Shown here: positions 1 to 64,000 of the stretch, piece by piece
How positions within the stretch are numbered: position 1 is the first letter of the stretch
Layout of the letters: each line of letters starts with the position of its first letter
NCBI GenBank assembly: GCA_009772895.1
Contig: WOUP01000006.1
Span: 124,001-188,000 of the forward strand
DNA: 64,000 bases
DNA from: Puniceicoccaceae bacterium 5H
GTDB taxonomy: Bacteria > Verrucomicrobiota > Verrucomicrobiia > Opitutales > Oceanipulchritudinaceae
Direction: 5' to 3'
The notes under the pieces: generated by a model
What the model saw: only the letters and a program-made list of their open reading frames with translations
The model's database searches: none
Told to the model about the DNA's origin: nothing
Position numbers and translations under genes: made by a program

Positions 1-3000
1 GTGCCCGAGGTGCTATAGCGCACGCCATTCAGGTTCCACTGCTGGAAGAGGTATTCCGTCTCGCCGTCGACTTCGGTAGCCGGTGCGCTGAGGTTCAAGG
101 TGTCCCCGTTGCTGTAGGTGCCGCTGCCCCCGAGGCTGACGATGCCGCCGGGCTGCGTGTTCACCGTCACGTCGTGCGTCGGGTTCTCTTCCTCGAACAC
201 CGCAGTGATGCTGCGGGTGCCCGTCACGGTCAGGTCGAGCGTCGTCGCCGAACCGATGCCGGAACCGTTTTCCTGCCAGCCACTGAAGAGGTAGCCGGGC
301 TTGGGTGCGGCCGTCAGCGTCGCGGTCGAGCCGTGGCTGTAGCTGCCGCCGCCGGTCACCACCCCGCCCTCGGGCAGTGTCTTGCTCACCGTCACGGCAT
401 AGCTCGGCAGGGTGAAGTGCGCCACGAGGCTCAGGTCTTGCGTCGGCGTAAAGGTGTAATCGGGGCGCGTGCTCAGCAGCTCGCCCGTCACCTTGGTCCA
501 GCGGGAGAAGGTGTAAGGCAGTGAGCTGGTGTCCGGCGTCGCGTCGAGCGATACGGATTCACCCTCGCGGTAAGTGCCTGCGCCCGTCACCGAACCGCCG
601 TCCGTCGGCTGGGCCGCCACATCGAGGTGGAAGTAGCGGTAGACGGTAAAGTCGGCGTCGGCCACGTTGTCCTCCGCCGTCGCGTGATCGGCAGAACCGT
701 ATTCGTAGAAATCGTCGTCGGCATCGGTCGTGACGTAGACGCGGTAGTGGCCCTGGGCCGGCGCATCGAGCGTGAACGAACGGGACACGCTGCCGCCGGC
801 GCTCAGGTCCTGGTTGATCATGAGCGACGCGTCCTGCACGAGGTTGCCCGAGTCGCGGTCAAAGACCTGGATGCGCTCACTCAAGCCCCCGATGGCGTCC
901 GCGTTGCCGACATTGGCCGTCGTCCAGGTGACTTCAGGGGCTGCGCCGGGGCTGGCGATCGAGACGGCGAGGCTCTGCACCTCGAGGTCGGGATAATCCG
1001 CGCGATCGACATGGAAGGCACTGCTCGAGGCGGTAACGTTGTCGCCCTCGAAGACGAATTCATCCACGGCGTCGGCCACGTCGGTCTTCACGATGAGGAA
1101 GAAATCGCCCTGGATGCCGTCGGGCAGTTCGGCGCTGCCGCTAACGGAGTAGTTCGTGCCGGCGGTGAGGCCTGTCGCGCGGTCGAAAGCGGCCAGCTCG
1201 CGGTCGTCGCCATCGCCGAAAACGGCGTTCTGGGAGATGACGACCCGGTCGCGCCACGGCGGCGTGGAAGCCTCCGAATTGCCGAGGTTGCGCACCGAAA
1301 AGCTGAAGTTGACCGTATCGCCACTGAGGATGCCGGAAGCGCCGGGGATGGTGACGCTCTCGACCTGCAGGTTGGCGTAGGGAGTGGTGTCCGAGGGTGC
1401 CACTTCGGCTTGCAAGGCGTATTCGGACATCAGGCCGCCGGTCTGCGCCGAAGCCCGCACCAAGGCAAAATAGTCGCCCGTGGTGGTCACATCCACCTGG
1501 GCGACGGCATCGCCGGAGCGGCCGCCGCTGATCTCGCCCACAAAGACGCCGTTGCTGTCGTAGACAGCGACCGAGGGCACCAGCGAACTGGAAGCCGGCG
1601 TGTTGGCGGTGAGGAAGATGCTTTCGCCGGAATTGACGGTACCGAGGGAAAAATAGTCGAGGTCCGCACTGTCCTTCACCAGACCGAAGATCGTGCCGGA
1701 GCGCGAGCTGCCGTCGCTGGCGAGATTCAGCGCATTCGCCGTGTTGACCGAGTTGTTGGCCTCCTGCTCGAACGCACGGCCGCTGTCCAGCAAGGTGACG
1801 CGCAGGCGGTATTCGTCGTAATAGCTGTCGTAGGCGTCGACACGAATGGTGTAGGTGCCGGTTTGGGACAGCGTTTGCGGCCCACTGGTGGCAAACGTGC
1901 CGTCATTGGGGCTGCGGAAACTGTAGAGCGTCGACCCGTCCGGATGGTCGATCGTGATATCGAGTTCGGAATAGTTCGGGCTGCCCGGATGGTCGACATC
2001 GACGATCAGCGTCTGACCGGTCGACGCGTCGAACTGCCAGTAGTCCACATCGCCGGAATCCGAGATGCGCCCACGCAGGCCGCCCGAAACGTGCCCTGCA
2101 TCACCAGCCGCCAGGCCGATGGCCGTAGCGGTAGCCGCGGTGCCGTTGTTCGGGGCCTCCGTCGTGAAGCCGGATACCTGGTCCACCGTAAAGGTCTCTT
2201 CATAGGCTGCCGGCAGCGGATTGCCGTAGAGGTCCTGCAGGTCGCCGCCCGCGCGGAAGCGATAGAGCCCCGGACGCAGCGGCTCGTCGAGAATGTTGAG
2301 CGTAACAGTGGCGCCAGAGCTGTAGGATTCCACTTCCAGGGCCAGCTCGACATCGTCGGCCGTGTCGAAGGTGCCATCCGTGCCCGCATAACGCAGGTCG
2401 TAGGTGTCGACATCGTTGACCGCCTCGGGGTCGAAGTCTTCGCTCAGGGTCAGGTCGAAGGTCGAGATAAAGCCGTCGCCCGAGCTGGGCAATGTCGTGC
2501 CCAGGATTTCCGGCGCCGCGTTGTCGAGCAGCTCCAGCTCGGCCAGATAGGTGGATCGGAAGCTGCCGGTGTCGCCGCCTGCCATCACGTTGACGTAGTA
2601 GGCGCCGCCTTCCCCCGCCGGCACGGTCGCCTGCAGGAGCGTATCGCCCTGATCGCTCGTCACCAGCGCCGCTTCGCCCTCCCGGTAGATCATCATTCTC
2701 GGGTCGAGCAAGCTGTAATTGGGCAGCGTCAGCGCCACCTTGATCTGCGTGCCGGGGGCGAGGTTGCCAAGCAGGTAGTAATCCTGATCGTCGTCGCGGT
2801 CGACGTTGCCGAAGACGGTAGCCGTTTTGCTGCCGGCTTCAGCCGCAAAGGTCGGTGCCATGGCGTTGGAGGTCGAGTCGTTGCTCTCGTCTTCCGTCTG
2901 CACCGGGGCGGGCAGCAAATTGAGCACAAAACGGTATTCATCGCCGTCCGGATTGCTGTCCGAAACCTGCACGAAGAAACGCCCGCGGCTGCCGATCGTA

Positions 3001-6000
3001 TAGGGGTCGTTCTGCCCTTCCCCGCCGTAGTGGCGGGTGCCAAAGTAGTCCAGCTGAACCCCACCCGGCCCAAAGAGGTAGTAGTTGGCATCCGTGTAGT
3101 AGGGACTCGGATCGGTATTCTGGGCGGAGACGAAGTAGCGGTCGCCCGGGAGCGCGGAGAACGTCCAGAAATCGTCGTCGCTGGTGCCGTCACCCGTGCG
3201 GGAGGTACCGCGCGCCATCGCGTAGCGCAGCCCCGGCACCTCGCTGTCGTTCTGCAGGGTGACGCTGCGGCGGCCTTCGAAGATCGCAAAACGATCTTCA
3301 TCGCTGTCGGCCACCACGATTTCGGCGTAGCCATCCCCATCCAGATCGCCGACGGCAGTGGCGCGGGCGTCCTCGGCCTGTTCGTAGGCTGCGGCCTCGG
3401 TCAGGATCTCGTTGCCGTAAGTGAGGCCGTAGTAAAGCAGGAAGCCGTAGTAGCGGGAGGTGCTCGCCACGAGGTCGTCCACCCCATCGCCATCGACATC
3501 CGTCACGAGGAAGTTCTGCACGTATTCACCGCCCGCCACGTCGAGACCGCGACGCGTGAAGGTGCCATCCCCGGCCCCCACGAAAAGGTCGGCCAAGGTA
3601 TTGTAGTCAAAGCCGACCACGACGTCTGCCGCCCCATCGGCGTTGAAATCTCCCGCAGCGACGGTCGAGGCATCCGTGTCGGAAAGCGCAAAAGTCGTCG
3701 CGGCGGCAAAACCACCGGCCCCGTCGCCCAGGCGCAGCTGCAGCGTCTCGTTGTAATCGTCGACCGTCAGCAAGTCCGGGTAGGCATCGCCGTCGACCCG
3801 GGCCAGCGCGACCCCCTGCAAAGAGGTGTTGGTCGGGAAGCCCTCGAGCTTGCCGCCGCTAAAGCCACCGGCGCCATCGTTGAGCCACACCCCCACCGCG
3901 TCCGGCGCAGTATTCAACTCCGCCACGAGGTCGAGGTCGCCATCGTCATCCAGGTCGGCCACCGCCAACTCGTCGGGATCGCCTTCGCTGAGACGCGCCA
4001 GTTCAGTGAAGGTGCCGTCACCGTTGTTGCCGTAGACCCGCACCGTATCGCTGCCGTTGAGGCTCACGGCAAAGTCGGTCAGCGCATCGTCGTCGAACAG
4101 GCCGGTCACGATTTCACGCACCTCGTTGGACGAGTTGAAAGTCGCAATGGCCGTCGGGCCACTGAAGTTGCCGCCGCCATCGTTGAGCCAGAGACCGAGC
4201 GGCGTCGTGCTGCTTCCGCGGCCACCGACGAGGTCCAGATCGCCATCGTCGTCGGCGTCCAGCAGGGCCACCGCATCCACATTCGCCCCAGCGGCAATAC
4301 TGGTCACCAGGGTGTAGGAGCCATCCGGCGACTCCGAGCTGGAGTCGGCCAGCAGGTCGGCCTCTTCGATCGTGTCGTTGGAGCCCGACTCGCTGAACAT
4401 GTCCTGCACGCCCTCCACATGGAAGGTGCGTACAAAGTCCTGCTCCAGCGGGTTGCCGAAGAGGTCCTTCAGATTGTCGGCCGCAATGGTAAAGCGGTAG
4501 TGCCCCTCCGGCAGCGGCTCTTCCACGATCGGCAGGTAGGCCTCCGGACCGGAGGTATAGCTGGGGGCCAGGAACGAATAGACGGTGTCGTCGGCCGTCC
4601 CGAAGTCCGTATCCGGGCCGGCGGAACGCAGATCGTAGGCGGTCGGATCGGTCACGGTCGAAGAGTCGAGGTCTTCGCTGAAACCGAGGTCGATGCCCAC
4701 GATGAAGCGACCGGTCGTTTCGCCTTCGTCCGCGAGGGAAATACTCGTGATCTCAGGAGAAACCGTGTCCGAAACCGTCACCGTCAGCTTATAGCGCGAG
4801 AACAAATCCTTGCTGGAGGAATCGCCTTCGACCACGGCGTGGTAGAGGTCTTCCTCCCCTTCGACCAGCGTATAGCTGAGCGTCGTCTCGCCTTCCGCGC
4901 CGGAGGTTTTCGTCGCGCGCTCGTTCTCACCATAGAGCTTGAGCGTGGGCGTCAGCGGGCTGTCATCCGGTTGCTGCAGCTCGAGCGTCACCGTCGCACC
5001 TGCGGCCAGATTGCCGATCTCGAAGTAGTCGCTATTGTCGGAGTCGCCGTAATTGGCGAAGATCTGAGCTTCGCGCACCCCCGGCTGTTCAGTAAACGTC
5101 AGCGGGTCGGAGCTGCTGTATCCGCTGTTGGACTCGCTCTCGATCGGAAGATCGTGCGGCAACAGACTCAGCCGGATGCGGTATTCGTCCGTATGCCCGT
5201 TGTTGGCCCGCACGCGCACATAGTAGCGCCCGGTATAAGGCAGCGAATTGTAGGATAGCTCCCCATCGCCATAGTAGAGGCTCACGCTCTCCAGCGAGTC
5301 GCCCGCAAAGTTGTAAAGGTAGATGTAGTGGCTGTAGTAGGCCGGATCGAGGTTGATGCCGGAAATCGTGACATTGTCACCCGCCTCGGCCGTGAAGACA
5401 AAATAGTCCTCGTCCTCATCCGTGGGCCCGCGCCCCCGGAAGTAGGCTTCGCGCAAACCACTGATTGGATTCACCTCCGGCAGCGGCTGGCTGGAGTCCC
5501 CCAGGTAGAGGTAGAACTTGCCATCGCTTAAATCGCTGGCGGCGATGTCCGAACGCCCGTCTTCGTTAAAATCGGCAAAGGCCAGCCCGTAAATCGTGTC
5601 CCCGGTATCCGGATCAAACTGCGCCCGCCCTTCGAGGCCCAGCGAACCGCTACCATCCGGGTGCGCGGCGCGGTAAGACAGGCCCTCGTTGCCGCCAGTG
5701 ACGATGTCGAGGCTGCCGTCGTCGTTGACATCCGCCAGGCGCACGACCCAGGCGTCGCTGTTGTTGAGGTTGATGGACGCGTAGTCGGCAAAATCGCCGG
5801 CCCCGTCGCCGCGGAAGAACGCCACCTGGTCGTTGTTCTCGAGCCCCACGACCAGGTCCAGCGAGCCGTCGGCATCCAGATCGCCCGCGTCCAGGTCCAG
5901 CGGCTCGTCCGGCAACGCAAACCACGTGATGGCGTTGGTAAAGGCGCCCGCTCCCTCGTTGATCCACACACCTAGGCGCTCCTCGTAGCGGTCGCCAAAG

Positions 6001-9000
6001 GCAAGGTCGTCCACGCCGTCACCATCGAAATCGCCGCTGACGATCCCAAAAGGCTTGGCGCCCGCACTCGCCCCGATGGTCGAGCCGGTAAACGCGCCGC
6101 TGCCATCGTTGAGCAGCAGCGTGACGCTGCCGATGGTCGAGCTGTAGTAGCCGTAGTTGGCTACCGCGATGTCCGGATGCGTATCGTCGTTCCAGTCGCC
6201 GATCGTCAGGCTGCGCACGCTGTCGCCCGCGTCGTATTGGGTCTGGTCCGCAAAGCCGCCGCTGCCATCGTTGAGCAATACTGCGACCGTTTCCGTGGTG
6301 CTGCTATCGGTGTCGTAGAGCGACACGGCGAGGTCGGGCTCGTTGTCTCCGTTGAAGTCGGCCACCTGCACGTCGAACGGATTGTTCGCAAACGGGTAGC
6401 TGACCGGGGCCGCAAAGGAGCCGTCGCCGTTGCCCAGGAAGATGAGCAGCGCCTGAGGATCACTGGACGCAACCGCGAGGTCTACGTGATTGTCGCCATT
6501 GAAATCGCCCTGCGCCATGCGACGAGCATCGTTGCCCGCGTCGATCGTGCCGCTGGCCAGCGCGGTAAAGCTGCCCGCGTGGTCGGCATTGGGATTCGGA
6601 CTGAGCGAATCGGCCGTCGTCAGGGTGTCGTTGGAACGACTCTCGGTCACATACGGATCGAGGCCGGTGATGGTAAAGGTGCGGATGTAGTTGTCGACCA
6701 GCCCGTTGCCAAAGCGGTCGGCCAACGAACCAGCAGGGATCGTCACGCGGATGTCGCCGGCCTGGATCGGACCGTCGACCAGGTTCACCGCAATGGTGTT
6801 GCCCGAGCTGTAGCCGGGGTTCTGGACCGCATAGACCGCATCGTCTGCCGTGCCGAAGGAACCATCGGGTCCGCTGGAACGCACGTCGTAGTGCGCCACG
6901 TCGTTGACGGTCGAGGGCTCGAGGTCTTCGGATACCGTCAGGTTGAAGCCGTTGATCATGGTCGAGACCGTCGTGCCCTCGGTCGGCAGCGTATCGCCGG
7001 TAATCTGCAGCGGCTCGGAGTCGCTCACTGCCACCTCGAGCTGGTATTCGCCAAAGAAATCGCGCGTGCCGTCTTCGCCGCGCACCCGGGCGTAGTAAGC
7101 GCCCTCCGTGCCGGAGGTAACGGTGTAGCTGATGGTGGTCTCGCCGACCGCGCCTTCCTTGCGGACGACATCGTCGCTCGTGTAGATCCAGAGCTTGGGA
7201 TTCAGCGAACTATCCTCGCCGTTGGTAAAGGTCAGGGTGATCGTGGCGCCATCGGCATAGTTGCCCAGCGAAAAATAGTCGCCGTCATCGTCATCCACCG
7301 TGGCCTGGCCGAGCACCTTTGCCCGCAGCGCGCCGTTGTCGATGGAAAGGTTCAGCGCGTCGGCGTTGTTGATCGAATCGTTGTTCTCCGATTCGAGCTG
7401 AAAGGCCTCATCCGCCAGCGACAACCGGAAGCGATACTCGTCGTAGTAATCGTAGTAGTCGTAAACGTGCACGTAAAACGTGCCGCCGGCGCCAAGGTAG
7501 ACGGGCGCAGACTGGCCGCGGCCCGTGTAGCGGTCGCCGTAAACGCGTTCTTTCTGATTACCGCTGACGTCGTAAATCTCGTAACGCAGGCCGGTGTCGT
7601 TGCCGTTGTCGATCATGCTGTCGACGACGACACTCAAGCGGTCTCCCGCCTCGGCACTGAAGACAAAGTAGTCCTCATCGTCTTCGTCGCTCACATTGCC
7701 GCGCCCCAAGGCCTGACGCAGCCCGCCGATGCCCGTATCGGCCAAGGGCGTGATCGAGGGATTGCCGGCCAGGGTGTAGAGCCTGTCGTCGTCCTGCCGC
7801 GCCAGGAGCAGGTCCGTGCGACCGTCTCCGTTTACATCGGTTGCGCCCATGGCATAGGCGTCGTCATAGGCTTCGTAGACCACGCTGCCAGCTACCGGAG
7901 CGGTGCGATCGCCCGTGCCAACGTAGTAGCGGAAGTTGTAGCGGCTGCCGATCAGGAAATCGAGGTGCCCGTCGCCGTTGATGTCGGCCAGCTCGAGCGA
8001 CTTCTGGTAGGAGCCGCTGTTGAGATCGTAAGGCGCGGCAAAAGTGCCGTCGCCCTGGCTGAAGAAAATGCCGCTGGGGCCCTCGGAATAGCCGTTATAG
8101 AACGTCGCCACCAGATCGGTCGAGCCGTCGCCGTCCAAATCCGCCGCACGTAGCGCCTCTACGCTTCCTCGGTCCGGATCGAGTGCTTGATACGTGACCG
8201 CGGCAAACGTGCCGTCGCCGTGGCCGGAGAGGATGCCCAGGCGATCGTTTTCGTAATCCGTAAAGGCGAGGTCGACCTGGCTGTCGCCATCGAACAGGCC
8301 GCTGGCGATGCCAAAGGGCTCCGTGCCACTGCCCAGGCCCGCAATCTCCTGGCTGCTGAACGTGCCGCTGCCGTCGTTGAGCAAAATCGTGAGCGTGCCC
8401 GCATAGTTGTTGGCCACCGCGAGGTCGTCCACCGTATCGCCGTCGAAATCATCCGCCACGAGCTGCAACGGGCCATCCCCTACCGCGGTCGTACCGGCAT
8501 CGGCCAGCGTGCCGTCTCCCTGGTTGAGGTACACGTGCACCACATCGTCGTCCCGCACGCTGACCGCGATATCCATGCGGCCATCATCGTTGAAGTCGCC
8601 CAGCGTGCTGTAATAGGGCTCGTCCGCCGTGGAGTAGGTGGCGTCTTCCGTCAGCGTGCCCGCACCGTCACTCAGGAAGACGCGGATCACGTCGGGCGCG
8701 GAATCGAGGAGCAGCACATCCAGGTGGCCGTCCTCGTTCAGGTCGATGAGTTCGAGCGCCTCGGCATTGCCGCCAGGGATCGAGCTGCTTTCGCTGAATG
8801 AGCCGTCGTGGGCTGGGTCGATCGGGTCGGCCAGCGGCGTGGCGCTCGCAAAGCTGCCGTTCGAGCGGCTCTCGATGAAGAAGTCTCCCAGTTGCGTGAC
8901 CGTAAATTCCTGGGCGAAAGGCGTCAGGGCATTGCCGGCGCGGTCAGTCAGCCCACTGTCGGCTTCAAAGCGATAACGACCCGGTTGCAGCGGGCCATCG

Positions 9001-11414
9001 GTCAAGAGCAGCGTGGCCTGGGTGCCGTTGGAATAGGGGGAGACCGCGATCGCGTAAGGGGCGTCGTCCGCCGTGCCGAACGTGTCGTCTTCTCCCGCCT
9101 CGACCAGCGTGTAGTGGGCCGCGTCCTCCACCGTCAGCGGCGCCATATCTTCACTGAAGTCGACCGTGAATGACACGTAGTAATCGCTGTTGCTCGGGTC
9201 CGGCAGCGAGGTGCCGACCACGCTGGGCGCGATGGTATCGGAGACCGTAAAGGTGGAGACATACTGGGCGTGCAGGCCCAGCTTGGCGGGGTTGAAGCCG
9301 GCAGCGCTGGTGTCGCCCGCAAAGACGGCGCCGCTAAGGGTACCGTCGTAGTTATTGGCCGTCTCGTCGTAAATCGTGGTGCCGCTGCCTTCGTTGAAAC
9401 GCCAGTAGCCGATCAGGCCCGGCTCATCACCATCGAGCACGACCTTCTGGTTGTCGGCGATCTCGGTCGCCGTACGCGCCACCGACCAGACCCTCAAGTC
9501 GTCGATGTCGCCGATATGGGCCTGGTTCGGATCATAGCCACCGGCCACGGCGTCCTGCTCCTGCCCCAGCACGAGGCTCTCGACTGTGAGTGGGCTCAGG
9601 CTGACGGACTGGCTGCCCATCGAAACGCCATCGACGAACAGCTCGAGCGTACCGGCACTCGCATCGCGCACGATGGCGTAGTGCCGCCAGGTCGCTCCGT
9701 CGATCTCCGGCACCGTGAAATTGTGGGATGAGCCGCGGTCGGTGATCTGAAAGGTATCCCCGTTCTGGATCCAGAAGAGTACCTCGTTGTATTGGCTCGA
9801 CTGGGCGGCGCTGAGCACGGATCGGCCATCGGCGACGCCGCGCATCCAGAACTCGATCGTCATGGTATTGCGACCGTTGAGCACTGCCGCTGGCAGATCC
9901 GCGCGATCGCTACCGCCGCTGAAGGAAAGGCTGGTGCCGTCGAGGTTGTCGTTGATGCCGACCTGCAGGTAATAGGCATCGTCGGCCGTGGCGGTAAAGC
10001 TCAGGCCGCTACCCGTCGTCGAGACCGTGACCGGCTCTGTCTGCCCGCTCCGAAAGAGCGACAACTCCACATCGCCGGTCGCGAGCGTGGAGTCCATCGG
10101 AAAGGCGTAGGTGACGTCGATCGAGTTGCCGGCATTGATCGTGCCGAGGCTGAAAAAGTCGCCATGCGTGTCGTTGGAGCCCGAGAACCAGGGGTTCGAA
10201 TCGAGGTTGGCCAAGGCACCGGCGATCTGGGCCTGATAGCCGCCGGAAATCGAACTGAAACGCAAGGTATTGGCCTGGCCGATGCCGTTGTTCTGCTCCG
10301 CTTCCAGGCTCTCACCGCGCCCGACATCCACGCGGAACTCAAAATCGGTCGCGGCGCCCATCCAGAAGCGCACGCGGTAGGTACCCGGAGTGGTGATCGC
10401 ATAGCGCTGGATCGGATCGGGCGAGCCGTTATAGCCCCCCAGCAGCTGATCGCCACTCGGGTCGTAAAGCTGCAGACGTGCCGTCGGCGGCGAGGCCTCG
10501 ATCGCGTTGGTATAGACGCTCAGCTGATCGCCGGCCTCGAGTTCGATCTGGTAGTTGCGCGCTTCGTCCTTCCCGCCGGAGTTGAAGCTGCCAGTCGCGA
10601 AAGCCGTCAGGATGCCGCTGTTGGCCGGTGTTTCCGTCAGAGAAAGGGGGATGGTGACCTCCGCCGCTGCGATCGGACCGGTCGCGGCCAGCGTCTCGGG
10701 CGCAACCTCCGTGGCGTCCGCTTCGTCCCAGTATTCGAGGGGCAGCTGAAAGCGCGGCAACGCAAGCCCAAACACGTCCTCGCCGCCACCGTTGAACACC
10801 AGGGTATAGCCTAGGTCTTCGGCCACGGCCTCGGCTGTGACGATCTCCAGGCGATATGCGTCCAACTGGCGCACATTCACGTGGGGCACCCGACTGCCAT
10901 CCGAGGGCAGCAGGCGGAAGTCGCGCGCGAGCGGCAGCTCTGCCAGGGGCCGCGAGCTGTGCAACACGATCCGGCCCCCGCGGCTCGCCCCCGTGGTCGC
11001 CACTTCCAGCGCAAAACGGGCGCCCTGCACCTCCGTCACGTAATCGATCTCCGCCTCGGCGGTCTCGCCCTCGAGGCCCTCGACCTGCCAACGCACCTGC
11101 CCATTGCCGCTCGCCCCGGCGAGCGGCACATCAAAGGCCACCCGGCCATCATGGGCCAGCGATTGCACATCCAGCGGGATCTCCGCCTCGCCCCCGACCC
11201 ACGTTACATGCAGGGTGGCGTTGGCCGCCTGCTCCCGATCGGTGGCAGGGTCGAAATCCAGCGCCGTCCCCAGAACGGCCTGGTCGCCTTGGGGGACACT
11301 GTAGGAGAGGGATCGCGCGGCTTCCTGCGCTACAGCGGTGCCGGCCAGGGAAAGCAGGCCGCAGGCGTAGAGCATACCGGCGCGAAGGGTCGCGGAGACA
11401 CCGGAAGACATCAT
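1..11414 (-). CDS. Giant exported FG-GAP/VCBS repeat mosaic protein (3' end outside window)
   Basis: One open frame of 3804 codons runs from ATG at 11414 (or 11411) to the window edge with no stop. A signal peptide ending near AVAQ (about residue 30) predicts export. Domains in order, at approximate residues: two pre-peptidase C-terminal (PPC)-like regions (230-490); a LamG/concanavalin-like domain (490-710); three modules, each an Ig-like domain opening with an SDT-type motif (about 720, 1470, 2210), an FG-GAP/VCBS block of Asp-rich D-x-D-G-D-x-D-L calcium-loop repeats (about 875-1210, 1615-1965, 2365-2705) and a PPC block with DEYR-F-RL motifs; a fourth Ig-like/PPC unit (2965-3340); two CARDB-like domains (about 3343 and 3467); three InlB-type GSVTG-GTY repeats (3595 to the edge). 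No catalytic domain is visible. The composition suggests a calcium-stabilised surface adhesin or glycan-binding protein; that role is inference. Confidence 0.9.
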   Translation of the reverse strand, partial: MMSSGVSATLRAGMLYACGLLSLAGTAVAQEAARSLSYSVPQGDQAVLGTALDFDPATDREQAANATLHVTWVGGEAEIPLDVQSLAHDGRVAFDVPLAGASGNGQVRWQVEGLEGETAEAEIDYVTEVQGARFALEVATTGASRGGRIVLHSSRPLAELPLARDFRLLPSDGSRVPHVNVRQLDAYRLEIVTAEAVAEDLGYTLVFNGGGEDVFGLALPRFQLPLEYWDEADATEVAPETLAATGPIAAAEVTIPLSLTETPANSGILTAFATGSFNSGGKDEARNYQIELEAGDQLSVYTNAIEASPPTARLQLYDPSGDQLLGGYNGSPDPIQRYAITTPGTYRVRFWMGAATDFEFRVDVGRGESLEAEQNNGIGQANTLRFSSISGGYQAQIAGALANLDSNPWFSGSNDTHGDFFSLGTINAGNSIDVTYAFPMDSTLATGDVELSLFRSGQTEPVTVSTTGSGLSFTATADDAYYLQVGINDNLDGTSLSFSGGSDRADLPAAVLNGRNTMTIEFWMRGVADGRSVLSAAQSSQYNEVLFWIQNGDTFQITDRGSSHNFTVPEIDGATWRHYAIVRDASAGTLELFVDGVSMGSQSVSLSPLTVESLVLGQEQDAVAGGYDPNQAHIGDIDDLRVWSVARTATEIADNQKVVLDGDEPGLIGYWRFNEGSGTTIYDETANNYDGTLSGAVFAGDTSAAGFNPAKLGLHAQYVSTFTVSDTIAPSVVGTSLPDPSNSDYYVSFTVDFSEDMAPLTVEDAAHYTLVEAGEDDTFGTADDAPYAIAVSPYSNGTQATLLLTDGPLQPGRYRFEADSGLTDRAGNALTPFAQEFTVTQLGDFFIESRSNGSFASATPLADPIDPAHDGSFSESSSIPGGNAEALELIDLNEDGHLDVLLLDSAPDVIRVFLSDGAGTLTEDATYSTADEPYYSTLGDFNDDGRMDIAVSVRDDDVVHVYLNQGDGTLADAGTTAVGDGPLQLVADDFDGDTVDDLAVANNYAGTLTILLNDGSGTFSSQEIAGLGSGTEPFGIASGLFDGDSQVDLAFTDYENDRLGILSGHGDGTFAAVTYQALDPDRGSVEALRAADLDGDGSTDLVATFYNGYSEGPSGIFFSQGDGTFAAPYDLNSGSYQKSLELADINGDGHLDFLIGSRYNFRYYVGTGDRTAPVAGSVVYEAYDDAYAMGATDVNGDGRTDLLLARQDDDRLYTLAGNPSITPLADTGIGGLRQALGRGNVSDEDDEDYFVFSAEAGDRLSVVVDSMIDNGNDTGLRYEIYDVSGNQKERVYGDRYTGRGQSAPVYLGAGGTFYVHVYDYYDYYDEYRFRLSLADEAFQLESENNDSINNADALNLSIDNGALRAKVLGQATVDDDDGDYFSLGNYADGATITLTFTNGEDSSLNPKLWIYTSDDVVRKEGAVGETTISYTVTSGTEGAYYARVRGEDGTRDFFGEYQLEVAVSDSEPLQITGDTLPTEGTTVSTMINGFNLTVSEDLEPSTVNDVAHYDVRSSGPDGSFGTADDAVYAVQNPGYSSGNTIAVNLVDGPIQAGDIRVTIPAGSLADRFGNGLVDNYIRTFTITGLDPYVTESRSNDTLTTADSLSPNPNADHAGSFTALASGTIDAGNDARRMAQGDFNGDNHVDLAVASSDPQALLIFLGNGDGSFAAPVSYPFANNPFDVQVADFNGDNEPDLAVSLYDTDSSTTETVAVLLNDGSGGFADQTQYDAGDSVRSLTIGDWNDDTHPDIAVANYGYYSSTIGSVTLLLNDGSGAFTGSTIGASAGAKPFGIVSGDFDGDGVDDLAFGDRYEERLGVWINEGAGAFTNAITWFALPDEPLDLDAGDLDADGSLDLVVGLENNDQVAFFRGDGAGDFADYASINLNNSDAWVVRLADVNDDGSLDIVTGGNEGLSYRAAHPDGSGSLGLEGRAQFDPDTGDTIYGLAFADFNEDGRSDIAASDLSDGKFYLYLGDSSQPLPEVNPISGLREAYFRGRGPTDEDEDYFVFTAEAGDNVTISGINLDPAYYSHYIYLYNFAGDSLESVSLYYGDGELSYNSLPYTGRYYVRVRANNGHTDEYRIRLSLLPHDLPIESESNSGYSSSDPLTFTEQPGVREAQIFANYGDSDNSDYFEIGNLAAGATVTLELQQPDDSPLTPTLKLYGENERATKTSGAEGETTLSYTLVEGEEDLYHAVVEGDSSSKDLFSRYKLTVTVSDTVSPEITSISLADEGETTGRFIVGIDLGFSEDLDSSTVTDPTAYDLRSAGPDTDFGTADDTVYSFLAPSYTSGPEAYLPIVEEPLPEGHYRFTIAADNLKDLFGNPLEQDFVRTFHVEGVQDMFSESGSNDTIEEADLLADSSSESPDGSYTLVTSIAAGANVDAVALLDADDDGDLDLVGGRGSSTTPLGLWLNDGGGNFSGPTAIATFNSSNEVREIVTGLFDDDALTDFAVSLNGSDTVRVYGNNGDGTFTELARLSEGDPDELAVADLDDDGDLDLVAELNTAPDAVGVWLNDGAGGFSGGKLEGFPTNTSLQGVALARVDGDAYPDLLTVDDYNETLQLRLGDGAGGFAAATTFALSDTDASTVAAGDFNADGAADVVVGFDYNTLADLFVGAGDGTFTRRGLDVAGGEYVQNFLVTDVDGDGVDDLVASTSRYYGFLLYYGLTYGNEILTEAAAYEQAEDARATAVGDLDGDGYAEIVVADSDEDRFAIFEGRRSVTLQNDSEVPGLRYAMARGTSRTGDGTSDDDFWTFSALPGDRYFVSAQNTDPSPYYTDANYYLFGPGGVQLDYFGTRHYGGEGQNDPYTIGSRGRFFVQVSDSNPDGDEYRFVLNLLPAPVQTEDESNDSTSNAMAPTFAAEAGSKTATVFGNVDRDDDQDYYLLGNLAPGTQIKVALTLPNYSLLDPRMMIYREGEAALVTSDQGDTLLQATVPAGEGGAYYVNVMAGGDTGSFRSTYLAELELLDNAAPEILGTTLPSSGDGFISTFDLTLSEDFDPEAVNDVDTYDLRYAGTDGTFDTADDVELALEVESYSSGATVTLNILDEPLRPGLYRFRAGGDLQDLYGNPLPAAYEETFTVDQVSGFTTEAPNNGTAATATAIGLAAGDAGHVSGGLRGRISDSGDVDYWQFDASTGQTLIVDVDHPGSPNYSELDITIDHPDGSTLYSFRSPNDGTFATSGPQTLSQTGTYTIRVDAYDSYYDEYRLRVTLLDSGRAFEQEANNSVNTANALNLASDGSSRSGTIFGLVKDSADLDYFSLGTVNSGESIFLTANTPASSSLVPSVAVYDSNGVFVGEISGGRSGDAVAQVDVTTTGDYFALVRASAQTGGLMSEYALQAEVAPSDTTPYANLQVESVTIPGASGILSGDTVNFSFSVRNLGNSEASTPPWRDRVVISQNAVFGDGDDRELAAFDRATGLTAGTNYSVSGSAELPDGIQGDFFLIVKTDVADAVDEFVFEGDNVTASSSAFHVDRADYPDLEVQSLAVSIASPGAAPEVTWTTANVGNADAIGGLSERIQVFDRDSGNLVQDASLMINQDLSAGGSVSRSFTLDAPAQGHYRVYVTTDADDDFYEYGSADHATAEDNVADADFTVYRYFHLDVAAQPTDGGSVTGAGTYREGESVSLDATPDTSSLPYTFSRWTKVTGELLSTRPDYTFTPTQDLSLVAHFTLPSYAVTVSKTLPEGGVVTGGGSYSHGSTATLTAAPKPGYLFSGWQENGSGIGSATTLDLTVTGTRSITAVFEEENPTHDVTVNTQPGGIVSLGGSGTYSNGDTLNLSAPATEVDGETEYLFQQWNLNGVRYSTSG

Positions 11415-12162
11415 GGTTAGACAGTTCTTCGAGACGAAAGACAAAAGAGGAAACGTTAGCTGGCAGAGGAGCGAGAACCTCTGCTGCGGTGATTTGCAGT
11501 CAAAAACAGGCCGAAGCTAACCAATCGCGGGCGGCAGTCAGAAGCGAAGGGGAGAGACGGAATTACCCTAGTGGCGGCGCTAATAACCTGTATTGTTTAC
11601 GACCCTAGCAAAAACCGAAATCAAATCAAAAGAAAATCTTGAGGCCGTCTTTTTGCACGTAGTGGCGAGCGCCCCCAGAATGACAAAGTGTAAAAACAAT
11701 TTCCGCCAGTGCTGTACACATCAAGGCGCTATGGAATGCAAACATATGCAATAGCATGCAGAACCGCAAGGGGCATCATGTTTAAAATACTGGAATACAA
11801 AACGTTAATCATCTTAAAAGACCCTGATAAGCGTCTTTAGACTTCGTGCTTCATCTAGGCCTATCAACCCAACTCGTTTCAAGTTCCAGACCTCATTCCG
11901 CCCTTGGTTCAGTAACATGCCAAGACAACTTCACGGTGCAATCTCTAGCCTCAAACGACCTCGAATCCGTTCATTCGAACCGCAGCCTCGCCGGATTTTT
12001 AACACTCCGCTTACAGATCCCTTACGGGATATTTGCAGACGGGCCACGCATGCTACCCGCAAAAAGTGCTCTATGGCTAGCCGGGTTAAGGTCAGGCTGT
12101 AATCGTGGGGCAGGCGTTTCGCGCTTCCCATAGCCTGCACAACTGGCTTACCGTCCAGGGCA
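11415..12162. other. AT-richer intergenic region between divergent genes
   Basis: This 748-base gap separates the start of the giant minus-strand gene from the start of the GH2 gene. The part from about 11580 to 11830 is clearly richer in A and T than the flanks and is the natural place for promoters in both directions, but no convincing -35/-10 pair could be picked out. A short plus-strand open frame (11846-12133) has a composition unlike a protein and no ribosome site, so it is not called. No RNA gene was recognised. Confidence 0.5.
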
Positions 12163-14772
12163 ATGGATCGACGCGCATTCTTGAAGTGGTCGGCGGCAGG
12201 TGTCGCCGGGGTCAGCCTGCTCTCCAACCTGCCGGCGTTTGCGCGGGAGATGGGTGAGGAACTCTCACGCCCCCGGAACGACAAGGCCTTCAACCGCGGC
12301 TGGCGCTTCATACGCGAACCCGTCGAGCAAGCCAAGGGGGCGCTGTTCGATGATGGCGCCTGGCAACAGGTCACCCTGCCCCACACCGCCCAAGTCGAGG
12401 CTGCCGTGACCGGGGCGCCCGGCAGCGACACCGCCCAATGGCAAGGCGTCTGCTGGTATCGCAAGCACTTCAATGTCGACGCAGCGGCCCGGAAGCAGCA
12501 CGCGCTGCTGAAGTTTGAGGGGGCCATGAACGTCGCGGACGTCTGGCTCAACGGTGCCTACCTCGGGCGCCACCAAGGCGGCTTCCTGCCCTTTACCTTC
12601 GATGTCACCGAGCGACTGCGCCCGGGCGAAGAGAACGTGCTGGCCGTGCGGCTCGACAACACGGACAATCCCGTCACCGGCCCCAAGCCGCTCGACCGTC
12701 TCGATTTCAACACCTACGGCGGGCTCTACCGCGACGTGCAGCTGATCCTCAAGGACCGCCTGCACATCACCGATCCCCTGCACGCGGACAAGGTGGCCAG
12801 CGGCGGCCTGTTCGTGCGCTTCCCGGAGGTCACGCCCGAAGCCGCCCAGGTCTGCGTGCAGACCCATGTGGCCAACGCCTACCTCGAGACCCGCGACTTT
12901 CGCGTGCGGGCGGTGCTGGAGGCCCCCGGGGGCGAGACGGTGGCCAAGGTCGTCTCCGAGCCGCTCAAGCTCGCGGGCGGGCGCGATACGGAGGTTTTGC
13001 AGACCCTCAAAGTCGAAAAGCCCGCACTCTGGAGTCCGAAGCACCCGCATTTGCACACCTTGCACGTCACGGTCTTGCGCGACGGCCAGGCGGTCGACAC
13101 CCAGAGCACGCGCGTCGGGATCCGCCGGATCGAGATGTCCAGGGACGGCTTCAAGATCAACGGCGAGCCGATGTTCCTGCGGGGCACCAACCGCCACCAG
13201 GAGTATCCGTATGTCGGCTACGCCCTGAGCGACGCCGCCCAATACCGGGATGCGCGCCACATCAAGGAGGCCGGGTTCGACTACATCCGCCTCTCGCACT
13301 ACCCCCATTCGCCCGCGTTTATGGACGCTTGCGACGAGCTGGGGCTGGTGGTGATGAACTGCATTCCCGGCTGGCAGTATTTCAACACCAAAGACCCGGA
13401 GTTTGCCCAGCTGCAGTACTGGAACAGCCGCCAGATGATCCGCCGCGACCGCAACCACCCATGCGTGATCCTCTGGGAGGTGTCCCTGAACGAGACGCGC
13501 ATGCCGGAGGAATTCATCCGCCACACCCAGGCCCTCGCCCACGACGAATTTCCCGGCGACCAGTGCTACACCTGCGGGTGGACGGATGGCTACGACGTCT
13601 TTATCCAGGCGCGCCAGCACGGCGGGTGTCGCGAAGTCACCGACCGGCCCTGTGTGGTGAGCGAATACGGCGACTGGGAGTATTACGCCCAAAACGCCGG
13701 GCTCGATCAGGGCGCCTGGGCCGATCTGGCCCCCGACGACGCCAACAGTCGCCAATTGCGCTGGCATGGCGAAAAGGCCATGCTGCAACAGGCCACCAAC
13801 TTCCAGGAGGCACACAACGACAACCTCAAGACCATCGCCTTCGCCGACGGCCTCTGGGTGATGTTTGACTACAACCGGGGCTATGCACCCGACATCGAAT
13901 CCTCGGGCTGTATGGATCTCTTCCGGTTGCCCAAGTTCGCCTACTATTTCTACCGCAGCCAGCGCGATGCCGACGAACACTGCGCCCAGGCCGAGACCGG
14001 GCCGATGGTCTTTATCGCCAACTACTGGCAGCCCGACTCCACCCGAGAGGTGCGTGTCTTCAGCAATGGCGATGAGGTGGCGCTGCGCCTCAACGGCAAG
14101 TTGATCGAGCGCCGCTCGCCGGACGACGACCGCATCTCGAGCCACCTCGCTCACCCGCCCTTCACCTTCCATTTGCCCCAATTCGCGTCCGGCGAGCTGG
14201 AAGCGGTGGCCTACCTGCGCGGGCAGGAAGTTGCGCGCCACACCGTGCGCACCCCCGGCCAACCGGAGCAATTGGAGGTGAGCGTAGACCTCAGGGGTGA
14301 ACCTTTTGCGGTGGCGGGCAAGGACGTGGTGATCGCCCATGCCACGCTGCGGGATGCCCAGGGCACCACCGTCGCCGATGCGTGGGAAAACGTCTTCTTT
14401 GGGGCAACGGGGCCGGTGGAACTCGTCGGGGCCAACCCCTTCTCCTCCAGCGCGGGCATTGCCAGCATCCTCGTGCAGACGGAGGCCACTCGACCGCAGG
14501 CGGCTCTCTTTGCCCTCGCAGTCGTCTCCGACGGCCAACAGACACGGGTGCTGCACCACGGCCTCGCCCTGCGCGGCAAGCTGCCGGCCTACGAGGTCCG
14601 CTGGACGGACGACGGCAGCGAGCCCACCCGACGTTCCAGGCGCTATGAGGGGCCGATCAGGGGAGCAAAAGGCCTGCGGGCCGCGGTTTTTGTCGACGGA
14701 GAACGGATCGCCCTGAGCGATCCGCAGGTGGAGAAATTCCGCCTCGCCGGTAGCACAGCCCCTCGCAAATGA
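12163..14772 (+). CDS. Tat-exported glycoside hydrolase family 2 enzyme (beta-galactosidase-like)
   Basis: The 869-residue protein starts with a twin-arginine signal (MDRRAFLKWSAAG, cleavage near AFA at about 27), so it should be exported folded. The order is classic GH2: N-terminal jelly-roll sugar-binding domain (about 35-200, with the W-x-RKHF region), Ig-like domain (200-305), then a TIM barrel opening with GTNRHQEYPYVGYALSD. The predicted acid/base is Glu444 (SLNET) and the nucleophile Glu501 (VVSEYGD). After the barrel come DUF4982-like and Ig-like domains (about 615-800) and a short chitobiase C-terminal-like segment (about 805-850, W-DDGSEPTRRS). It probably cleaves beta-linked galactose or a related sugar from oligosaccharides in the periplasm or at the surface; the exact sugar cannot be read from sequence. 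The TBDR gene follows on the same strand after 187 bases. Confidence 0.9.
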   Translation: MDRRAFLKWSAAGVAGVSLLSNLPAFAREMGEELSRPRNDKAFNRGWRFIREPVEQAKGALFDDGAWQQVTLPHTAQVEAAVTGAPGSDTAQWQGVCWYRKHFNVDAAARKQHALLKFEGAMNVADVWLNGAYLGRHQGGFLPFTFDVTERLRPGEENVLAVRLDNTDNPVTGPKPLDRLDFNTYGGLYRDVQLILKDRLHITDPLHADKVASGGLFVRFPEVTPEAAQVCVQTHVANAYLETRDFRVRAVLEAPGGETVAKVVSEPLKLAGGRDTEVLQTLKVEKPALWSPKHPHLHTLHVTVLRDGQAVDTQSTRVGIRRIEMSRDGFKINGEPMFLRGTNRHQEYPYVGYALSDAAQYRDARHIKEAGFDYIRLSHYPHSPAFMDACDELGLVVMNCIPGWQYFNTKDPEFAQLQYWNSRQMIRRDRNHPCVILWEVSLNETRMPEEFIRHTQALAHDEFPGDQCYTCGWTDGYDVFIQARQHGGCREVTDRPCVVSEYGDWEYYAQNAGLDQGAWADLAPDDANSRQLRWHGEKAMLQQATNFQEAHNDNLKTIAFADGLWVMFDYNRGYAPDIESSGCMDLFRLPKFAYYFYRSQRDADEHCAQAETGPMVFIANYWQPDSTREVRVFSNGDEVALRLNGKLIERRSPDDDRISSHLAHPPFTFHLPQFASGELEAVAYLRGQEVARHTVRTPGQPEQLEVSVDLRGEPFAVAGKDVVIAHATLRDAQGTTVADAWENVFFGATGPVELVGANPFSSSAGIASILVQTEATRPQAALFALAVVSDGQQTRVLHHGLALRGKLPAYEVRWTDDGSEPTRRSRRYEGPIRGAKGLRAAVFVDGERIALSDPQVEKFRLAGSTAPRK

Positions 14773-14959
14773 GCGCACGCCACCCCGGTTGCGGGGGCCT
14801 TCACGGGCCGGCCAAAGCACGGAATCGTTAATTGAGACTGAATCCAAGTTGCGCTTGACAACCCAGACGGAGCGCCGCGAGATCAGGTCTCAGTTTCCGA
14901 AAATTTCACCGCCAGGTTTCCGGTAAAGCCAGCGGTGGAACGCATCCATTGCTGCAACC

Positions 14960-17146
14960 ATGAACCGCAACCTCTCGAAGCTCACCGCCACCTCGCTGGC
15001 GCTCACTGCTGGCTGGGCCACCGCGCTCCAGGCGCAAACCGAAGACGTGGCCGAAGATTCGCCGACGTTTGAACTGGGGGCCTACGAGGTCTCCGCCAGC
15101 GCCGACGCTTCCGCCGAAGGCCTTTCCCTGCCCTACTCCGGCGGCCAGGTCGCCCGAGGTGGCCGCATCGGCCTGCTGGGCACGCAGGATTATCTCAACA
15201 CGCCGTTCAACCTCACGAGCTACACCCAGCAGCTGATCGAAAACCAGCAGGCCGCCAGCGTGGGCGACGTGTTGCTCAACGACCCTGCCGTCCGGGTAGC
15301 GCGCGGCTTCGGCAATTTCCAGCAGCTCTACATGGTGCGCGGCCTGCCGGTTTACTCCGACGACATGGCTTACAACGGCCTCTACGGCCTGCTGCCCCGC
15401 CAATACCTCGCCACCGAGCTGATCGAACGCGTGGAGGTGCTGCGGGGCGCGAACGCCTTTCTCAACGGCGCGGCCCCGGGCGGCAGCGGCCTTGGTGGTG
15501 CGGTGAATGTCATGCCCAAGCGCGCCCCGAACGACCGGTTGACTGAATTGACCGCTGGCGTCCAGTCCGGCGGGCAATCCTACGGCGCGTTCGACTACGG
15601 CCAGCGCTTCCTGGACGAACAGGTGGGCGTGCGCTTCAACGCGGTCCAGCGCGACGGCGATACCGCGGTCGATGGGGCGTCCAGCTACCTCGGGCTGGTG
15701 GCCACTGGCGTTGATTTTTATGGCGAAAACCTGCGCGTCTCAGCCGACCTGGGCTATCAGGACCACCAGACCGACGCCTCGATGCCCAGCATCACAATCG
15801 CCGCCGGCCTCGACATCCCCGACGCACCCGACGCCGATACCACCGTCGCCCAGCCGTGGACCTATTCCAATGAGCGGGATACCTTCGGCACGTTGCGGAC
15901 CGAATACGACCTGAGCGACTACGTGACCGCCTGGATCGCCGGTGGCTTCCGCGAAAGCGAAGAGTCCGCCTCGTTCGCGAACCCAACGGTCAACGACGCC
16001 GCGGGCAACATGAGCGCCTACCGCTTCGACAACGTGCGCGAAGACGAAGTCAAGACGGGTGAAGTCGGCTTGCGCTCGGCCTTCACGACCGGCCCCGTGG
16101 GTCACCGCATCAGCGCCTCGGCCGCCGCCTTCCAATCGAAGTCCAAGAACGCCTACGCGATGTCGGACTTTTTCACGCCCGAGAACATGGTCCAGAGCAA
16201 CCTCTACGAGCCGGAGGATGTCGCCGCGCCCGCCGCAGATTATTTCGTCGGCGGCGACATGGGCGATCCGCTCGAGACCGAACGCGTGGAGACCTCGAGC
16301 TTTGCCCTGGCCGATCAGCTGTCCTTCCTGGAGGAGCGCCTGATCGTGACGGCGGGGGCCCGCTACCAGAAGATCGAAAACAACAGCTTCGACTACAATA
16401 CCGGCGACAAGCTCTCGTCTTACTCGGAGAGTGCGGTCACGCCGGTGGGTGGCATCCTTTTCAAGCTCACGCCGCGCCTCTCCGTCTACGCCAACTACAT
16501 CCAGGGTCTGACCAAGGGGGATGTGGCCCCCGAGACGTCCAACAACGCGCCGGTCGAGAATGCGGGCGAGGTGATGGACCCCTACAAGACGGAGCAGTAT
16601 GAGCTGGGCCTGAAGTTCGACACTGAGCGGGTGGGCGGTGCGATCAGCGTCTTCCAGAGCGAAAAGCCCAACTATGAGGTGGTGGATCAGGTCTTCCGCG
16701 AAGCCAACAACCAGGACAACCTGGGCCTCGAAATTTCGGCCTACGGGGAGGCAGTCGAAGGCTTCAAGGTGCTCGGCGGCGTCAGCTTCATCCAGACGGA
16801 GGTCGACGACCACGACGCCATCGGCGCCCCGACCACACAGGCGAATGTGGGCTTCGACTGGCTGGTGCCGGTCGTGGACGGACTCTCCCTCGACGCCCGC
16901 GCCCTCTACACCAGCTCGCAATACGCCGACGCCGCCAACACCCAGCGGGTGCCCAGCTGGACGCGCTTCGACCTCGGCGCCCGCTACACCCTGCCGATCG
17001 CCGACCAGTTGGTGACCCTGCGCCTGCGCGTCGAAAACGTCGCCGACGAAGACTACTGGGCCTCCGCCGGCGGCTATCCCGGCACCGGCTACCTCACGGT
17101 AGGCGCGCCACGGACCTTCATCGCTTCCGCGGCCTGGTCGTTCTAG
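14960..17146 (+). CDS. TonB-dependent outer-membrane receptor (siderophore-receptor type)
   Basis: The 728-residue protein has a signal peptide (MNRNLSKLTATSLALTAG, cleavage near LQAQ at about 26) and a plug domain (about 60-200) with the typical LIERVEVLRGANAFLNG and GLGGAVNVMPKRA motifs. A 22-strand barrel is predicted after it, ending in an aromatic residue (AAWSF) as outer-membrane barrels do. It transports a ligand into the periplasm using TonB energy. The plug resembles siderophore receptors, but the gene sits between a GH2 and a GH26 gene, so an oligosaccharide ligand is also possible. A TGAGACT motif at 14833 matches the start of the candidate Fur site at 44185. A rho-independent terminator follows. 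Confidence 0.9.
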   Translation: MNRNLSKLTATSLALTAGWATALQAQTEDVAEDSPTFELGAYEVSASADASAEGLSLPYSGGQVARGGRIGLLGTQDYLNTPFNLTSYTQQLIENQQAASVGDVLLNDPAVRVARGFGNFQQLYMVRGLPVYSDDMAYNGLYGLLPRQYLATELIERVEVLRGANAFLNGAAPGGSGLGGAVNVMPKRAPNDRLTELTAGVQSGGQSYGAFDYGQRFLDEQVGVRFNAVQRDGDTAVDGASSYLGLVATGVDFYGENLRVSADLGYQDHQTDASMPSITIAAGLDIPDAPDADTTVAQPWTYSNERDTFGTLRTEYDLSDYVTAWIAGGFRESEESASFANPTVNDAAGNMSAYRFDNVREDEVKTGEVGLRSAFTTGPVGHRISASAAAFQSKSKNAYAMSDFFTPENMVQSNLYEPEDVAAPAADYFVGGDMGDPLETERVETSSFALADQLSFLEERLIVTAGARYQKIENNSFDYNTGDKLSSYSESAVTPVGGILFKLTPRLSVYANYIQGLTKGDVAPETSNNAPVENAGEVMDPYKTEQYELGLKFDTERVGGAISVFQSEKPNYEVVDQVFREANNQDNLGLEISAYGEAVEGFKVLGGVSFIQTEVDDHDAIGAPTTQANVGFDWLVPVVDGLSLDARALYTSSQYADAANTQRVPSWTRFDLGARYTLPIADQLVTLRLRVENVADEDYWASAGGYPGTGYLTVGAPRTFIASAAWSF

Positions 17147-17177
17147 AATACAGCGCTTTTCACCCTTTGAGCCACCG

Positions 17178-17210
17178 ATCCCCGTTCCCCTCCGGACGGG
17201 GATTTTCTTT
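17178..17210 (+). terminator. Rho-independent terminator after the TBDR gene
   Basis: A perfect 8-bp stem (ATCCCCGT at 17178-17185 with ACGGGGAT at 17196-17203) closes a 10-base loop and is followed by TTTCTTT. Confidence 0.85.
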
Positions 17211-17324
17211 GCCCCAACGCAATTATTCTCAAAGTCATTCCCGGCCCGCTCCTTGTGCTGAGTCCCAGATTCCCTTACAGTGCTCCCCTTGAGCACAGAA
17301 AACAGAACCTATTCTTCAACCCCA

Positions 17325-18050
17325 ATGAACAAGTTCCCCTCCCCACTCACGACCTTCAAGCGCACGGCCCTGATGGCCCTCGTCCCGCTGCTCGCCGCCG
17401 CCGCCGTGCAGGCTGAAAAGACGGAACCGAAGGCCAAGGAGAAGATCACCGTTCAGGCACCGGATTCGATGCAAGATGCGAATCTGCAAGACGCCCACGT
17501 GGACATGTTGCTCCTGATCGGCAAGGACGGCCAAGTCGCTGATTTCGTGACCCTGAGCGCGCCGAGCGCCGAGCTACTGGAGCCGGCGGAAGCCGCCGTG
17601 CAAGAGGCCAGTTTCACGCCTGGCGAAAACGATGGCACGCCCATGCCCGCTCTGCTCGAGGTGAAGCTGCCCGTCCAGGGCGGCACGCAGGACGGCAAGG
17701 CGATCGAGGAGCCGCAATACGCGATCTCCAACCCCAAGAATCTCGACCAGCCGCTGAAGGCCGTCGAACAGGGCCAGACCTACGTGCCCTCCAATGAAGA
17801 AGGCGAACGCATCTTCGGCAGCGCCGTGGTGGAATTCTTTGTGGATCGCGATGGCACCGTGCGCGTGCCCCGAGCCGTCAAAAGCGACGACCCTCACATC
17901 ACGGAGGCCGCCGTCATGACCCTGCGCGGGGTGCACTTCACCGAGCCGCGCATCGACGGCAAGCCCACCGCCGTGCTGGTCCGCATGCCCTTTGCTTACA
18001 ACAAGCCAAAGGAAGAAGAGCAGCAAGCTGCACAGGGCAAGCAGTCCTAG
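17325..18050 (+). CDS. Exported TonB C-terminal-domain-like protein
   Basis: A start at 17325 gives 241 residues with a good signal peptide (hydrophobic 14-29, cleavage near VQA/EK); an upstream in-frame start would bury that signal. Two TonB_C-like halves follow, about 40-115 and 140-225. The second has the typical GSAVVEFFVDRDGTVRVP strand and a final VHFTEPRIDGKPTAVLVRMPF, like the repeat-and-extend pattern of TonB C-termini. Real TonB keeps its N-terminal helix as an inner-membrane anchor and has a proline-rich spacer; this protein has neither, so it may be a soluble periplasmic partner for receptors such as the TBDR just upstream. The C-terminus is short, polar and rich in Glu and Gln. 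The role is inferred. Confidence 0.8.
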   Translation: MNKFPSPLTTFKRTALMALVPLLAAAAVQAEKTEPKAKEKITVQAPDSMQDANLQDAHVDMLLLIGKDGQVADFVTLSAPSAELLEPAEAAVQEASFTPGENDGTPMPALLEVKLPVQGGTQDGKAIEEPQYAISNPKNLDQPLKAVEQGQTYVPSNEEGERIFGSAVVEFFVDRDGTVRVPRAVKSDDPHITEAAVMTLRGVHFTEPRIDGKPTAVLVRMPFAYNKPKEEEQQAAQGKQS

Positions 18051-18111
18051 CGGGTGATGGCTTAGAGCTTGAACACATGAAAGATCAGGCAAAGAAGCTC
18101 TGTTTTTAGCG

Positions 18112-18144
18112 TCCCAAACTCATAGTCGGGACCGACGTTTGGGA
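18112..18144. repeat. Inverted repeat upstream of the GH26 gene
   Basis: TCCCAAAC (18112-18119) and GTTTGGGA (18137-18144) form a perfect 8-bp stem, and the intervening bases hold a smaller GTCGG/CCGAC pair. There is no T-run on either side, so it is not a standard terminator. It lies about 100 bases before the GH26 start and could be an operator or a leader hairpin. Confidence 0.45.
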
Positions 18145-18246
18145 GTATGATGCTCAGTGCCTGCCACCCCTACTGCAGGCACAGCCGGCATGCGTTTGCC
18201 GCGCCGCTTTGGAGGCTTGAGCAAACGCTTGTCTACTCCTATCCCC

Positions 18247-19857
18247 ATGTTCAAGCACCACACGTTACCCTCCCTCTCTTTCAAGTGGCTGTACCGGCTC
18301 GCCGGCGCAGCCCTTTTTGTATCCACCCTCTCCGCCGTCAGCGCCCAGGCGATCCGCCTGGAGGCCGAGGACGGCAGCCTGACCGGCGTCTCCGCCACCA
18401 CCGAGGCCACCGGTTATTCCGGCACGGGCTACGTCACCGGCTTCGATGCGGCCGACGACCGGGTCTCGTGGAGCTTCCAGGCCGATGCCGGCCTCTACCG
18501 TGCCACGATCGGTTTCCGCACGCCCAACGGCGAGAAGGGCTTCAGCGGCGCGATCAACGGCAGCGGCATCTCCGGCATGTTCGACGACACGAATGCCTTC
18601 GCGACCTTCGACCTGGGCCTCGTCAACTTGCAGGATGGCACCAATACCGCCTGGATCGGCGGCAACTGGAACTACTACGAGATCGACTACCTCGAGTTCA
18701 CGCCCGCCGAAGCACCCGCCGGGCCGCAAGCCGTCGACCCCACCCCCGTAGATCCCGATGCCTCCGCCGAAGTGCGTGAGCTGCTGGCGTATTTCGCCTC
18801 GGTCTACGGGCAGAACACCCTCAGTGGCCAGCAGACCCGGACCGACGCGGCTTCGATCCAGAGCCGTGTGGGCGTCTATCCCGCGATCCTGGCCGAAGAC
18901 CTGATCGAATACTCGCCCAGCCGCATCGAACACGGGTCTGACCCCAGCGGCCTGACCGAGTCGTTGATTCCGCTGGTCGACAATGGCACCATCCTGACCC
19001 TCTGCTGGCACTGGAATGCGCCGACCGACCTGCTGGATACCACCGAGCAGCCCTGGTGGCGCGGGTTCTACACCGAAGCGACGACCTTTAACTTCGCCGA
19101 AGCCCTGGCCGATCCCCAAGGTGAGGACTATGCGCTGATGCTGCGCGACATCGATGCGATCGCCGCGCAATTGCAGAAGCTCGAAGATGCCAATATCCCC
19201 GTGCTCTGGCGGCCCTTGCACGAGTCCGAAGGCGGCTGGTTCTGGTGGGGCGCGCAGGGGCCCGATGCGTTCAAGGAGCTGTGGCAACTGCTCTACGATC
19301 GGCTCGTCAACTACCACGGCCTGCACAACCTCATCTGGGTCCTCACCAGTGAAGATCCCGACTGGTATCCCGGCGATGCGTATGTCGACATTGTGGGCGT
19401 CGACGCCTACCCCGAGGACATGACCGCCACCCTCTCCTCGAGCTGGCAGGCCATGCTCGACCGCTTTGATGGCCGCAAGATGATCGCCCTGACCGAGTTT
19501 GGCGGCATTCCGGATATCGAGCCCATGCAGGCCCTCGGCGTCTGGTGGCTCTACTTCCAGAGCTGGACCGGCGGCCAGTATGGCCCGGATGCCGTTGACG
19601 ATGCCTACCTGGCTGGTGTCTACCAGTCAGACGCCGTGATCGTGCGCAGCGAGCTACCCGCCGGCGTCTCCAAAGACACGTGGGCCGGTTACGCGATCGA
19701 CGCAAACCTCTGGGTCGATACCGGAGACTTCCTCGGCAACATCTGGGTGGGAGACGACTCCGACTGGATCTGGGACGCGCCCTTGCAGCACTGGATCTGG
19801 CTGCCCGAAAGCCAGGTCCAGAATGACGGCGCCTGGGCCTGGGTTGCCGGTGATTAA
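18247..19857 (+). CDS. Secreted GH26 beta-mannanase with N-terminal CBM35-like domain
   Basis: The start at 18247 puts the signal peptide (MFKHHTLPSLSFKWLYRLAG, cleavage near SAQA at about 34) at the N-terminus; total 536 residues. Residues about 35-155 form a CBM35-like beta-sandwich (RLEAEDGSLTG, W-GGNWNYYEIDYLEF). The GH26 barrel covers about 175-460: LSGQQTRTD near the start, CWHWNAP, the acid/base Glu326 in RPLHESEGGWFWWG and the nucleophile Glu417 in ALTEFGG. The enzyme should cut beta-1,4-mannan or mannan-like backbones outside the cell. The last 75 residues are a Trp-rich tail (W-I-W, HWIWLP, WAWVAGD) not part of GH26. A strong terminator follows, so the gene is probably the end of its transcript. 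Confidence 0.93.
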   Translation: MFKHHTLPSLSFKWLYRLAGAALFVSTLSAVSAQAIRLEAEDGSLTGVSATTEATGYSGTGYVTGFDAADDRVSWSFQADAGLYRATIGFRTPNGEKGFSGAINGSGISGMFDDTNAFATFDLGLVNLQDGTNTAWIGGNWNYYEIDYLEFTPAEAPAGPQAVDPTPVDPDASAEVRELLAYFASVYGQNTLSGQQTRTDAASIQSRVGVYPAILAEDLIEYSPSRIEHGSDPSGLTESLIPLVDNGTILTLCWHWNAPTDLLDTTEQPWWRGFYTEATTFNFAEALADPQGEDYALMLRDIDAIAAQLQKLEDANIPVLWRPLHESEGGWFWWGAQGPDAFKELWQLLYDRLVNYHGLHNLIWVLTSEDPDWYPGDAYVDIVGVDAYPEDMTATLSSSWQAMLDRFDGRKMIALTEFGGIPDIEPMQALGVWWLYFQSWTGGQYGPDAVDDAYLAGVYQSDAVIVRSELPAGVSKDTWAGYAIDANLWVDTGDFLGNIWVGDDSDWIWDAPLQHWIWLPESQVQNDGAWAWVAGD

Positions 19858-19883
19858 GAACGTAGAGCTTTTACCTTAACCGC

Positions 19884-19910
19884 ATCCCGGACGTTTGTCC
19901 GGGATTTTTT
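19884..19910 (+). terminator. Rho-independent terminator after GH26
   Basis: A perfect 9-bp stem (ATCCCGGAC at 19884-19892 with GTCCGGGAT at 19897-19905) closes a 4-base GTTT loop and runs into TTTTT. Confidence 0.92.
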
Positions 19911-19968
19911 CATTCCTCACGGTCAGCAACGCCGCTAGCCCCAGGAAATGAGGTTGCATTCGCACCAA

Positions 19969-19974
19969 AGGAGG
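19969..19974 (+). promoter_or_regulatory. Strong Shine-Dalgarno site (AGGAGG)
   Basis: AGGAGG lies 11 bases before an ATG at 19986 but 18 and 51 bases before the in-frame starts (19993, 20026) of the following secreted protein. It is one of the few consensus ribosome sites in the window. It therefore points to a short upstream open frame rather than directly to the main gene. Confidence 0.6.
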
Positions 19975-19985
19975 AGATCATAAGA

Positions 19986-20096
19986 ATGCTATATGCCTTC
20001 GAGAATCCGTCATCCTTTGGGCTCCATGATCAAGAAGGCGAGCTCGCCTTTGCTCGGCCTTTCAGTGATGTTTTGCGGCTACACCGGCACGGCTGA
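19986..20096 (+). CDS. Possible 36-residue leader open reading frame
   Basis: The frame opens with an ATG well placed behind the AGGAGG site and reads MLYAFENPSSFGLHDQEG onward to a TGA at 20094. It overlaps the start of the secreted-protein gene in another frame. The peptide has no recognisable domain. It could couple or tune translation of the downstream gene, or be chance. The ribosome site is the only positive evidence. Confidence 0.3.
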   Translation: MLYAFENPSSFGLHDQEGELAFARPFSDVLRLHRHG

Positions 20097-20586
20097 AGTC
20101 GCCACCTCCGAGGACCGCCAGAACATCAACTGGGAGACGCTGGCCCTCGACACCTCGAGCAATCACCGCGAGGTGCCCTGCCGCCAGATCGCGGCCGAGC
20201 GCCCCGTCTGCCAACAGGATGAGGAACAGGCACGCATTGAAGTCTCCCTCGACGATCTCCGGCAGCAGGTGCGTTCCCAGGCCGAGGCCAACCCGCACCT
20301 GACGGCAGATGCCGAACTGGCCCAGCGAATCGAAGCGATGGAAGGCGACTTCGATCTGTCCCAACTCGAGGCTCCCCTGCTCAAGCGTGCCCAGCGTGCC
20401 GTCAAAACCTTACTCCTGGGCGGCCAGGCCCGCGTTTTCAACAAGGAGCGGCAGCGCTACGAGACGAGCATTATCGCGGCGGATTACGAATATTCGCTCG
20501 GGCCGCTGACGGCCGGAGGCGGCAAGATCTTCCTCTTCAAGGGCTCGGAAGCGGTCTTCCTCGAGGCCCAGGAATGGGCATCTTGA
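20026..20586 (+). CDS. Small secreted protein of unknown function
   Basis: From the ATG at 20026 the product has 186 residues; an ATG at 19993 would add 11. The N-terminus MIKKASSPLLGLSVMFCGYTG looks like a signal peptide, possibly with a lipobox-like Cys at residue 18. The rest is hydrophilic and rich in Glu, Gln and Arg: a helical stretch (about 65-115, EEQARIEVSLDDLRQQVRSQ) and a C-terminal part with aromatic and glycine residues (YEYSLGPLTAGGGKIFLF). No family is recognised. It stands alone between a terminator and the MBL/rhodanese gene. Confidence 0.65.
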   Translation: MIKKASSPLLGLSVMFCGYTGTAEVATSEDRQNINWETLALDTSSNHREVPCRQIAAERPVCQQDEEQARIEVSLDDLRQQVRSQAEANPHLTADAELAQRIEAMEGDFDLSQLEAPLLKRAQRAVKTLLLGGQARVFNKERQRYETSIIAADYEYSLGPLTAGGGKIFLFKGSEAVFLEAQEWAS

Positions 20587-20808
20587 GTCTAACGCTGCAG
20601 ATAACACCACGGCGTTGATGTAACGTCCTGCACGTTGCGCCGGGCGCAAGCACCCCGGATGACGGTGTCTGATGCCGGCCCGGCACAAGGCTCTGAACCG
20701 GCGCAAGTTCAGAACGCCGCCGTCGCGGCATCAAGACCTGGTACACGTGATGCGCGTAGAGATGAACCAGTGGCCGAGCGCCGCAATAATCTCAACCGCA
20801 GCAATACC

Positions 20809-22197
20809 ATGGCCTTGATTCTCGAAAGCATCCACACCCCGGGCACCGCCCAAATGTCTTACCTCGTGGGCGACAGCAGCGCCGGGACCGCCGCCGTCAT
20901 CGACCCGCGCCCAGATTGCGAAATCTACTTGCAGCTGGCACGCCAACACGGGGTGGCGATCACCCACATCTTTGAAACGCACATCCACGCGGACTTTCTC
21001 AGCGGCGCCCGCGAGCTGAGCCTGCGACTGGGCGACGTGCCGATCTATGCCAGCCATCTGGGCGGGGCTGAATACGGGTTCTCAACCGAAGCCGTGCAAG
21101 ATGGCGCCGATTACACCTTCGGCGGCGTGACCCTCACCGCCCGGCATACCCCCGGCCACACGCCCGAGCACGTATCTTATCTCGCTTGCGAGACCGATCG
21201 CGGGCAGCCCTTTGCCGTCTTCTCGGGCGATACGCTGTTCGTGGACTCCGTGGGCCGCCCCGACCTGCTCGGCGAAGACCAGACGCGCCAACTGGCCGAG
21301 CAGCTCCACGACAGCATCCACAACTTTTACGAAAAGCTCCACGACGGCGTGATCCTCTATCCCGGCCACGGCGCGGGCTCGGCCTGCGGTCCCGACATCG
21401 GCGACCGTATGAGCAGCACCATCGGCTATGAACGTGCCTACAATCCCTACTTCGGCTTCGAAGATCGGGACGCCTTCATCGACAAGATTCTCGCCAACGC
21501 ACCAGACGAGCCCGAACACTACCGGCCCATGAAAAAGCTCAACGCCGGCGGCCCGCGCACGTTCGGGCACCTGCCCCCGGTCCCCGCTCTGCCGGCACCG
21601 TCCTTCAAACAGGCTGTCGACAGCGGCCAGCATGTGCTGCTCGACACCCGTGACATCCTGAGCTTTGGCGGCGGCCACATTCCCGGCGCGCTCAACATCG
21701 CCGGGCAGCCGGAGATGTCCGTCTGGGCCGGGCGGCTACTCGATTTCGACGCCTCTCTCCTGCTGGTCGTGTCCGACGAAGAGCGGCTGGACGAGATCGT
21801 CAAATTGCTCTGGCGCACCGGCCATGACAACTTTGCCGGCTATCTGGGGGGGGGCATGACGGCCTGGGAAACGGCCGCCTATCCGCTGCAGGAGCTGCCG
21901 CAGCTGACGGTGCACGAGCTGCGCTACGACTATGGGGATGCGCAACTGCTGGACGTTCGCGCTCCCGGTGAGTGGCAACAGGGGCACATCCCCGGCGCCC
22001 AACACATCTTCGTGCCCGAGCTCCCCGAAAAGGCGTCTCAGCTCTACCGCTCCAAGCCCACCGTCACCTATTGCGGCAGTGGCTTTCGCGCCAACATCGC
22101 GGCCAGCATGCTCCAACGGCTGGGCTTCGAAGACGTCCACAGCGTCCCGGGTAGCATGAAGGCCTGGAAAATGGCAGGCTATCCGGTGGATGAATAG
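20809..22197 (+). CDS. Metallo-beta-lactamase-fold hydrolase fused to two rhodanese domains
   Basis: The ATG at 20809 starts the conserved MALILESIHTPGTAQMSYLV; a longer in-frame extension upstream is low-complexity and unlikely. The 462-residue protein has an MBL domain (1-245) with the THIHADF motif (His58, His60, Asp62), HTPGHTPEHVSYL and YPGHGAGSACG, as in ETHE1/persulfide dioxygenase-like proteins. The first rhodanese domain (about 265-350) has lost its active cysteine (VVSDEERLDE region). The second (about 365-460) keeps it as Cys422 in TYCGSGFRA. The family converts persulfides and sulfane sulfur in the cytoplasm, for example during sulfide or thiol detoxification. It has no related neighbour here. 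A GACCGGG/CCCGGTC hairpin follows the stop but lacks a T-run. Confidence 0.88.
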   Translation: MALILESIHTPGTAQMSYLVGDSSAGTAAVIDPRPDCEIYLQLARQHGVAITHIFETHIHADFLSGARELSLRLGDVPIYASHLGGAEYGFSTEAVQDGADYTFGGVTLTARHTPGHTPEHVSYLACETDRGQPFAVFSGDTLFVDSVGRPDLLGEDQTRQLAEQLHDSIHNFYEKLHDGVILYPGHGAGSACGPDIGDRMSSTIGYERAYNPYFGFEDRDAFIDKILANAPDEPEHYRPMKKLNAGGPRTFGHLPPVPALPAPSFKQAVDSGQHVLLDTRDILSFGGGHIPGALNIAGQPEMSVWAGRLLDFDASLLLVVSDEERLDEIVKLLWRTGHDNFAGYLGGGMTAWETAAYPLQELPQLTVHELRYDYGDAQLLDVRAPGEWQQGHIPGAQHIFVPELPEKASQLYRSKPTVTYCGSGFRANIAASMLQRLGFEDVHSVPGSMKAWKMAGYPVDE

Positions 22198-22280
22198 ACC
22201 GGGTTCGCCCCCGGTCCGCATCAGGATATCCACTCTCCACCGGCCTCTCTCATTAATATTACTTAATCCTGACAAACCAG

Positions 22281-22309
22281 TTGGCACTCACCCCGTTATT
22301 CCATACTAT
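22281..22309 (+). promoter_or_regulatory. Candidate sigma-70 promoter for the LuxI-like gene
   Basis: TTGGCA (22281-22286) and TACTAT (22304-22309) are separated by exactly 17 bases in an AT-rich patch. The start codon of the next gene is about 135 bases downstream, leaving a leader that itself contains a short open frame (22340-22480). Confidence 0.55.
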
Positions 22310-22445
22310 AAATAGTTATTCAGGCGGCACTTCACTGCCATGATCGAAACCCCCACCCGCTTCATCGCAGGAGTCGCCGCTATGTCCGCACCTCCGCGCC
22401 GGCGAGACACGCCGCTGGCGCTGGAGGCTCGGATAACTTACCCTT

Positions 22446-23012
22446 ATGATGCCCCAACTGGTTACCTTCAACTGCACTGACACCGACATCTTCACGGAGT
22501 TCCAGCGCCTCAAGTTCGCCGTCTTCTATGAAGAGAACGGCTGGACGGGGCTGTTGGTGGATCCGGACCAACAGATCGTGCTGCAAGATTGCTTTGATGA
22601 AGGCAGCAGCTTCCTCGGGCTCACCTGGGAGGGCAAACTGGTGGGCGGGCTGCGCTATTCCCGCCTCGACTCCGCGTTCCCCCACGCCGAATTGTTTCCG
22701 CCCAGCTATGGGGACGCCCTCACCGTAACCGCCACGATCACGGGCGTCGCCCTGCTGCCGGACTACCGTAGGCGGCGCCTGGAGAGCACGACCAGCACTT
22801 GGGGTGACTGGATGCTGCGCACCTGTGTGGAGCGTTGCGCGGAACTGGAAGTGGAGGAAATCATCGCCACCGCCGGGCTCAATGGAGCCGAGCGGATCTT
22901 CGTCCGCCACGGGTTCGAGCGCTTCGGCAAGCCCTATCAACCCGCCTGGAGCCCGATGCACCTCACCAACCTGCATCGCATGATGAAGCCGGCGCTCAGT
23001 AAAAACGGTTGA
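22446..23012 (+). CDS. LuxI/GNAT-like acyltransferase
   Basis: The 188-residue protein (ATG at 22446 or 22449) has the fold pattern of the GNAT/autoinducer-synthase superfamily. It has an N-terminal RLKFAVFYEENGW resembling the R-x(2)-F-x(6)-W start of LuxI-type enzymes, an acidic DCFDEGSSFLGLTWEGKLVGGLR stretch like the D-x-D-x(n)-YL-G-x-R core, then PHAELFP. A GNAT-like acetyl-CoA region (GVALLPDYRRR) and a C-terminal FVRHGFERFGKPY, common in N-acyltransferases, follow. It probably transfers an acyl group to a small amine such as an amino acid or homoserine lactone, making an N-acyl product. No LuxR-type regulator is adjacent, so signalling is not proven; a plain acetyltransferase is the alternative. 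Confidence 0.65.
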   Translation: MMPQLVTFNCTDTDIFTEFQRLKFAVFYEENGWTGLLVDPDQQIVLQDCFDEGSSFLGLTWEGKLVGGLRYSRLDSAFPHAELFPPSYGDALTVTATITGVALLPDYRRRRLESTTSTWGDWMLRTCVERCAELEVEEIIATAGLNGAERIFVRHGFERFGKPYQPAWSPMHLTNLHRMMKPALSKNG

Positions 23013-23116
23013 TCAAGGAGAAGAAGCAGGCTATCGCTCGCACATAGCCGGTACCCCGTCAGCGATTGTCAGGCTTCCCCCTCCACCCTCCATCCCCCAA
23101 CCTACCTTACCGAAGC

Positions 23117-24295
23117 ATGAAGAAGCTATTGCTACCGCTTGGCCTGCTGCTGGGTGCCGCCGGCGCACTCACGGCCCAGAAATTTGACGGCCTCGCCGAA
23201 ACCCCGCCCATGGGCTGGAACAGCTGGAACACCTTCGAGGTCGACATCCACGAAGACATGATCCGCGAGATGGCCGACATCCTCGTCGAGAGCGGCATGA
23301 AGGACGCCGGCTATAACTACATCGTGGTCGACGATGGCTGGGAAGCCCTCGAGCGCGACGAAAACGGCCAGTTGGTGCCCGACCCCGAGAAGTTCCCCAG
23401 CGGCATGAAGGCCCTCGCCGACTACGTGCACTCCAAGGGCCTCAAGTTCGGCATCCACAACTGCGCGGGCAACCTGACCTGCAACGGCTTCCCCGGGGGT
23501 CGCGGGCACGAATACGAAGATGCGCGCCTCTACGCCAGCTGGGGCGTCGACTACCTCAAGTACGACTGGTGCGAACACGGCACGGCCGACGCGCACGAGA
23601 CCTACTCCACCATGCGCGACGCACTTTACGCCGCCGGTCGCCCCGTCGTCTTCAGCCTCTGCGAGTGGGGCGACAGCGAGCCGTGGAAATGGGCCGAAGA
23701 CGTCGGCCACCTCTGGCGCACCACGGGCGACATCACCGATTGCTACGATTGTCAGGGCGAATACGATATGGGCTGGAAGTTTGTCCTGGGCCTGCAAGTG
23801 GGCCTCTCCTCCTATGCCGGCCCCGGCCACTGGAACGATCCCGACATGCTCGAAGTGGGCAATCCCGGCCTTTCGCTCACCGATTCCAAGGCGCACTTCA
23901 GCCTCTGGTGCATGCTGGCCGCTCCCTTGATGGCGGGCAACGACCTGCGCGAGATGACGCCCGAAATCCTCCAGATCCTGACCAACAAGGAGGCCATTGC
24001 CGTCGATCAGGACCCGCTGGGCAAGCAGGGTTACCTCTTCATGCAGCACCCCAGCAAGCAGATCTGGGTCAAGGAACTCAGCGACGGCGATTGGGCGATC
24101 TGCATCTTCAACGACGGCGACGAGCCCTACACCCAGCGCTTCAACTGGGCTCACTACACCTTCCTCGATGAAGACGCCATCTACACCGTGCGCGATCTCT
24201 GGCAGCACGAGGACATCGGCCGAACGGACCGCAAATACGAGATCCGCATCGCCCCGCACGATGTGCTGATGTTCCGCCTCAGCAAGGCCGGTTAA
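23117..24295 (+). CDS. Secreted GH27 alpha-galactosidase
   Basis: The ATG at 23117 gives 392 residues with a signal peptide (MKKLLLPLGLLLGAAGALTAQ). GH27 marks are strong: ETPPMGWNSWNTF at the mature N-terminus, YIVVDDGW, the nucleophile Asp150 in YLKYDWC and the acid/base Asp205 in RTTGDI, then GPGHWNDPDMLEVGNPGLS. A short C-terminal beta-sandwich (about 305-390) completes the usual bacterial layout. It should release terminal alpha-1,6-galactose, for example from galactomannan side chains, which fits with the GH26 mannanase 3 kb upstream. Predicted location is the periplasm or outside. A rho-independent terminator follows. Confidence 0.95.
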   Translation: MKKLLLPLGLLLGAAGALTAQKFDGLAETPPMGWNSWNTFEVDIHEDMIREMADILVESGMKDAGYNYIVVDDGWEALERDENGQLVPDPEKFPSGMKALADYVHSKGLKFGIHNCAGNLTCNGFPGGRGHEYEDARLYASWGVDYLKYDWCEHGTADAHETYSTMRDALYAAGRPVVFSLCEWGDSEPWKWAEDVGHLWRTTGDITDCYDCQGEYDMGWKFVLGLQVGLSSYAGPGHWNDPDMLEVGNPGLSLTDSKAHFSLWCMLAAPLMAGNDLREMTPEILQILTNKEAIAVDQDPLGKQGYLFMQHPSKQIWVKELSDGDWAICIFNDGDEPYTQRFNWAHYTFLDEDAIYTVRDLWQHEDIGRTDRKYEIRIAPHDVLMFRLSKAG

Positions 24296-24325
24296 GCCGT
24301 CGCGGCAACGCTTTCCTCTTCCCAG

Positions 24326-24352
24326 GAGCCGGTTTTCCCACCGGCTCTTTTT
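24326..24352 (+). terminator. Rho-independent terminator after GH27
   Basis: A perfect 8-bp stem (GAGCCGGT at 24326-24333 with ACCGGCTC at 24340-24347) closes a 6-base loop and is followed by TTTTTCTT. Confidence 0.9.
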
Positions 24353-24437
24353 CTTGCGCCCCATGAAGGGCTTGCCTTAACCAACGGCAGGATCAACCTG
24401 ATCAAGATGCGCCTCAACCTGAGCCTCCTGCTGTAAC

Positions 24438-25001
24438 ATGCGTACCGTGCCACCTCCCCTACCTCAGGCCCAACCGGTCGAGGAAGAACAGGAATCCCTC
24501 GGCTGTCTCTACGCGCTGGGCGGCGTTTCGTTTATCCCGCTCGTCGGGGTACCCTTCGGGCTGGCGTCGATCATCATCGGCATGTGCTCCTCCAAGCGTG
24601 GCGCCAAGTGGGCGGCCCTGCTCGGCCTGCTCGGCATCCTGTGCACCGTCGCCCTCTACAGCGGCCTCTTCTATTTCGGCTTTGTGCAAAAAGGCGGCGT
24701 CTACGACTCTCTGAAGGCAAAGATGGCTCAAACCACCCTCACGGAGCTGCCGCCCAAGATCGAGTACTACAAGACCCTGCACGGGCACTACCCGGAGTCG
24801 TTGCGGGAGCTCCAACCGCAAGATCCCGAAGCGACACCGCAGCCCGCCTTCATCACGGAGCCTTTCGTGCGCCTCGATAATCTGCAGCCCAAGCCCTACA
24901 ACTACGGCGTGTTCGACGACGGGCAGCACTTTTATCTGTCTCTTCGGGACCGGACCTGCAGCCGGGCACGGACGACGATATCTTCCCGGCCGTGCCGCTG
25001 A
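24438..25001 (+). CDS. Membrane protein with pseudopilin-like C-terminus, frame-disrupted near the end
   Basis: The open frame encodes 187 residues. A proline-rich start is followed by two hydrophobic segments (about 25-50 and 58-85) separated by a short SSKRGAKWA turn. Then comes a soluble region resembling the DUF4190-plus-pseudopilin layout of planctomycete and verrucomicrobial proteins: helix, IEYYKTLHGHYPESLRELQ, and PYNYGVFDDGQHFYLS. After YLS at about 24941 the protein turns into an arginine-rich sequence with no family resemblance. A +2 shift restores the expected GPD-PGTDDDI ending up to 25054. So the stop at 25001 is probably an artefact of a CT dinucleotide gain or of a sequencing error. 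The function is unknown. Confidence 0.7.
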   Translation: MRTVPPPLPQAQPVEEEQESLGCLYALGGVSFIPLVGVPFGLASIIIGMCSSKRGAKWAALLGLLGILCTVALYSGLFYFGFVQKGGVYDSLKAKMAQTTLTELPPKIEYYKTLHGHYPESLRELQPQDPEATPQPAFITEPFVRLDNLQPKPYNYGVFDDGQHFYLSLRDRTCSRARTTISSRPCR

Positions 25002-25054
25002 CCGACCCCGAGCACATCGGCTACCGCCCTCCCCCTGAGAGCGTTACAGAGTAA
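24944..25054 (+). pseudogene. Displaced C-terminal coding segment of the preceding gene
   Basis: In the +2 frame the bases read SGPDLQPGTDDDIFPAVPL and continue to TAA at 25052. The GPD-x(2)-PGTDDDI motif is the conserved calcium-binding ending of type II secretion pseudopilin-like (GspG-like) C-termini. It belongs naturally after YLS of the upstream frame. The junction TGTCTCTTCGGG holds a CTCT repeat where a dinucleotide slip would explain the shift. Confidence 0.6.
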
Positions 25055-25112
25055 GGGCGGCCACAAAAAGGTGTTGGCAAGCTCCGGAAATTGACGATCG
25101 TAAGGCCTCCGT

Positions 25113-26900
25113 ATGCAGGAGACCCAAGGTTCGGGCGACACCGCCCCGGGGCGCACAGGCAAAGAGCGGATCCGCCGCTTCCTGGCTCCGATCGTCACGA
25201 CGCTGCCGGTGCTTGGGCTGCTCGCGGTCGTCTATCTGATCGGCTGGCCGCATACGACGCAGGTCGAGAGCTTCATGATCACCCTCACCCGAGGGATCGC
25301 GCTGCTCTACGGGGTGCTGTTTCTCGCGCATTGGGCGCTGAGCGAGCGCGCGCCGGAGACCGAGCCGCTGCAGCGCTGGATCTTCCCCAGCCTGGCCGTA
25401 CTGATCGTGCTGAGTTCCTTGCTCGAGGGGACCGTCTCCCATTGGGTGCATGGGGAGGTGCACCAGCTCTCCGTCCGCCTGGTGCTGCTCGTGCTGGCGA
25501 CGCTGCAACAGCTGCTGGCCTTCGCCCTGCGCTTCGCCACCTGGATTCCCGTCTTCGAGAAGTCGTTTCTGCGGCGCCTCAACCCGGGCACGATCCTCTT
25601 TTCCACCTTTTTGCTGCTAATCCTCTTCGGCACCCTGCTGCTGAAGCTGCCCAACGCCACCACGGGGGCGATTTCGTGGCTCGACGCCCTTTTCACGAGC
25701 ACCAGCGCCGTCTGCGTGACGGGCCTGATCGTGGTGGACACGGCGACGGCCTTCACTCCCCTGGGCCAGGCGATCATCCTGTTGCTGATCCAGCTCGGGG
25801 CCTTCGGGATCGTGACGCTGACGTTCTTCCTCGCGGTCGTCACCGGGCAAGGGTTCAGCGTGGCGAGCCGGGTCTTCCTCAAGGACGTGCTGAACCTCGA
25901 GAACCTGCGCAACCTGGGCTGGTCGCTCTTTTTCCTGATCACGCTGACCTTTGCGATCGAAGGCATCGGGTGCATTGCGCTCGCGCAGGTTTGGGCGCAG
26001 CCCGGCCTGCCGATCGAAAACCTGTGGTGGGTCGCCCTCTTCCACTCCATCTCGGCCTTCTGCAACGCGGGCTTTTCCCTCTTTTCCGCCGGACTGGCCG
26101 ACCCGCGCGCCGCGACACACTACCCGGTGCAGGCGATCATCATGGTGCTGATCGTGCTGGGCGGGATCGGCTTCCCCGTGATGATGGAGTTCATCAACCG
26201 GGCGCGCAAGGGCTTCAAGGGCGCCAAAAAACGCTTCAGCGTGCACTTCCGCCTCGTGGTGGGCACGACGCTGATCCTGCTCGTCGGCGGCACGCTGCTG
26301 CTTTACTTGAGCGAAGTCCAGGCGACGCCCACGGGCGCGGCGGCCCCGGCCTGGGTTTCGCTCTTCAACGCGGTGACCGCGCGCACGGCGGGCTTCAACA
26401 TCACGGACATGGGGCTGCTCTCCTCCGCCGCCACAGCCATCATCATCCTGCTGATGTTCATCGGCGGCAGCCCGGGCGGATTTGCGGGCGGCATCAAGAC
26501 CACCACCTTCGCCCTGGCGATGCTCAACCTGCGCCGCATCCTGCTCGCCCGCAAGGACGTGGAGCTGTTTGGGCGCCGGATCGACGAGGTGCTGTGTAAC
26601 CGCGCCTTTGCCGTGCTGCTGCTCTCGTTTTTCTGGATCTTCAGCGCGACGACGCTCATCCTGTTTCTGCAGCCCGAATTTACCCTGCTCGACACGTTGT
26701 TCGAGACGGTGAGCGCCTTTTCCACCGTCGGGCTGACGCGGGGCATCACGGGCGATTTGTCGCAAGCCTCCAAAGTCATCATCATCGTCACCATGTTTGT
26801 GGGCCGGATCGGCGTGATGAACTTCTTCTTCTCACTGCTCATCGTGCCGCCGCGTGAACGCCGTTTGCGCCTCCCGCGCGAACGCATCATCATCGACTAG
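25113..26900 (+). CDS. ktrB: KtrB/TrkH-family potassium (or sodium-coupled) channel subunit
   Basis: The 595-residue inner-membrane protein has about ten transmembrane helices, with an N-terminal extension of four (35-165) before the four-fold pore. The four selectivity-loop regions are visible: SAVCVTGL, SAFCNAGFSLFS, TARTAGFN and SAFSTVGLT, each with the key glycine. The GGSPGGFAGGIKTTTFA turn typical of TrkH/KtrB precedes the last repeat. It takes up K+ (or both K+ and Na+) and needs a nucleotide-binding partner, encoded by the next gene 3 bases downstream, so the pair is an operon. The C-terminal LRLPRERIIID is basic and cytoplasmic. Confidence 0.93.
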   Translation: MQETQGSGDTAPGRTGKERIRRFLAPIVTTLPVLGLLAVVYLIGWPHTTQVESFMITLTRGIALLYGVLFLAHWALSERAPETEPLQRWIFPSLAVLIVLSSLLEGTVSHWVHGEVHQLSVRLVLLVLATLQQLLAFALRFATWIPVFEKSFLRRLNPGTILFSTFLLLILFGTLLLKLPNATTGAISWLDALFTSTSAVCVTGLIVVDTATAFTPLGQAIILLLIQLGAFGIVTLTFFLAVVTGQGFSVASRVFLKDVLNLENLRNLGWSLFFLITLTFAIEGIGCIALAQVWAQPGLPIENLWWVALFHSISAFCNAGFSLFSAGLADPRAATHYPVQAIIMVLIVLGGIGFPVMMEFINRARKGFKGAKKRFSVHFRLVVGTTLILLVGGTLLLYLSEVQATPTGAAAPAWVSLFNAVTARTAGFNITDMGLLSSAATAIIILLMFIGGSPGGFAGGIKTTTFALAMLNLRRILLARKDVELFGRRIDEVLCNRAFAVLLLSFFWIFSATTLILFLQPEFTLLDTLFETVSAFSTVGLTRGITGDLSQASKVIIIVTMFVGRIGVMNFFFSLLIVPPRERRLRLPRERIIID

Positions 26901-26903
26901 ACC

Positions 26904-27569
26904 ATGAAAATTGCCGTCATCGGACTCGGCCAGTTCGGCTTTCAGCTCGCCCTCGCCCTCGCGGAGGAAAAGCACGAAGTCGTCGCCATCGACGTGGAAG
27001 AAAAGACCGTCGACGCCATCAAGGACCAGGTTGCGCACGCCGTGATCGCCGACGCCCAGGACGCCAAGGTGCTGGACGAGCTGGGGCTGACCGACTTCGA
27101 CCGCGTGTGTGTGGCAATCGGGGAAGACTTTGCGGCCTCGCTGCTCATCACCGGGCACCTGCAGGAGCTGGGCGTGGAGCACATCTACTGCCGCGCGGTC
27201 AACCCCGTCCACGAGCGCCTGCTCAACCTGATGAAGGTGGAACACATCGTACAGGCCGAGCTGTTGGCCGCCCGCCAACTGGCCAAGCGCATGGGCATCC
27301 GCGGAGCCACCCGCCACTTCGACCTCTCCAAGGACTTCGGCATCGTGGAGCTGCACGTGCCGGACTTCCTCATCGGCAAGAACCTGGTCGAGAGTGACCT
27401 GCGCCGCCGCTTCTCCGTCAATCTCGTCACGGTGAAGCGCCAGAAGGGCGACAGCCACGAAGTCATCGGGGTGCCGCCGCCCGAGCTCGTCTTTCAGGAA
27501 GGCGACGAGCTGGTCGTATTCGGCACCGAGCCGGCCATCAAGGGCTTCTCCAGCCGCAAGGAGTTTTAG
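26904..27569 (+). CDS. ktrA: KtrA/TrkA-type RCK regulatory subunit
   Basis: The 221-residue protein is a single-RCK subunit of the usual KtrA length. An N-terminal Rossmann fold (IGLGQFGFQLALALAEE, Gly7-x-Gly9-x(2)-Gly12) ends in the acidic AIDVEE strand that contacts nucleotide ribose. A C-terminal TrkA_C domain (about 135-221) follows, with VSVNLVTVKR-like and EGDELVVFGTE motifs. It forms the cytoplasmic gating ring on KtrB and opens it in response to ATP/ADP or NAD(H). The gene starts 3 bases after ktrB and ends one base from the stop of the convergent receiver gene. Confidence 0.95.
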   Translation: MKIAVIGLGQFGFQLALALAEEKHEVVAIDVEEKTVDAIKDQVAHAVIADAQDAKVLDELGLTDFDRVCVAIGEDFAASLLITGHLQELGVEHIYCRAVNPVHERLLNLMKVEHIVQAELLAARQLAKRMGIRGATRHFDLSKDFGIVELHVPDFLIGKNLVESDLRRRFSVNLVTVKRQKGDSHEVIGVPPPELVFQEGDELVVFGTEPAIKGFSSRKEF

Positions 27570-27570
27570 G

Positions 27571-27993
27571 CTACAGCTGCTGGGCTACTACCGTCTCGCC
27601 GTGGGCGCAGCGGCGGAGGTCTTTGCCTACCTGCACGGGATCTCCCTTGATCAGGTAGCCGACGGCCCCGGCTTCGATCGCCTGACTGGCATAGCTGCGC
27701 TGATTGTGACCGGAGAGGATCACGCACTTGGTTTCGGGCAGCTCTGCACGCACCCGGCGCACGAGGTCGATCCCGTTCATGCCGGGCAGCGAGAGGTCCA
27801 CCATCAGTACATCGGGCTTCACTTCCGTCAGCTGAGGCAAGGCCTCTTCCGCCGAGCTGGCGCTGCCGCAAAAGTACATGTCGTCCTGCATGTCGAGAAA
27901 GACGCCGAGCACTTTGCGCAGGTTATCGTGATCCTCCACGATGAAAATGCTGAAGGATTCGGTATCGCTGGATTGGGTCGTTGTTTCGGCCAT
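27571..27993 (-). CDS. Stand-alone response-regulator receiver protein
   Basis: The 140-residue protein is a single REC domain: acidic pair Glu20/Asp21, phospho-acceptor Asp66 in LMVDLSLPGMNG, a Ser in LSGHNQ and Lys116 in YLIKGDP. The Val-Asp-x-x-Met-Pro-type loop and the YLIKG end resemble the receivers of NarL/FixJ regulators, but no DNA-binding domain follows; the protein stops after GETVVAQQL, which looks like the linker of a truncated NarL protein. It starts 21 bases after the hybrid kinase stop on the same strand, so it is the likely phosphorylation partner of that HisKA_3 kinase. The output is unknown and may be protein-protein. Confidence 0.88.
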   Translation of the reverse strand: MAETTTQSSDTESFSIFIVEDHDNLRKVLGVFLDMQDDMYFCGSASSAEEALPQLTEVKPDVLMVDLSLPGMNGIDLVRRVRAELPETKCVILSGHNQRSYASQAIEAGAVGYLIKGDPVQVGKDLRRCAHGETVVAQQL

Positions 27994-28014
27994 CGAGTGG
28001 GGGGAGCTAGAATT

Positions 28015-31000
28015 TTAGGTGGTGCTTTCGAGCGGCAAAATGATCGTGACGCGCGTGCCGTCGCCCGGGCGGCTGTAGACGGCAACTTCGCCGCCAAAGA
28101 GCTGGATGCGCTCGCGGACGGAGCCCAGGCCGAAGCCGGTGCCGTCTTCGACCGCCTCGTCTGCCTCGAAACCGTCACCTTCGTCGGCGACTTCGATGCG
28201 GAGCCAGCTATCTTCGGAGGAGAGCGCGACGCAAGCCTCGTCGGTATTGGCGTGCTTTACCACATTGAAGAGCAATTCTCGCACGACCTGAAAAAGCAGT
28301 ACCTGTGCCTCACGGCGCAGCGGAGAAAATCCCTCGGCGATTTCCAGCCTGACGCTCAGCCCGTGTTGCTCCTCAATCCGACTGCTCATCCAGCGCAGCA
28401 CTTCAGGAAAGCCCTCCTGATGGAGGATGGGCGGACTGAGGTCGACCGTCAGGCAGCGCGTCATGTCGATCGCCGTGCGCAACTCGTCGACGAGCTCGCG
28501 GGTATTTTCCTCTGGCAAGTTGTGGTGAGACTCGAGGATATGCAGGCGCATTTGCACACTCGCGAGCATTTGTTGCAAGTCATCGTGCAGGATCCGCGCG
28601 ATCCGGTCGCGCTCCTGCTGCTCCGCCAGAGCCAGATTGGAAGCGAGACGGCGGACAGTCGCCGTTGCCTCCTCCACCCGCTCCTCCAGCGTAGCGGTCA
28701 CCTGCTCCAGCTCCTGTTCGCGCTTGCGCAGGCGCAGCTCGGTCTCCTTGAGCAGCGAAATCTCCACCAGCGTGATCACAACTCCCTCCACGCGATCTTC
28801 CGCGGTGCGGTAGGGCAAGATGCGCAGCAGGTACCAGACACCGTCATCCGAGGCGACCTCTCTCTGGATTGGTTGCAGCGTCTCGAGCACTTTGGCGGCA
28901 TCCTGGTGCAGGCCGTCGTAGCCCAACCGGTGGGTAAAGTCGCGCAAGGGGCGTCCGCGATCGGAGGCACGCACGGAAAAGAGTTCGGAGACGCGCGGCG
29001 TGTAGCGCAGGATGCGCAGCTCGCGATCGAGGAAGAGCGTGGCAATGTCGGTCGAAGCCAGCAGGTTCTGCAAATCGCTGGTGAGCATCGACAGTTCATC
29101 GACCTTATGGCGGTTCTCCTGGTTGACGGTGATGAGCTCTTCGTTCATCGACTGCAGCTCTTCCTTGCTCGTCTCCAGCTCTTCCATCGTCGAGCGCAGC
29201 TCCTCATTGGCTGATTGCAGCTCTTCGTTGGAAGCGCGCATCTGATCCTGCGTCGATTCGTACTCCTGGATCACCATCTGCAGGCGCCGCTGGGTGAGGT
29301 CCAGCTCACCTTCGAGTTCCTGCACACTGGCGTTACGCCGGTCCAGCTGGGGCTTTTGGGGCGGAAGAGGCTGCAGGTGGCTCTCGTCAAACAAGATCAG
29401 GATATAGCCCTCCAGCTCCGCATCCTGGGGCGCCTGCACCCGCGCAACCACGCTCTTCCCGCCTTCCGGGGATTCGTTCTTGATCTGAATGGCACGCGTG
29501 CGCACCTCGTTCTCGCCCTGCTCCGCGGCATAGACCGCCGAGCGTAGCTCAACCCGAAGCTCCTCAACCACGCGCTTGAAAATGTTGTTGGTCGGATCGC
29601 CGCCCGGCTGCACCATATAACGACCGGCATTGGCCGAATAGTGCACAATATTGTGCTCGCGGTTGATCAATACGCTCGGGGGGCCATAGCGCTCGACCAT
29701 CTTCTGATGCAGCGTGCCGTAAGAGGTGCGACCGGCTTCCCGGTTGTTCTCCCTGCCCCGGCGCTGCACCAGTTGGCTGAAACTGGGCAGCGGCATGCGC
29801 GGCTCCGTCGCCCTGGAGTTACGGCGCGCGTAGACCTTGTGCTCTTTGTGCACGCAGTGGAACAGCTCCGCATCATCCACCGTCTCCGAAGAGCCGAGCA
29901 GCATCATGCCCTCCGCGCGCAAGGCATAGTGGAAGAGCTCGATAATGTCTTGCTGCACGTCGCGCTGCAGGTAGATCAGCAAATTACGGCAACAGACCAG
30001 ATCGATCCTGGAAAAGGGTGGATCCTTCAGCAGGTTGTGCGGCGCAAATACCACCAACTCGCGCACCTCGTTGCGGATGCGGTAGCCCCCGCTCTCCTGG
30101 CGGAAGAAGCGACGCAGGCGCTCGGGAGACACGTCCGATTCGATCGATTCGGGATAGAAACCATCTCGCCCCCGCGCGAGCGAAGCGTCGTGCAGGTCGC
30201 TGGCGAACACCTGGAACACAGGCGGATGATCCAGCTTGTCGCTCGCCTCCAGCAGCAGCATGGCCAGCGAATAGGCCTCCTCGCCACTGGCACAGCCGAC
30301 CGACCAGACGCGGATATTCTCTGCATTGCTCTTCTGGGCGAGGATCCCAGGCAACACCTCTTCTTCGAGGTAACGAAACACCGCCGCATCGCGGAAGAAA
30401 TTCGTGACCGTGATCAGCATGTCGTCCGCCAGCCGCGCGACTTCTTCCGGCTCCTCGCGCAGGTATTGCACATAGCCTTCCAGCGACGGCTGATTGCTTA
30501 GCTGCATCCGCCGGCGAATCCGCCGGATGATGGTCGAGCCCTTGTAGCGGGTGAAGTCACGGCTCGTGCGCACCCGGACCTGAGCATGGATCTTCTGCAG
30601 CAGGCGCTGTGCGTCGGCCGATAGCTCGTTTACATCCTCCGGCAGCTCGATTTGCGTGCGCGACTGGGCGATGCGCGCCAAGTGCTCGGCCATCTCGCCC
30701 ACCGGCAGCGCACGATCCGTCACGCCGTGGGCAATCGCACTCTGGGGCATGTCGCCATGCTCCGCATCCATCGGCTCCTGCACGAGGCAAATGCCGCCGC
30801 GCTCCCGGATGTAGCCCATCCCGACCGTGCCATCGGTCCCTGTGCCGGAAAGCAGCACCCCGACCGCCTTCTCCTGATGCGAGTCCGAAAGCGTGCGGAA
30901 AAAGAAGTCGATCTGGGCGCGATCGCGACGGCGCTCTTCCAACCCCTCCAGGTGCAGGTGTGAGTCGATGCTCTTCAGGTTACGGTTGGGCGGGATGACA

Positions 31001-31365
31001 TACACATTGTCTGGATCGACCTTGATGCCATCGGTCACTTGGTGGACCTGCATCGGCGTCTCGCGCTGCAGGATCTCCGGCAGCGCACTCGGGTAATCCG
31101 GCGAAAGGTGCATCACCACCACATAGGCCATACCCGTGTCGCCAGGCAGTTTCCTCAGCAGCTCGCTCAAGGCACGCAGGCCTCCAGCGGAGGCGCCGAT
31201 GCCCACGACCGTAAACGTAGGGGTCCAGTCGGGTCCGAAATCGGCTTGCGCGGGGGGTGGAGAGATGCAAGACACACCGGGACTATGGACCCGCTGTGCG
31301 GGCAAAGCAATGGATTTGCCCAATAAACCTGTTGCCCCCTCAGTGCGCCTCTTCAGCGTCTTCAT
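28015..31365 (-). CDS. CheB-CheR-PAS-histidine kinase fusion protein
   Basis: The 1116-residue cytoplasmic protein joins four modules. A CheB methylesterase domain (about 50-235) has catalytic Ser59 (GASAGG), His86 and Asp178 (GTGTDG). A CheR methyltransferase (about 250-520) has the SAM-binding GCASGEEAYS at 357-366. A PAS-like region is followed by a long coiled coil (about 690-790, repeated EEL-S-EEL pattern) and a PAS fold (about 800-900). A HisKA_3 kinase has phospho-His927 (ARILHDDLQQ), the N-box around Asn1034 (ELLFNVVKHA) and GTGFGLGSVRER. No CheA, CheW or chemoreceptor gene is near. The ATG start overlaps the 3' end of the phosphodiesterase gene by 26 bases, suggesting coupling. It probably senses a signal through PAS and phosphorylates the receiver encoded next. 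Confidence 0.92.
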   Translation of the reverse strand: MKTLKRRTEGATGLLGKSIALPAQRVHSPGVSCISPPPAQADFGPDWTPTFTVVGIGASAGGLRALSELLRKLPGDTGMAYVVVMHLSPDYPSALPEILQRETPMQVHQVTDGIKVDPDNVYVIPPNRNLKSIDSHLHLEGLEERRRDRAQIDFFFRTLSDSHQEKAVGVLLSGTGTDGTVGMGYIRERGGICLVQEPMDAEHGDMPQSAIAHGVTDRALPVGEMAEHLARIAQSRTQIELPEDVNELSADAQRLLQKIHAQVRVRTSRDFTRYKGSTIIRRIRRRMQLSNQPSLEGYVQYLREEPEEVARLADDMLITVTNFFRDAAVFRYLEEEVLPGILAQKSNAENIRVWSVGCASGEEAYSLAMLLLEASDKLDHPPVFQVFASDLHDASLARGRDGFYPESIESDVSPERLRRFFRQESGGYRIRNEVRELVVFAPHNLLKDPPFSRIDLVCCRNLLIYLQRDVQQDIIELFHYALRAEGMMLLGSSETVDDAELFHCVHKEHKVYARRNSRATEPRMPLPSFSQLVQRRGRENNREAGRTSYGTLHQKMVERYGPPSVLINREHNIVHYSANAGRYMVQPGGDPTNNIFKRVVEELRVELRSAVYAAEQGENEVRTRAIQIKNESPEGGKSVVARVQAPQDAELEGYILILFDESHLQPLPPQKPQLDRRNASVQELEGELDLTQRRLQMVIQEYESTQDQMRASNEELQSANEELRSTMEELETSKEELQSMNEELITVNQENRHKVDELSMLTSDLQNLLASTDIATLFLDRELRILRYTPRVSELFSVRASDRGRPLRDFTHRLGYDGLHQDAAKVLETLQPIQREVASDDGVWYLLRILPYRTAEDRVEGVVITLVEISLLKETELRLRKREQELEQVTATLEERVEEATATVRRLASNLALAEQQERDRIARILHDDLQQMLASVQMRLHILESHHNLPEENTRELVDELRTAIDMTRCLTVDLSPPILHQEGFPEVLRWMSSRIEEQHGLSVRLEIAEGFSPLRREAQVLLFQVVRELLFNVVKHANTDEACVALSSEDSWLRIEVADEGDGFEADEAVEDGTGFGLGSVRERIQLFGGEVAVYSRPGDGTRVTIILPLESTT

Positions 31366-32371
31366 GCGCCTTCACAAAGGCGACCGCGCTGTCTGGGAAG
31401 TCCGTAAAGAGCCCGTCGATGCCCACCTGCTCGAACAGCATCGAAAGCAGCATCTGCTCCGTCACACCGGCCGGCAAATACTCACGACGGAAGGTGTAGG
31501 GGTGCACCACCAGGCCCTGGCGGTGCGCGTCGGCCGTCAGCGGCAGCACTTTGGGCAAGCCGCGCGCGTCCCGGTTGATCACCTGCGCGAGCGAAGGCCC
31601 GATGCCGTCCGCGTAGCTCGCGATCTCCTTCAGCCCTTCGGGCGTCTGCATCGCCGCATAATCGTCCTCCGGATCGCCCTCGCTGCCCGGATTGCCAATC
31701 AGTTGCACCAGCTGCAGTTTGCAGCCCATCTCGTCCTGCAGCCGCTTGAGCGGGGCCGATTCGAAGCACTGGATGAAGCACAGGTCGTCCCGCTCGGTAT
31801 AGCCGTAGCGCGAGAGCAGATCGAACACGATGCGAGTGATGTCCTGCCCTTCCGCACGGTGGAAGTGCGGTTGCTTGAGCTCCACATAAAGGCCGGCGGT
31901 GCGCCCCGTCGAACGGTTCAGGCGCTGGATAAAGTCGATCTCCTCTTCCAGGGTCTGCACCGCCAGAGGCTGGCTGCTCAGGCCAAACCGGTCGGGAAAG
32001 ACCACCTCGCCCGTCTGTTCGCTCACCCGCTCGTGGGCGTGCAGCTGCCGAATCTCGTCCAGCGTAAAATCGATGGCGTAAAAATGGCCGTCTTCACGGG
32101 CACGATCCGGGAAACGCTCTTGCACGTCCGTGGTCCCGTCGAGGTGGATGTCGTGCAGGATGATCGGCACCCCGTCCTGGGTCAGGACGACGTCCTGCTC
32201 CAGGTAATCGGCCCCCACGGCATGGGCATAGGCCTTGGCCGCCAGCGTATGCTCCGGCAGGTAGCCGCTGGCGCCGCGGTGGGCGATGATGAGGGGCTTG
32301 GCCATGAGAGCGGCGGCACAGCCGAGTTGAAGGCAGGCAAGTGCCCAGCGAGAGACGATTTGAGAGATCAT
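31340..32371 (-). CDS. glpQ: Glycerophosphodiester phosphodiesterase, exported
   Basis: The ATG at 32371 gives 343 residues and places a signal peptide (MISQIVSRWALACLQLGCAAALMA) first; a longer in-frame start would mask it. The GDPD barrel signature is intact: AHRGASGYLPEHT with His31 and the Glu58/Asp60 pair in YLEQDVVLTQDG, and His73 in LHDIHLD. Later barrel strands include YVELKQP and GLFTDFPD. The enzyme splits glycerophosphodiesters into glycerol-3-phosphate and an alcohol in the periplasm, using calcium. It lies 50 bases downstream of a TBDR gene, and the hybrid kinase overlaps its 3' end, so all three may be one transcript. Confidence 0.93.
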   Translation of the reverse strand: MISQIVSRWALACLQLGCAAALMAKPLIIAHRGASGYLPEHTLAAKAYAHAVGADYLEQDVVLTQDGVPIILHDIHLDGTTDVQERFPDRAREDGHFYAIDFTLDEIRQLHAHERVSEQTGEVVFPDRFGLSSQPLAVQTLEEEIDFIQRLNRSTGRTAGLYVELKQPHFHRAEGQDITRIVFDLLSRYGYTERDDLCFIQCFESAPLKRLQDEMGCKLQLVQLIGNPGSEGDPEDDYAAMQTPEGLKEIASYADGIGPSLAQVINRDARGLPKVLPLTADAHRQGLVVHPYTFRREYLPAGVTEQMLLSMLFEQVGIDGLFTDFPDSAVAFVKAHEDAEEAH

Positions 32372-32420
32372 GATACAAAAAAGGCGGGAAGCCAATAAAC
32401 GACCCCCGCCAGTCAATGGT

Positions 32421-34892
32421 TTACAGGCGAATGGTCAACTCCAGCCCGTAGAGCCGCGGCGTTCCCGCGATATAAGTCGGCAGGCCAAGGCTGCGACCGG
32501 TATTGCCGGCGTCGATCAGATATGCCTCGTCGAGCGCGTTCTTCACGTAGAAGGCCAGCTGCCAGTTCGGGCGCGTCAGGCCGGCCCGCAGGTTGAGCAG
32601 CCCGTAGCTGTCTTGCGAAAGATCCTTCTCGTTGGGATCGTCGGTGAAGTAGATGCGGCTTTTCCAGGTGTAGGAGGGCGCGACGAAAACCGACCCATAC
32701 TCGGTGTTCACCTGGTAATGAAGGCCCAGGGCGAAAGAATTGCGCGGGGTCAGGCGGAAAGTGTTGCCCTCGTAGACAGTGTCCTCGCCGTTGAACTGCC
32801 CGTCGATCCAGCCGTAGTTGCCGAACAGAGTGCAGCCGGGCATCAACAGCGCGTTGAAGGACACTTCAGCCCCCAGCGCATCGGCATCACCCGCGCTCTC
32901 CGTCACCACCGCCCCATCGCGGATGACCGAGGTCGCGAAGTCGTTGTACTGGTAGTAAAACAGCGCTGATTCCAGCTGCACGCGGCGCTCCAGCAGGAAG
33001 CTCTTGAAGCCGATTTCGTAGCTGTTGAGCGTCTCGGCATCGAGTTCTTCGAAGTGGGGATCGCTGGCGGTATCGGTGATCGTGATCACGGCCGGGCGGC
33101 GCCCACGCGAGTAGCTGGCGTAGGTGTTGAAGTCGGGCGTCACCTGATAGGCCGCCACGAGGCGCCCCACGACCGAGGTATAGCTTTCGGACGCCGTCAT
33201 CTTGCCGTCGGTCGCCGCAAACTGCAGGTTGCCGGGCTCCGCCGCTTCGCGCAGGATCATCGCCATGTAGGTCGGGTCCGCCGGATCGACCCGATAGCCC
33301 GACTCGATGTCTTCGTAGGTGAAGCGCAGGCCGCCGGTCAGGCTGAACTGGTCGGTAATCTTCCAGGTCGTGTCGCCAAAGAGCTCGTAGGCGCTTTGCT
33401 CGCCGAAGTTTTCGTAGCTCTCCTCGTGGTAGGCGTCCAGAACCGGCACCTGATCCGGCGTCGGCAGCTGCAATGACGTCGGAGGCACACCTGCCGCCAG
33501 TTGTGCCTGGATGGAGAGCGCGGCCCACATGCCGTAGGGCAGCGTGGTGTTGCTGAGGTTGGGCTGACCGTCAATGATGGCGGGCTGCGCCTCGACCAGC
33601 GGCAGATTCACGCCCAGGGGCGCGAGCTGAGCGTTGAGCGCCTGGATCGAAGGGTTGACCGAAGCCGCGACCGAGGGGCTGACCTGCGCGAAGAGGATGC
33701 GCTCGTCCGTGCGTAGCGGCACGCGGGTCTCGGCGTCCTGATAGAAGAAGTTACCGCCAAAGAAGCCCTCCCATTGCGAGCCTGCTTCCCAGTTCACGCG
33801 CAGTTCCTGGCTCCACTGCTTTGAGCGGGCGTCCTCCGCAAATTCGAAGAGGTAGGCCTGGGTGCCGTCGGCGTCGAATTCCTCATAGGCATCGAACTCG
33901 CGATAGGCCGTGATGGACGTCAGCTCGAAGTTCGCGCCCAGCGGTTGCGTGAAGGTACCGGTGGCCCCCCAGACCGTGCGCTCGACGCCGAGGTCGTCGC
34001 CCCGGTTGAGCTGTCCGTATGCAAAGACATCCGGCTGGCTGCGGCCTTCCGGCGCATAGACTTTTTGCAGGAAGGAAGTGCCCGTATAGTCGTCGTACTG
34101 GTAGTTGACGGACAGGTCGAAAGTGCCGCCGCCGCCCAGCAGGTAACGCAGCGAAGGCCGGACCGCGATCGTCTCCACGCCGTTGAGGTCATCGTCCGCC
34201 CCGGGCTCGAGGTTATCGATAAAACCGTCGCGGTGGCGGTAGCTGGCGGCTACGCGCAGCAGCACCGTCTCCTCCACCAGGGGCGTATTGTAATAGCCGT
34301 CAGCGTGATACTGGGTCAGGTTGCCGCCGCCGATCGTGAGCTTCGCGCTGGTCTCATTTTGCGGCTTGTGGGTGATGAGGCTGAACGCGCCGCTGGAAGC
34401 CCCACGCCCGAACAGTGTGCTCTGCGGCCCCTTCAGCACTTCGATGCGCTCCATGTCGAACAGCTCCACCGCGGAACCCCGGCTCTTGGAGATCGAGACG
34501 CCGTCGAGGAAAACGGAGACGCGCGGCTCTTCGTAGGCATCCCCACTGTCGGTCGTAATGCCGCGGATGGCGAAGCCGGGGTTGTTGGGGCTCTGCAGTT
34601 GCGCCTCGAAGCCCGGGACATAGGCGGAGAGCTCCGCCATGTCCTGGATCTGCAACTGGTCCATCAGCGCGCCGTCATAGACGCTCATGGAGATCGGGAC
34701 TTCAATCGCTGCCTGTTCGCGCTTTTGCGCGGTGACCACGATTGGTTCGAGCGTGTAGACGGGTTCCTCGTCTGCCGCAGCCGTGTCTTGTGCGGCGATC
34801 CTGGCCCCACCCGCCGCGAGGGCAGTCAGCAGGGCGCAGGAGCGGATTTGGGCGGAGAAGCGATTCCGGCGAGCAAAGAAGCGTGCTTTCAT
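32421..34892 (-). CDS. TonB-dependent receptor (sphingomonad/Caulobacter type)
   Basis: The ATG at 34892 gives 823 residues with a signal peptide (MKARFFARRNRFSAQIRSCA, cleavage near IAAQ). The TonB-box region is TLEPIVVTAQKREQ. The plug (about 45-170) carries ELSAYVPGFEAQ and RIEVLKGPQSTLFGRGASSGAF, followed by a long barrel with GLELTIRL at the end. This PIVVTAQKR subgroup takes up many ligands, not only iron complexes. Its place between a membrane phosphohydrolase-like gene upstream and glpQ downstream suggests a phosphate-containing or lipid-derived ligand, which is inference. No Fur- or Pho-like box was seen before it. Confidence 0.9.
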   Translation of the reverse strand: MKARFFARRNRFSAQIRSCALLTALAAGGARIAAQDTAAADEEPVYTLEPIVVTAQKREQAAIEVPISMSVYDGALMDQLQIQDMAELSAYVPGFEAQLQSPNNPGFAIRGITTDSGDAYEEPRVSVFLDGVSISKSRGSAVELFDMERIEVLKGPQSTLFGRGASSGAFSLITHKPQNETSAKLTIGGGNLTQYHADGYYNTPLVEETVLLRVAASYRHRDGFIDNLEPGADDDLNGVETIAVRPSLRYLLGGGGTFDLSVNYQYDDYTGTSFLQKVYAPEGRSQPDVFAYGQLNRGDDLGVERTVWGATGTFTQPLGANFELTSITAYREFDAYEEFDADGTQAYLFEFAEDARSKQWSQELRVNWEAGSQWEGFFGGNFFYQDAETRVPLRTDERILFAQVSPSVAASVNPSIQALNAQLAPLGVNLPLVEAQPAIIDGQPNLSNTTLPYGMWAALSIQAQLAAGVPPTSLQLPTPDQVPVLDAYHEESYENFGEQSAYELFGDTTWKITDQFSLTGGLRFTYEDIESGYRVDPADPTYMAMILREAAEPGNLQFAATDGKMTASESYTSVVGRLVAAYQVTPDFNTYASYSRGRRPAVITITDTASDPHFEELDAETLNSYEIGFKSFLLERRVQLESALFYYQYNDFATSVIRDGAVVTESAGDADALGAEVSFNALLMPGCTLFGNYGWIDGQFNGEDTVYEGNTFRLTPRNSFALGLHYQVNTEYGSVFVAPSYTWKSRIYFTDDPNEKDLSQDSYGLLNLRAGLTRPNWQLAFYVKNALDEAYLIDAGNTGRSLGLPTYIAGTPRLYGLELTIRL

Positions 34893-35114
34893 GATGCCTT
34901 GGGATTGGGAAAAGCCACAGGCAGCAATTGAGAGAAACACCTGTGGATGAGCAGCCTTCTCCCTCCCCCCAGCGACTGCGTCAAGTTATCCTAGCTACTG
35001 GAAGCAAAGCATTTACAATCGGAACCAGACCGTCTGATTCCTCACCAATACGTAACAGTAGCACTCCTGCGAATCCCTATAAGCAGGAACTGCCCCGCCC
35101 CAGAAGAAACGCCT

Positions 35115-36203
35115 CTATCGTTGCGGCACTGGCTTGAACTCAAAGGTTGCGATCAACGGCAGGTGGTCGGAAATCGTCCACGTATCGCCCTGGCGCACGC
35201 GCGCCTCGGATGGATTGAGACGATCCGAATAGAAGAGGTAGTCGATCGTGCGGTCCGGCGCGTCGATCTCGGGATCATTAGGAAAGTGGGTCAGCCATCG
35301 CGCGCGGTCCGGACCCACCGCATCTTCCACCCGGGGGATGACCGACCACTCGCGCGTCAACGCCGCCAGCTCGCTCTGCTTCTGGTAGGAGACCTGGCGC
35401 GAAGGCGTGATCAGTTCGCGCTGGCCGGGCGGCAACAGATTGAAGTCGCCTCCGATGATCCAGGGCGTGCCCTCGGCATCCAGCTCCTCCAGGCGGGCGT
35501 GAATCAAGGCCACTTGCCGCTGCATGGTGTCGCTGCCCTGCGCAAAGGCGTCGAGGTGCGTATCCAGCACCGCCAGCGAACCGCCATCGGCCAGCGACAG
35601 CCGGCACTCCAGCACGCAGCGCTTGAAGTAAAACAGCGTCGTCAGCGGATCGTTGGGCTGCAGCGGCAACTGGTAACGGGTCGCCGACTCGATCGGATGC
35701 TTGGAAATTACCAGCAGGGCCATGCCCGCGCTGCCCATGATCTTCGGGTGCGGCACGTAGAGCGCACGGTGGTAATAGGTCCACGCGTGGTAGCGGTAGG
35801 CCTCCGGCAAGCGCTCGCGCAAGAGCGCCACCTGGTCTTCGTGATAGGTGTGCGCGCTGTCGACGTCCACCTCCTGCAGCAGCACCACGTCGGGGTCTTC
35901 TTCCCGGATCACGCGCGCCACCTCGTCGAGCGTCTTGAAGGTGTCCTCCTGCGAAGGCTTGGTGTCCGGGCCGGAGCTGTCGGGCAGGTCGTAATAAAAC
36001 ACGTAGTTCTTGCCAGCCATGTATTGCACATTCCAGCTCAGCACCTTCAGCGGTTGCCCCCGCTGCAGCGGCTCGCCGCCCGAGCCATGCACCTCCACCG
36101 TCTCGACCGCATCCGGGTGATAGGTGATGAGGTAGCACGTCGCCACAAAAACGACCACCAGCACCAGTAACGTAACGAAAAACCATTTCAGCGCGCGCAG
36201 CAT
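35115..36203 (-). CDS. Membrane-anchored endonuclease/exonuclease/phosphatase-family hydrolase
   Basis: The 362-residue protein has one N-terminal transmembrane helix (7-27) that anchors the catalytic domain on the outside of the inner membrane. The EEP metal-dependent fold is complete: LSWNVQY (Asn58), VLLQEVD (Glu111), the LDTHLDAFA strand with a catalytic His, GGDFNLLP (Asp/Asn), DRTIDYLFYS, and the C-terminal SDHLPLIA His. The family includes nucleases, sphingomyelinases and inositol-phosphate phosphatases, and the sequence does not settle which. The extracytoplasmic location and the neighbours (TBDR, GlpQ) favour a phosphodiesterase acting on lipids or phospho-compounds. Confidence 0.85.
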   Translation of the reverse strand: MLRALKWFFVTLLVLVVVFVATCYLITYHPDAVETVEVHGSGGEPLQRGQPLKVLSWNVQYMAGKNYVFYYDLPDSSGPDTKPSQEDTFKTLDEVARVIREEDPDVVLLQEVDVDSAHTYHEDQVALLRERLPEAYRYHAWTYYHRALYVPHPKIMGSAGMALLVISKHPIESATRYQLPLQPNDPLTTLFYFKRCVLECRLSLADGGSLAVLDTHLDAFAQGSDTMQRQVALIHARLEELDAEGTPWIIGGDFNLLPPGQRELITPSRQVSYQKQSELAALTREWSVIPRVEDAVGPDRARWLTHFPNDPEIDAPDRTIDYLFYSDRLNPSEARVRQGDTWTISDHLPLIATFEFKPVPQR

Positions 36204-36329
36204 GAGGCTCCCGTAAGCCGCTGCCGGCGACAGGGCAATCCCGCAGTGCTTTCGTCACCGGATTGTTGCCCGACTGCAAAAAGTGCCCTCCACGGTTGCG
36301 CGCAGGGGCACCTCCCCTACCGGTATAAC

Positions 36330-37322
36330 ATGCGCCGCACCCTGCTCAGCTTCGCCCTCGTGCTCCTCGTGCATGCCGCCACCTTCGCCGGCATCCGGCT
36401 GGAAGACGTCGACTACCCGTTTTCGGTCGAAACGTATGCCTTCGACAGCCAGCGACAATCGCTCGAGATGGCCTACATGGACGTCTCGCCCGACCGCTCG
36501 CCACGCGGCACCGTGGTGCTCCTCCACGGCAAGAACTTCTCCGGCTCCTATTTCGAGCAAACGGCCCAGGCGCTGGTGAAGGCCGGTTACCGCGTCATCA
36601 TGCCCGACCAGATCGGCTTCGGCAAATCGACCAAGCCCGAACACTACCACTACACCTTTCACCAGCTGGCGAAAAACACACACGACTTGCTGGAATCCCT
36701 TGGCGTGCAGCACGCCCATGTGCTCGGGCACTCCATGGGCGGCATGGTCGCCACGCGCTTTGCCCTGATGTATCCCGACATGACGGCGTCGCTGACCTTG
36801 CTCAACCCGATCGGCCTCGAGGACTGGAAGGCCAAGGGCGTGCCCTACCGCACCGTCGACGCCTGGTATCAGGGCGAGCTCGAGAAGACGCCGGAGAAGA
36901 TCAAGGCCTACATGCGGGCGTCCTACTACGACGGCGAGTGGAAGCCGCGCTACGATCCGTGGGTGGAGCAATTGGCCGCCTTTCTCGACAGCCCGGACTA
37001 CCCGCGCATGGCCTGGAACCAGGCGCTCGCCTACGACATGATCTATACCCAGCCGGTGGTCTACGAATTTTCTCAGCTCCAGGAGCCGACCCTGCTCATC
37101 ATCGGCCAACGCGACAAGACGGCGCTGGGCAAGGACCAGGTCTCGGAGGAAAAGCGGGCGAAACTGGGCAACTACCCCGCCCTCGGCCGCGCCGCGCACA
37201 ATGCCATCCCCGATTCCGAGCTGGTCGAACTGCAGGGCCTCGGGCACCTGCCCCACATCGAGGCCTTCGACCGCTTCTTCCCACCCTACCGCGCATTCCT
37301 CGACGAGCAGACGCAGGAGTAG
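36330..37322 (+). CDS. Exported alpha/beta-hydrolase
   Basis: From the ATG at 36330 the product has 330 residues with a signal peptide (MRRTLLSFALVLLVHAATFAG). The alpha/beta-hydrolase core has the oxyanion motif LLHGKNFSG, the nucleophile Ser135 in GHSMGGMVA, an acid in IIGQRDKTA and a His in GLGHLPHIE. A cap region lies about 170-235. Substrate is not clear: an ester, a haloalkane-like or a lipid substrate would all fit the fold. It diverges from the EEP gene, with 126 bases between the starts, so the two may be co-regulated. Confidence 0.88.
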   Translation: MRRTLLSFALVLLVHAATFAGIRLEDVDYPFSVETYAFDSQRQSLEMAYMDVSPDRSPRGTVVLLHGKNFSGSYFEQTAQALVKAGYRVIMPDQIGFGKSTKPEHYHYTFHQLAKNTHDLLESLGVQHAHVLGHSMGGMVATRFALMYPDMTASLTLLNPIGLEDWKAKGVPYRTVDAWYQGELEKTPEKIKAYMRASYYDGEWKPRYDPWVEQLAAFLDSPDYPRMAWNQALAYDMIYTQPVVYEFSQLQEPTLLIIGQRDKTALGKDQVSEEKRAKLGNYPALGRAAHNAIPDSELVELQGLGHLPHIEAFDRFFPPYRAFLDEQTQE

Positions 37323-37328
37323 GCGCGC

Positions 37329-37490
37329 CTATTTCTCGCGGCTCAAGATAGACGAGTTCATGACGGTCAGCCCCACGGTGACCAAGGCGAAAGCAGCCAC
37401 CTCGCCCCCCAGGATCCAGCGCGTGCGCCCCAAATCGGCCTGGGCCAAAGCTGCAACGGGGATGGCAAGCCCCAAGCGGGAACACGCCAC
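37329..37490 (-). CDS. Possible small membrane protein or remnant
   Basis: A 53-codon frame with GTG (37490) as the only sensible start encodes a hydrophobic peptide with one membrane-like segment (GGEVAAFALVTVGLTV) and ends TAG at 37329. It is in the same frame as, and 60 bases downstream of, the PEP-CTERM gene, with a strong terminator between. No ribosome site is visible and the start lies inside the terminator T-run. It may be a gene remnant. Confidence 0.25.
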   Translation of the reverse strand: MACSRLGLAIPVAALAQADLGRTRWILGGEVAAFALVTVGLTVMNSSILSREK

Positions 37491-37524
37491 CAAAAAACGC
37501 CAGCCTCTGGCAGGAGGCTGGCGT
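37491..37524 (-). terminator. Rho-independent terminator after the spondin-type gene
   Basis: An 11-bp perfect stem (plus-strand 37497-37507 with 37514-37524) closes a 6-base loop and is followed, on the minus strand, by TTTTTT. Confidence 0.95.
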
Positions 37525-37550
37525 GAGAGCGAGACAAACAGAACGTGAGG

Positions 37551-38351
37551 CTATCGGCGGCGCCGCCAGCCGACCAGGCCCAGCGCGAGCAGCCCGGCGA
37601 GGGCGGCATAAGTCCGCGGCTCGGGCACGACCACGGCATTGAAGCGCACGAGTCCTTCGGAGCCGCTGGGCAGCACGGATACCGTATAGCCCGCCGGTGT
37701 ATCGGAGCCCAAATAGGCGTCGAGATTGGGATCGAGACTAATCATGCCGCCCTCCGGGTCACTATTGGTGGCGGTGTGCCCGTTGATGAAAGCCGCACCG
37801 TCGCCCATCGGCGCGTCGACTTCGGTGCCGGCGTCCCAGACCTGGCCGACGCTGACCGTGAGGCTGGTGAAACTGAAGTTGCCCATGCTGTCGAACAGCT
37901 CGATCGCCATCGGATCGTCATTGCCGATAAAGGCGTCGTTACTGGGCACAACCATCGCGCCGAACGACAGGTAGCGGTTCATCACCGGGTCGAGATCGAG
38001 CGTCACAGAGCCCATGGCCCCCGGCAGGTAAATACCGGGCCCGAAGCCGCCGCTGGAAGCCGCAACGGTGGTGGCGAGCCCGCCGTTCATCCCGGCAGAC
38101 GAGCCATTAAACAGCGTGGTCGCCGGCCCCGAGTCCCCCAACTCGGCGATGGCTTCGATTTCCGCCCCGGCCGTCGTGCCGGCGTCCCAGAGATCGAAGG
38201 TGCCATCGTGGGCGGCCAGGAAGACCGGCGAGTGCGCGTAGCTGTTGGCGGGCAAGAGATTTTCGATGTCGATGCGCACGAGCACGCCGTGCGCGACAGA
38301 GCAGACGCCGAGCGACGCCGCGAGCAGAGAGACTGTGAGTGGATGCTTCAT
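37551..38351 (-). CDS. Spondin-domain protein with PEP-CTERM sorting signal
   Basis: The ATG at 38351 gives 266 residues with a signal peptide (MKHPLTVSLLAASLGVCSVAHG). The body (about 23-230) resembles the spondin N-terminal domain: VRIDIENLLPANSYAHSPVFLAAHDG at the start and TVSVGQVWDAGTEVDAP late. The C-terminus VPEPRTYAALAGLLALGLVGWRRRR is a PEP-CTERM signal with Pro-Glu-Pro, a hydrophobic helix and a basic end. It should be processed by an exosortase and placed on the surface or in the extracellular matrix. No exosortase gene is in the window. A strong terminator follows. Confidence 0.92.
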   Translation of the reverse strand: MKHPLTVSLLAASLGVCSVAHGVLVRIDIENLLPANSYAHSPVFLAAHDGTFDLWDAGTTAGAEIEAIAELGDSGPATTLFNGSSAGMNGGLATTVAASSGGFGPGIYLPGAMGSVTLDLDPVMNRYLSFGAMVVPSNDAFIGNDDPMAIELFDSMGNFSFTSLTVSVGQVWDAGTEVDAPMGDGAAFINGHTATNSDPEGGMISLDPNLDAYLGSDTPAGYTVSVLPSGSEGLVRFNAVVVPEPRTYAALAGLLALGLVGWRRRR

Positions 38352-38588
38352 GGAGTAGATAGGTAGTTCAACATTGTGCGCTCCCGGGCAGTCGGGAACA
38401 CGCTGAGCAGGAGCAGCATCAGGAGGCCTTATTCCGAGAAAAAGCATTCCTAAGCCCAAATAGCCAACCTGCTTGAGCCCAAACCCTTACAGTAACCGTC
38501 CTAGAGCCGACTTGCCCGATCCGCTCAAGCTGTTGCGCAATTACCCGGGTTTCTTTCCTGCGGCGGCAGCCTGTGGAATAGTAGCGGC

Positions 38589-39341
38589 ATGAGCACCTCA
38601 TCCACCCCCACTCGCGTCGCCATCGTCACCGGTTCTTCCCGGGGTATTGGCGCCGAAACCGCCTTGCGCCTGGCCCAGGATGGCTTCGCGCTCGTGATCA
38701 ACTACGCCCATAGCGCCAGCGCTGCCGAACAGGTCGTCCGGCAGATCCAGGACGCGGGCGGTCAGGCCGTAGCCGTCCAGGCCGACGTGGCCAAGACGGA
38801 AGACGCCGCCAAGCTTTTTGACACTGCGGAGCAACACTTCGGCGGCGCCGACGTATTGGTCAACAGCGCCGGGGTCATGCAGCCGGGCATGGTCGACCTC
38901 AAGGACACCGACGACGCGCTCTACCACCGCATCGTCTCGACCAACCTCAACGGCACGTTCAACACCCTCCGTCTCGCCGCCACCCGCCTGCGCAACGGCG
39001 GGCGCATCGTCACCTTTTCCACCAGCGTCGTCGGCATGGCGCTGCCGGGCTATTCGGTCTACGCCGCAACCAAAGCCGCGGTGGAGATGCTGACGCGCAT
39101 TCTCGCCAAGGAACTGCGCGGCCGGCAAATCACGGTCAACACCGTCGCCCCCGGACCGACCGCCACCAGCATGTTCCTCGACCACAAGACCGAAGAGCAG
39201 ATCGACCGCATGGCCAAAGCCGCGCCACTGGAACGCCTCGGCAAAGCAGAAGACATCGCCAACCTGATTGCCTTCCTCGTTGGCCCCGAAGGCGGCTGGG
39301 TCAACGGCCAGACCGTGCGCGCCAACGGCGGCCTCGTCTAG
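38589..39341 (+). CDS. Short-chain dehydrogenase/reductase
   Basis: The 250-residue protein is a classical SDR: cofactor motif VTGSSRGIGAET (residues 13-24), NSAG at 92-95 and the catalytic Tyr158-x(3)-Lys162 in VYAATKAA, followed by a C-terminal PEGGWVNGQTVRANGG as in FabG-like reductases. It should reduce or oxidise an alcohol/ketone with NADP(H), judging from the SSR residues after the glycine motif, in the cytoplasm. Substrate unknown. Its stop overlaps the stop of the convergent YeiH-type gene by four bases (CTAG). Confidence 0.93.
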   Translation: MSTSSTPTRVAIVTGSSRGIGAETALRLAQDGFALVINYAHSASAAEQVVRQIQDAGGQAVAVQADVAKTEDAAKLFDTAEQHFGGADVLVNSAGVMQPGMVDLKDTDDALYHRIVSTNLNGTFNTLRLAATRLRNGGRIVTFSTSVVGMALPGYSVYAATKAAVEMLTRILAKELRGRQITVNTVAPGPTATSMFLDHKTEEQIDRMAKAAPLERLGKAEDIANLIAFLVGPEGGWVNGQTVRANGGLV

Positions 39342-40366
39342 CCAAAGATCAACCCGAGCAGGCGGTTGACGCCATACCCGCCGACCGCCAGCCAGGCAAA
39401 CATAGCCAGCGCACAATAGATCGGACCTGCCCCGACGCCCTTGAAGCGACTGACGCGCGAGTCCAGCCCGAGCGCCGCCATCGAGAGCGTCAGCAGCACC
39501 GTGTCGATCAGGTTGATGCCGGCCACGATACGCTCCGGCACGACGCCCAGCGAGTGCACGCCCGCCATGGCCACAAACCAGACCGCAAACCACGGGATGC
39601 GGATCGCCCGCACGCCACCGGCCTCGGTTTCGCCCCGCGTCCAGGCACTCAGCAGCAGTAGAAACGGCGCGAGCAGCATCACCCGGGCGAGCTTCACGAT
39701 GACCGCCGTCTCGGCGATGCCCTGCCCCACTGCGCCGCCTACGGCGACGACCTGCGCGACCTCATGCACCGTCGAGCCGGCATAGATGCCGAACCAGTGC
39801 GCATCCAGTCCCAGCCACTGGAACGCCAGCGGATAGCCAAACATGGCCAGCGTGCCGAAGAGTACCACCGTGCCCACCGCGACCGTCACTTTGTGCGGCG
39901 CAGCCTTCAGCACCGGCTCGGTCGCGAGCACCGCCGCCGCCCCGCAGATCGAGCTGCCGGCGGCACACAGCACGGCCGTATCGCGGTCGAGCCCGAACAC
40001 GCGGCGCCCCAGCCAGAGGCCGAGCAGAAAGGTCGAGCTGAGCATGACGACATCGGCCAGCAACCCGGCGAGGCCCACCCCGGCAATTTGCTGGAAGGTG
40101 ACGCGAAACCCGAAGAACACGATCGCAAGTCGCAGGATCTGGCGTTGGCAAAGGCCGATGCCGGGGTGCGCAGCGGCCGGAAAATGGCGACCGCTGAGGT
40201 TGCCGAAGAGCATGCCCACGACGATCGCCAGCACCAGGGGAGAGAGGCTGAGCGCCGCCAGCGCGGGGATCTGCGCAAGGGCAAAGCCCAGCGCGGCAAC
40301 GGCGCCCGCGAGCAACAGCCCGGGCAGCAGGTGAGTCTTCGGTCGAGGTGGGATTGCGATGTCCAT
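39338..40366 (-). CDS. yeiH: YeiH-family putative sulfate exporter
   Basis: The start MDIAIPPRPKTHLLPG at 40366 gives 342 residues with about ten transmembrane helices. The family (UPF0324/YeiH) marks are LVLAIVVGMLFGNL, a GIGLCQRQILRLAIVFFGFR helix, CAAGSSICGAAAVLA and STVHEVAQVVA. Members are putative sulfate or sulfite-related exporters in the inner membrane; the transported ion here is not shown by sequence. The LysR-type gene diverges 84 bases away, an arrangement known for yeiE/yeiH, so that regulator probably controls it. Confidence 0.9.
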   Translation of the reverse strand: MDIAIPPRPKTHLLPGLLLAGAVAALGFALAQIPALAALSLSPLVLAIVVGMLFGNLSGRHFPAAAHPGIGLCQRQILRLAIVFFGFRVTFQQIAGVGLAGLLADVVMLSSTFLLGLWLGRRVFGLDRDTAVLCAAGSSICGAAAVLATEPVLKAAPHKVTVAVGTVVLFGTLAMFGYPLAFQWLGLDAHWFGIYAGSTVHEVAQVVAVGGAVGQGIAETAVIVKLARVMLLAPFLLLLSAWTRGETEAGGVRAIRIPWFAVWFVAMAGVHSLGVVPERIVAGINLIDTVLLTLSMAALGLDSRVSRFKGVGAGPIYCALAMFAWLAVGGYGVNRLLGLIFG

Positions 40367-40450
40367 GGCGTGCGGTTGAGGGCGCCATTCTAGCTGGACA
40401 GTCTTGATCAGTAAAATATATCTTATTTCATATAACATTCGATTTTGCTG
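40367..40450. promoter_or_regulatory. Shared divergent promoter/operator of yeiH and its LysR gene
   Basis: The gap has an AT-rich core (40411-40436) with an imperfect ATATATC/TCATATA symmetry, in a GC-rich setting. This is where LysR-type regulators usually bind between divergent genes. A TATAAC (40431-40436) could serve the LysR gene; no well spaced -35 box was found. Confidence 0.45.
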
Positions 40451-41320
40451 ATGAACATCACCCTGCGCCAACTGGAGATCTTCGCCGCCGTGGCCAGTTA
40501 CCAGCACGTGGGCCGCGCCGCGGAAGCCCTCCGCGTCTCGCAATCTGCCGCCAGTATGGCGCTGGCAGAGCTGGAAAACGTGCTCGGCTATCCGCTTTTC
40601 GACCGCGTAGCGCGCCGCATCCAGCTCAATGAACAGGGGCGCGCGCTCTTGCCCAAAGCGCAGGCCCTGCTCGATCGCGCCCGCGAGATCGAGGAAACGT
40701 CCGCCCGGGGTGAGCCAGCCGGGCACCTGCACATCGGCGCCAGCACCACGGTGGGCAACTACCTGCTGCCCGGCATCCTCGGTGCGCTGGCCCAGGAGCG
40801 TCCGGCGCTGGTCGTCAACCTCGAGGTGGGCAATACGCAGGTGATCGTCCGCCGCTTGCTGGAACACGCCATCGACCTCGCCGTGGTGGAGGGGCCCGTC
40901 AGCCACCCGGACCTGGTCGAAGCGCCGTGGACCGAAGACGAGCTGGTCGTCTGCCACGGCGGTCAGGGCGCGCCCGACAGGCTGGAGGAGGCCCAATGGA
41001 TCATGCGCGAACCGGGCTCGGGCACGCGTGAGGTGTTCGAGCAGGCCATGCGCGCCGCTGGCCTGCCCATCCAGTTGCGTCTGGAGCTCGGCCATACCGA
41101 GGCGATCAAGCAAGCGGTCGAAGCCGGCCTGGGGCTCGGCTGCCTGTCACGGCTCGCCGTGCGCCGCGAACTCGAGCTGGGCTACCTGCACGCGGTCGAA
41201 ACGCCGCAACTATCGCTGCGCCGCCAGCTGACCTTCGTCCAGCACCGCCAAAAATACCGGAGTGATGCCCTGCGGGTTTTCGAGCACTTTTGCCGCGCGG
41301 CGGTCGGCGCGCACCAGTAG
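40451..41320 (+). CDS. LysR-family regulator (YeiE-like)
   Basis: The ATG at 40451 gives 289 residues. The winged helix-turn-helix is clear (MNITLRQLEIFAAVASYQHV, then AAEALRVSQSAASMALAELE). A LysR substrate-binding domain (about 90-285) follows, starting HIGASTTVGNYLLPGIL. The inducer is unknown. It diverges from the YeiH-type exporter, matching the YeiE-YeiH pair of enterobacteria, so it probably senses a sulfur oxyanion or related small anion. A bidirectional terminator overlaps its stop codon. Confidence 0.92.
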   Translation: MNITLRQLEIFAAVASYQHVGRAAEALRVSQSAASMALAELENVLGYPLFDRVARRIQLNEQGRALLPKAQALLDRAREIEETSARGEPAGHLHIGASTTVGNYLLPGILGALAQERPALVVNLEVGNTQVIVRRLLEHAIDLAVVEGPVSHPDLVEAPWTEDELVVCHGGQGAPDRLEEAQWIMREPGSGTREVFEQAMRAAGLPIQLRLELGHTEAIKQAVEAGLGLGCLSRLAVRRELELGYLHAVETPQLSLRRQLTFVQHRQKYRSDALRVFEHFCRAAVGAHQ

Positions 41321-41356
41321 GCCCTCCCGGCAGTTTACCGAGAGGGCCGCTTTCTC
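41320..41356. terminator. Bidirectional terminator between LysR and copper-receptor genes
   Basis: GGCCCTC (41320-41326) pairs with GAGGGCC (41342-41348) with an inner CGG/CCG pair. The plus side runs into GCTTTCTCTGT; the minus side lacks a clean T-run, so plus-strand use is better supported. Confidence 0.65.
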
Positions 41357-41385
41357 TGTATCTCGTTCTGTCCGATAGCCCCAGG

Positions 41386-43476
41386 TCAGAACGAAAAATC
41401 GAAGCGCGCCCAGAGGGTGCGTCCGGGCTCGTTAACGCGCGTCGTCTGGGGATAGCCGGCCACGGCGGCGCCCGCGCGGCTGATGTGCTCCGCGTAGGTG
41501 GCGTCGGTCAGGTTGTCGATGCCGGCGGTCAGGCGCGCGAAATCCGTCAGGCGCCACGCACCGTGCACGGACAACACCACGAAGCCGGGGGATTCGCCGA
41601 TGTCCTGACCCACGATGTTACCCTGCCCTACGGCCACGCGGTCCTGCTCGGCCACGCCGCGCAGCAAGGTCCCCAGCGACCACGTGTCCTGCCGGTAGGT
41701 AACCCTGAGGCGAGACTCCAGCGGCGGGATCTGCCCCAACGGGCGGTCGTCGGTCTCGTTGGTCCCACGCACGTAGGCCAGGCTGGCATCCACCAGCCAA
41801 TGCGCGTCGATCTTCCACGCCGCCCCGGCCTCGCCGCCCCAGGTGTGGGCGTCGACATTGCGGGTCACCACAGCCGCACGCGTGCCCATCACACCGGCCT
41901 TCTCGAAGCCGTTCTCGACCAGGGCAAAATCGTCGATCTGGCTGTAAAAGGCCGAGACATTCAGCGCGACCGGCCCAAGTTGGTGCGTCGCACCGAGGTC
42001 GAGCTGGGTCGTTTTCTCGGGATCGAGATCAAAGGCGCTGACTGACATGGTGCTCTCGTTCGAGAACAGCTCCCAGTAGTCGAGGAAGCGCTCGGTGTGG
42101 CCCAAGCCGGCGTAGAAGGTGGTAGGGCTATCCGGCAGCTCGAGTTCGTAGCGGGCGAAGCCGCTGATGAGCGCGTCGTCACGCTCGGCCCCAGCGGTCG
42201 GGTTCGGCAGCGTACTCATCATGCCCGCACGGACTTCGTCGCGATGGTCTTCTGCCTCCCAACGGTCCACCCGCGCTCCGACGACGACCCGCTGGGTGTC
42301 CGTCAGGGCATAGGCTGCTTCACCGAAGAGGCCCCACTGGGAGAAGTCGGCATCCCGTTGCCAAGCCATGCCTTCGTAAGACATCAGCTCGGCGTTCATG
42401 CTGGAGCGCGAGCGATGACGGTCCTGCTGGTGATCCATGCCCAGCGTCACACCCAGCGGCTCGAGCGGGCTCAACTCCAGCAGCGCCTTGCCTCCAACGG
42501 TGCGACGGTCAGTGTTCGTGGCCATGGGGTTGGGCATCATCATAGTGGGGGCAAACGAGCGCAGGCTGTAATTGTCCATCACGTGATCGACGTAGTTGTA
42601 GCCGGCCTCCACCTCGACCGCGTCGATCCACGGCGACAGGTTTTCGCGCCGGAAGTTCAGCGAATAGCTTTCGCGGTCGAAGGACGCCCCGTCCATCATG
42701 CGGTCGGCGTAGGCGGCTTCGCCATCGCTGACCGTGGCAGTGAACTGCAGCACGGTATCGGTGTCCGGCGTCCAACCGACAGCGGCGTTAGCGCTCCAGC
42801 GCATATGCCCGGCGTGGACTTCGTGGCCGCCGCCGTCTTCGTAGTCTTCGGATTCGCTGCGCACGACGGAGGTGCGGGCGAAGCCCTCCGGGCTGCCCGC
42901 GGTGACATCCGCCGCGAGGTCGAGGCGCCCGAAGCTGCCCACCGTGGCGCTGCTGTGGCCTTCGTAACCGGCCTGGACAAAATCCGGCGGGTCGGATTCG
43001 AAGACCACGACACCGGCGGAATTGCCCGGACCGTAAAGCACCGTCTGCGGGCCCTTGAGCACGCGCAAGCGGTCGTAGGCGGCCGGGAAGACGTAGGCCG
43101 TCGGCGGATCCATCCGCATGTTGCAGCCCCCGAGCACCGTCTGCCCGTCGAGCGAAATGCGCAGCCGCGAACCCGCCATGCCACGCAACACCGGATCACC
43201 GTCGGTGCCGCCTTTGCGGATGACCGAGAAGCCGGGCACGCTCTTGAGGTAGTCCGCGCCGTCCTGGGCGGGGATGGGTTGCACAGGGGCCTTGGCATCG
43301 AGCACCAGTTCGAGCGGGCGTCCGGCACTGGCAGCGGTCACGACTTCGGGCCGCAGCGGCACCGGGTCGTCCGGCGGGTTAGCCGTGGTATCATCGGACT
43401 GCCCGCAGGCCAGGGAGCCGGTGAGCAGGCACGAAAAGAGAAGCGTCCAACGAGGACGCACAAAACATTGGTCCAT
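41386..43476 (-). CDS. OprC-like TonB-dependent copper receptor
   Basis: The 696-residue protein has a signal peptide (about 1-25) and a plug (about 65-170) carrying the hallmark of the TonB-copper subfamily: GGCNMRMDPPTAYVFP, with Cys118, Met120 and Met122, then RLRVLKGPQTVLYGPGNSAG. OprC binds copper through a Cys-x(n)-Met site in this region. The barrel includes a Met-rich loop (PTMMMPNPMATN) near residue 310 that could add copper ligands. It ends with an aromatic strand (FDFSF). It should import copper at the outer membrane. The gene is preceded by a structured leader and, upstream, by a small Cys-x-x-Cys protein gene on the same strand. Confidence 0.9.
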   Translation of the reverse strand: MDQCFVRPRWTLLFSCLLTGSLACGQSDDTTANPPDDPVPLRPEVVTAASAGRPLELVLDAKAPVQPIPAQDGADYLKSVPGFSVIRKGGTDGDPVLRGMAGSRLRISLDGQTVLGGCNMRMDPPTAYVFPAAYDRLRVLKGPQTVLYGPGNSAGVVVFESDPPDFVQAGYEGHSSATVGSFGRLDLAADVTAGSPEGFARTSVVRSESEDYEDGGGHEVHAGHMRWSANAAVGWTPDTDTVLQFTATVSDGEAAYADRMMDGASFDRESYSLNFRRENLSPWIDAVEVEAGYNYVDHVMDNYSLRSFAPTMMMPNPMATNTDRRTVGGKALLELSPLEPLGVTLGMDHQQDRHRSRSSMNAELMSYEGMAWQRDADFSQWGLFGEAAYALTDTQRVVVGARVDRWEAEDHRDEVRAGMMSTLPNPTAGAERDDALISGFARYELELPDSPTTFYAGLGHTERFLDYWELFSNESTMSVSAFDLDPEKTTQLDLGATHQLGPVALNVSAFYSQIDDFALVENGFEKAGVMGTRAAVVTRNVDAHTWGGEAGAAWKIDAHWLVDASLAYVRGTNETDDRPLGQIPPLESRLRVTYRQDTWSLGTLLRGVAEQDRVAVGQGNIVGQDIGESPGFVVLSVHGAWRLTDFARLTAGIDNLTDATYAEHISRAGAAVAGYPQTTRVNEPGRTLWARFDFSF

Positions 43477-43479
43477 GGA

Positions 43480-43635
43480 GAAACTTTGCAGGTAGGTTGG
43501 CCTCGTGGCGCATAGCAGAGCGCCGCGGGACCGGGTGGCACGGGCAAACCGGGAACCCTTGGGCTCCGGCTCAGCAGGTGCAGGTTCGCACCACCGGGCC
43601 TTTTCTCAGCGCCCGGCAATGCCTCACTTCAAACC
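43480..43635 (-). ncRNA. Structured 5' leader of the copper receptor (candidate cobalamin-like riboswitch)
   Basis: On the minus strand this segment folds into successive hairpins: CCGGGC/GCCCGG, GGTGC/GCACC around a GAACCT loop, GGAGCC/GGTTCC with a CAAG loop, and GGCGC/GCGCC. It ends about a dozen bases before the start codon. Five short blocks occur in the order of the B12-element consensus: AAAAGG, CGGTG..GAA.C, GCTG, GCCAC and a terminal ACCTGC. The match is loose and several conserved bases are missing, so the class is uncertain. It also resembles parts of the TPP motif (CTGAGA, GAACCTG) but the pairing does not fit. Confidence 0.35.
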
Positions 43636-44028
43636 TCAGGCCACCCACCCGCGGGGAGGCGGCGTCGGCGGCGTCGCCCGCCAACCTGCCATGGACGTTT
43701 CATGTTCCGTGCGCTGCATTCGCGTTTCGGTCGGGCGCGGCAATACGACGTAGCCCAAGCGCTGGAAACAGAGCAATTCACGGCGCGTGATACGTTCGTT
43801 CGCCAACGGATCCTTGCGCTCCGCTTCCTTGGTCTCCGCCAGGGCATGGCAGAGGCTGCACATGCCTTCTTTGGCGAAGGTGCGCTCCACGGCATCCGTC
43901 ATGGACATCTCCTGCGCATTCTCCGAGAGCATGCGTGTCCAGGCGACAATCTGAAGCACGTCGAGGTGCACCCCGGTAAGCATCGCCCACAGACCGACCG
44001 CAAACAGCACTTTGCCGACACGCAACAA
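43636..44028 (-). CDS. Small membrane/periplasmic protein with Cys-x-x-Cys motif
   Basis: From a TTG at 44028 the protein has 130 residues with an N-terminal helix (RVGKVLFAVGLWAMLTGVHL), followed by LQIVAWTRMLSENAQ and GMCSLCHALAETKEAERK. An ATG at 44166 would add about 46 residues with no domain and hide the hydrophobic start, so the shorter form is preferred. The helix-WTRM-Cys-x-x-Cys layout matches small verrucomicrobial proteins often found beside metal receptors, from memory. The cysteine pair could bind copper and pass it on from the OprC-like receptor. The C-terminus is proline-rich. Confidence 0.6.
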   Translation of the reverse strand: MLRVGKVLFAVGLWAMLTGVHLDVLQIVAWTRMLSENAQEMSMTDAVERTFAKEGMCSLCHALAETKEAERKDPLANERITRRELLCFQRLGYVVLPRPTETRMQRTEHETSMAGWRATPPTPPPRGWVA

Positions 44029-44184
44029 CGGAACCGATGGTGCCCGGACCCGAGCGGCTGGCAACACAATCCACCCAACTTCCGCGGCGTGCTCATAAGT
44101 CTCTGAGATGCAGGCAGACAAGGCATCAAATGGCGACTGGGTCTCAATTTCCTCTTGCCATTTCAAACAGAGAGGACCTGTATC

Positions 44185-44203
44185 TGAGACTTATTCGCAT
44201 CTC
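44185..44203 (+). promoter_or_regulatory. Candidate Fur-type operator
   Basis: The 19 bases TGAGACTTATTCGCATCTC have partial dyad symmetry (GAGA/TCTC) and resemble the Fur box with several mismatches. They lie about 50 bases before the siderophore-type receptor start and between divergent genes. Confidence 0.35.
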
Positions 44204-44252
44204 GTCCCGTCCTTTGTGGCGGGCGGCTCTTGCAGTTCAGCTCTGCTTTCCC

Positions 44253-46313
44253 ATGTATCGCACCACTTCCACCCTCTTAACCTTGGGCCTCGCCTTGAAC
44301 GGCAGCCTCTACGCGCAAGACGACGATCGTGTCGTCGAGCTCGAAGAAGTCTCGCTGCAGGCCACGCAGGACTATATGGACGACTCCGCCCTGATCGCGG
44401 ACGCCGTGTCGTCTTCGAGCAAACTGGGAGGTTCTCTGCTCGAAACCCCACGTTCAGTCAGCGTGATCACGATGGGCCAGATCGAGGAGCGCGGCGCGCT
44501 GTCGATCCAGGACGCCCTCGACTACACCCCAGGCGTGCGCACCGGCGGTTACGGTTTTGACTCCCGCCTCGACTCGGCCCAGATCCGCGGGGTGTCGCCG
44601 CTGGCCTACCTCGATGGCTTCCAGTCCATCTTCAAGTGGTACAACAGCCCGCGCATCGACGTCTTCATGCTGGAGCGCGTCGAAGTCGTGAAGGGCCCCT
44701 CTTCCGTGCTCTACGGCCAGAGCGCGCTCGGCGGCATCGTCAACTCCGTCTCCAAGACGCCCAAGGCCGAGCAGCAAGGCCTGCTGGAGGTCCAATACGG
44801 CAACAACGAGCGCAAGCAGATCGCGGCGGACGTCACCGGCCCGATCGACGAGCAGGGCCAGTTCCTCTACCGTGTGGTCGGCCTGTTCCGCGACAGCGAT
44901 ACCGATGTCGACTACGTTTCCAACGACTCCAAGGCCATCATGCCGTCCTTCACCTGGGCGCCGACCGATGCCACCGAGTTGACGCTGCTGGTGAGCCTGC
45001 AGGAAAACCACCGCGGCCAGTCCCTGCAGTTCCTGCCGACCGAAGGCACGCTCGAGCCGGGCCGCCACATCCCCAGCGACACCTTTATCGGCGAGCCGGA
45101 CTGGGATCGCTACGACACCGAGCACCAGTCCTACTCCCTCTTCTTCGATCACACGTTCAACGACGTGTTTTCCTTCGAGGTCAACAGCCGCTACCTCGAA
45201 AGTGACGCCATCTACCGCGCCCACTGGGTCGCCTACACGGGCGGGGACTTGATTGACGACGACGGCAACATCATCCGCACCGCCTACGACGCCCGGAACT
45301 GGACCCGCACCTTTGTCGGCAACGCCATCGGCCATGCAGATTTCGATACGGGCATGGTCAGCCACCAGGTGTCCGCCGGTTTGGACTGGCAGGATGTGAC
45401 GACCGACAGCGACTACGCCTACGGCTCCAGCACGATCAACATCTACGACCCGGTCTATGGTCAGGAGGTGGTAACCGACCCCATCGCCGACATGCCGGAG
45501 ACCGACAACACCGTCTTTGGTGCTTACGCTCGTGACCGCATCTCTTACGGCAACTGGCTCCTCTCCGCCGGCATCCGCCGTGACAGCGTGGAGACCCAGG
45601 ACGCTGGCACGGACGAGCCGTCCATCGACCAATGGGCCACCACCGGCGACGTGGGCCTGATGTATATCTTCGACTTCGGCCTGTCCGTCTACGGCAGCTG
45701 GGCCGAGTCCTTCGAAGCGCAGGGCAAGACCGAGGGCTTCGACGGCTCGCAGATCCAGCTCGACCCCAAGGAAGGCCGCCAATACGAGGTGGGCCTCAAA
45801 TACCAGCCGCAGAACATCAACGCACTCTTCACCGTCGCCCTCTACGACATCGAAGAAACGAACCGTCCGGTGCAGAACGGTCTCGTGGTCGAGCAGACCT
45901 CCACCGATATCCAGGGCATCGAGCTGGCCGCGCAGACCAATCTCGACGACTGGTACTTCACCGCCGGTTACACCTACCTCGAAGCCGAAGACGTCAACGG
46001 CCACCAGCTGGTGACCATCCCGAAGCACGCCGCCTCAACCTGGGTAAGCTACAAGCCCAGCACGGGGCCGCTCGCGAACTTCAAGGCCGGTGCCGGCCTG
46101 CGCTATACCGGCGAGACCTGGGACGGTGCCGACGCCGCCTCGACCGACGATGTGCTGCTGGTCGATGCCATGATCGGCTACGACTTCGAGCCCTTCAGTG
46201 TGCAGCTCAACGCCCGCAATCTCGAGGACAAGGAATACGTCGCCTCCACCGACGGCCGCGCCTACTACGGCCAGCGCCGCTCCGTGGTGCTGACGGCCAA
46301 GTATCATTTCTAA
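44253..46313 (+). CDS. TonB-dependent siderophore receptor
   Basis: The ATG at 44253 gives 686 residues with a signal peptide (MYRTTSTLLTLGLALNGSLYAQ). The plug (about 45-170) has ETPRSVSVITMGQIEERGALSIQDAL, typical of the FhuA/FpvA/siderophore subfamily, and RVEVVKGPSSVLYGQSALGG. The barrel ends in a C-terminal phenylalanine (TAKYHF) for Bam recognition. It imports a ferric siderophore, using the TonB system whose genes follow on the same strand. A PepSY-type protein, the usual partner for intracellular or periplasmic iron reduction, is the next gene, 106 bases downstream. Confidence 0.93.
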   Translation: MYRTTSTLLTLGLALNGSLYAQDDDRVVELEEVSLQATQDYMDDSALIADAVSSSSKLGGSLLETPRSVSVITMGQIEERGALSIQDALDYTPGVRTGGYGFDSRLDSAQIRGVSPLAYLDGFQSIFKWYNSPRIDVFMLERVEVVKGPSSVLYGQSALGGIVNSVSKTPKAEQQGLLEVQYGNNERKQIAADVTGPIDEQGQFLYRVVGLFRDSDTDVDYVSNDSKAIMPSFTWAPTDATELTLLVSLQENHRGQSLQFLPTEGTLEPGRHIPSDTFIGEPDWDRYDTEHQSYSLFFDHTFNDVFSFEVNSRYLESDAIYRAHWVAYTGGDLIDDDGNIIRTAYDARNWTRTFVGNAIGHADFDTGMVSHQVSAGLDWQDVTTDSDYAYGSSTINIYDPVYGQEVVTDPIADMPETDNTVFGAYARDRISYGNWLLSAGIRRDSVETQDAGTDEPSIDQWATTGDVGLMYIFDFGLSVYGSWAESFEAQGKTEGFDGSQIQLDPKEGRQYEVGLKYQPQNINALFTVALYDIEETNRPVQNGLVVEQTSTDIQGIELAAQTNLDDWYFTAGYTYLEAEDVNGHQLVTIPKHAASTWVSYKPSTGPLANFKAGAGLRYTGETWDGADAASTDDVLLVDAMIGYDFEPFSVQLNARNLEDKEYVASTDGRAYYGQRRSVVLTAKYHF

Positions 46314-46347
46314 CAAGCCTACCGTCAGTCCGCAAAACTGCCTCGGA

Positions 46348-46390
46348 GCCCCGGGAGACCTTCCCGAAACCGGCTCCGGGGCCTTTGCAT
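46348..46390 (+). terminator. Hairpin with short T-run between receptor and PepSY genes
   Basis: GCCCCGG (46348-46354) pairs with CCGGGGC (46376-46382), and an alternative GGAGCC/GGCTCC pair exists. Only CTTTG follows, so it may be a partial terminator or attenuator that lowers expression of the downstream TonB genes. Confidence 0.4.
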
Positions 46391-46419
46391 CTAGTTGAAC
46401 CGTTCGCCTCTTCCACTTC

Positions 46420-47580
46420 GTGAAAACCAAAACCATCTGGAGAATCCACTCCGTGCTCGGGCTGTTCTGCGCCCTCGGCCTGATCGTGCTCGGCGTAACG
46501 GGAAGCGTGCTCGTCTTTCACCGCGAGATCGCCCACGCGCTGTGGCCGGAAAATACGCTGGTCTCCGATGAAACGCCCACGGCGGAAGAACGGCTACCCC
46601 TGCCCCAGCTGATCGCAGAGACGGATGCCAAGTTCCCCGAATACTGGATGCGGGGCTGGCTGCCGCGCTACGGCTCGGAAGCCCGCGACAATGCGTACAT
46701 GACCAAGCGCGGGACGGACGACTGGTTCATGGCCTACGTCGACCCGTACACGGGCGAATCTGTAGCCGAACCGGTCTCGACCGAGCACACCTTCTACGGC
46801 TGGTTCGTCACGCTGCACTACACGCTTTTCACCGATCACTGGGGCATGGCGCTGACGGCCCTCTTCGCCCTCGGCTTCCTCGGTCTGAGCGTCACGGGCG
46901 TCTACATTTACCGCAATTTCTGGAAGTCGCTCTTCCGCCTGCGCTGGCGGCAAAGCGCACGCATCTTTACCTCCGACCTGCACAAAATGGTCGGTATTGC
47001 GTCCATCCCCTTCAATTTCATCTTCGGCGTCACCGGGGCCTACTGGAATATCGACCACATCGCGCACGAGATGCTGGAGCACCACGATCACGCGGAGGTG
47101 CCCGTGCCCTACGAGGGCGATGTGACGGCCCACCTCGGTTCGGTGCTGGCGACGGCCCAGGAAACCATCCCGGACTACACGCTCAATTACGTCTACCTGC
47201 CCACCGGCGAGGACGCCAACGTCTACCTCTATGGGCAGACGCCCGAAGGCCACCCCTTCCGCAGCCCCTACGGCACCTACATCTGGATCAACTACGAGAG
47301 CGGCGAAGTGACCTACACGCGCGACCTGCGCACCGCCGGGCTCTGGAACCGCGTGAAGGACGCCTTCGAGCCGCTGCACTTTGGCAACTTCGGCGGCATC
47401 GTGAGCAAGCTGCTCTGGTGCCTCGCCGGTCTGTTCCCCGCCATTCTCGCCGGCTCCGGCACCTGGATCTGGTGGCACCGCAAGCGCACCCTGAAAAAGC
47501 GCAAGGCCCAGCAGCGCGCCAAAGCCGCCGCTCAGCCGCAAAAGCAGGAATCCAAGGAACCCGTTGCGACCCATGTTTAA
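46420..47580 (+). CDS. PepSY-associated membrane protein (PiuB-like)
   Basis: The gene starts with GTG at 46420 and encodes 386 residues. There are four transmembrane helices (about 11-33, 140-162, 185-207 and 325-350) and two PepSY-like extracytoplasmic regions (about 35-135 and 215-320), with conserved His residues on the helices (RIHSVLG, HREIAHAL, DLHKMVG). The family, which includes iron-uptake reductases such as PiuB and FsrB-like proteins, probably reduces ferric siderophores at the inner membrane. It lies between the siderophore receptor and the TonB genes; the next start overlaps its stop by 8 bases. Confidence 0.9.
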   Translation: MKTKTIWRIHSVLGLFCALGLIVLGVTGSVLVFHREIAHALWPENTLVSDETPTAEERLPLPQLIAETDAKFPEYWMRGWLPRYGSEARDNAYMTKRGTDDWFMAYVDPYTGESVAEPVSTEHTFYGWFVTLHYTLFTDHWGMALTALFALGFLGLSVTGVYIYRNFWKSLFRLRWRQSARIFTSDLHKMVGIASIPFNFIFGVTGAYWNIDHIAHEMLEHHDHAEVPVPYEGDVTAHLGSVLATAQETIPDYTLNYVYLPTGEDANVYLYGQTPEGHPFRSPYGTYIWINYESGEVTYTRDLRTAGLWNRVKDAFEPLHFGNFGGIVSKLLWCLAGLFPAILAGSGTWIWWHRKRTLKKRKAQQRAKAAAQPQKQESKEPVATHV

Positions 47581-48352
47581 GCCGCTTTACCTCTGCAGCC
47601 TCCTCGCCCTGCCGCTCGCGGCCGCGCCCAGCCCAGAGCGAGCGGCGCTGGACGACGCCCGTAGCACCATCAAGCAATGGGTGGGCGTAGAAGACACCCT
47701 TTCCCGCGAGTCCGCCGCCTGGCAGCGCAAGCAGACCCTGCTGAACGACCTGCTCGGCGTCTCCGAGCAGCGTCTGGCCCAGCTAGACGCGACACTGCAG
47801 GAAACCGAAGGCGACCTCTCCACGGCCGAACAGGCGCGCGCCGAACTGCTCGACCAGCAGGACGCGCTGGAACAGCAGGCCGACCTGGTGCGCCGTGCCC
47901 TGGCGACCCTCGAGGCCGACCTGCGCGCCTTGCAGCCGCACTTACCCCCGCCCTTACAGGAGGAGCTGGCACGTGACTTCCAACGGCTGCCCGGCGCCGA
48001 AGCCGAAACGTCTCTGGGCCTGGGCGAACGCATGCAGACGGTCGTCAACCTGATCGAGCGCATCCGCGCCTTCGACGATACGGTGCGGGTCCACGAGGCC
48101 GTGCAGACCCTGCCCGGGCAAGACCGCCCCGCCGCGGTACGCACCCTCTACTTGGGGCTGGGGCAGGCCTACTACATCGCACCGGAAGACGCCGGCTTTG
48201 GCCGCATGACGCGCGACGGCTGGCAATGGCAGTCGCAGCCGGAGCTGGCCGACGCGATTGCGGCCGCGATGGAGATCGTCGACGGCACCAGCGACGACCT
48301 CGACTTCATTGCCCTGCCCGTGAACCTGACCGCCACGGAGGCCGACCGATGA
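47573..48352 (+). CDS. Exported DUF3450-family coiled-coil protein
   Basis: The ATG at 47573 gives 259 residues with a signal peptide (MFKPLYLCSLLALPLAA). A long coiled coil rich in Glu, Gln and Leu (about 45-125) is followed by a globular C-terminal half (LGLGQAYYIAPEDAGFGRM, W-W-SQPEL, FIALPV). The DUF3450 family is encoded with the TonB2/TtpC-type systems of vibrios and related bacteria and is thought to assist energy transduction in the periplasm. It overlaps the PepSY gene by 8 bases and the next gene by 4 (ATGA), so translation is coupled. Confidence 0.88.
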   Translation: MFKPLYLCSLLALPLAAAPSPERAALDDARSTIKQWVGVEDTLSRESAAWQRKQTLLNDLLGVSEQRLAQLDATLQETEGDLSTAEQARAELLDQQDALEQQADLVRRALATLEADLRALQPHLPPPLQEELARDFQRLPGAEAETSLGLGERMQTVVNLIERIRAFDDTVRVHEAVQTLPGQDRPAAVRTLYLGLGQAYYIAPEDAGFGRMTRDGWQWQSQPELADAIAAAMEIVDGTSDDLDFIALPVNLTATEADR

Positions 48353-49767
48353 AGCTACGCCGTTTCTTTTGCCTTTTTCTCTCGGTGGCCTGCCTCGGCG
48401 GGATCGCCCAGGCCCAGGACGACGCAGCCTCCCTCCAGGAGGTGGCGCAACGCCGCGAAGCCCAGTTGGCCGACGCGCTGGAGCGCCTGCGCACGCTGCG
48501 AAACGACATCGAGGCCCAGCAGATCCCGCTCGCACAGCGCCTGCAGGACCTGGACGCGCAAATTCGCGAGCGCCAACGCGAGGTCGAGCGGCGCCAGCGC
48601 ATCCGCGACAATCAGAGCGTGGAGCTGGATACGCTGCGCCAACGCGTAAGCGACCGCCAGCGAGAGCTCGACTACATTTCCCGCACGCTCCTGCCCGAAT
48701 ACTTCGCCAATTACGACGCCTCACTCTCCGCCGGGGAACGCGCCACGGCAGGCGAGGACGTGCGCCAGTACAACCTCTTTCTCGAAAAGCCCGATACCAG
48801 CGAGACGGACCGCCTGCAGCACAGCCTCGCCCTGCTACGGGATTCCTGGGCGCAGCTGGAGTCTCGCCTGGGTGGCAAGCGCTACGCCGGGGAGGCGCTC
48901 GATCCAGAGGGGCGCGTCATCTCCGGTCGCTTCGTGCAGACGGGTCCCCTGCTCTACTTTGCCGCCGATCAGGGTGAGCTGGCCGGTCTGGCGGAAGAAA
49001 CGACCGCGCTCAACGCCACCGTCACGCCCCTCAGCACGAGTCAGAACGCCCACATCGTCGAGGTCGCTCAGGCCGGGCGCGGCACGCTACCGGTCGACCC
49101 GAGTCTCGGCAACGCTCTGGCCATCGAGCAGACACGCGACAGCCTGACGGAGCACCTCGAGAAGGGCGGCATCTGGGTCTATCCCATCCTGCTCTTCGCT
49201 CTGGCCGCCACGCTGGTTGCGATCCTCAAGATCTTCCAGGTCTACCGCATCCGGCACCCGCAGCCGATGGCGATCCACGATATCGTGAAGGCCCTCCGCG
49301 CCGGCCAGCGGGACGAGGCCATGCGCCTGGCGCGCAGCCAGCCGGAGCCCGCCCGCGAGATGCTGGTCGCCGCGGTCGAGCATTCGGACGAATCGGTGGA
49401 GATGGTCGAAGAGGTCATGTACGAGTCGATGCTCAGCACGCAGCCGCGCCTCGAACGCTTCCTCAACGTCATTGCCGTCACCGCCTCCGCCGCACCGCTG
49501 CTGGGCCTGCTCGGCACCGTCACCGGCATCATCAAGACCTTCCGCCTCATGACCGTCTTTGGCGCGGGCGATCCCAAACCGCTCATCTCGGGCATTTCGG
49601 AAGCCCTCATCACGACCGAGCTGGGCCTCGTGCTCGCGATCCCCGCGCTGGTATTGCACGCCATGCTTTCCCGCAAGGTCGCGGGTGTCATGGCGCGGCT
49701 GGAGAAGGCCTCCGTGGCGTTCCTCAACGGCCTTTCGCGCAAGTCCCTCAACCAGAAGGCCTCCTGA
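48349..49767 (+). CDS. ExbB/TolQ-family proton channel protein with large periplasmic domain (TtpC-like)
   Basis: The 472-residue protein starts with a signal-like segment ([18 protein letters not shown]) followed by an extended coiled coil (about 25-130) and a periplasmic domain (to about 270). Three MotA/TolQ/ExbB helices are at 275-297, 372-395 and 421-443, with the typical [15 protein letters not shown] and [18 protein letters not shown] stretches. The N-terminal periplasmic extension is the mark of TtpC, an extra component of TonB2 systems. It shares an ATGA overlap with the DUF3450 gene and lies two bases before the next ExbB gene. Confidence 0.9.
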
Positions 49768-49769
49768 GC

Positions 49770-50426
49770 ATGAACACCGGTGTCTCATCGTGGCACGAAG
49801 CACTCGTCCAGATCTGGACGAGCGGCGGCTGGCTGATGGTGCCGCTGTTGGCGCTGACGTGCTTTATCTACTACACCGCGATCGAACTCTACTGCCGCGT
49901 GCATTTCCACTTCCTGCTACGGGCCAAGGTGCACCAGCGCAAGCTGCCGGAGATCACCGCCGCGAAAACCCGCCACCTCGGGCTCGCCCGCCAATTGCTG
50001 CTCACGCAAGCCAGCTCGATGGCCGAGGTGCGCCGCCACTTCCAGGAGGTGCGCAACGAATACCTGCCCGCCGTCAACCGCCGGATCCGCTTCCTCGGCA
50101 TCATCATCACCGCCGGGCCGCTACTCGGCCTGCTGGGCACCGTCACCGGTATGCTCTCGACCTTCGACGGCATGGTGCATGCGACCGGCGATCGCTTCGA
50201 CAGCATCGTCACGGGCATCTCAGAAGCCTTGATCACGACCCAGATGGGCCTGCTGATCGCAATTCCGGCCCTCATCATCCTTTCGCTGATCGTGCAGCGC
50301 CGCAACGACCTGGTCCACGCCATCGCCCGACTGGAACGCCTCAACGCCCAGCTGGCCCTGCGCTCGGGCTGCCCGGTCAAGCGCCCTGCCCGTCAGGCCC
50401 AACCGCAAACCGTATCCGTGTCATGA
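49770..50426 (+). CDS. exbB: ExbB proton-channel protein
   Basis: The 218-residue protein has three transmembrane helices (about 15-37, 105-125 and 150-175) and the MotA/TolQ/ExbB core: [27 protein letters not shown] and [20 protein letters not shown]. It forms a pentameric channel with ExbD in the inner membrane that converts the proton gradient into TonB movement. It follows the TtpC-like gene by two bases and overlaps exbD by four bases (ATGA). Confidence 0.95.
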
Positions 50427-50830
50427 GAGAACGTCGCCTGCTCTACGACAACGACGCAAAAACGGAGGAGGTCAACGTCTCCCCGCTCATCGACATCGTC
50501 TTCATCCTGCTGATCTTCTTCATCGTCACCACCGTGTTCGTCGAAGAGACCGGGGTGGAGGTCCAGCGTCCGCGCGCCGCTTCCGCCCACGATCTGGAGA
50601 AAAACGCGATCCTCATCGCCATCACCGCCGAAGGCAACGTCGTCTACGGCGGACGCGAGATCGGCGTCAACGGGGTGCGCGGGATCGTGCGCCGTCTAGT
50701 GAAGGAAGAAGACCGGCCGGTGATCATTCAGGCGGACAAGGCGGTGTCGGTCGAACGCTACACGCAGGTGCACGACGAGGCCGCCCTGGCCGGTGCGCAG
50801 CACATCAACCTCGCCACGACCAACCCGTAG
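50423..50830 (+). CDS. exbD: ExbD biopolymer transport protein
   Basis: The 135-residue protein has one N-terminal transmembrane helix (20-39) with the proton-relay Asp24 in [16 protein letters not shown], and a periplasmic ExbD domain (40-135, with [12 protein letters not shown] and [17 protein letters not shown]). The length is normal for ExbD. The start is the ATGA overlap with exbB. It works with the two ExbB-type proteins and TonB. Confidence 0.96.
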
Positions 50831-50833
50831 GGC

Positions 50834-51493
50834 ATGGCGCAGGTTTTCCCAGAGGCACGCTGGCGGTGGACGCCGCTGGTCGCGGTGGGCGGTGCATTGC
50901 TGCTCGCGGCCCTGCTCTTCTGCTGCCTGCTGCTGACCCAGGAATTCAGCCCGGTGGACCAGGAAACGGTGACTTTCCGCGAAGTCGTCGTGTCGGCCGC
51001 GCCGCCGCGCTCGACTCCGCCGCCGCCGGAATCCACGCCGCCCCAGCCCAAACCGCCACCGCCGGAGATGACGCCCGAAGCGCCCAACGTCGACCTCCAG
51101 CCGCTCGACGTCTCCCTCAACGCGGGCGCGGGCGACGCCATTGCCATGGGCGTCGCGCCGCCGTCGCTCGACACGCAGATGGACGCCGTCTCCCAGATCG
51201 AAAAGGTCTTCACCTTCGAAGACCTGCCCGATGCCCCGCGCCTGCTCAACGCCCCGCCCTACCGGTTCCCCAGCTCGCTGCAGCGCCAGGGCGTGCACCA
51301 GGGCCGCGTAATGGTGCGGATCAAGATTTTACCCGACGGCAGCGCCGAGCTGCTCAACGTCGTCTCCATCAGCCACGCCGCCCTCGAGCCCGTCGTCCGC
51401 CAAATCATCGCGCGCGCCCGCTTCACGCCACCCAAGGTCGACGGCCAGGCGCAGACCGTAGTGGGCAACTTTCCACTCGTGCTCGGCGACTAA
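50834..51493 (+). CDS. tonB: TonB energy transducer
   Basis: The 219-residue protein has an N-terminal transmembrane anchor (13-35), a proline-rich periplasmic spacer (about 57-83, PPPPESTPPQPKPPPP) and a C-terminal TonB_C domain (about 130-219) with YRFPSSLQRQGVHQGRVMVR and a final FTPPKVDGQAQTVVGNFPLVL. It contacts the TonB box of outer-membrane receptors. It starts 3 bases after exbD, and a TPR protein gene follows 12 bases downstream. It probably powers the siderophore receptor of the same operon and possibly the other three TBDRs in the window. Confidence 0.95.
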   Translation: MAQVFPEARWRWTPLVAVGGALLLAALLFCCLLLTQEFSPVDQETVTFREVVVSAAPPRSTPPPPESTPPQPKPPPPEMTPEAPNVDLQPLDVSLNAGAGDAIAMGVAPPSLDTQMDAVSQIEKVFTFEDLPDAPRLLNAPPYRFPSSLQRQGVHQGRVMVRIKILPDGSAELLNVVSISHAALEPVVRQIIARARFTPPKVDGQAQTVVGNFPLVLGD

Positions 51494-51505
51494 CCCTTTT
51501 CGATC

Positions 51506-52843
51506 ATGCGTCTATCCGCCTTGATTTTATTGGCCCTCAGCGCCACCGCCTCCGCGCAACCCTTCGACCTGTCGGACTCCGGCCCCGCTGCCGACGACTT
51601 CGAGGCCCGCTTTCTCGCCTCCTACGGAGTGAATGCCGAGATCGAGCCGAAGCTGGGTCCGGACGAGCACGCGCTCTACCGCGAGATCGCGCCGCTGCTG
51701 CGTGACCAGCCGCGCGCGGCCCTGGTGAAGGTCGAGAACGCCATTGGCCCGGAGACCAACGCCGCCTTCGACTTCCTGCGCGGCAACCTGCTGTATCAGC
51801 TCAAGGATTACGCACAGGCGGAAAGCGCGCTGCACGAGGCCCTGCGCAAGTTCCCGAGCTTTCGCCGCGCCTACCGCACCCTGGGCCTGATCCAGATCGA
51901 GCAGGAACGCTACGACGCGGCGCTGGCCACCTGGCTGAAGGTGATCGAGCTCGGTGGCGGCGACGCCCAGAGCTACGGACTCGTCGCCTACGCCCACCTC
52001 TCGCAGGAGCACTACCAGAGCGCGCTCGTCGCCTACCAGCATGCCCGTATGTTTCGCCCCGACAGCCGGGATTTCCGCCGGGGCGAGGCCCAATGCCTGC
52101 TCGCAGTGGGTGAGGTGAAGCGGGCCGCGGCTCTGTTCGACGAGTTGATCGCCGAAGCCCCTGAGACGCACGATTTCTGGCTGCTGCAGGCCAACGCCTA
52201 CCTCGAGCTCGAGCGGTTCGACGACGCGATCGCCAACCTCGAGGTCGTGCGCGATCTGGATGCCTCCACCGCGTCCAGCTTGCGCCTGCTCGGCAACCTC
52301 TACCTGCGCCAGGGCAACCACCGGCTCGCGATCGACGCCTATACGGAGGCGCTGGCCCAGTTTGGGGCCGACGATCTCGAAGCCGCGCTGCAACCGCTCG
52401 ACTATCTGGCCAATCAGGGCCTCTACGACGAAGCCGGGGGCTACCTGGAGCGGCTGCGTGACGCGCTGCCCGCCGATCTGCCGCCGGAGGTGCGCCGCCG
52501 CCTGGCCGTGACCGAAGCCGGCATCGCGGTCGAACAGGGCAAGCCCGAGCGCGCACGGACACTGCTCGAGCCCGTGGTCGAAGCCGATCCGCTGGCCGGA
52601 AAGGCCCTGCTGTTGCTCGCCCGGACGTATCAGGACGAAAAGGACTGGCCCAAGGCCGCGTTTTACCTCGAGCGCGCGCAGTCCCTGCCCGATTTCCAAC
52701 GGGAAGCGCTCATCGCGCTCGGACGGATGGAAGTCGAACGCGGCGACTTTTCCACCGCGCTCACCCACTTGCGCAAGGCCCAAAGCCTCTCCGCCAGCCC
52801 CCAACTCGCCCGCTACATCGAGGCGATCGAAAAGGCGCTGTAG
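51506..52843 (+). CDS. Exported tetratricopeptide-repeat protein of the TonB operon
   Basis: The 445-residue protein has a signal peptide (MRLSALILLALSATASAQ) and at least eight TPR-like helix pairs between about 70 and 440 (for example FRRAYRTLGLIQIEQERYDAAL and LRLLGNLYLRQGNHRLAIDAY). It is fully periplasmic by prediction. TPR proteins are encoded last in the TonB2 operons of vibrios (TtpC, TonB2, ExbB2, ExbD2) and support energy transfer. Its position 12 bases after tonB fits that. It converges with the methyltransferase gene, 7 bases between stops. Confidence 0.9.
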   Translation: MRLSALILLALSATASAQPFDLSDSGPAADDFEARFLASYGVNAEIEPKLGPDEHALYREIAPLLRDQPRAALVKVENAIGPETNAAFDFLRGNLLYQLKDYAQAESALHEALRKFPSFRRAYRTLGLIQIEQERYDAALATWLKVIELGGGDAQSYGLVAYAHLSQEHYQSALVAYQHARMFRPDSRDFRRGEAQCLLAVGEVKRAAALFDELIAEAPETHDFWLLQANAYLELERFDDAIANLEVVRDLDASTASSLRLLGNLYLRQGNHRLAIDAYTEALAQFGADDLEAALQPLDYLANQGLYDEAGGYLERLRDALPADLPPEVRRRLAVTEAGIAVEQGKPERARTLLEPVVEADPLAGKALLLLARTYQDEKDWPKAAFYLERAQSLPDFQREALIALGRMEVERGDFSTALTHLRKAQSLSASPQLARYIEAIEKAL

Positions 52844-52850
52844 GACGAAG

Positions 52851-53978
52851 CTACGGTACTACGGTGAAGGTCCCGAAGTAGGGCTGCGAACCGCTTTCCT
52901 GGAACCACGTCACGTTGATCGACACCAGATCAAGCTCCAGCTCGTAGGTCCCAGGCTCGTCGGGCGCGACCAGACTCAACTCGAAGCGCACCTCCTCCCC
53001 ACTCGCAACCGGTTCGCTGAGCCCGCGCCAATCGACGGGGCGCGCCCAGAGCGGATTGTCCTTGGCCATCAGCTGGCCGCCCAAGCACACGTGGCCTGCC
53101 TCTGGTTGCTCCTGTGCTGTGCGCCAAGTGGAGGGACCTATGTTATGGGCTACGACCATCAACGACATGTTCTGGCCCGGCCGAGCCGTCTCCGGCAATC
53201 CCTCGACCTGCAAGTCCGCCCGCAGCCAGGTCGCGCGGCGGCTGTCGTCGATGGCGTCTGGATTTTTGCGCGCTGTCAGCACCGCACGGGTGGGCGACTC
53301 GTCCGTAATCTTCACGTCGATGAAGCCGACCGTCCGCAGCATGGCGGCAGTGGCTTCGGCCGTAGGCAGGAACCAGTTGCGATCCGGCTCGGTCACGTTC
53401 GGCTCGTTCTCAACCAAGGCCACGGAGTGGACCCTGCGCTCGTCCGCCCCATACAGCGGAAGATTCGACGGCAGCCGGAAGGTATCCGGCGCGATCGCCG
53501 TCTCGAGGATCAGCAGGTCGCCGGTGATATGGTAGAGGGCTTCCATGCCAGCATAAAGATGTTTCAAATGGTAGATCAGGCCCAAGGCCAGCACAACGTC
53601 GAACTTGCCCAGCTCCTGCGCATCCAATTCGTAGACCGACTTACGGAGGAACCGCGTCTGGCCCAGGCCGAGCGCACCCGTGACAAAGCGGGCCTGACGG
53701 ATGTGCCACGAGGTCGCATCGACGCCCAGCACGCGTTCGGCTCCGCGCTTGCGGGCTTCGATGCTGTAAAAACCCGCATTGCACCCGACATCGAGCACAC
53801 TCTTACCGTTCAGGGCTGCAGGCAAGACCTGTTTTACCTTCTGCCAGGTCGGCAGTGGGTGGTCGTCGTCTTCGCCAAAGTTGCCCTGGGCCTTGGTCAC
53901 AAGCCCCTCGGGCAATTCAATCCGGTGGAACCAGGGCTTAAGCGCCTCGATTCCAGCTGCAATTTCCTCTCGATTCAT
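52851..53978 (-). CDS. SAM-dependent methyltransferase with C-terminal Ig-like domain
   Basis: The start MNREEIAAGIEALKPW (53978) gives 375 residues; an ATG at 53993 would add five. The methyltransferase part (about 1-245) resembles the CmoB/DUF1698 group: VLDVGCNAGFYSIEARKRGA (SAM-binding), VLGVDATSWHIRQA and VLALGLIYHLKHL. The last 115 residues (about 255-375) are an Ig-like sandwich with VAHNIGPSTW and ELELDLVSINVTWF, a domain found on glycosyltransferases and methyltransferases of surface polysaccharides. So it is more likely a polysaccharide or sugar methylase than a tRNA enzyme. It lies about 130 bases downstream of araD on the same strand. Confidence 0.85.
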   Translation of the reverse strand: MNREEIAAGIEALKPWFHRIELPEGLVTKAQGNFGEDDDHPLPTWQKVKQVLPAALNGKSVLDVGCNAGFYSIEARKRGAERVLGVDATSWHIRQARFVTGALGLGQTRFLRKSVYELDAQELGKFDVVLALGLIYHLKHLYAGMEALYHITGDLLILETAIAPDTFRLPSNLPLYGADERRVHSVALVENEPNVTEPDRNWFLPTAEATAAMLRTVGFIDVKITDESPTRAVLTARKNPDAIDDSRRATWLRADLQVEGLPETARPGQNMSLMVVAHNIGPSTWRTAQEQPEAGHVCLGGQLMAKDNPLWARPVDWRGLSEPVASGEEVRFELSLVAPDEPGTYELELDLVSINVTWFQESGSQPYFGTFTVVP

Positions 53979-54040
53979 TTTGCGGGGCGACAATGGATGG
54001 GTGCGCAGCTCTGCGGAGCAACACGGCTAAACTTTTCAAC

Positions 54041-54090
54041 AAAACGGCCCTGTCCGCAGTGACAATCTAATTTTCACCAACGGCAGGGCC
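54041..54090 (-). terminator. Terminator-like hairpin after araBAD
   Basis: On the minus strand GGCCCTG (54090-54084) pairs with CAGGGCC (54052-54046), with a smaller GTGA/TCAC hairpin inside, and is followed by GTTTTGTT. The loop is long, so the strength is uncertain. Confidence 0.45.
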
Positions 54091-54121
54091 AAAACGAACC
54101 AAGGGTCCTGATCTCAGGCTG

Positions 54122-54820
54122 CTACTTTTGCCCGTAGTAGGCAGCGGGGCCGTGCTTGCGAGAGTAGTGCTTGTTGAGGATGTGGTCGGGCAGGATGGAG
54201 GCGGCGGCCTCGATCTGGAGGGCCTGCAGGGCCATCTGCGCCACGATCTCGAGCGCCTGAGCGTTCTCGACCGCCTTGGGACCGGAGGGACCCCACGCGA
54301 ACGGGCCGTGTTGGGCCACCAGCACGCCGGGCACCGCATCGGGATCGAGCTGGCGGAAGAGCTCGGCGATGACTACGCCGGTCTCCCACTCGTAGGCCGA
54401 TTCGACTTCCTCGGGCGTCAGCAGACGCGTGACCGGCACGGGACCGTAAAAGTGGTCGGCGTGCGTCGTGCCGAGGCAGGGAATGGGCTTTTGCGCCTGG
54501 GCAAACGACACCGCGTAGCGCGAGTGCGTGTGCACCACGGAGCGGATATTGCCGAAGGAGCGAAAGAGGCAGCGGTGGGTGGGCGTGTCCGACGAGGGGC
54601 GCAAGTCGCCTTCGACGACCTTGCCCTCGAGATCGACCAGCACCATGTGCTCGGGCCGCAGCTCGCCGTAGGGCACGCCGCTGGGCTTGATCGCAAACAC
54701 GCGCGCGTCGCGGTCGAGCACACTGACATTGCCGAAGGTCAGGTCCACCAGCCCCGTCTTGGGGAGCTGGCGGTTGGCCTCGCAGCACTCCTCGCGAATG
54801 GCTTGAAAACGCGGATCCAT
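54122..54820 (-). CDS. araD: L-ribulose-5-phosphate 4-epimerase
   Basis: The 232-residue protein has the normal AraD length and class II aldolase/epimerase marks: TFGNVSVLD, IKPSGVPYGEL, the DTPTHRCLFR region, zinc-binding VVHTHSRYA and LGTTHADHF, and VLVAQHGPFAWG. It converts L-ribulose-5-phosphate to D-xylulose-5-phosphate in the cytoplasm, feeding the pentose phosphate pathway. The start overlaps the araA stop by one base (TAATG), so the genes are translationally coupled in the order araB-araA-araD. Confidence 0.97.
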   Translation of the reverse strand: MDPRFQAIREECCEANRQLPKTGLVDLTFGNVSVLDRDARVFAIKPSGVPYGELRPEHMVLVDLEGKVVEGDLRPSSDTPTHRCLFRSFGNIRSVVHTHSRYAVSFAQAQKPIPCLGTTHADHFYGPVPVTRLLTPEEVESAYEWETGVVIAELFRQLDPDAVPGVLVAQHGPFAWGPSGPKAVENAQALEIVAQMALQALQIEAAASILPDHILNKHYSRKHGPAAYYGQK

Positions 54821-56331
54821 TAGTGGCCTCGGGAAGAGAGCGTGTAGTAGAGGTCGTTCCAGCGCGTCTTGTCGCGGAACTCGGCCAGCCTGGTGTCTTC
54901 GCCGATGAGCAGGTATTCGATCCCGGCCATTTCGGCGAAGTGCTCGAGCACGGTCGGATCGATCGCGCGGGTATAGCCCGTGTGGTGGGCGCCACCGGCG
55001 AGGATCCAGGCTTCGAGGCCGGTGCGGAAGTCGGGCAGCGGCTTCCAGACGGCACTGGCCACCGGCAGATTGGGCAGCGGGGCCGGCGTCTCGACCGCAT
55101 CGACGGCATTCACGAGCAGGCGGAAGCGGTTGCCCATGTCGACCAGCGAAGCGTTGAGGCCGCGGCCCGCCGGAGATTCGAAGACGAGGCGCACCGGGTC
55201 GCTCTTGCCGCCGATGCCCAGCGGATGGATTTCGAGGGAGGGCTTGCCCTTGGCGATGGAGGGGCAGATCTCCAACATGTGCGATCCCAGCACCATCTCG
55301 TTACCCGGCTCCATGTGGTAGGTGTAGTCCTCCATAAACGACACGCCTTCCGGCAGGCCGTGGGCCATCACCTTCATCGCGCGTAGCAGGGCGGCGGTCT
55401 TCCAATCGCCCTCGGCGGCAAAGCCGTAGCCTTCAGCCATCAGGCGCTGCGGCGCAAGGCCCGGCAGCTGATCGAGGCCGTGCAGGTCTTCGAAGGTGGT
55501 GGTGAAGCCGCTGTAGTTACCGGACTGGAGGAACTGGCGGATGCCGGCCTCGACGCGTGCTTCGGTGCGTAGCGAGGCGTGACGATCTCCTCCTTTGCGC
55601 AGGGCCGGCACCACGTTGTACAGTTCCTCGTATTCCGCGCAGATGCGATCCACCTCGGCGTCTGCCACCTGGTTGACCACCTCCACGAGGTCGCCGACGC
55701 CATAGCCGTCGACGGTAAAGCCAAAGCGCGCTTCGGCGGCAACTTTATCCCCCTCGGTTACGGCGACTTGCCGCATGTTGTCGCCAAAGCGCGCAAAGCG
55801 GGCGCCCTTCCATTCCTGCCAGGCGGTCGCGGCGCGCATCCAGCCCGCGAGCCGGGTCTGCGTCTCCGCGTTTTCCCAGTGGCCGGCCACCACCGCTTGA
55901 GGGCGGCGCAGGCGGGCGTTCATAAAACCGAACTCGCGGTCGCCGTGGGCGGCCTGGTTCAGGTTCATAAAGTCCATGTCGATCGTATCCCACGGCAGGT
56001 CGCGATTGAACTGCGTGTGCAGGTGCAGCATCGGCTTTTGCAGGTGCGTGAGCCCCCCGATCCACATCTTGGCGGGCGAGAAGGTGTGCATCCACGCCAC
56101 CAGACCCGCGCACTGCGGGTTGTTGTTGGCTTCGCGCACCAGCTCGCGAATGGCATCCGGCGTCGTCAGCAGGGCCTTGAAGACCAGGTTGACTGGCAGC
56201 CGCCCGCCGTTGTTGAGGCCCTCGATAATCTGCTGCGAATGGTGCGAGACCTGACGCAGCGTTTCGGGACCGTAGAGGTGCTGACTACCGGTGATGAACC
56301 AGAATTCCTGGGCTTTGGGAAGGAGTTTCAT
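54820..56331 (-). CDS. araA: L-arabinose isomerase
   Basis: The ATG at 56331 gives 503 residues, the usual AraA length; the frame is open further upstream but that part is in araB. Family marks: [14 protein letters not shown] at the N-terminus, [34 protein letters not shown], the metal-binding Glu region [13 protein letters not shown] and [13 protein letters not shown], and GGAHHTGYT near the end. It interconverts L-arabinose and L-ribulose, using a divalent metal, in the cytoplasm. Its start overlaps araB by ATGA and its stop overlaps araD. Confidence 0.98.
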
Positions 56332-58010
56332 GCCAAATTGCGTTGCTGTTCTTTCAGGGTAAGGAGCTCTTTCATGACGTGGCCGAGCGGGGGATTGCCC
56401 ACGTCGCCAAACTGGTCGTGCAACTGCCCGTAGAGCGTATAAAGCTGGTCGTAGACGCGCCCGGACTCCGGATTGCGCGTGTAGGAGACATCCTGGATGC
56501 CCGTCATGGCATCCTGCGCCGCCTTGAAGCTCGCATGGCCGCCCTTGTCCGGGCCGGCGAGCACGGAGGCCGCAACGGCGGCACCGAGGGCGCAAGCCTG
56601 GCTGGATTGGGCCACGAGCATTTCGCGACCGGTCACGTCGGCGTAGATCTGCATCAGCATCGGGTTCTTTTCCGCGATGCCGCCGGCGCAGACGATGCGC
56701 TCGATCTTGACGCCGTAGGACTCGATGCGCTCGAGGATGGCGCGGGCGCCGAAGGCCGTGGCCTCGATCAGCGCGCGGTAGATCTCCGCAGCAGTGGTGG
56801 AGAGCGTCTGGCCCAGCAAAAGCCCCGTCAAGCGCTGGTCCACCAGCACCGTCCGGTTGCCGTTGTTCCAGTCGAGGGCCAGCAGGCCACTCTCACCGGG
56901 ACGTAGCGCGGCGGCTTCCTGGGTGAGGCGGGCATGCGCCTCGGGGCTTTCGCTGCAAACGCCCTCCACCCACCACTTGAAGATGTCTCCGACGGCCGAT
57001 TGGCCGGCTTCGATCGCATCGTAACCGGGCAGAATGGAGCCCTTCACGATGCCGCAAATTCCTGGGATGTCGGCAGTTTCCTTATCGACGGGCACGACCA
57101 CGCAATCGCAGGTGGACGTGCCGATGACCTTGACCAGTGTGCCTTCATCGACCCCGCAACCGATCGCGCCGTAGTGCACGTCGAACTCGCCAATAGCGAT
57201 GGGGATGCCGACTGGCAGGCCCAACTGCCGGGCCCACGCTTCACAGAGGTTGCCCGCGGGCGTAGAGGCGTCGTAGGCCTGCGCATAGAGGCGGTCCCGC
57301 AAGTCCGCGAGGGCCGGGTCGAGCAGGGTCAAAAATTCCTTATCGGGCAGACCGCCCCAACTGTCGTGATAGAGCGCCTTGTGGCCGGCGGCGCAGACCC
57401 CGCGCACGATGTCTTCCGGGCGCTGGGCGCCAGCGAGCACGGAGGGGATCCAGTCGGCGATTTCCACCCACGAGTGGGCGGCGGCAAAGACCTTTGGGGC
57501 GACCTTCTGGCAGTGCCAGATCTTGCTCCAGAACCACTCCGAGGAGTAGGTATTGCCGCACTTGGCGACGAAATGCGGGCGGTGCTCGCGCGCCAGGGCC
57601 GTGATCTGGGCCGCTTCTTCGTGACTCGTGTGGTCCTTCCACAACCAGCACTGCGCGTCCAGGTCGTCCCGAAACTCCGGCAACATGCCCAGCGCTTCGT
57701 TCTGCGCATTGACGGGCATGGGGCTCGAACCGGTCGTATCGACGCCCATGCCGATGACCTGCGCGGCTTCAAACGAGGGGTCGCTCAGCTTTGCCTGACG
57801 CAAGGCTTCGGCCACCGCCTGCTTCATGGCTTCGAGGTAGTCACCCGGGTGCTGCCGCGCCAGGTGGCTCTGCCGTCGATCCAGTAATACGCCCGCTTCG
57901 CCTGAGGGGTAAGTCACAACGCCGGAACCGAGTTCTTTTCCATCCCGACAGCGGACAAGCAAAGCGCGCACGGAGTTAGTCCCGTAATCGAGACCTAGGG
58001 TAACGCTCAT
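56328..58010 (-). CDS. araB: L-ribulokinase
   Basis: The start [18 protein letters not shown] at 58010 gives 560 residues, matching FGGY-family ribulokinases; a longer frame extends into the promoter region. The kinase signatures are [13 protein letters not shown] (phosphate 1), the arabinose-type [32 protein letters not shown] and [15 protein letters not shown] (ATP-binding). It phosphorylates L-ribulose using ATP in the cytoplasm. It is the first gene of araBAD, divergent from a LacI-type regulator with a palindrome between them. Confidence 0.97.
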
Positions 58011-58057
58011 GTGATGGATACTGCCACGGCATTTTAAACTCGCCAAGGGGACCACCA

Positions 58058-58070
58058 CTTGACAGTCAAG
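58058..58070. promoter_or_regulatory. Perfect palindrome, likely operator of the LacI regulator
   Basis: CTTGACAGTCAAG is a perfect 13-base inverted repeat. It ends 5 bases before the regulator start codon and about 48 bases upstream of araB. A regulator bound here would block its own gene and could affect araBAD. The core TGACnGTCA recurs at 61959 in the GH95/GH43 intergenic region. Confidence 0.65.
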
Positions 58071-58075
58071 CCTGC

Positions 58076-59134
58076 ATGCCCCGCGTCACCATGCTCGACG
58101 TGGCCCGGAAGGCCGGCGTCTCCAAAAACGCCGTCTCTCTGGCGCTCAAGAGCGATCCTTCCATCCCCAAACAAACCCGTGAGCGCATCGTTGCCGTGGC
58201 CGAAGAAATGGGCTACGTGCGCAACGCCACGGTCAGCGAACTCATGTCGCGCCTGCGCCGCGAGCAGGAGCCGCGCTACCAGGCGACCCTCGGCCTGATC
58301 CACGCCAATCAGGACCGCGAGGCCCCGCACAAGCACCCGACCATCCCCGTCTACATCGAGGGCGTGCGGCGCCGGGCCCATGAGCACGGGTATCGCCTCG
58401 ACGGCTTCTGGTTGCACGATCCAGAGATCCGGGGGCAGACGCTACTGCGCATCCTGCGGCACCGCAACATCCGGGGTCTCGTCATCGTGGGGCTGATGAA
58501 GGAAAATCGCCTGCCCGACCACTTTTTGCCGGTAACCGAAGCGACCGCCTGCGTGGTCACGGGCGTGCGCACCCGCCAGCCCACCCTCTCTTTTGCGGCG
58601 GTGGACCACCATGCGCTGGGCCTGCGGGCGGTCGAAAAGGCCTTGGCGCTCGGCTATCGGCGCCCAGGGCTGGTGCTCGATGCGACCATCGACGGGCTGG
58701 TCGATCACCGGTTCTCGGGCGGCTACTTTGCGGGGCTACAGGATGTCGCGCCCTCTCACCGCATCCCGCCGTTTTTTGCGGTGGAAAACGCCAAGCACGA
58801 TCCGGCGCTCTTTTACGATTGGCTGCATCGTCACCAGCCGGACGTGCTCTTTACGCTCTACAACTCCGTGGCGCACTGGCTCGACGACGCCGGTTGGCGC
58901 GTGCCGGAAGAGATCGGCCTGATTCAGCTCGAATGGCGTGCCTCTCGTCCCCACTGGGCGGGCATGAACCAGCACAACGACATCGTAGGCGAGGTAGCGG
59001 TCGACATGGTCATCGGGATGCTGCACCGCGATCAGCTCGGCCTGCCCGACTTTCCCCGCTCCAGCCTGATCGACAGCTCCTGGATGGACGGCAAAACCGT
59101 CCGCGCCAAAGTCGGCGCGGCGACAGTGCGATAG
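58076..59134 (+). CDS. LacI-family transcriptional regulator of arabinose use
   Basis: The 352-residue protein has the LacI helix-turn-helix and hinge at its N-terminus (TMLDVARKAGVSKNAVSLAL, then MGYVRNATVSELM) and a periplasmic-binding-protein-like sensor domain (about 65-340) with GLIHANQDRE, FAAVDHHALGLRAVEKAL and LIQLEWRASRPHW. It diverges from araB, 65 bases apart, and has the palindrome just before its start. It most likely senses arabinose or a derived sugar and represses araBAD and itself. No ribosome site is visible. Confidence 0.93.
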   Translation: MPRVTMLDVARKAGVSKNAVSLALKSDPSIPKQTRERIVAVAEEMGYVRNATVSELMSRLRREQEPRYQATLGLIHANQDREAPHKHPTIPVYIEGVRRRAHEHGYRLDGFWLHDPEIRGQTLLRILRHRNIRGLVIVGLMKENRLPDHFLPVTEATACVVTGVRTRQPTLSFAAVDHHALGLRAVEKALALGYRRPGLVLDATIDGLVDHRFSGGYFAGLQDVAPSHRIPPFFAVENAKHDPALFYDWLHRHQPDVLFTLYNSVAHWLDDAGWRVPEEIGLIQLEWRASRPHWAGMNQHNDIVGEVAVDMVIGMLHRDQLGLPDFPRSSLIDSSWMDGKTVRAKVGAATVR

Positions 59135-59199
59135 GGCACCGGCTCCAGAGATGCGCCGAGGGACCAACGCGTGCGTGGATACGCTGCCCTATTCCCCCG

Positions 59200-59480
59200 C
59201 AAGCTGAAGGCTTGCCAGCCGCTAGCCGGTGGTTGAGCACGCGCAGCGGGCGACACCACCGGGGGCCAACCCGCCGACGGAAGCACCTTGAAGAGGTGCC
59301 AGCAAAGGCCAATTCTCACCCGCTACGGTGGCACGCCCTTCGGGGTGCGGATTCGCGGGGGGACGCATTCCGGTGGTGTCGTCCCCTCCGGGGTCGGCGA
59401 TCCTAGGAGCATGGTTGGGCGCACGCTCCACGCAAGCCGCGGCGGAGATGTTTCGCGCGAAACCCCACGGCTTGCGTAGG
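59200..59480. repeat. Hairpin-rich GC intergenic repeat element
   Basis: The 370-base gap between the LacI and GH95 genes is packed with perfect stems: CAAGC/GCTTG (59200/59210), CCGGTGGT/ACCACCGG (59226/59255), GCACCT/AGGTGC (59283/59294), GCAC/GTGC (59331/59345) and ACGCAAGCCG/CGGCTTGCGT (59430/59468). A GGTGGTGTCG motif appears near 59371 and, inverted, near 59250. This composition, with no coding, matches families of dispersed intergenic elements seen in planctomycetes and verrucomicrobia. Only one copy is in the window, so mobility is not shown. Confidence 0.55.
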
Positions 59481-59504
59481 CCGGCGCGCCATCCAAGCCA
59501 CCGC

Positions 59505-61937
59505 CTACCGCTCCAATTGCAGCGTTTGCGGCTTGCCGGCCTCAAGGGCCACCGGGTGGGTCTCGTCGCCGAGGTGCACGTCCACGTGCTGGTCTATCGC
59601 TGAGCGCAGCACCAATTCCACCGCGTCCGGGGTCCAGGCGATACGTTCGACGAGGATCTGACCACGAGCGGCCAGGCCCTTGACCTCGCCCTGCTCCATG
59701 GCCTCGGGCAGACCTTGCAGCAGCGTCAGTTCGCCCGGGAGGGAATCCACCAGCACGCGGTTGAGGATCTCTGGGATGCCGCCGTTGGCATCCATGTTGA
59801 AGATGCCGCCATGCTCGTAGTGGGCGGAGGCCATGCTATCATAGATCGCGCCATAGGCGGCCATGCGCGTGAGGATCTCCCAAATATCGTCGCCCCGGCC
59901 GAGGCGCGCGGCACACAGGGCCAGGTGCATGCGCCCGTGGGACGACGTCTCGCTGTTCTTGCGCGAACCGACGTTTTCCGGATTGCGGAACCACGCGTTG
60001 AAGCGCCCCTCGTAGGCCTGCTCGGCGGCAGCCCAGAGCCGGGGTGTGCGCTCGGGATCGAACTCGTGATCCTGAAACAAGCCGTAGAGGTGCATCATGT
60101 GACGGTGGTTGTTGTGATTGGGGTGGCCCTCCACCGCCCACTCCTGCAGCTCGCCATTGTCCGCGATGACGTAAGGCGGCAACTGGTCGAGCATCTTGCG
60201 CCACACCGGCAGTTTCGGGTGTTCGACGCCCAAGACGGTATAGCCGTCGATGAGGTTGGTCAGCAGCTCGCGCACAATCGAAATGTCCTGCGTCGAATTG
60301 TCTCCCGGGCCGTTTTCTGCCGAGTAGGACGGGCTGAAGCGGTAGTGCCCCGAGTCGTCGAGGAAGAGGAAATCTTCATAAAACAGTGCCGCCTCCTCCA
60401 TCAGGGGCAGCGCGCGCTCACGCAGGAAGGCCTTGTCCCCGGTGTAGAGGTAGTACTGGTAGTGCCAATGGAGCAGCCAAGCCGCGCCGGGCGTCCAGAA
60501 GTGCAGGGGCCAGTCGACGTTCCAGTGAAACATGCGCGCGTTGTCCGACTGTCTGCTCGGGGCGTGAAGGCCACGTACGCCATAGAGGTGGCGGGCGTTG
60601 AGCCGCCAGTCGTCGAGCGAGGCGTCGATCAGGTCGAAGTAGCCGTCGAGCAGCTCAGGTGTGTTGCAGCTGAGCAGGTGCGAGATGGCCAGTTGCAGAT
60701 TGGTGTCAGTCGTGTAATCGCCCGACCACGCCGGCTCCCAGGTGCCGGTCCAGATACCTTGCAGATTCGGCGGACGCACGCCACTGCTGCTGATAATGGT
60801 GTAGCGGCTGCCGTCGTAGATCTTTTCCAGCAGCGCGGGCGGGATCGTGTTTTCCGCCTTTACCTGGGCAAAGAGCACTTCGGAGGGTAACTGACGTTGC
60901 GCCGCCTTGCCCCCGAAATCCACCTTCACGCGGTCCATCAACGCCTCGTGGACCTTGGCGTGTCGGGCCAGCAATGCGTCGTAGTCCGCCTCCAGCGCTT
61001 CCAGATCGCGCAGCAGCTCGCGGGAACGATCTTCCGTGCCCGAAGGCGCGGGCTGCAGCCGGGCGAGGATCAGCACCCGGTCGGCCCCGTGGACCTCCAG
61101 CTCGTGATCCGTCCCCTTGACCTCACCGCCCGGCGCCAGCACCCGCACCGCGGCGTCGTAGCCCCGCAACGGGCTGCCCTCTTGAAACGTGTAGGCTGCG
61201 CTGAGCAAGAGGCCGCCGTTTTTGGCTTTTACCTCTTCGTCGATCAGCTGGTTGGCCGCCGAACCCGGCAACGTTTCCGAAGTTTGCCGGTTGGCGTTGT
61301 ACGCCCACACGACCGTGTCTGGCACCGGCGGGATGCCCACCGTGGCATCGACTGGTTTGCGCTCGCCGGTCTCGGCATCCCGGGCGGTCAAGGACGCCAC
61401 CAACACGTTGTCCGCGCGGGAGATGAAGACCCGGCGCTGCCAGACGGTGCCCTCGGTCTGCCACTGTGCGATGATCTCGCCGTTTTCGAAATTTTCCGAA
61501 CGGGCGTAACCCGGCCCTTCGCTGGCCTCTCCGGCATCGAGCCGCAGTTCAAAGCCGACATGGAAGGGGTTGGTGAAAATCAGGCCCTGATAGCCCTGAG
61601 GGCGCGCCTGCTGCACCATGTACTCGGTAGCGGCCCGGTAGCCCTCTTCGCGGATGATGCGGCGGACCTCAGGCAGATCGTCCCCCAGCTCCGGGATCAC
61701 CGGCACATCGTTGATCGGCAGGAACAGCTTGGCGTGCGTCACCACCAGCGTTTCATCGCCTGCCCGCCCCTGATCCATCACGCCCATGCGCCCGTTGCCA
61801 CTGATGAACGACTCCTCCCATCTCGTCCCCGCCCTTTCACTCCAGACACCACGACCGGGCGGGCTGACCACCGCCTGAAAAGCGGCAGTAAAGGGAACGC
61901 AACAGAAGAGACTCATCACGATCGGAAGCAGGCGCAT
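59505..61937 (-). CDS. Secreted GH95-family alpha-L-fucosidase/galactosidase-like enzyme
   Basis: The ATG at 61937 gives 810 residues with a signal peptide (MRLLPIVMSLFCCVPFTAAF). An N-terminal beta-domain (about 25-280) opens with WEESFISGNGRMGVM, followed by an (alpha/alpha)6 barrel (about 310-720) and a C-terminal beta-domain. Expected catalytic acid Glu599 (LQEWAVEGHPNHNNHRH) and Asp716 (FNMDANGG) are present. The Asn-x-Asn motif of characterised GH95 enzymes reads Asp411-Thr-Asn413 (TTDTNLQLAISH), so activity or specificity may differ. It probably removes L-fucose or L-galactose from plant or algal glycans. It diverges from the GH43 gene. Confidence 0.88.
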   Translation of the reverse strand: MRLLPIVMSLFCCVPFTAAFQAVVSPPGRGVWSERAGTRWEESFISGNGRMGVMDQGRAGDETLVVTHAKLFLPINDVPVIPELGDDLPEVRRIIREEGYRAATEYMVQQARPQGYQGLIFTNPFHVGFELRLDAGEASEGPGYARSENFENGEIIAQWQTEGTVWQRRVFISRADNVLVASLTARDAETGERKPVDATVGIPPVPDTVVWAYNANRQTSETLPGSAANQLIDEEVKAKNGGLLLSAAYTFQEGSPLRGYDAAVRVLAPGGEVKGTDHELEVHGADRVLILARLQPAPSGTEDRSRELLRDLEALEADYDALLARHAKVHEALMDRVKVDFGGKAAQRQLPSEVLFAQVKAENTIPPALLEKIYDGSRYTIISSSGVRPPNLQGIWTGTWEPAWSGDYTTDTNLQLAISHLLSCNTPELLDGYFDLIDASLDDWRLNARHLYGVRGLHAPSRQSDNARMFHWNVDWPLHFWTPGAAWLLHWHYQYYLYTGDKAFLRERALPLMEEAALFYEDFLFLDDSGHYRFSPSYSAENGPGDNSTQDISIVRELLTNLIDGYTVLGVEHPKLPVWRKMLDQLPPYVIADNGELQEWAVEGHPNHNNHRHMMHLYGLFQDHEFDPERTPRLWAAAEQAYEGRFNAWFRNPENVGSRKNSETSSHGRMHLALCAARLGRGDDIWEILTRMAAYGAIYDSMASAHYEHGGIFNMDANGGIPEILNRVLVDSLPGELTLLQGLPEAMEQGEVKGLAARGQILVERIAWTPDAVELVLRSAIDQHVDVHLGDETHPVALEAGKPQTLQLER

Positions 61938-61957
61938 GGGGCGACGAAAACACAAAT

Positions 61958-61969
61958 CTGACCGTCAAG
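61958..61969. promoter_or_regulatory. Operator-like site related to the ara palindrome
   Basis: CTGACCGTCAAG shares the TGACnGTCA core and the right arm GTCAAG with the palindrome at 58058. It lies 21 bases upstream of the GH95 start and 48 bases before the GH43 start, a fitting place for a repressor of both genes. Confidence 0.45.
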
Positions 61970-62016
61970 CCAATCTCGACTTGTAGCTGTTCTCAACATG
62001 CCCACCTTCTGACGGT

Positions 62017-63963
62017 ATGACCTCGGCGCTGCGCCTCCTTCTGATCCTCCTGTTCCCCCTTTCCCTCGTGGCTGAACATACCTTGACTCCCCTGATCTTT
62101 CAGCGGGCGGATCCCTGGATCCACCGCGAAGGCGACCGTTATTACTTTACCGGCACGGTACCGGACTATGACCGCATCGAGTTGCGCGCAGCCGACAGCG
62201 TGGCAGGCCTGGCCTGCGCCGAGCCCAAGACTGTCTGGCGCCGCCACGAAAGCGGGCCGATGAGCTGGCATATCTGGGCGCCCGAGCTGCACCGCATCGA
62301 CGGCAAGTGGTATCTCTACTTCGCCGCCGGCCGAGCCAACGCCATCTGGGATATCCGCATGTATGTGCTCGAGAATGCCAGCGACGACCCGATGGAGGGC
62401 GAGTGGACCGAGCGCGGCCAGATTCAGACCCGCTGGGACAGTTTTTCGCTCGATGCCACGACCTTTGAGCACCAGGGCACGCGCTACCTCGTCTGGGCTC
62501 AGCAGGAGCCCGATTCGGGCATGAACTCCTACATCTGGATCGCGCCGCTGAAGAACCCGTGGACCCTCGCCGGCGAACAGGTCATGATCTCCAAGCCCGA
62601 TTACGACTGGGAGAAGCAGCTCTACAAGGTCAATGAAGGCCCGGCCGTGATCAAGCGCAACGGACGCATCTTCATCAGCTACTCCGCCAGCGGCACCGAC
62701 GCCAACTATTGCATGGGCCTGCTGGCGGCCGACGCAGACGCCGACCTGCTCGACCCGCAGAGCTGGCACAAGTCGCCGGAGCCCGTCTTCCAGACCTCCG
62801 AAAAGAACGGCATCTACGGTCCCGGCCACAACGGCTTTACCACTGGGCCGGACGGCGAAGACCTACTGGTCTACCACGCCCGGAACTACCGCGACATCCA
62901 CCGCGATCCGCTCGAAGACCCCAACCGCCACGCCCGCGTGCAGCCCTTTGGCTGGAACGAAGACGGCACCCCCGAGTTTGGCGAGCCCGCGCCCGAAGCC
63001 GAGGGCAAGGTGGCGGACAAGCCGCTCTTCCGCGACCCGATCTACGACGGCGCCGCCGATCCGCTCATTATCTGGAACCCGGAACGCGCGCGCTGGTGGA
63101 TGTTTTACACCAACCGCCGGGCCAAGGCCGAAGGGCTGACCGGCGTCACCTGGGTACACGGCACACGCCTCGGCATCGCGGAATCCTGCGACGGCGGCGC
63201 CACCTGGAGCTACGTCGGCACCGCAGATATCGACTTGCCGGAAGAACTGGGCGGCGACGACGCCACCCACTGGGCCCCCGAAGTCTTTACCGATGAAGAC
63301 GGGCTGCACCACATGCTGCTCACCGTCGTGCCCGGCGTGTTCGAGGACTGGCACCACCCGCGCGACATCGTGCACCTCACCAGCACCGATCTGCGCCACT
63401 GGTCTCACGCCGAGGCCCTGCAGCTGGCCAGCGACCGCGTGATCGACGCCTGCATCCTGCGCATGGACGATGGCCGCTGGCGCATGTGGTACAACAACGA
63501 GCGCGATGCCAAATCCATCTACTACGCCGACAGCTGGGACCTGCATCACTGGAGCGATCACGGCAAGACCGTGGGCGACCGCTCGGGTGAAGGCCCGACC
63601 GTCTTCCGCTGGCACGGCTATTACTGGATGATCACCGACGTCTGGCGCGGCCTCGGCGTCTACCGCTCCAGCGACAGCGAAAACTGGGAGCGCATGCCGG
63701 GCGACAACCTGCTGCAACAGCCCGGGACCGGCGAAGACGATCGCGTGAAGGGCCAACACCCCGACGTGGTGGTCGAGGGCGACCGCGCGTATATCTTTTA
63801 CTTTACCCACGCCGGGCAGGAAGACCCCGATATCCCGGACGGCTATCAGAAGCGCCGCAGCTCGATCCAGGTCAGCGAACTCAAATTTGAGGACGGCTGG
63901 CTGACCACCGACCGCGACGCCCCGACCCACATCCGCCTCGATCCGGGATTGGTCACGCCATAA
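62017..63963 (+). CDS. Exported two-domain GH43-type arabinan/xylan-active enzyme
   Basis: The 648-residue protein has a signal peptide (MTSALRLLLILLFPLSLVA) and two five-bladed beta-propellers. The first (about 22-315) is a GH43 domain with the expected triad: Asp32 (FQRADPWIH), Asp146 (SLDATTF) and Glu207 (VNEGPAVIK), plus HIWAPELH. The second (about 335-645) has related propeller motifs (DGAADPLIIWN, HWAPEVFTDEDG, DACILRMDDGRWRMWY) but a less clear triad and may be a second hydrolase or a binding unit. It probably releases L-arabinofuranose, which araBAD would then catabolise. The remaining 37 bases of the window show no feature. Confidence 0.9.
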   Translation: MTSALRLLLILLFPLSLVAEHTLTPLIFQRADPWIHREGDRYYFTGTVPDYDRIELRAADSVAGLACAEPKTVWRRHESGPMSWHIWAPELHRIDGKWYLYFAAGRANAIWDIRMYVLENASDDPMEGEWTERGQIQTRWDSFSLDATTFEHQGTRYLVWAQQEPDSGMNSYIWIAPLKNPWTLAGEQVMISKPDYDWEKQLYKVNEGPAVIKRNGRIFISYSASGTDANYCMGLLAADADADLLDPQSWHKSPEPVFQTSEKNGIYGPGHNGFTTGPDGEDLLVYHARNYRDIHRDPLEDPNRHARVQPFGWNEDGTPEFGEPAPEAEGKVADKPLFRDPIYDGAADPLIIWNPERARWWMFYTNRRAKAEGLTGVTWVHGTRLGIAESCDGGATWSYVGTADIDLPEELGGDDATHWAPEVFTDEDGLHHMLLTVVPGVFEDWHHPRDIVHLTSTDLRHWSHAEALQLASDRVIDACILRMDDGRWRMWYNNERDAKSIYYADSWDLHHWSDHGKTVGDRSGEGPTVFRWHGYYWMITDVWRGLGVYRSSDSENWERMPGDNLLQQPGTGEDDRVKGQHPDVVVEGDRAYIFYFTHAGQEDPDIPDGYQKRRSSIQVSELKFEDGWLTTDRDAPTHIRLDPGLVTP

Positions 63964-64000
63964 GGGCGATTTAACGGAAACGTAAGAATTGTACTTGCCA

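Follow-up and report, generated by a model that had tools for sequence, protein, structure and literature searches.

Five genes lie one behind the other on the minus strand of the window, by which we mean the whole 64-kb stretch of DNA that was analysed. They are transcribed in the order EEP, TBDR, glpQ, kinase and receiver, and an alpha/beta hydrolase gene diverges from them on the plus strand (Table 1). All six genes named by the first-pass annotation were recovered near the positions it had assigned to them, using open reading frames and Pfam and profile searches. The conserved core is formed by the EEP, the TBDR and GlpQ, a smaller unit than that annotation had proposed. ATG 34892 is the most likely start of the TBDR, which leaves a gap of 222 nt to the EEP gene and allows a separate TBDR promoter. 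Beyond the hydrolase, a minus-strand gene (37551-38459) encodes a Spondin-domain protein (NF038123) with a PEP-CTERM-like C-terminus (VPEPRTYAALAGLLALGLVGWRRRR), and a strong terminator (37497-37524) lies 3' of it.

Table 1. Genes and sequence features of the locus (positions in the window)
Feature	Positions	Strand	Remarks
Receiver, single-domain	27571-27993	minus	PF00072; kinase partner; judged outside the module
CheB-CheR-PAS-HisKA_3-HATPase kinase	28015-31365	minus	Adjacent gene; judged outside the module
glpQ, exported glycerophosphodiester phosphodiesterase	31340-32371	minus	Core gene 3; NF008354, 1ydy, signal-like N-terminus
Terminator-like hairpin with T6, TBDR/glpQ junction	32376-32412	minus	Folding energy and shuffles
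TonB-dependent receptor (TBDR)	32421-34892	minus	Core gene 2; Plug and beta-barrel Pfam domains
Candidate Pho-box-like direct repeat, 5' of the TBDR	35041-35057	plus	Shuffle p 0.017; suggestive only
EEP, N-terminal membrane helix and endonuclease/exonuclease/phosphatase domain	35115-36203	minus	Core gene 1; PF03372
Candidate Pho-box-like direct repeat (11-bp period), EEP/hydrolase divergent region	36254-36270	plus	Shuffle p 0.010; suggestive only
Alpha/beta hydrolase, exported, divergent	36330-37322	plus	Signal-peptide start at ATG 36330; PF00561; best PDB relative 4f0j; judged outside the module

Identity of the three core proteins

Judged from its sequence, GlpQ is clearly an E. coli-type enzyme with a predicted export signal. 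It matched NF008354 over residues 23-351 with 383.3 bits, exceeding the curated cut-off of 254, and the structure of E. coli GlpQ (1ydy) with 302 bits. The catalytic HR, ExD, HD and E-K motifs are present in the alignment with 1ydy, the invariant columns of the GlpQ alignment being H31, R32, E58, D60, H73, E164 and K166. The N-terminus is hydrophobic and signal-like, as judged by eye.

The TBDR contains a Plug domain (PF07715) and a TonB-dependent beta-barrel (PF00593), both above cut-off. Against the siderophore-receptor model TIGR01783 it scored 157.7 bits, below the curated cut-off of 223.5, and its nearest PDB chains are the receptors for pesticin/yersiniabactin, pyochelin and pseudopaline. 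Its structure model was too poor for use (pLDDT 57).

The EEP protein matched PF03372 with 72.5 bits (5e-20). A sequence search of the PDB gave 4ruw as its sole relative, which was also matched by fold, and Foldseek with a model of medium quality (65.8) ranked EEP folds at the top. The active-site-type residues SWN, LQE, GGDFN and SDH are kept in the orthologues where these are covered. Domain, motifs and fold search agree that the protein belongs to the EEP superfamily; at this model quality the fold search did not separate nuclease-like from sphingomyelinase-like members.

Conservation of the trio within the family

The order EEP-TBDR-GlpQ is conserved in three genera of one family, represented by the window's genome (G000), G008 and G012. 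In G008 the trio occupies positions 147559-152277 of contig C2 (EEP 147559-148629, TBDR 148851-151211, GlpQ 151330-152277), with order and strand as in the window. In G012 it lies on contig C80 (20370-24473), the EEP gene being split by the contig end with its remainder at the end of contig C11. The trio proteins share 46-66% identity across the three genera, the TBDR orthologues of G008 and G012 being 63-66% identical within the same gene order, and the genes flanking the trio differ among the three genomes. The first-pass annotation had suggested a linkage of TBDR, GlpQ and EEP and had named conservation of this set in other genomes as a check; the linkage was borne out in two further genera, although the surrounding genes are unrelated.

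Counted at strong thresholds (E<=1e-30 for the EEP) in 72 relatives, EEP orthologues and TBDR orthologues were each present in three, and these were the same three genomes; full-length GlpQ is more widely distributed. The window's genome has a single GlpQ and tens of TBDR candidates, and because of the latter an adjacency in one genome is cheap: we estimate the probability that a TBDR stands beside the sole GlpQ by accident at a few percent. The case for linkage therefore rests on conservation and not on adjacency in a single genome.

A phylum-wide search for the EEP in 387 drawn genomes matched the window's genome alone; the EEP is thus rare and may have been acquired horizontally. A relative (46%) is plasmid-borne in P. 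aeruginosa, and the annotation shows neither a TBDR nor a GlpQ within 8 kb of it. A GlpQ scan of named genomes gave three loci, and the two examined (L002 and L003, the latter ending at a contig end) were without the trio. At G012 locus L079 (8870-14271), the EEP adjoins homologues of the window genes at 54820-56595 and 58076-59134, the latter LacI-like, hinting at an older, longer-range synteny between these neighbours and positions 54820-59134 of the window. A second TBDR-GlpQ association within the same family is found in G007 (L073, 8073-18586) and G003 (L076, 1-10670), where the neighbours of GlpQ are a phosphonate-type ABC transporter, a calcineurin-like phosphoesterase and a TBDR of another kind (CarboxypepD_reg type).

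The kinase/receiver pair and the hydrolase

The module had also been credited with its own sensor. In a genome of the same genus (G001), the kinase and the receiver are found together on contig C13 and glpQ on contig C5, and in G008 and G012 the kinase has no close homologue reaching 1e-80. The G001 locus (L080, 8822-12531) keeps the CheB-CheR-PAS-kinase and the single-domain receiver, which is without an output domain, as a stand-alone pair away from any GlpQ or TBDR. The coupling read from the overlap of glpQ and the kinase gene is doubtful as well. The first 30 residues of the called open reading frame show no similarity to the G001 kinase, which sets in at residue 31, and translation beginning near GTG 31275, past the end of glpQ, is at least as likely as from the called start. 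Since the called start is doubtful, the overlap is poor evidence of coupling. The sensor was rejected as a part of the module on account of this doubtful overlap, of its separation from glpQ in G001 and of the missing close kinase homologues in G008 and G012.

The alpha/beta hydrolase has no counterpart at the trio loci of G008 and G012. Its best solved relative, 4f0j, is described as a 'probable hydrolytic enzyme' and gives no hint of phospholipase function. Although it shares with the EEP gene a divergent region of 126 bp containing a Pho-box-like site, it was rejected as a part of the module on conservation. The scheme of deacylation, import and splitting put forward in the first-pass annotation thereby loses its first step, and phospholipid head groups are kept as one possible substrate among several, without being singled out. 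We judge the kinase/receiver pair and the hydrolase to be neighbours of the module and not parts of it.

The TBDR family and phosphodiesterases in other lineages

Among 372 genomes of the order that were searched, eight belonging to a second family, f14, contain TBDR homologues. Three of these eight, from two genera (G134, G223 and G330), have tightly packed TBDR, PhoD and GlpQ genes with the TBDR first, almost no gap between TBDR and PhoD, and an ATGA overlap, or nearly so, between PhoD and GlpQ. PhoD lies directly 3' of the TBDR homologue in Indioceanicola, Qipengyuania and Sphingobium RAC03 (plasmid records); it is divergent from it in S. parapaucimobilis (Sphingomonas) and about 2.4 kb away in Pseudoalteromonas. 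No GlpQ or PhoD was found near the TBDR in G354, G189, G318, G196, G064 and several Sphingobium copies. The phosphodiesterase linkage is scattered over the tree of 23 members of the TBDR family, and these gene arrangements indicate that the association is real and recurrent, not universal.

A search for the TBDR at 1e-130 in 369 gammaproteobacterial genomes gave none, a result of little weight because scoring was limited to the two best candidates of each genome. In G342 (L098, 2267-3670), an exported lipase (PF18067, PF00561) lies directly 5' of a TBDR of the same family, in the place of PhoD/GlpQ. No paper on TBDR-GlpQ-EEP or TBDR-PhoD-GlpQ was found in the partial library that was searched.

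Transcription and phosphate regulation

The junction between the TBDR and glpQ (32372-32420) contains a hairpin of -17.4 kcal/mol (z -4.83; 0 of 200 shuffles as strong) followed by T6. Both strands of the window contain only five T6 sites, three of which, including this one, are preceded by a strong hairpin. The corresponding junction carries a hairpin of -24.0 with a U-rich tail in G008, and a strong stem with a weak U tract in G012; the three hairpins are unrelated in sequence and occupy the same position. The terminator-like hairpin speaks against a simple operon, and the coupling of GlpQ to the TBDR is probably partial or regulated. As the hairpin leaves no space for a promoter before ATG 32371, transcription of glpQ probably depends on read-through or begins inside the TBDR gene.

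A scan with the E. coli Pho box was uninformative, the box being absent even at pst promoters here. A GTNAC repeat stood out at pstS in both G223 and G012 and at the phosphonate-type transporter of G007, and these three pst/phn sites were used as a model. Three-fold GTNAC repeats with a period of 11 bp were seen 5' of pstS (L123, L125), phnD (L073) and f14 TBDRs (L090, L091). In the window the model scored upstream of the EEP (p 0.010) and of the TBDR (p 0.017), values to be read with the facts that three sites make a tiny training set, that several regions were scored and that the motif was first spotted partly in G134 itself. It also scored at the G008 EEP and the f14 TBDRs, with no match at the kinase gene or at the control genes (trkH, SDR). 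The repeat is possibly a clade-specific Pho box; for Pho control of the trio it is suggestive only.

Proposed function and alternative explanations

We propose, with a probability of roughly 0.6, that EEP, TBDR and GlpQ form a conserved phosphodiester-scavenging module combining import through the TBDR with periplasmic cleavage. The TonB-energised receptor would carry into the periplasm a phosphodiester that porins cannot supply because of its size or scarcity, and the membrane-anchored EEP and the soluble GlpQ would cut it there. GlpQ would yield glycerol-3-phosphate and an alcohol, and the EEP would cut linkages that GlpQ does not or prepare the substrate, a role which PhoD would fill in the sister architecture TBDR-PhoD-GlpQ. 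The released phosphorus, and perhaps the carbon too, would then be taken up. Since GlpT was not detected in the window's genome, the phosphate may be removed from glycerol-3-phosphate outside the cytoplasm, or another carrier may be used. The hairpin ahead of glpQ probably makes GlpQ scarcer than the receptor or places it under separate control. The gene families, their conserved order, the linkage of the TBDR with phosphodiesterases and the hairpin are seen in the sequence itself; phosphodiester transport, the order of the enzymes, partial read-through and phosphate control are inferred.

The main rival is a metallophore or siderophore receptor, since the nearest solved TBDRs bind siderophores; the linkage to GlpQ, EEP and PhoD would then reflect the provision of metals to phosphatases that depend on them, or shared induction in general starvation. 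PhoD-type enzymes require metals, and a weak similarity to TIGR01783 (158 bits) points the same way. That score is nevertheless far under 223.5, the linked genes found are all phosphoesterases, and annotation, BLAST and a limited, not exhaustive, Pfam scan revealed no gene for siderophore biosynthesis, a ferric reductase or iron ABC transport in the loci; we regard this explanation as unlikely. The trio could alternatively be specific for glycerol-phosphate polymers such as teichoic acid fragments of Gram-positive bacteria, with PhoD or EEP acting as endo- and GlpQ as exo-enzyme on oligomers delivered by the TBDR. The B. subtilis enzymes are exolytic (GlpQ) and endolytic (PhoD) teichoicases (PMC7086022), f14 packs PhoD-GlpQ with the TBDR, and the size of an oligomer would justify a TBDR over a porin. 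Small glycerophosphodiesters are, however, the substrates of E. coli-type GlpQ, and the EEP has no known teichoic acid cleavage; glycerol-phosphate oligomers would be an attractive but unproven ligand, and a trio restricted to them seems to us quite unlikely.

Coincidental neighbours held together by slow rearrangement would be in keeping with the tens of TBDR candidates per genome, which make a single adjacency cheap. Such an origin is improbable given a trio that persists in three genera although the flanking genes are unrelated and the proteins share 46-66% identity, and given the independent TBDR-PhoD and TBDR-PhoD-GlpQ linkages in other lineages. Scarcely credible, finally, is the larger system first proposed, in which hydrolase, EEP, TBDR, GlpQ and kinase/receiver would make up one phospholipid-scavenging and sensing unit. 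The five same-strand genes with short gaps and the 126-bp divergent region with its Pho-box-like site speak for it; against it stand the location of the kinase/receiver pair in G001 and its want of close homologues in G008 and G012, the missing hydrolase at the other trio loci, the doubtful kinase overlap and the terminator-like hairpin within the run.

Comparison with known systems

The proposed phosphodiester-scavenging module resembles the Pus loci of Flavobacterium, where Pi-repressed TBDT/SusCD and PDE genes are induced by Pi depletion (PMC8115612), in having a TonB-dependent transporter gene beside periplasmic phosphodiesterases or phosphatases for organic phosphorus. Pus has SusC and a SusD lipoprotein, whereas the trio has a different TBDR type and EEP and GlpQ as enzymes; no SusD match was obtained among the locus proteins scanned against Pfam, and the locus has no other gene-sized gap. 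With GlpQ/PhoD of Bacillus subtilis it shares the GlpQ family, and the f14 operon of PhoD and GlpQ matches the endo/exo pair, but the trio locus is Gram-negative and includes a TBDR, and in the window the EEP replaces PhoD. E. coli glpTQ likewise has a periplasmic GlpQ, to which the 302-bit match with 1ydy refers; here the partners are the TBDR and the EEP, in a genome without a detected GlpT. In a sphingomonad, co-purification and mutant growth connect phosphate acquisition with the TonB system and with a membrane-associated phosphoester hydrolase; this hydrolase is a phosphotriesterase, and neither GlpQ nor EEP takes part (PMC7142613).

The trio is made of ordinary families in a little-described combination, with a core that is real and conserved. 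We consider it possible, if doubtful, that the TBDRs form a distinct, undescribed phosphodiester-import family present in at least two phyla, with exchangeable PhoD, GlpQ and EEP partners and an oligomeric glycerol-phosphate ligand, for example teichoic acid fragments released by Gram-positive neighbours. Many TBDRs are without a known ligand and are annotated as siderophore receptors by default; a TBDR family accompanied by PhoD, GlpQ or EEP in distant bacteria points to a class of ligands that is concrete and can be tested, and with it organic phosphorus would gain an uptake route without SusD outside the Bacteroidetes.
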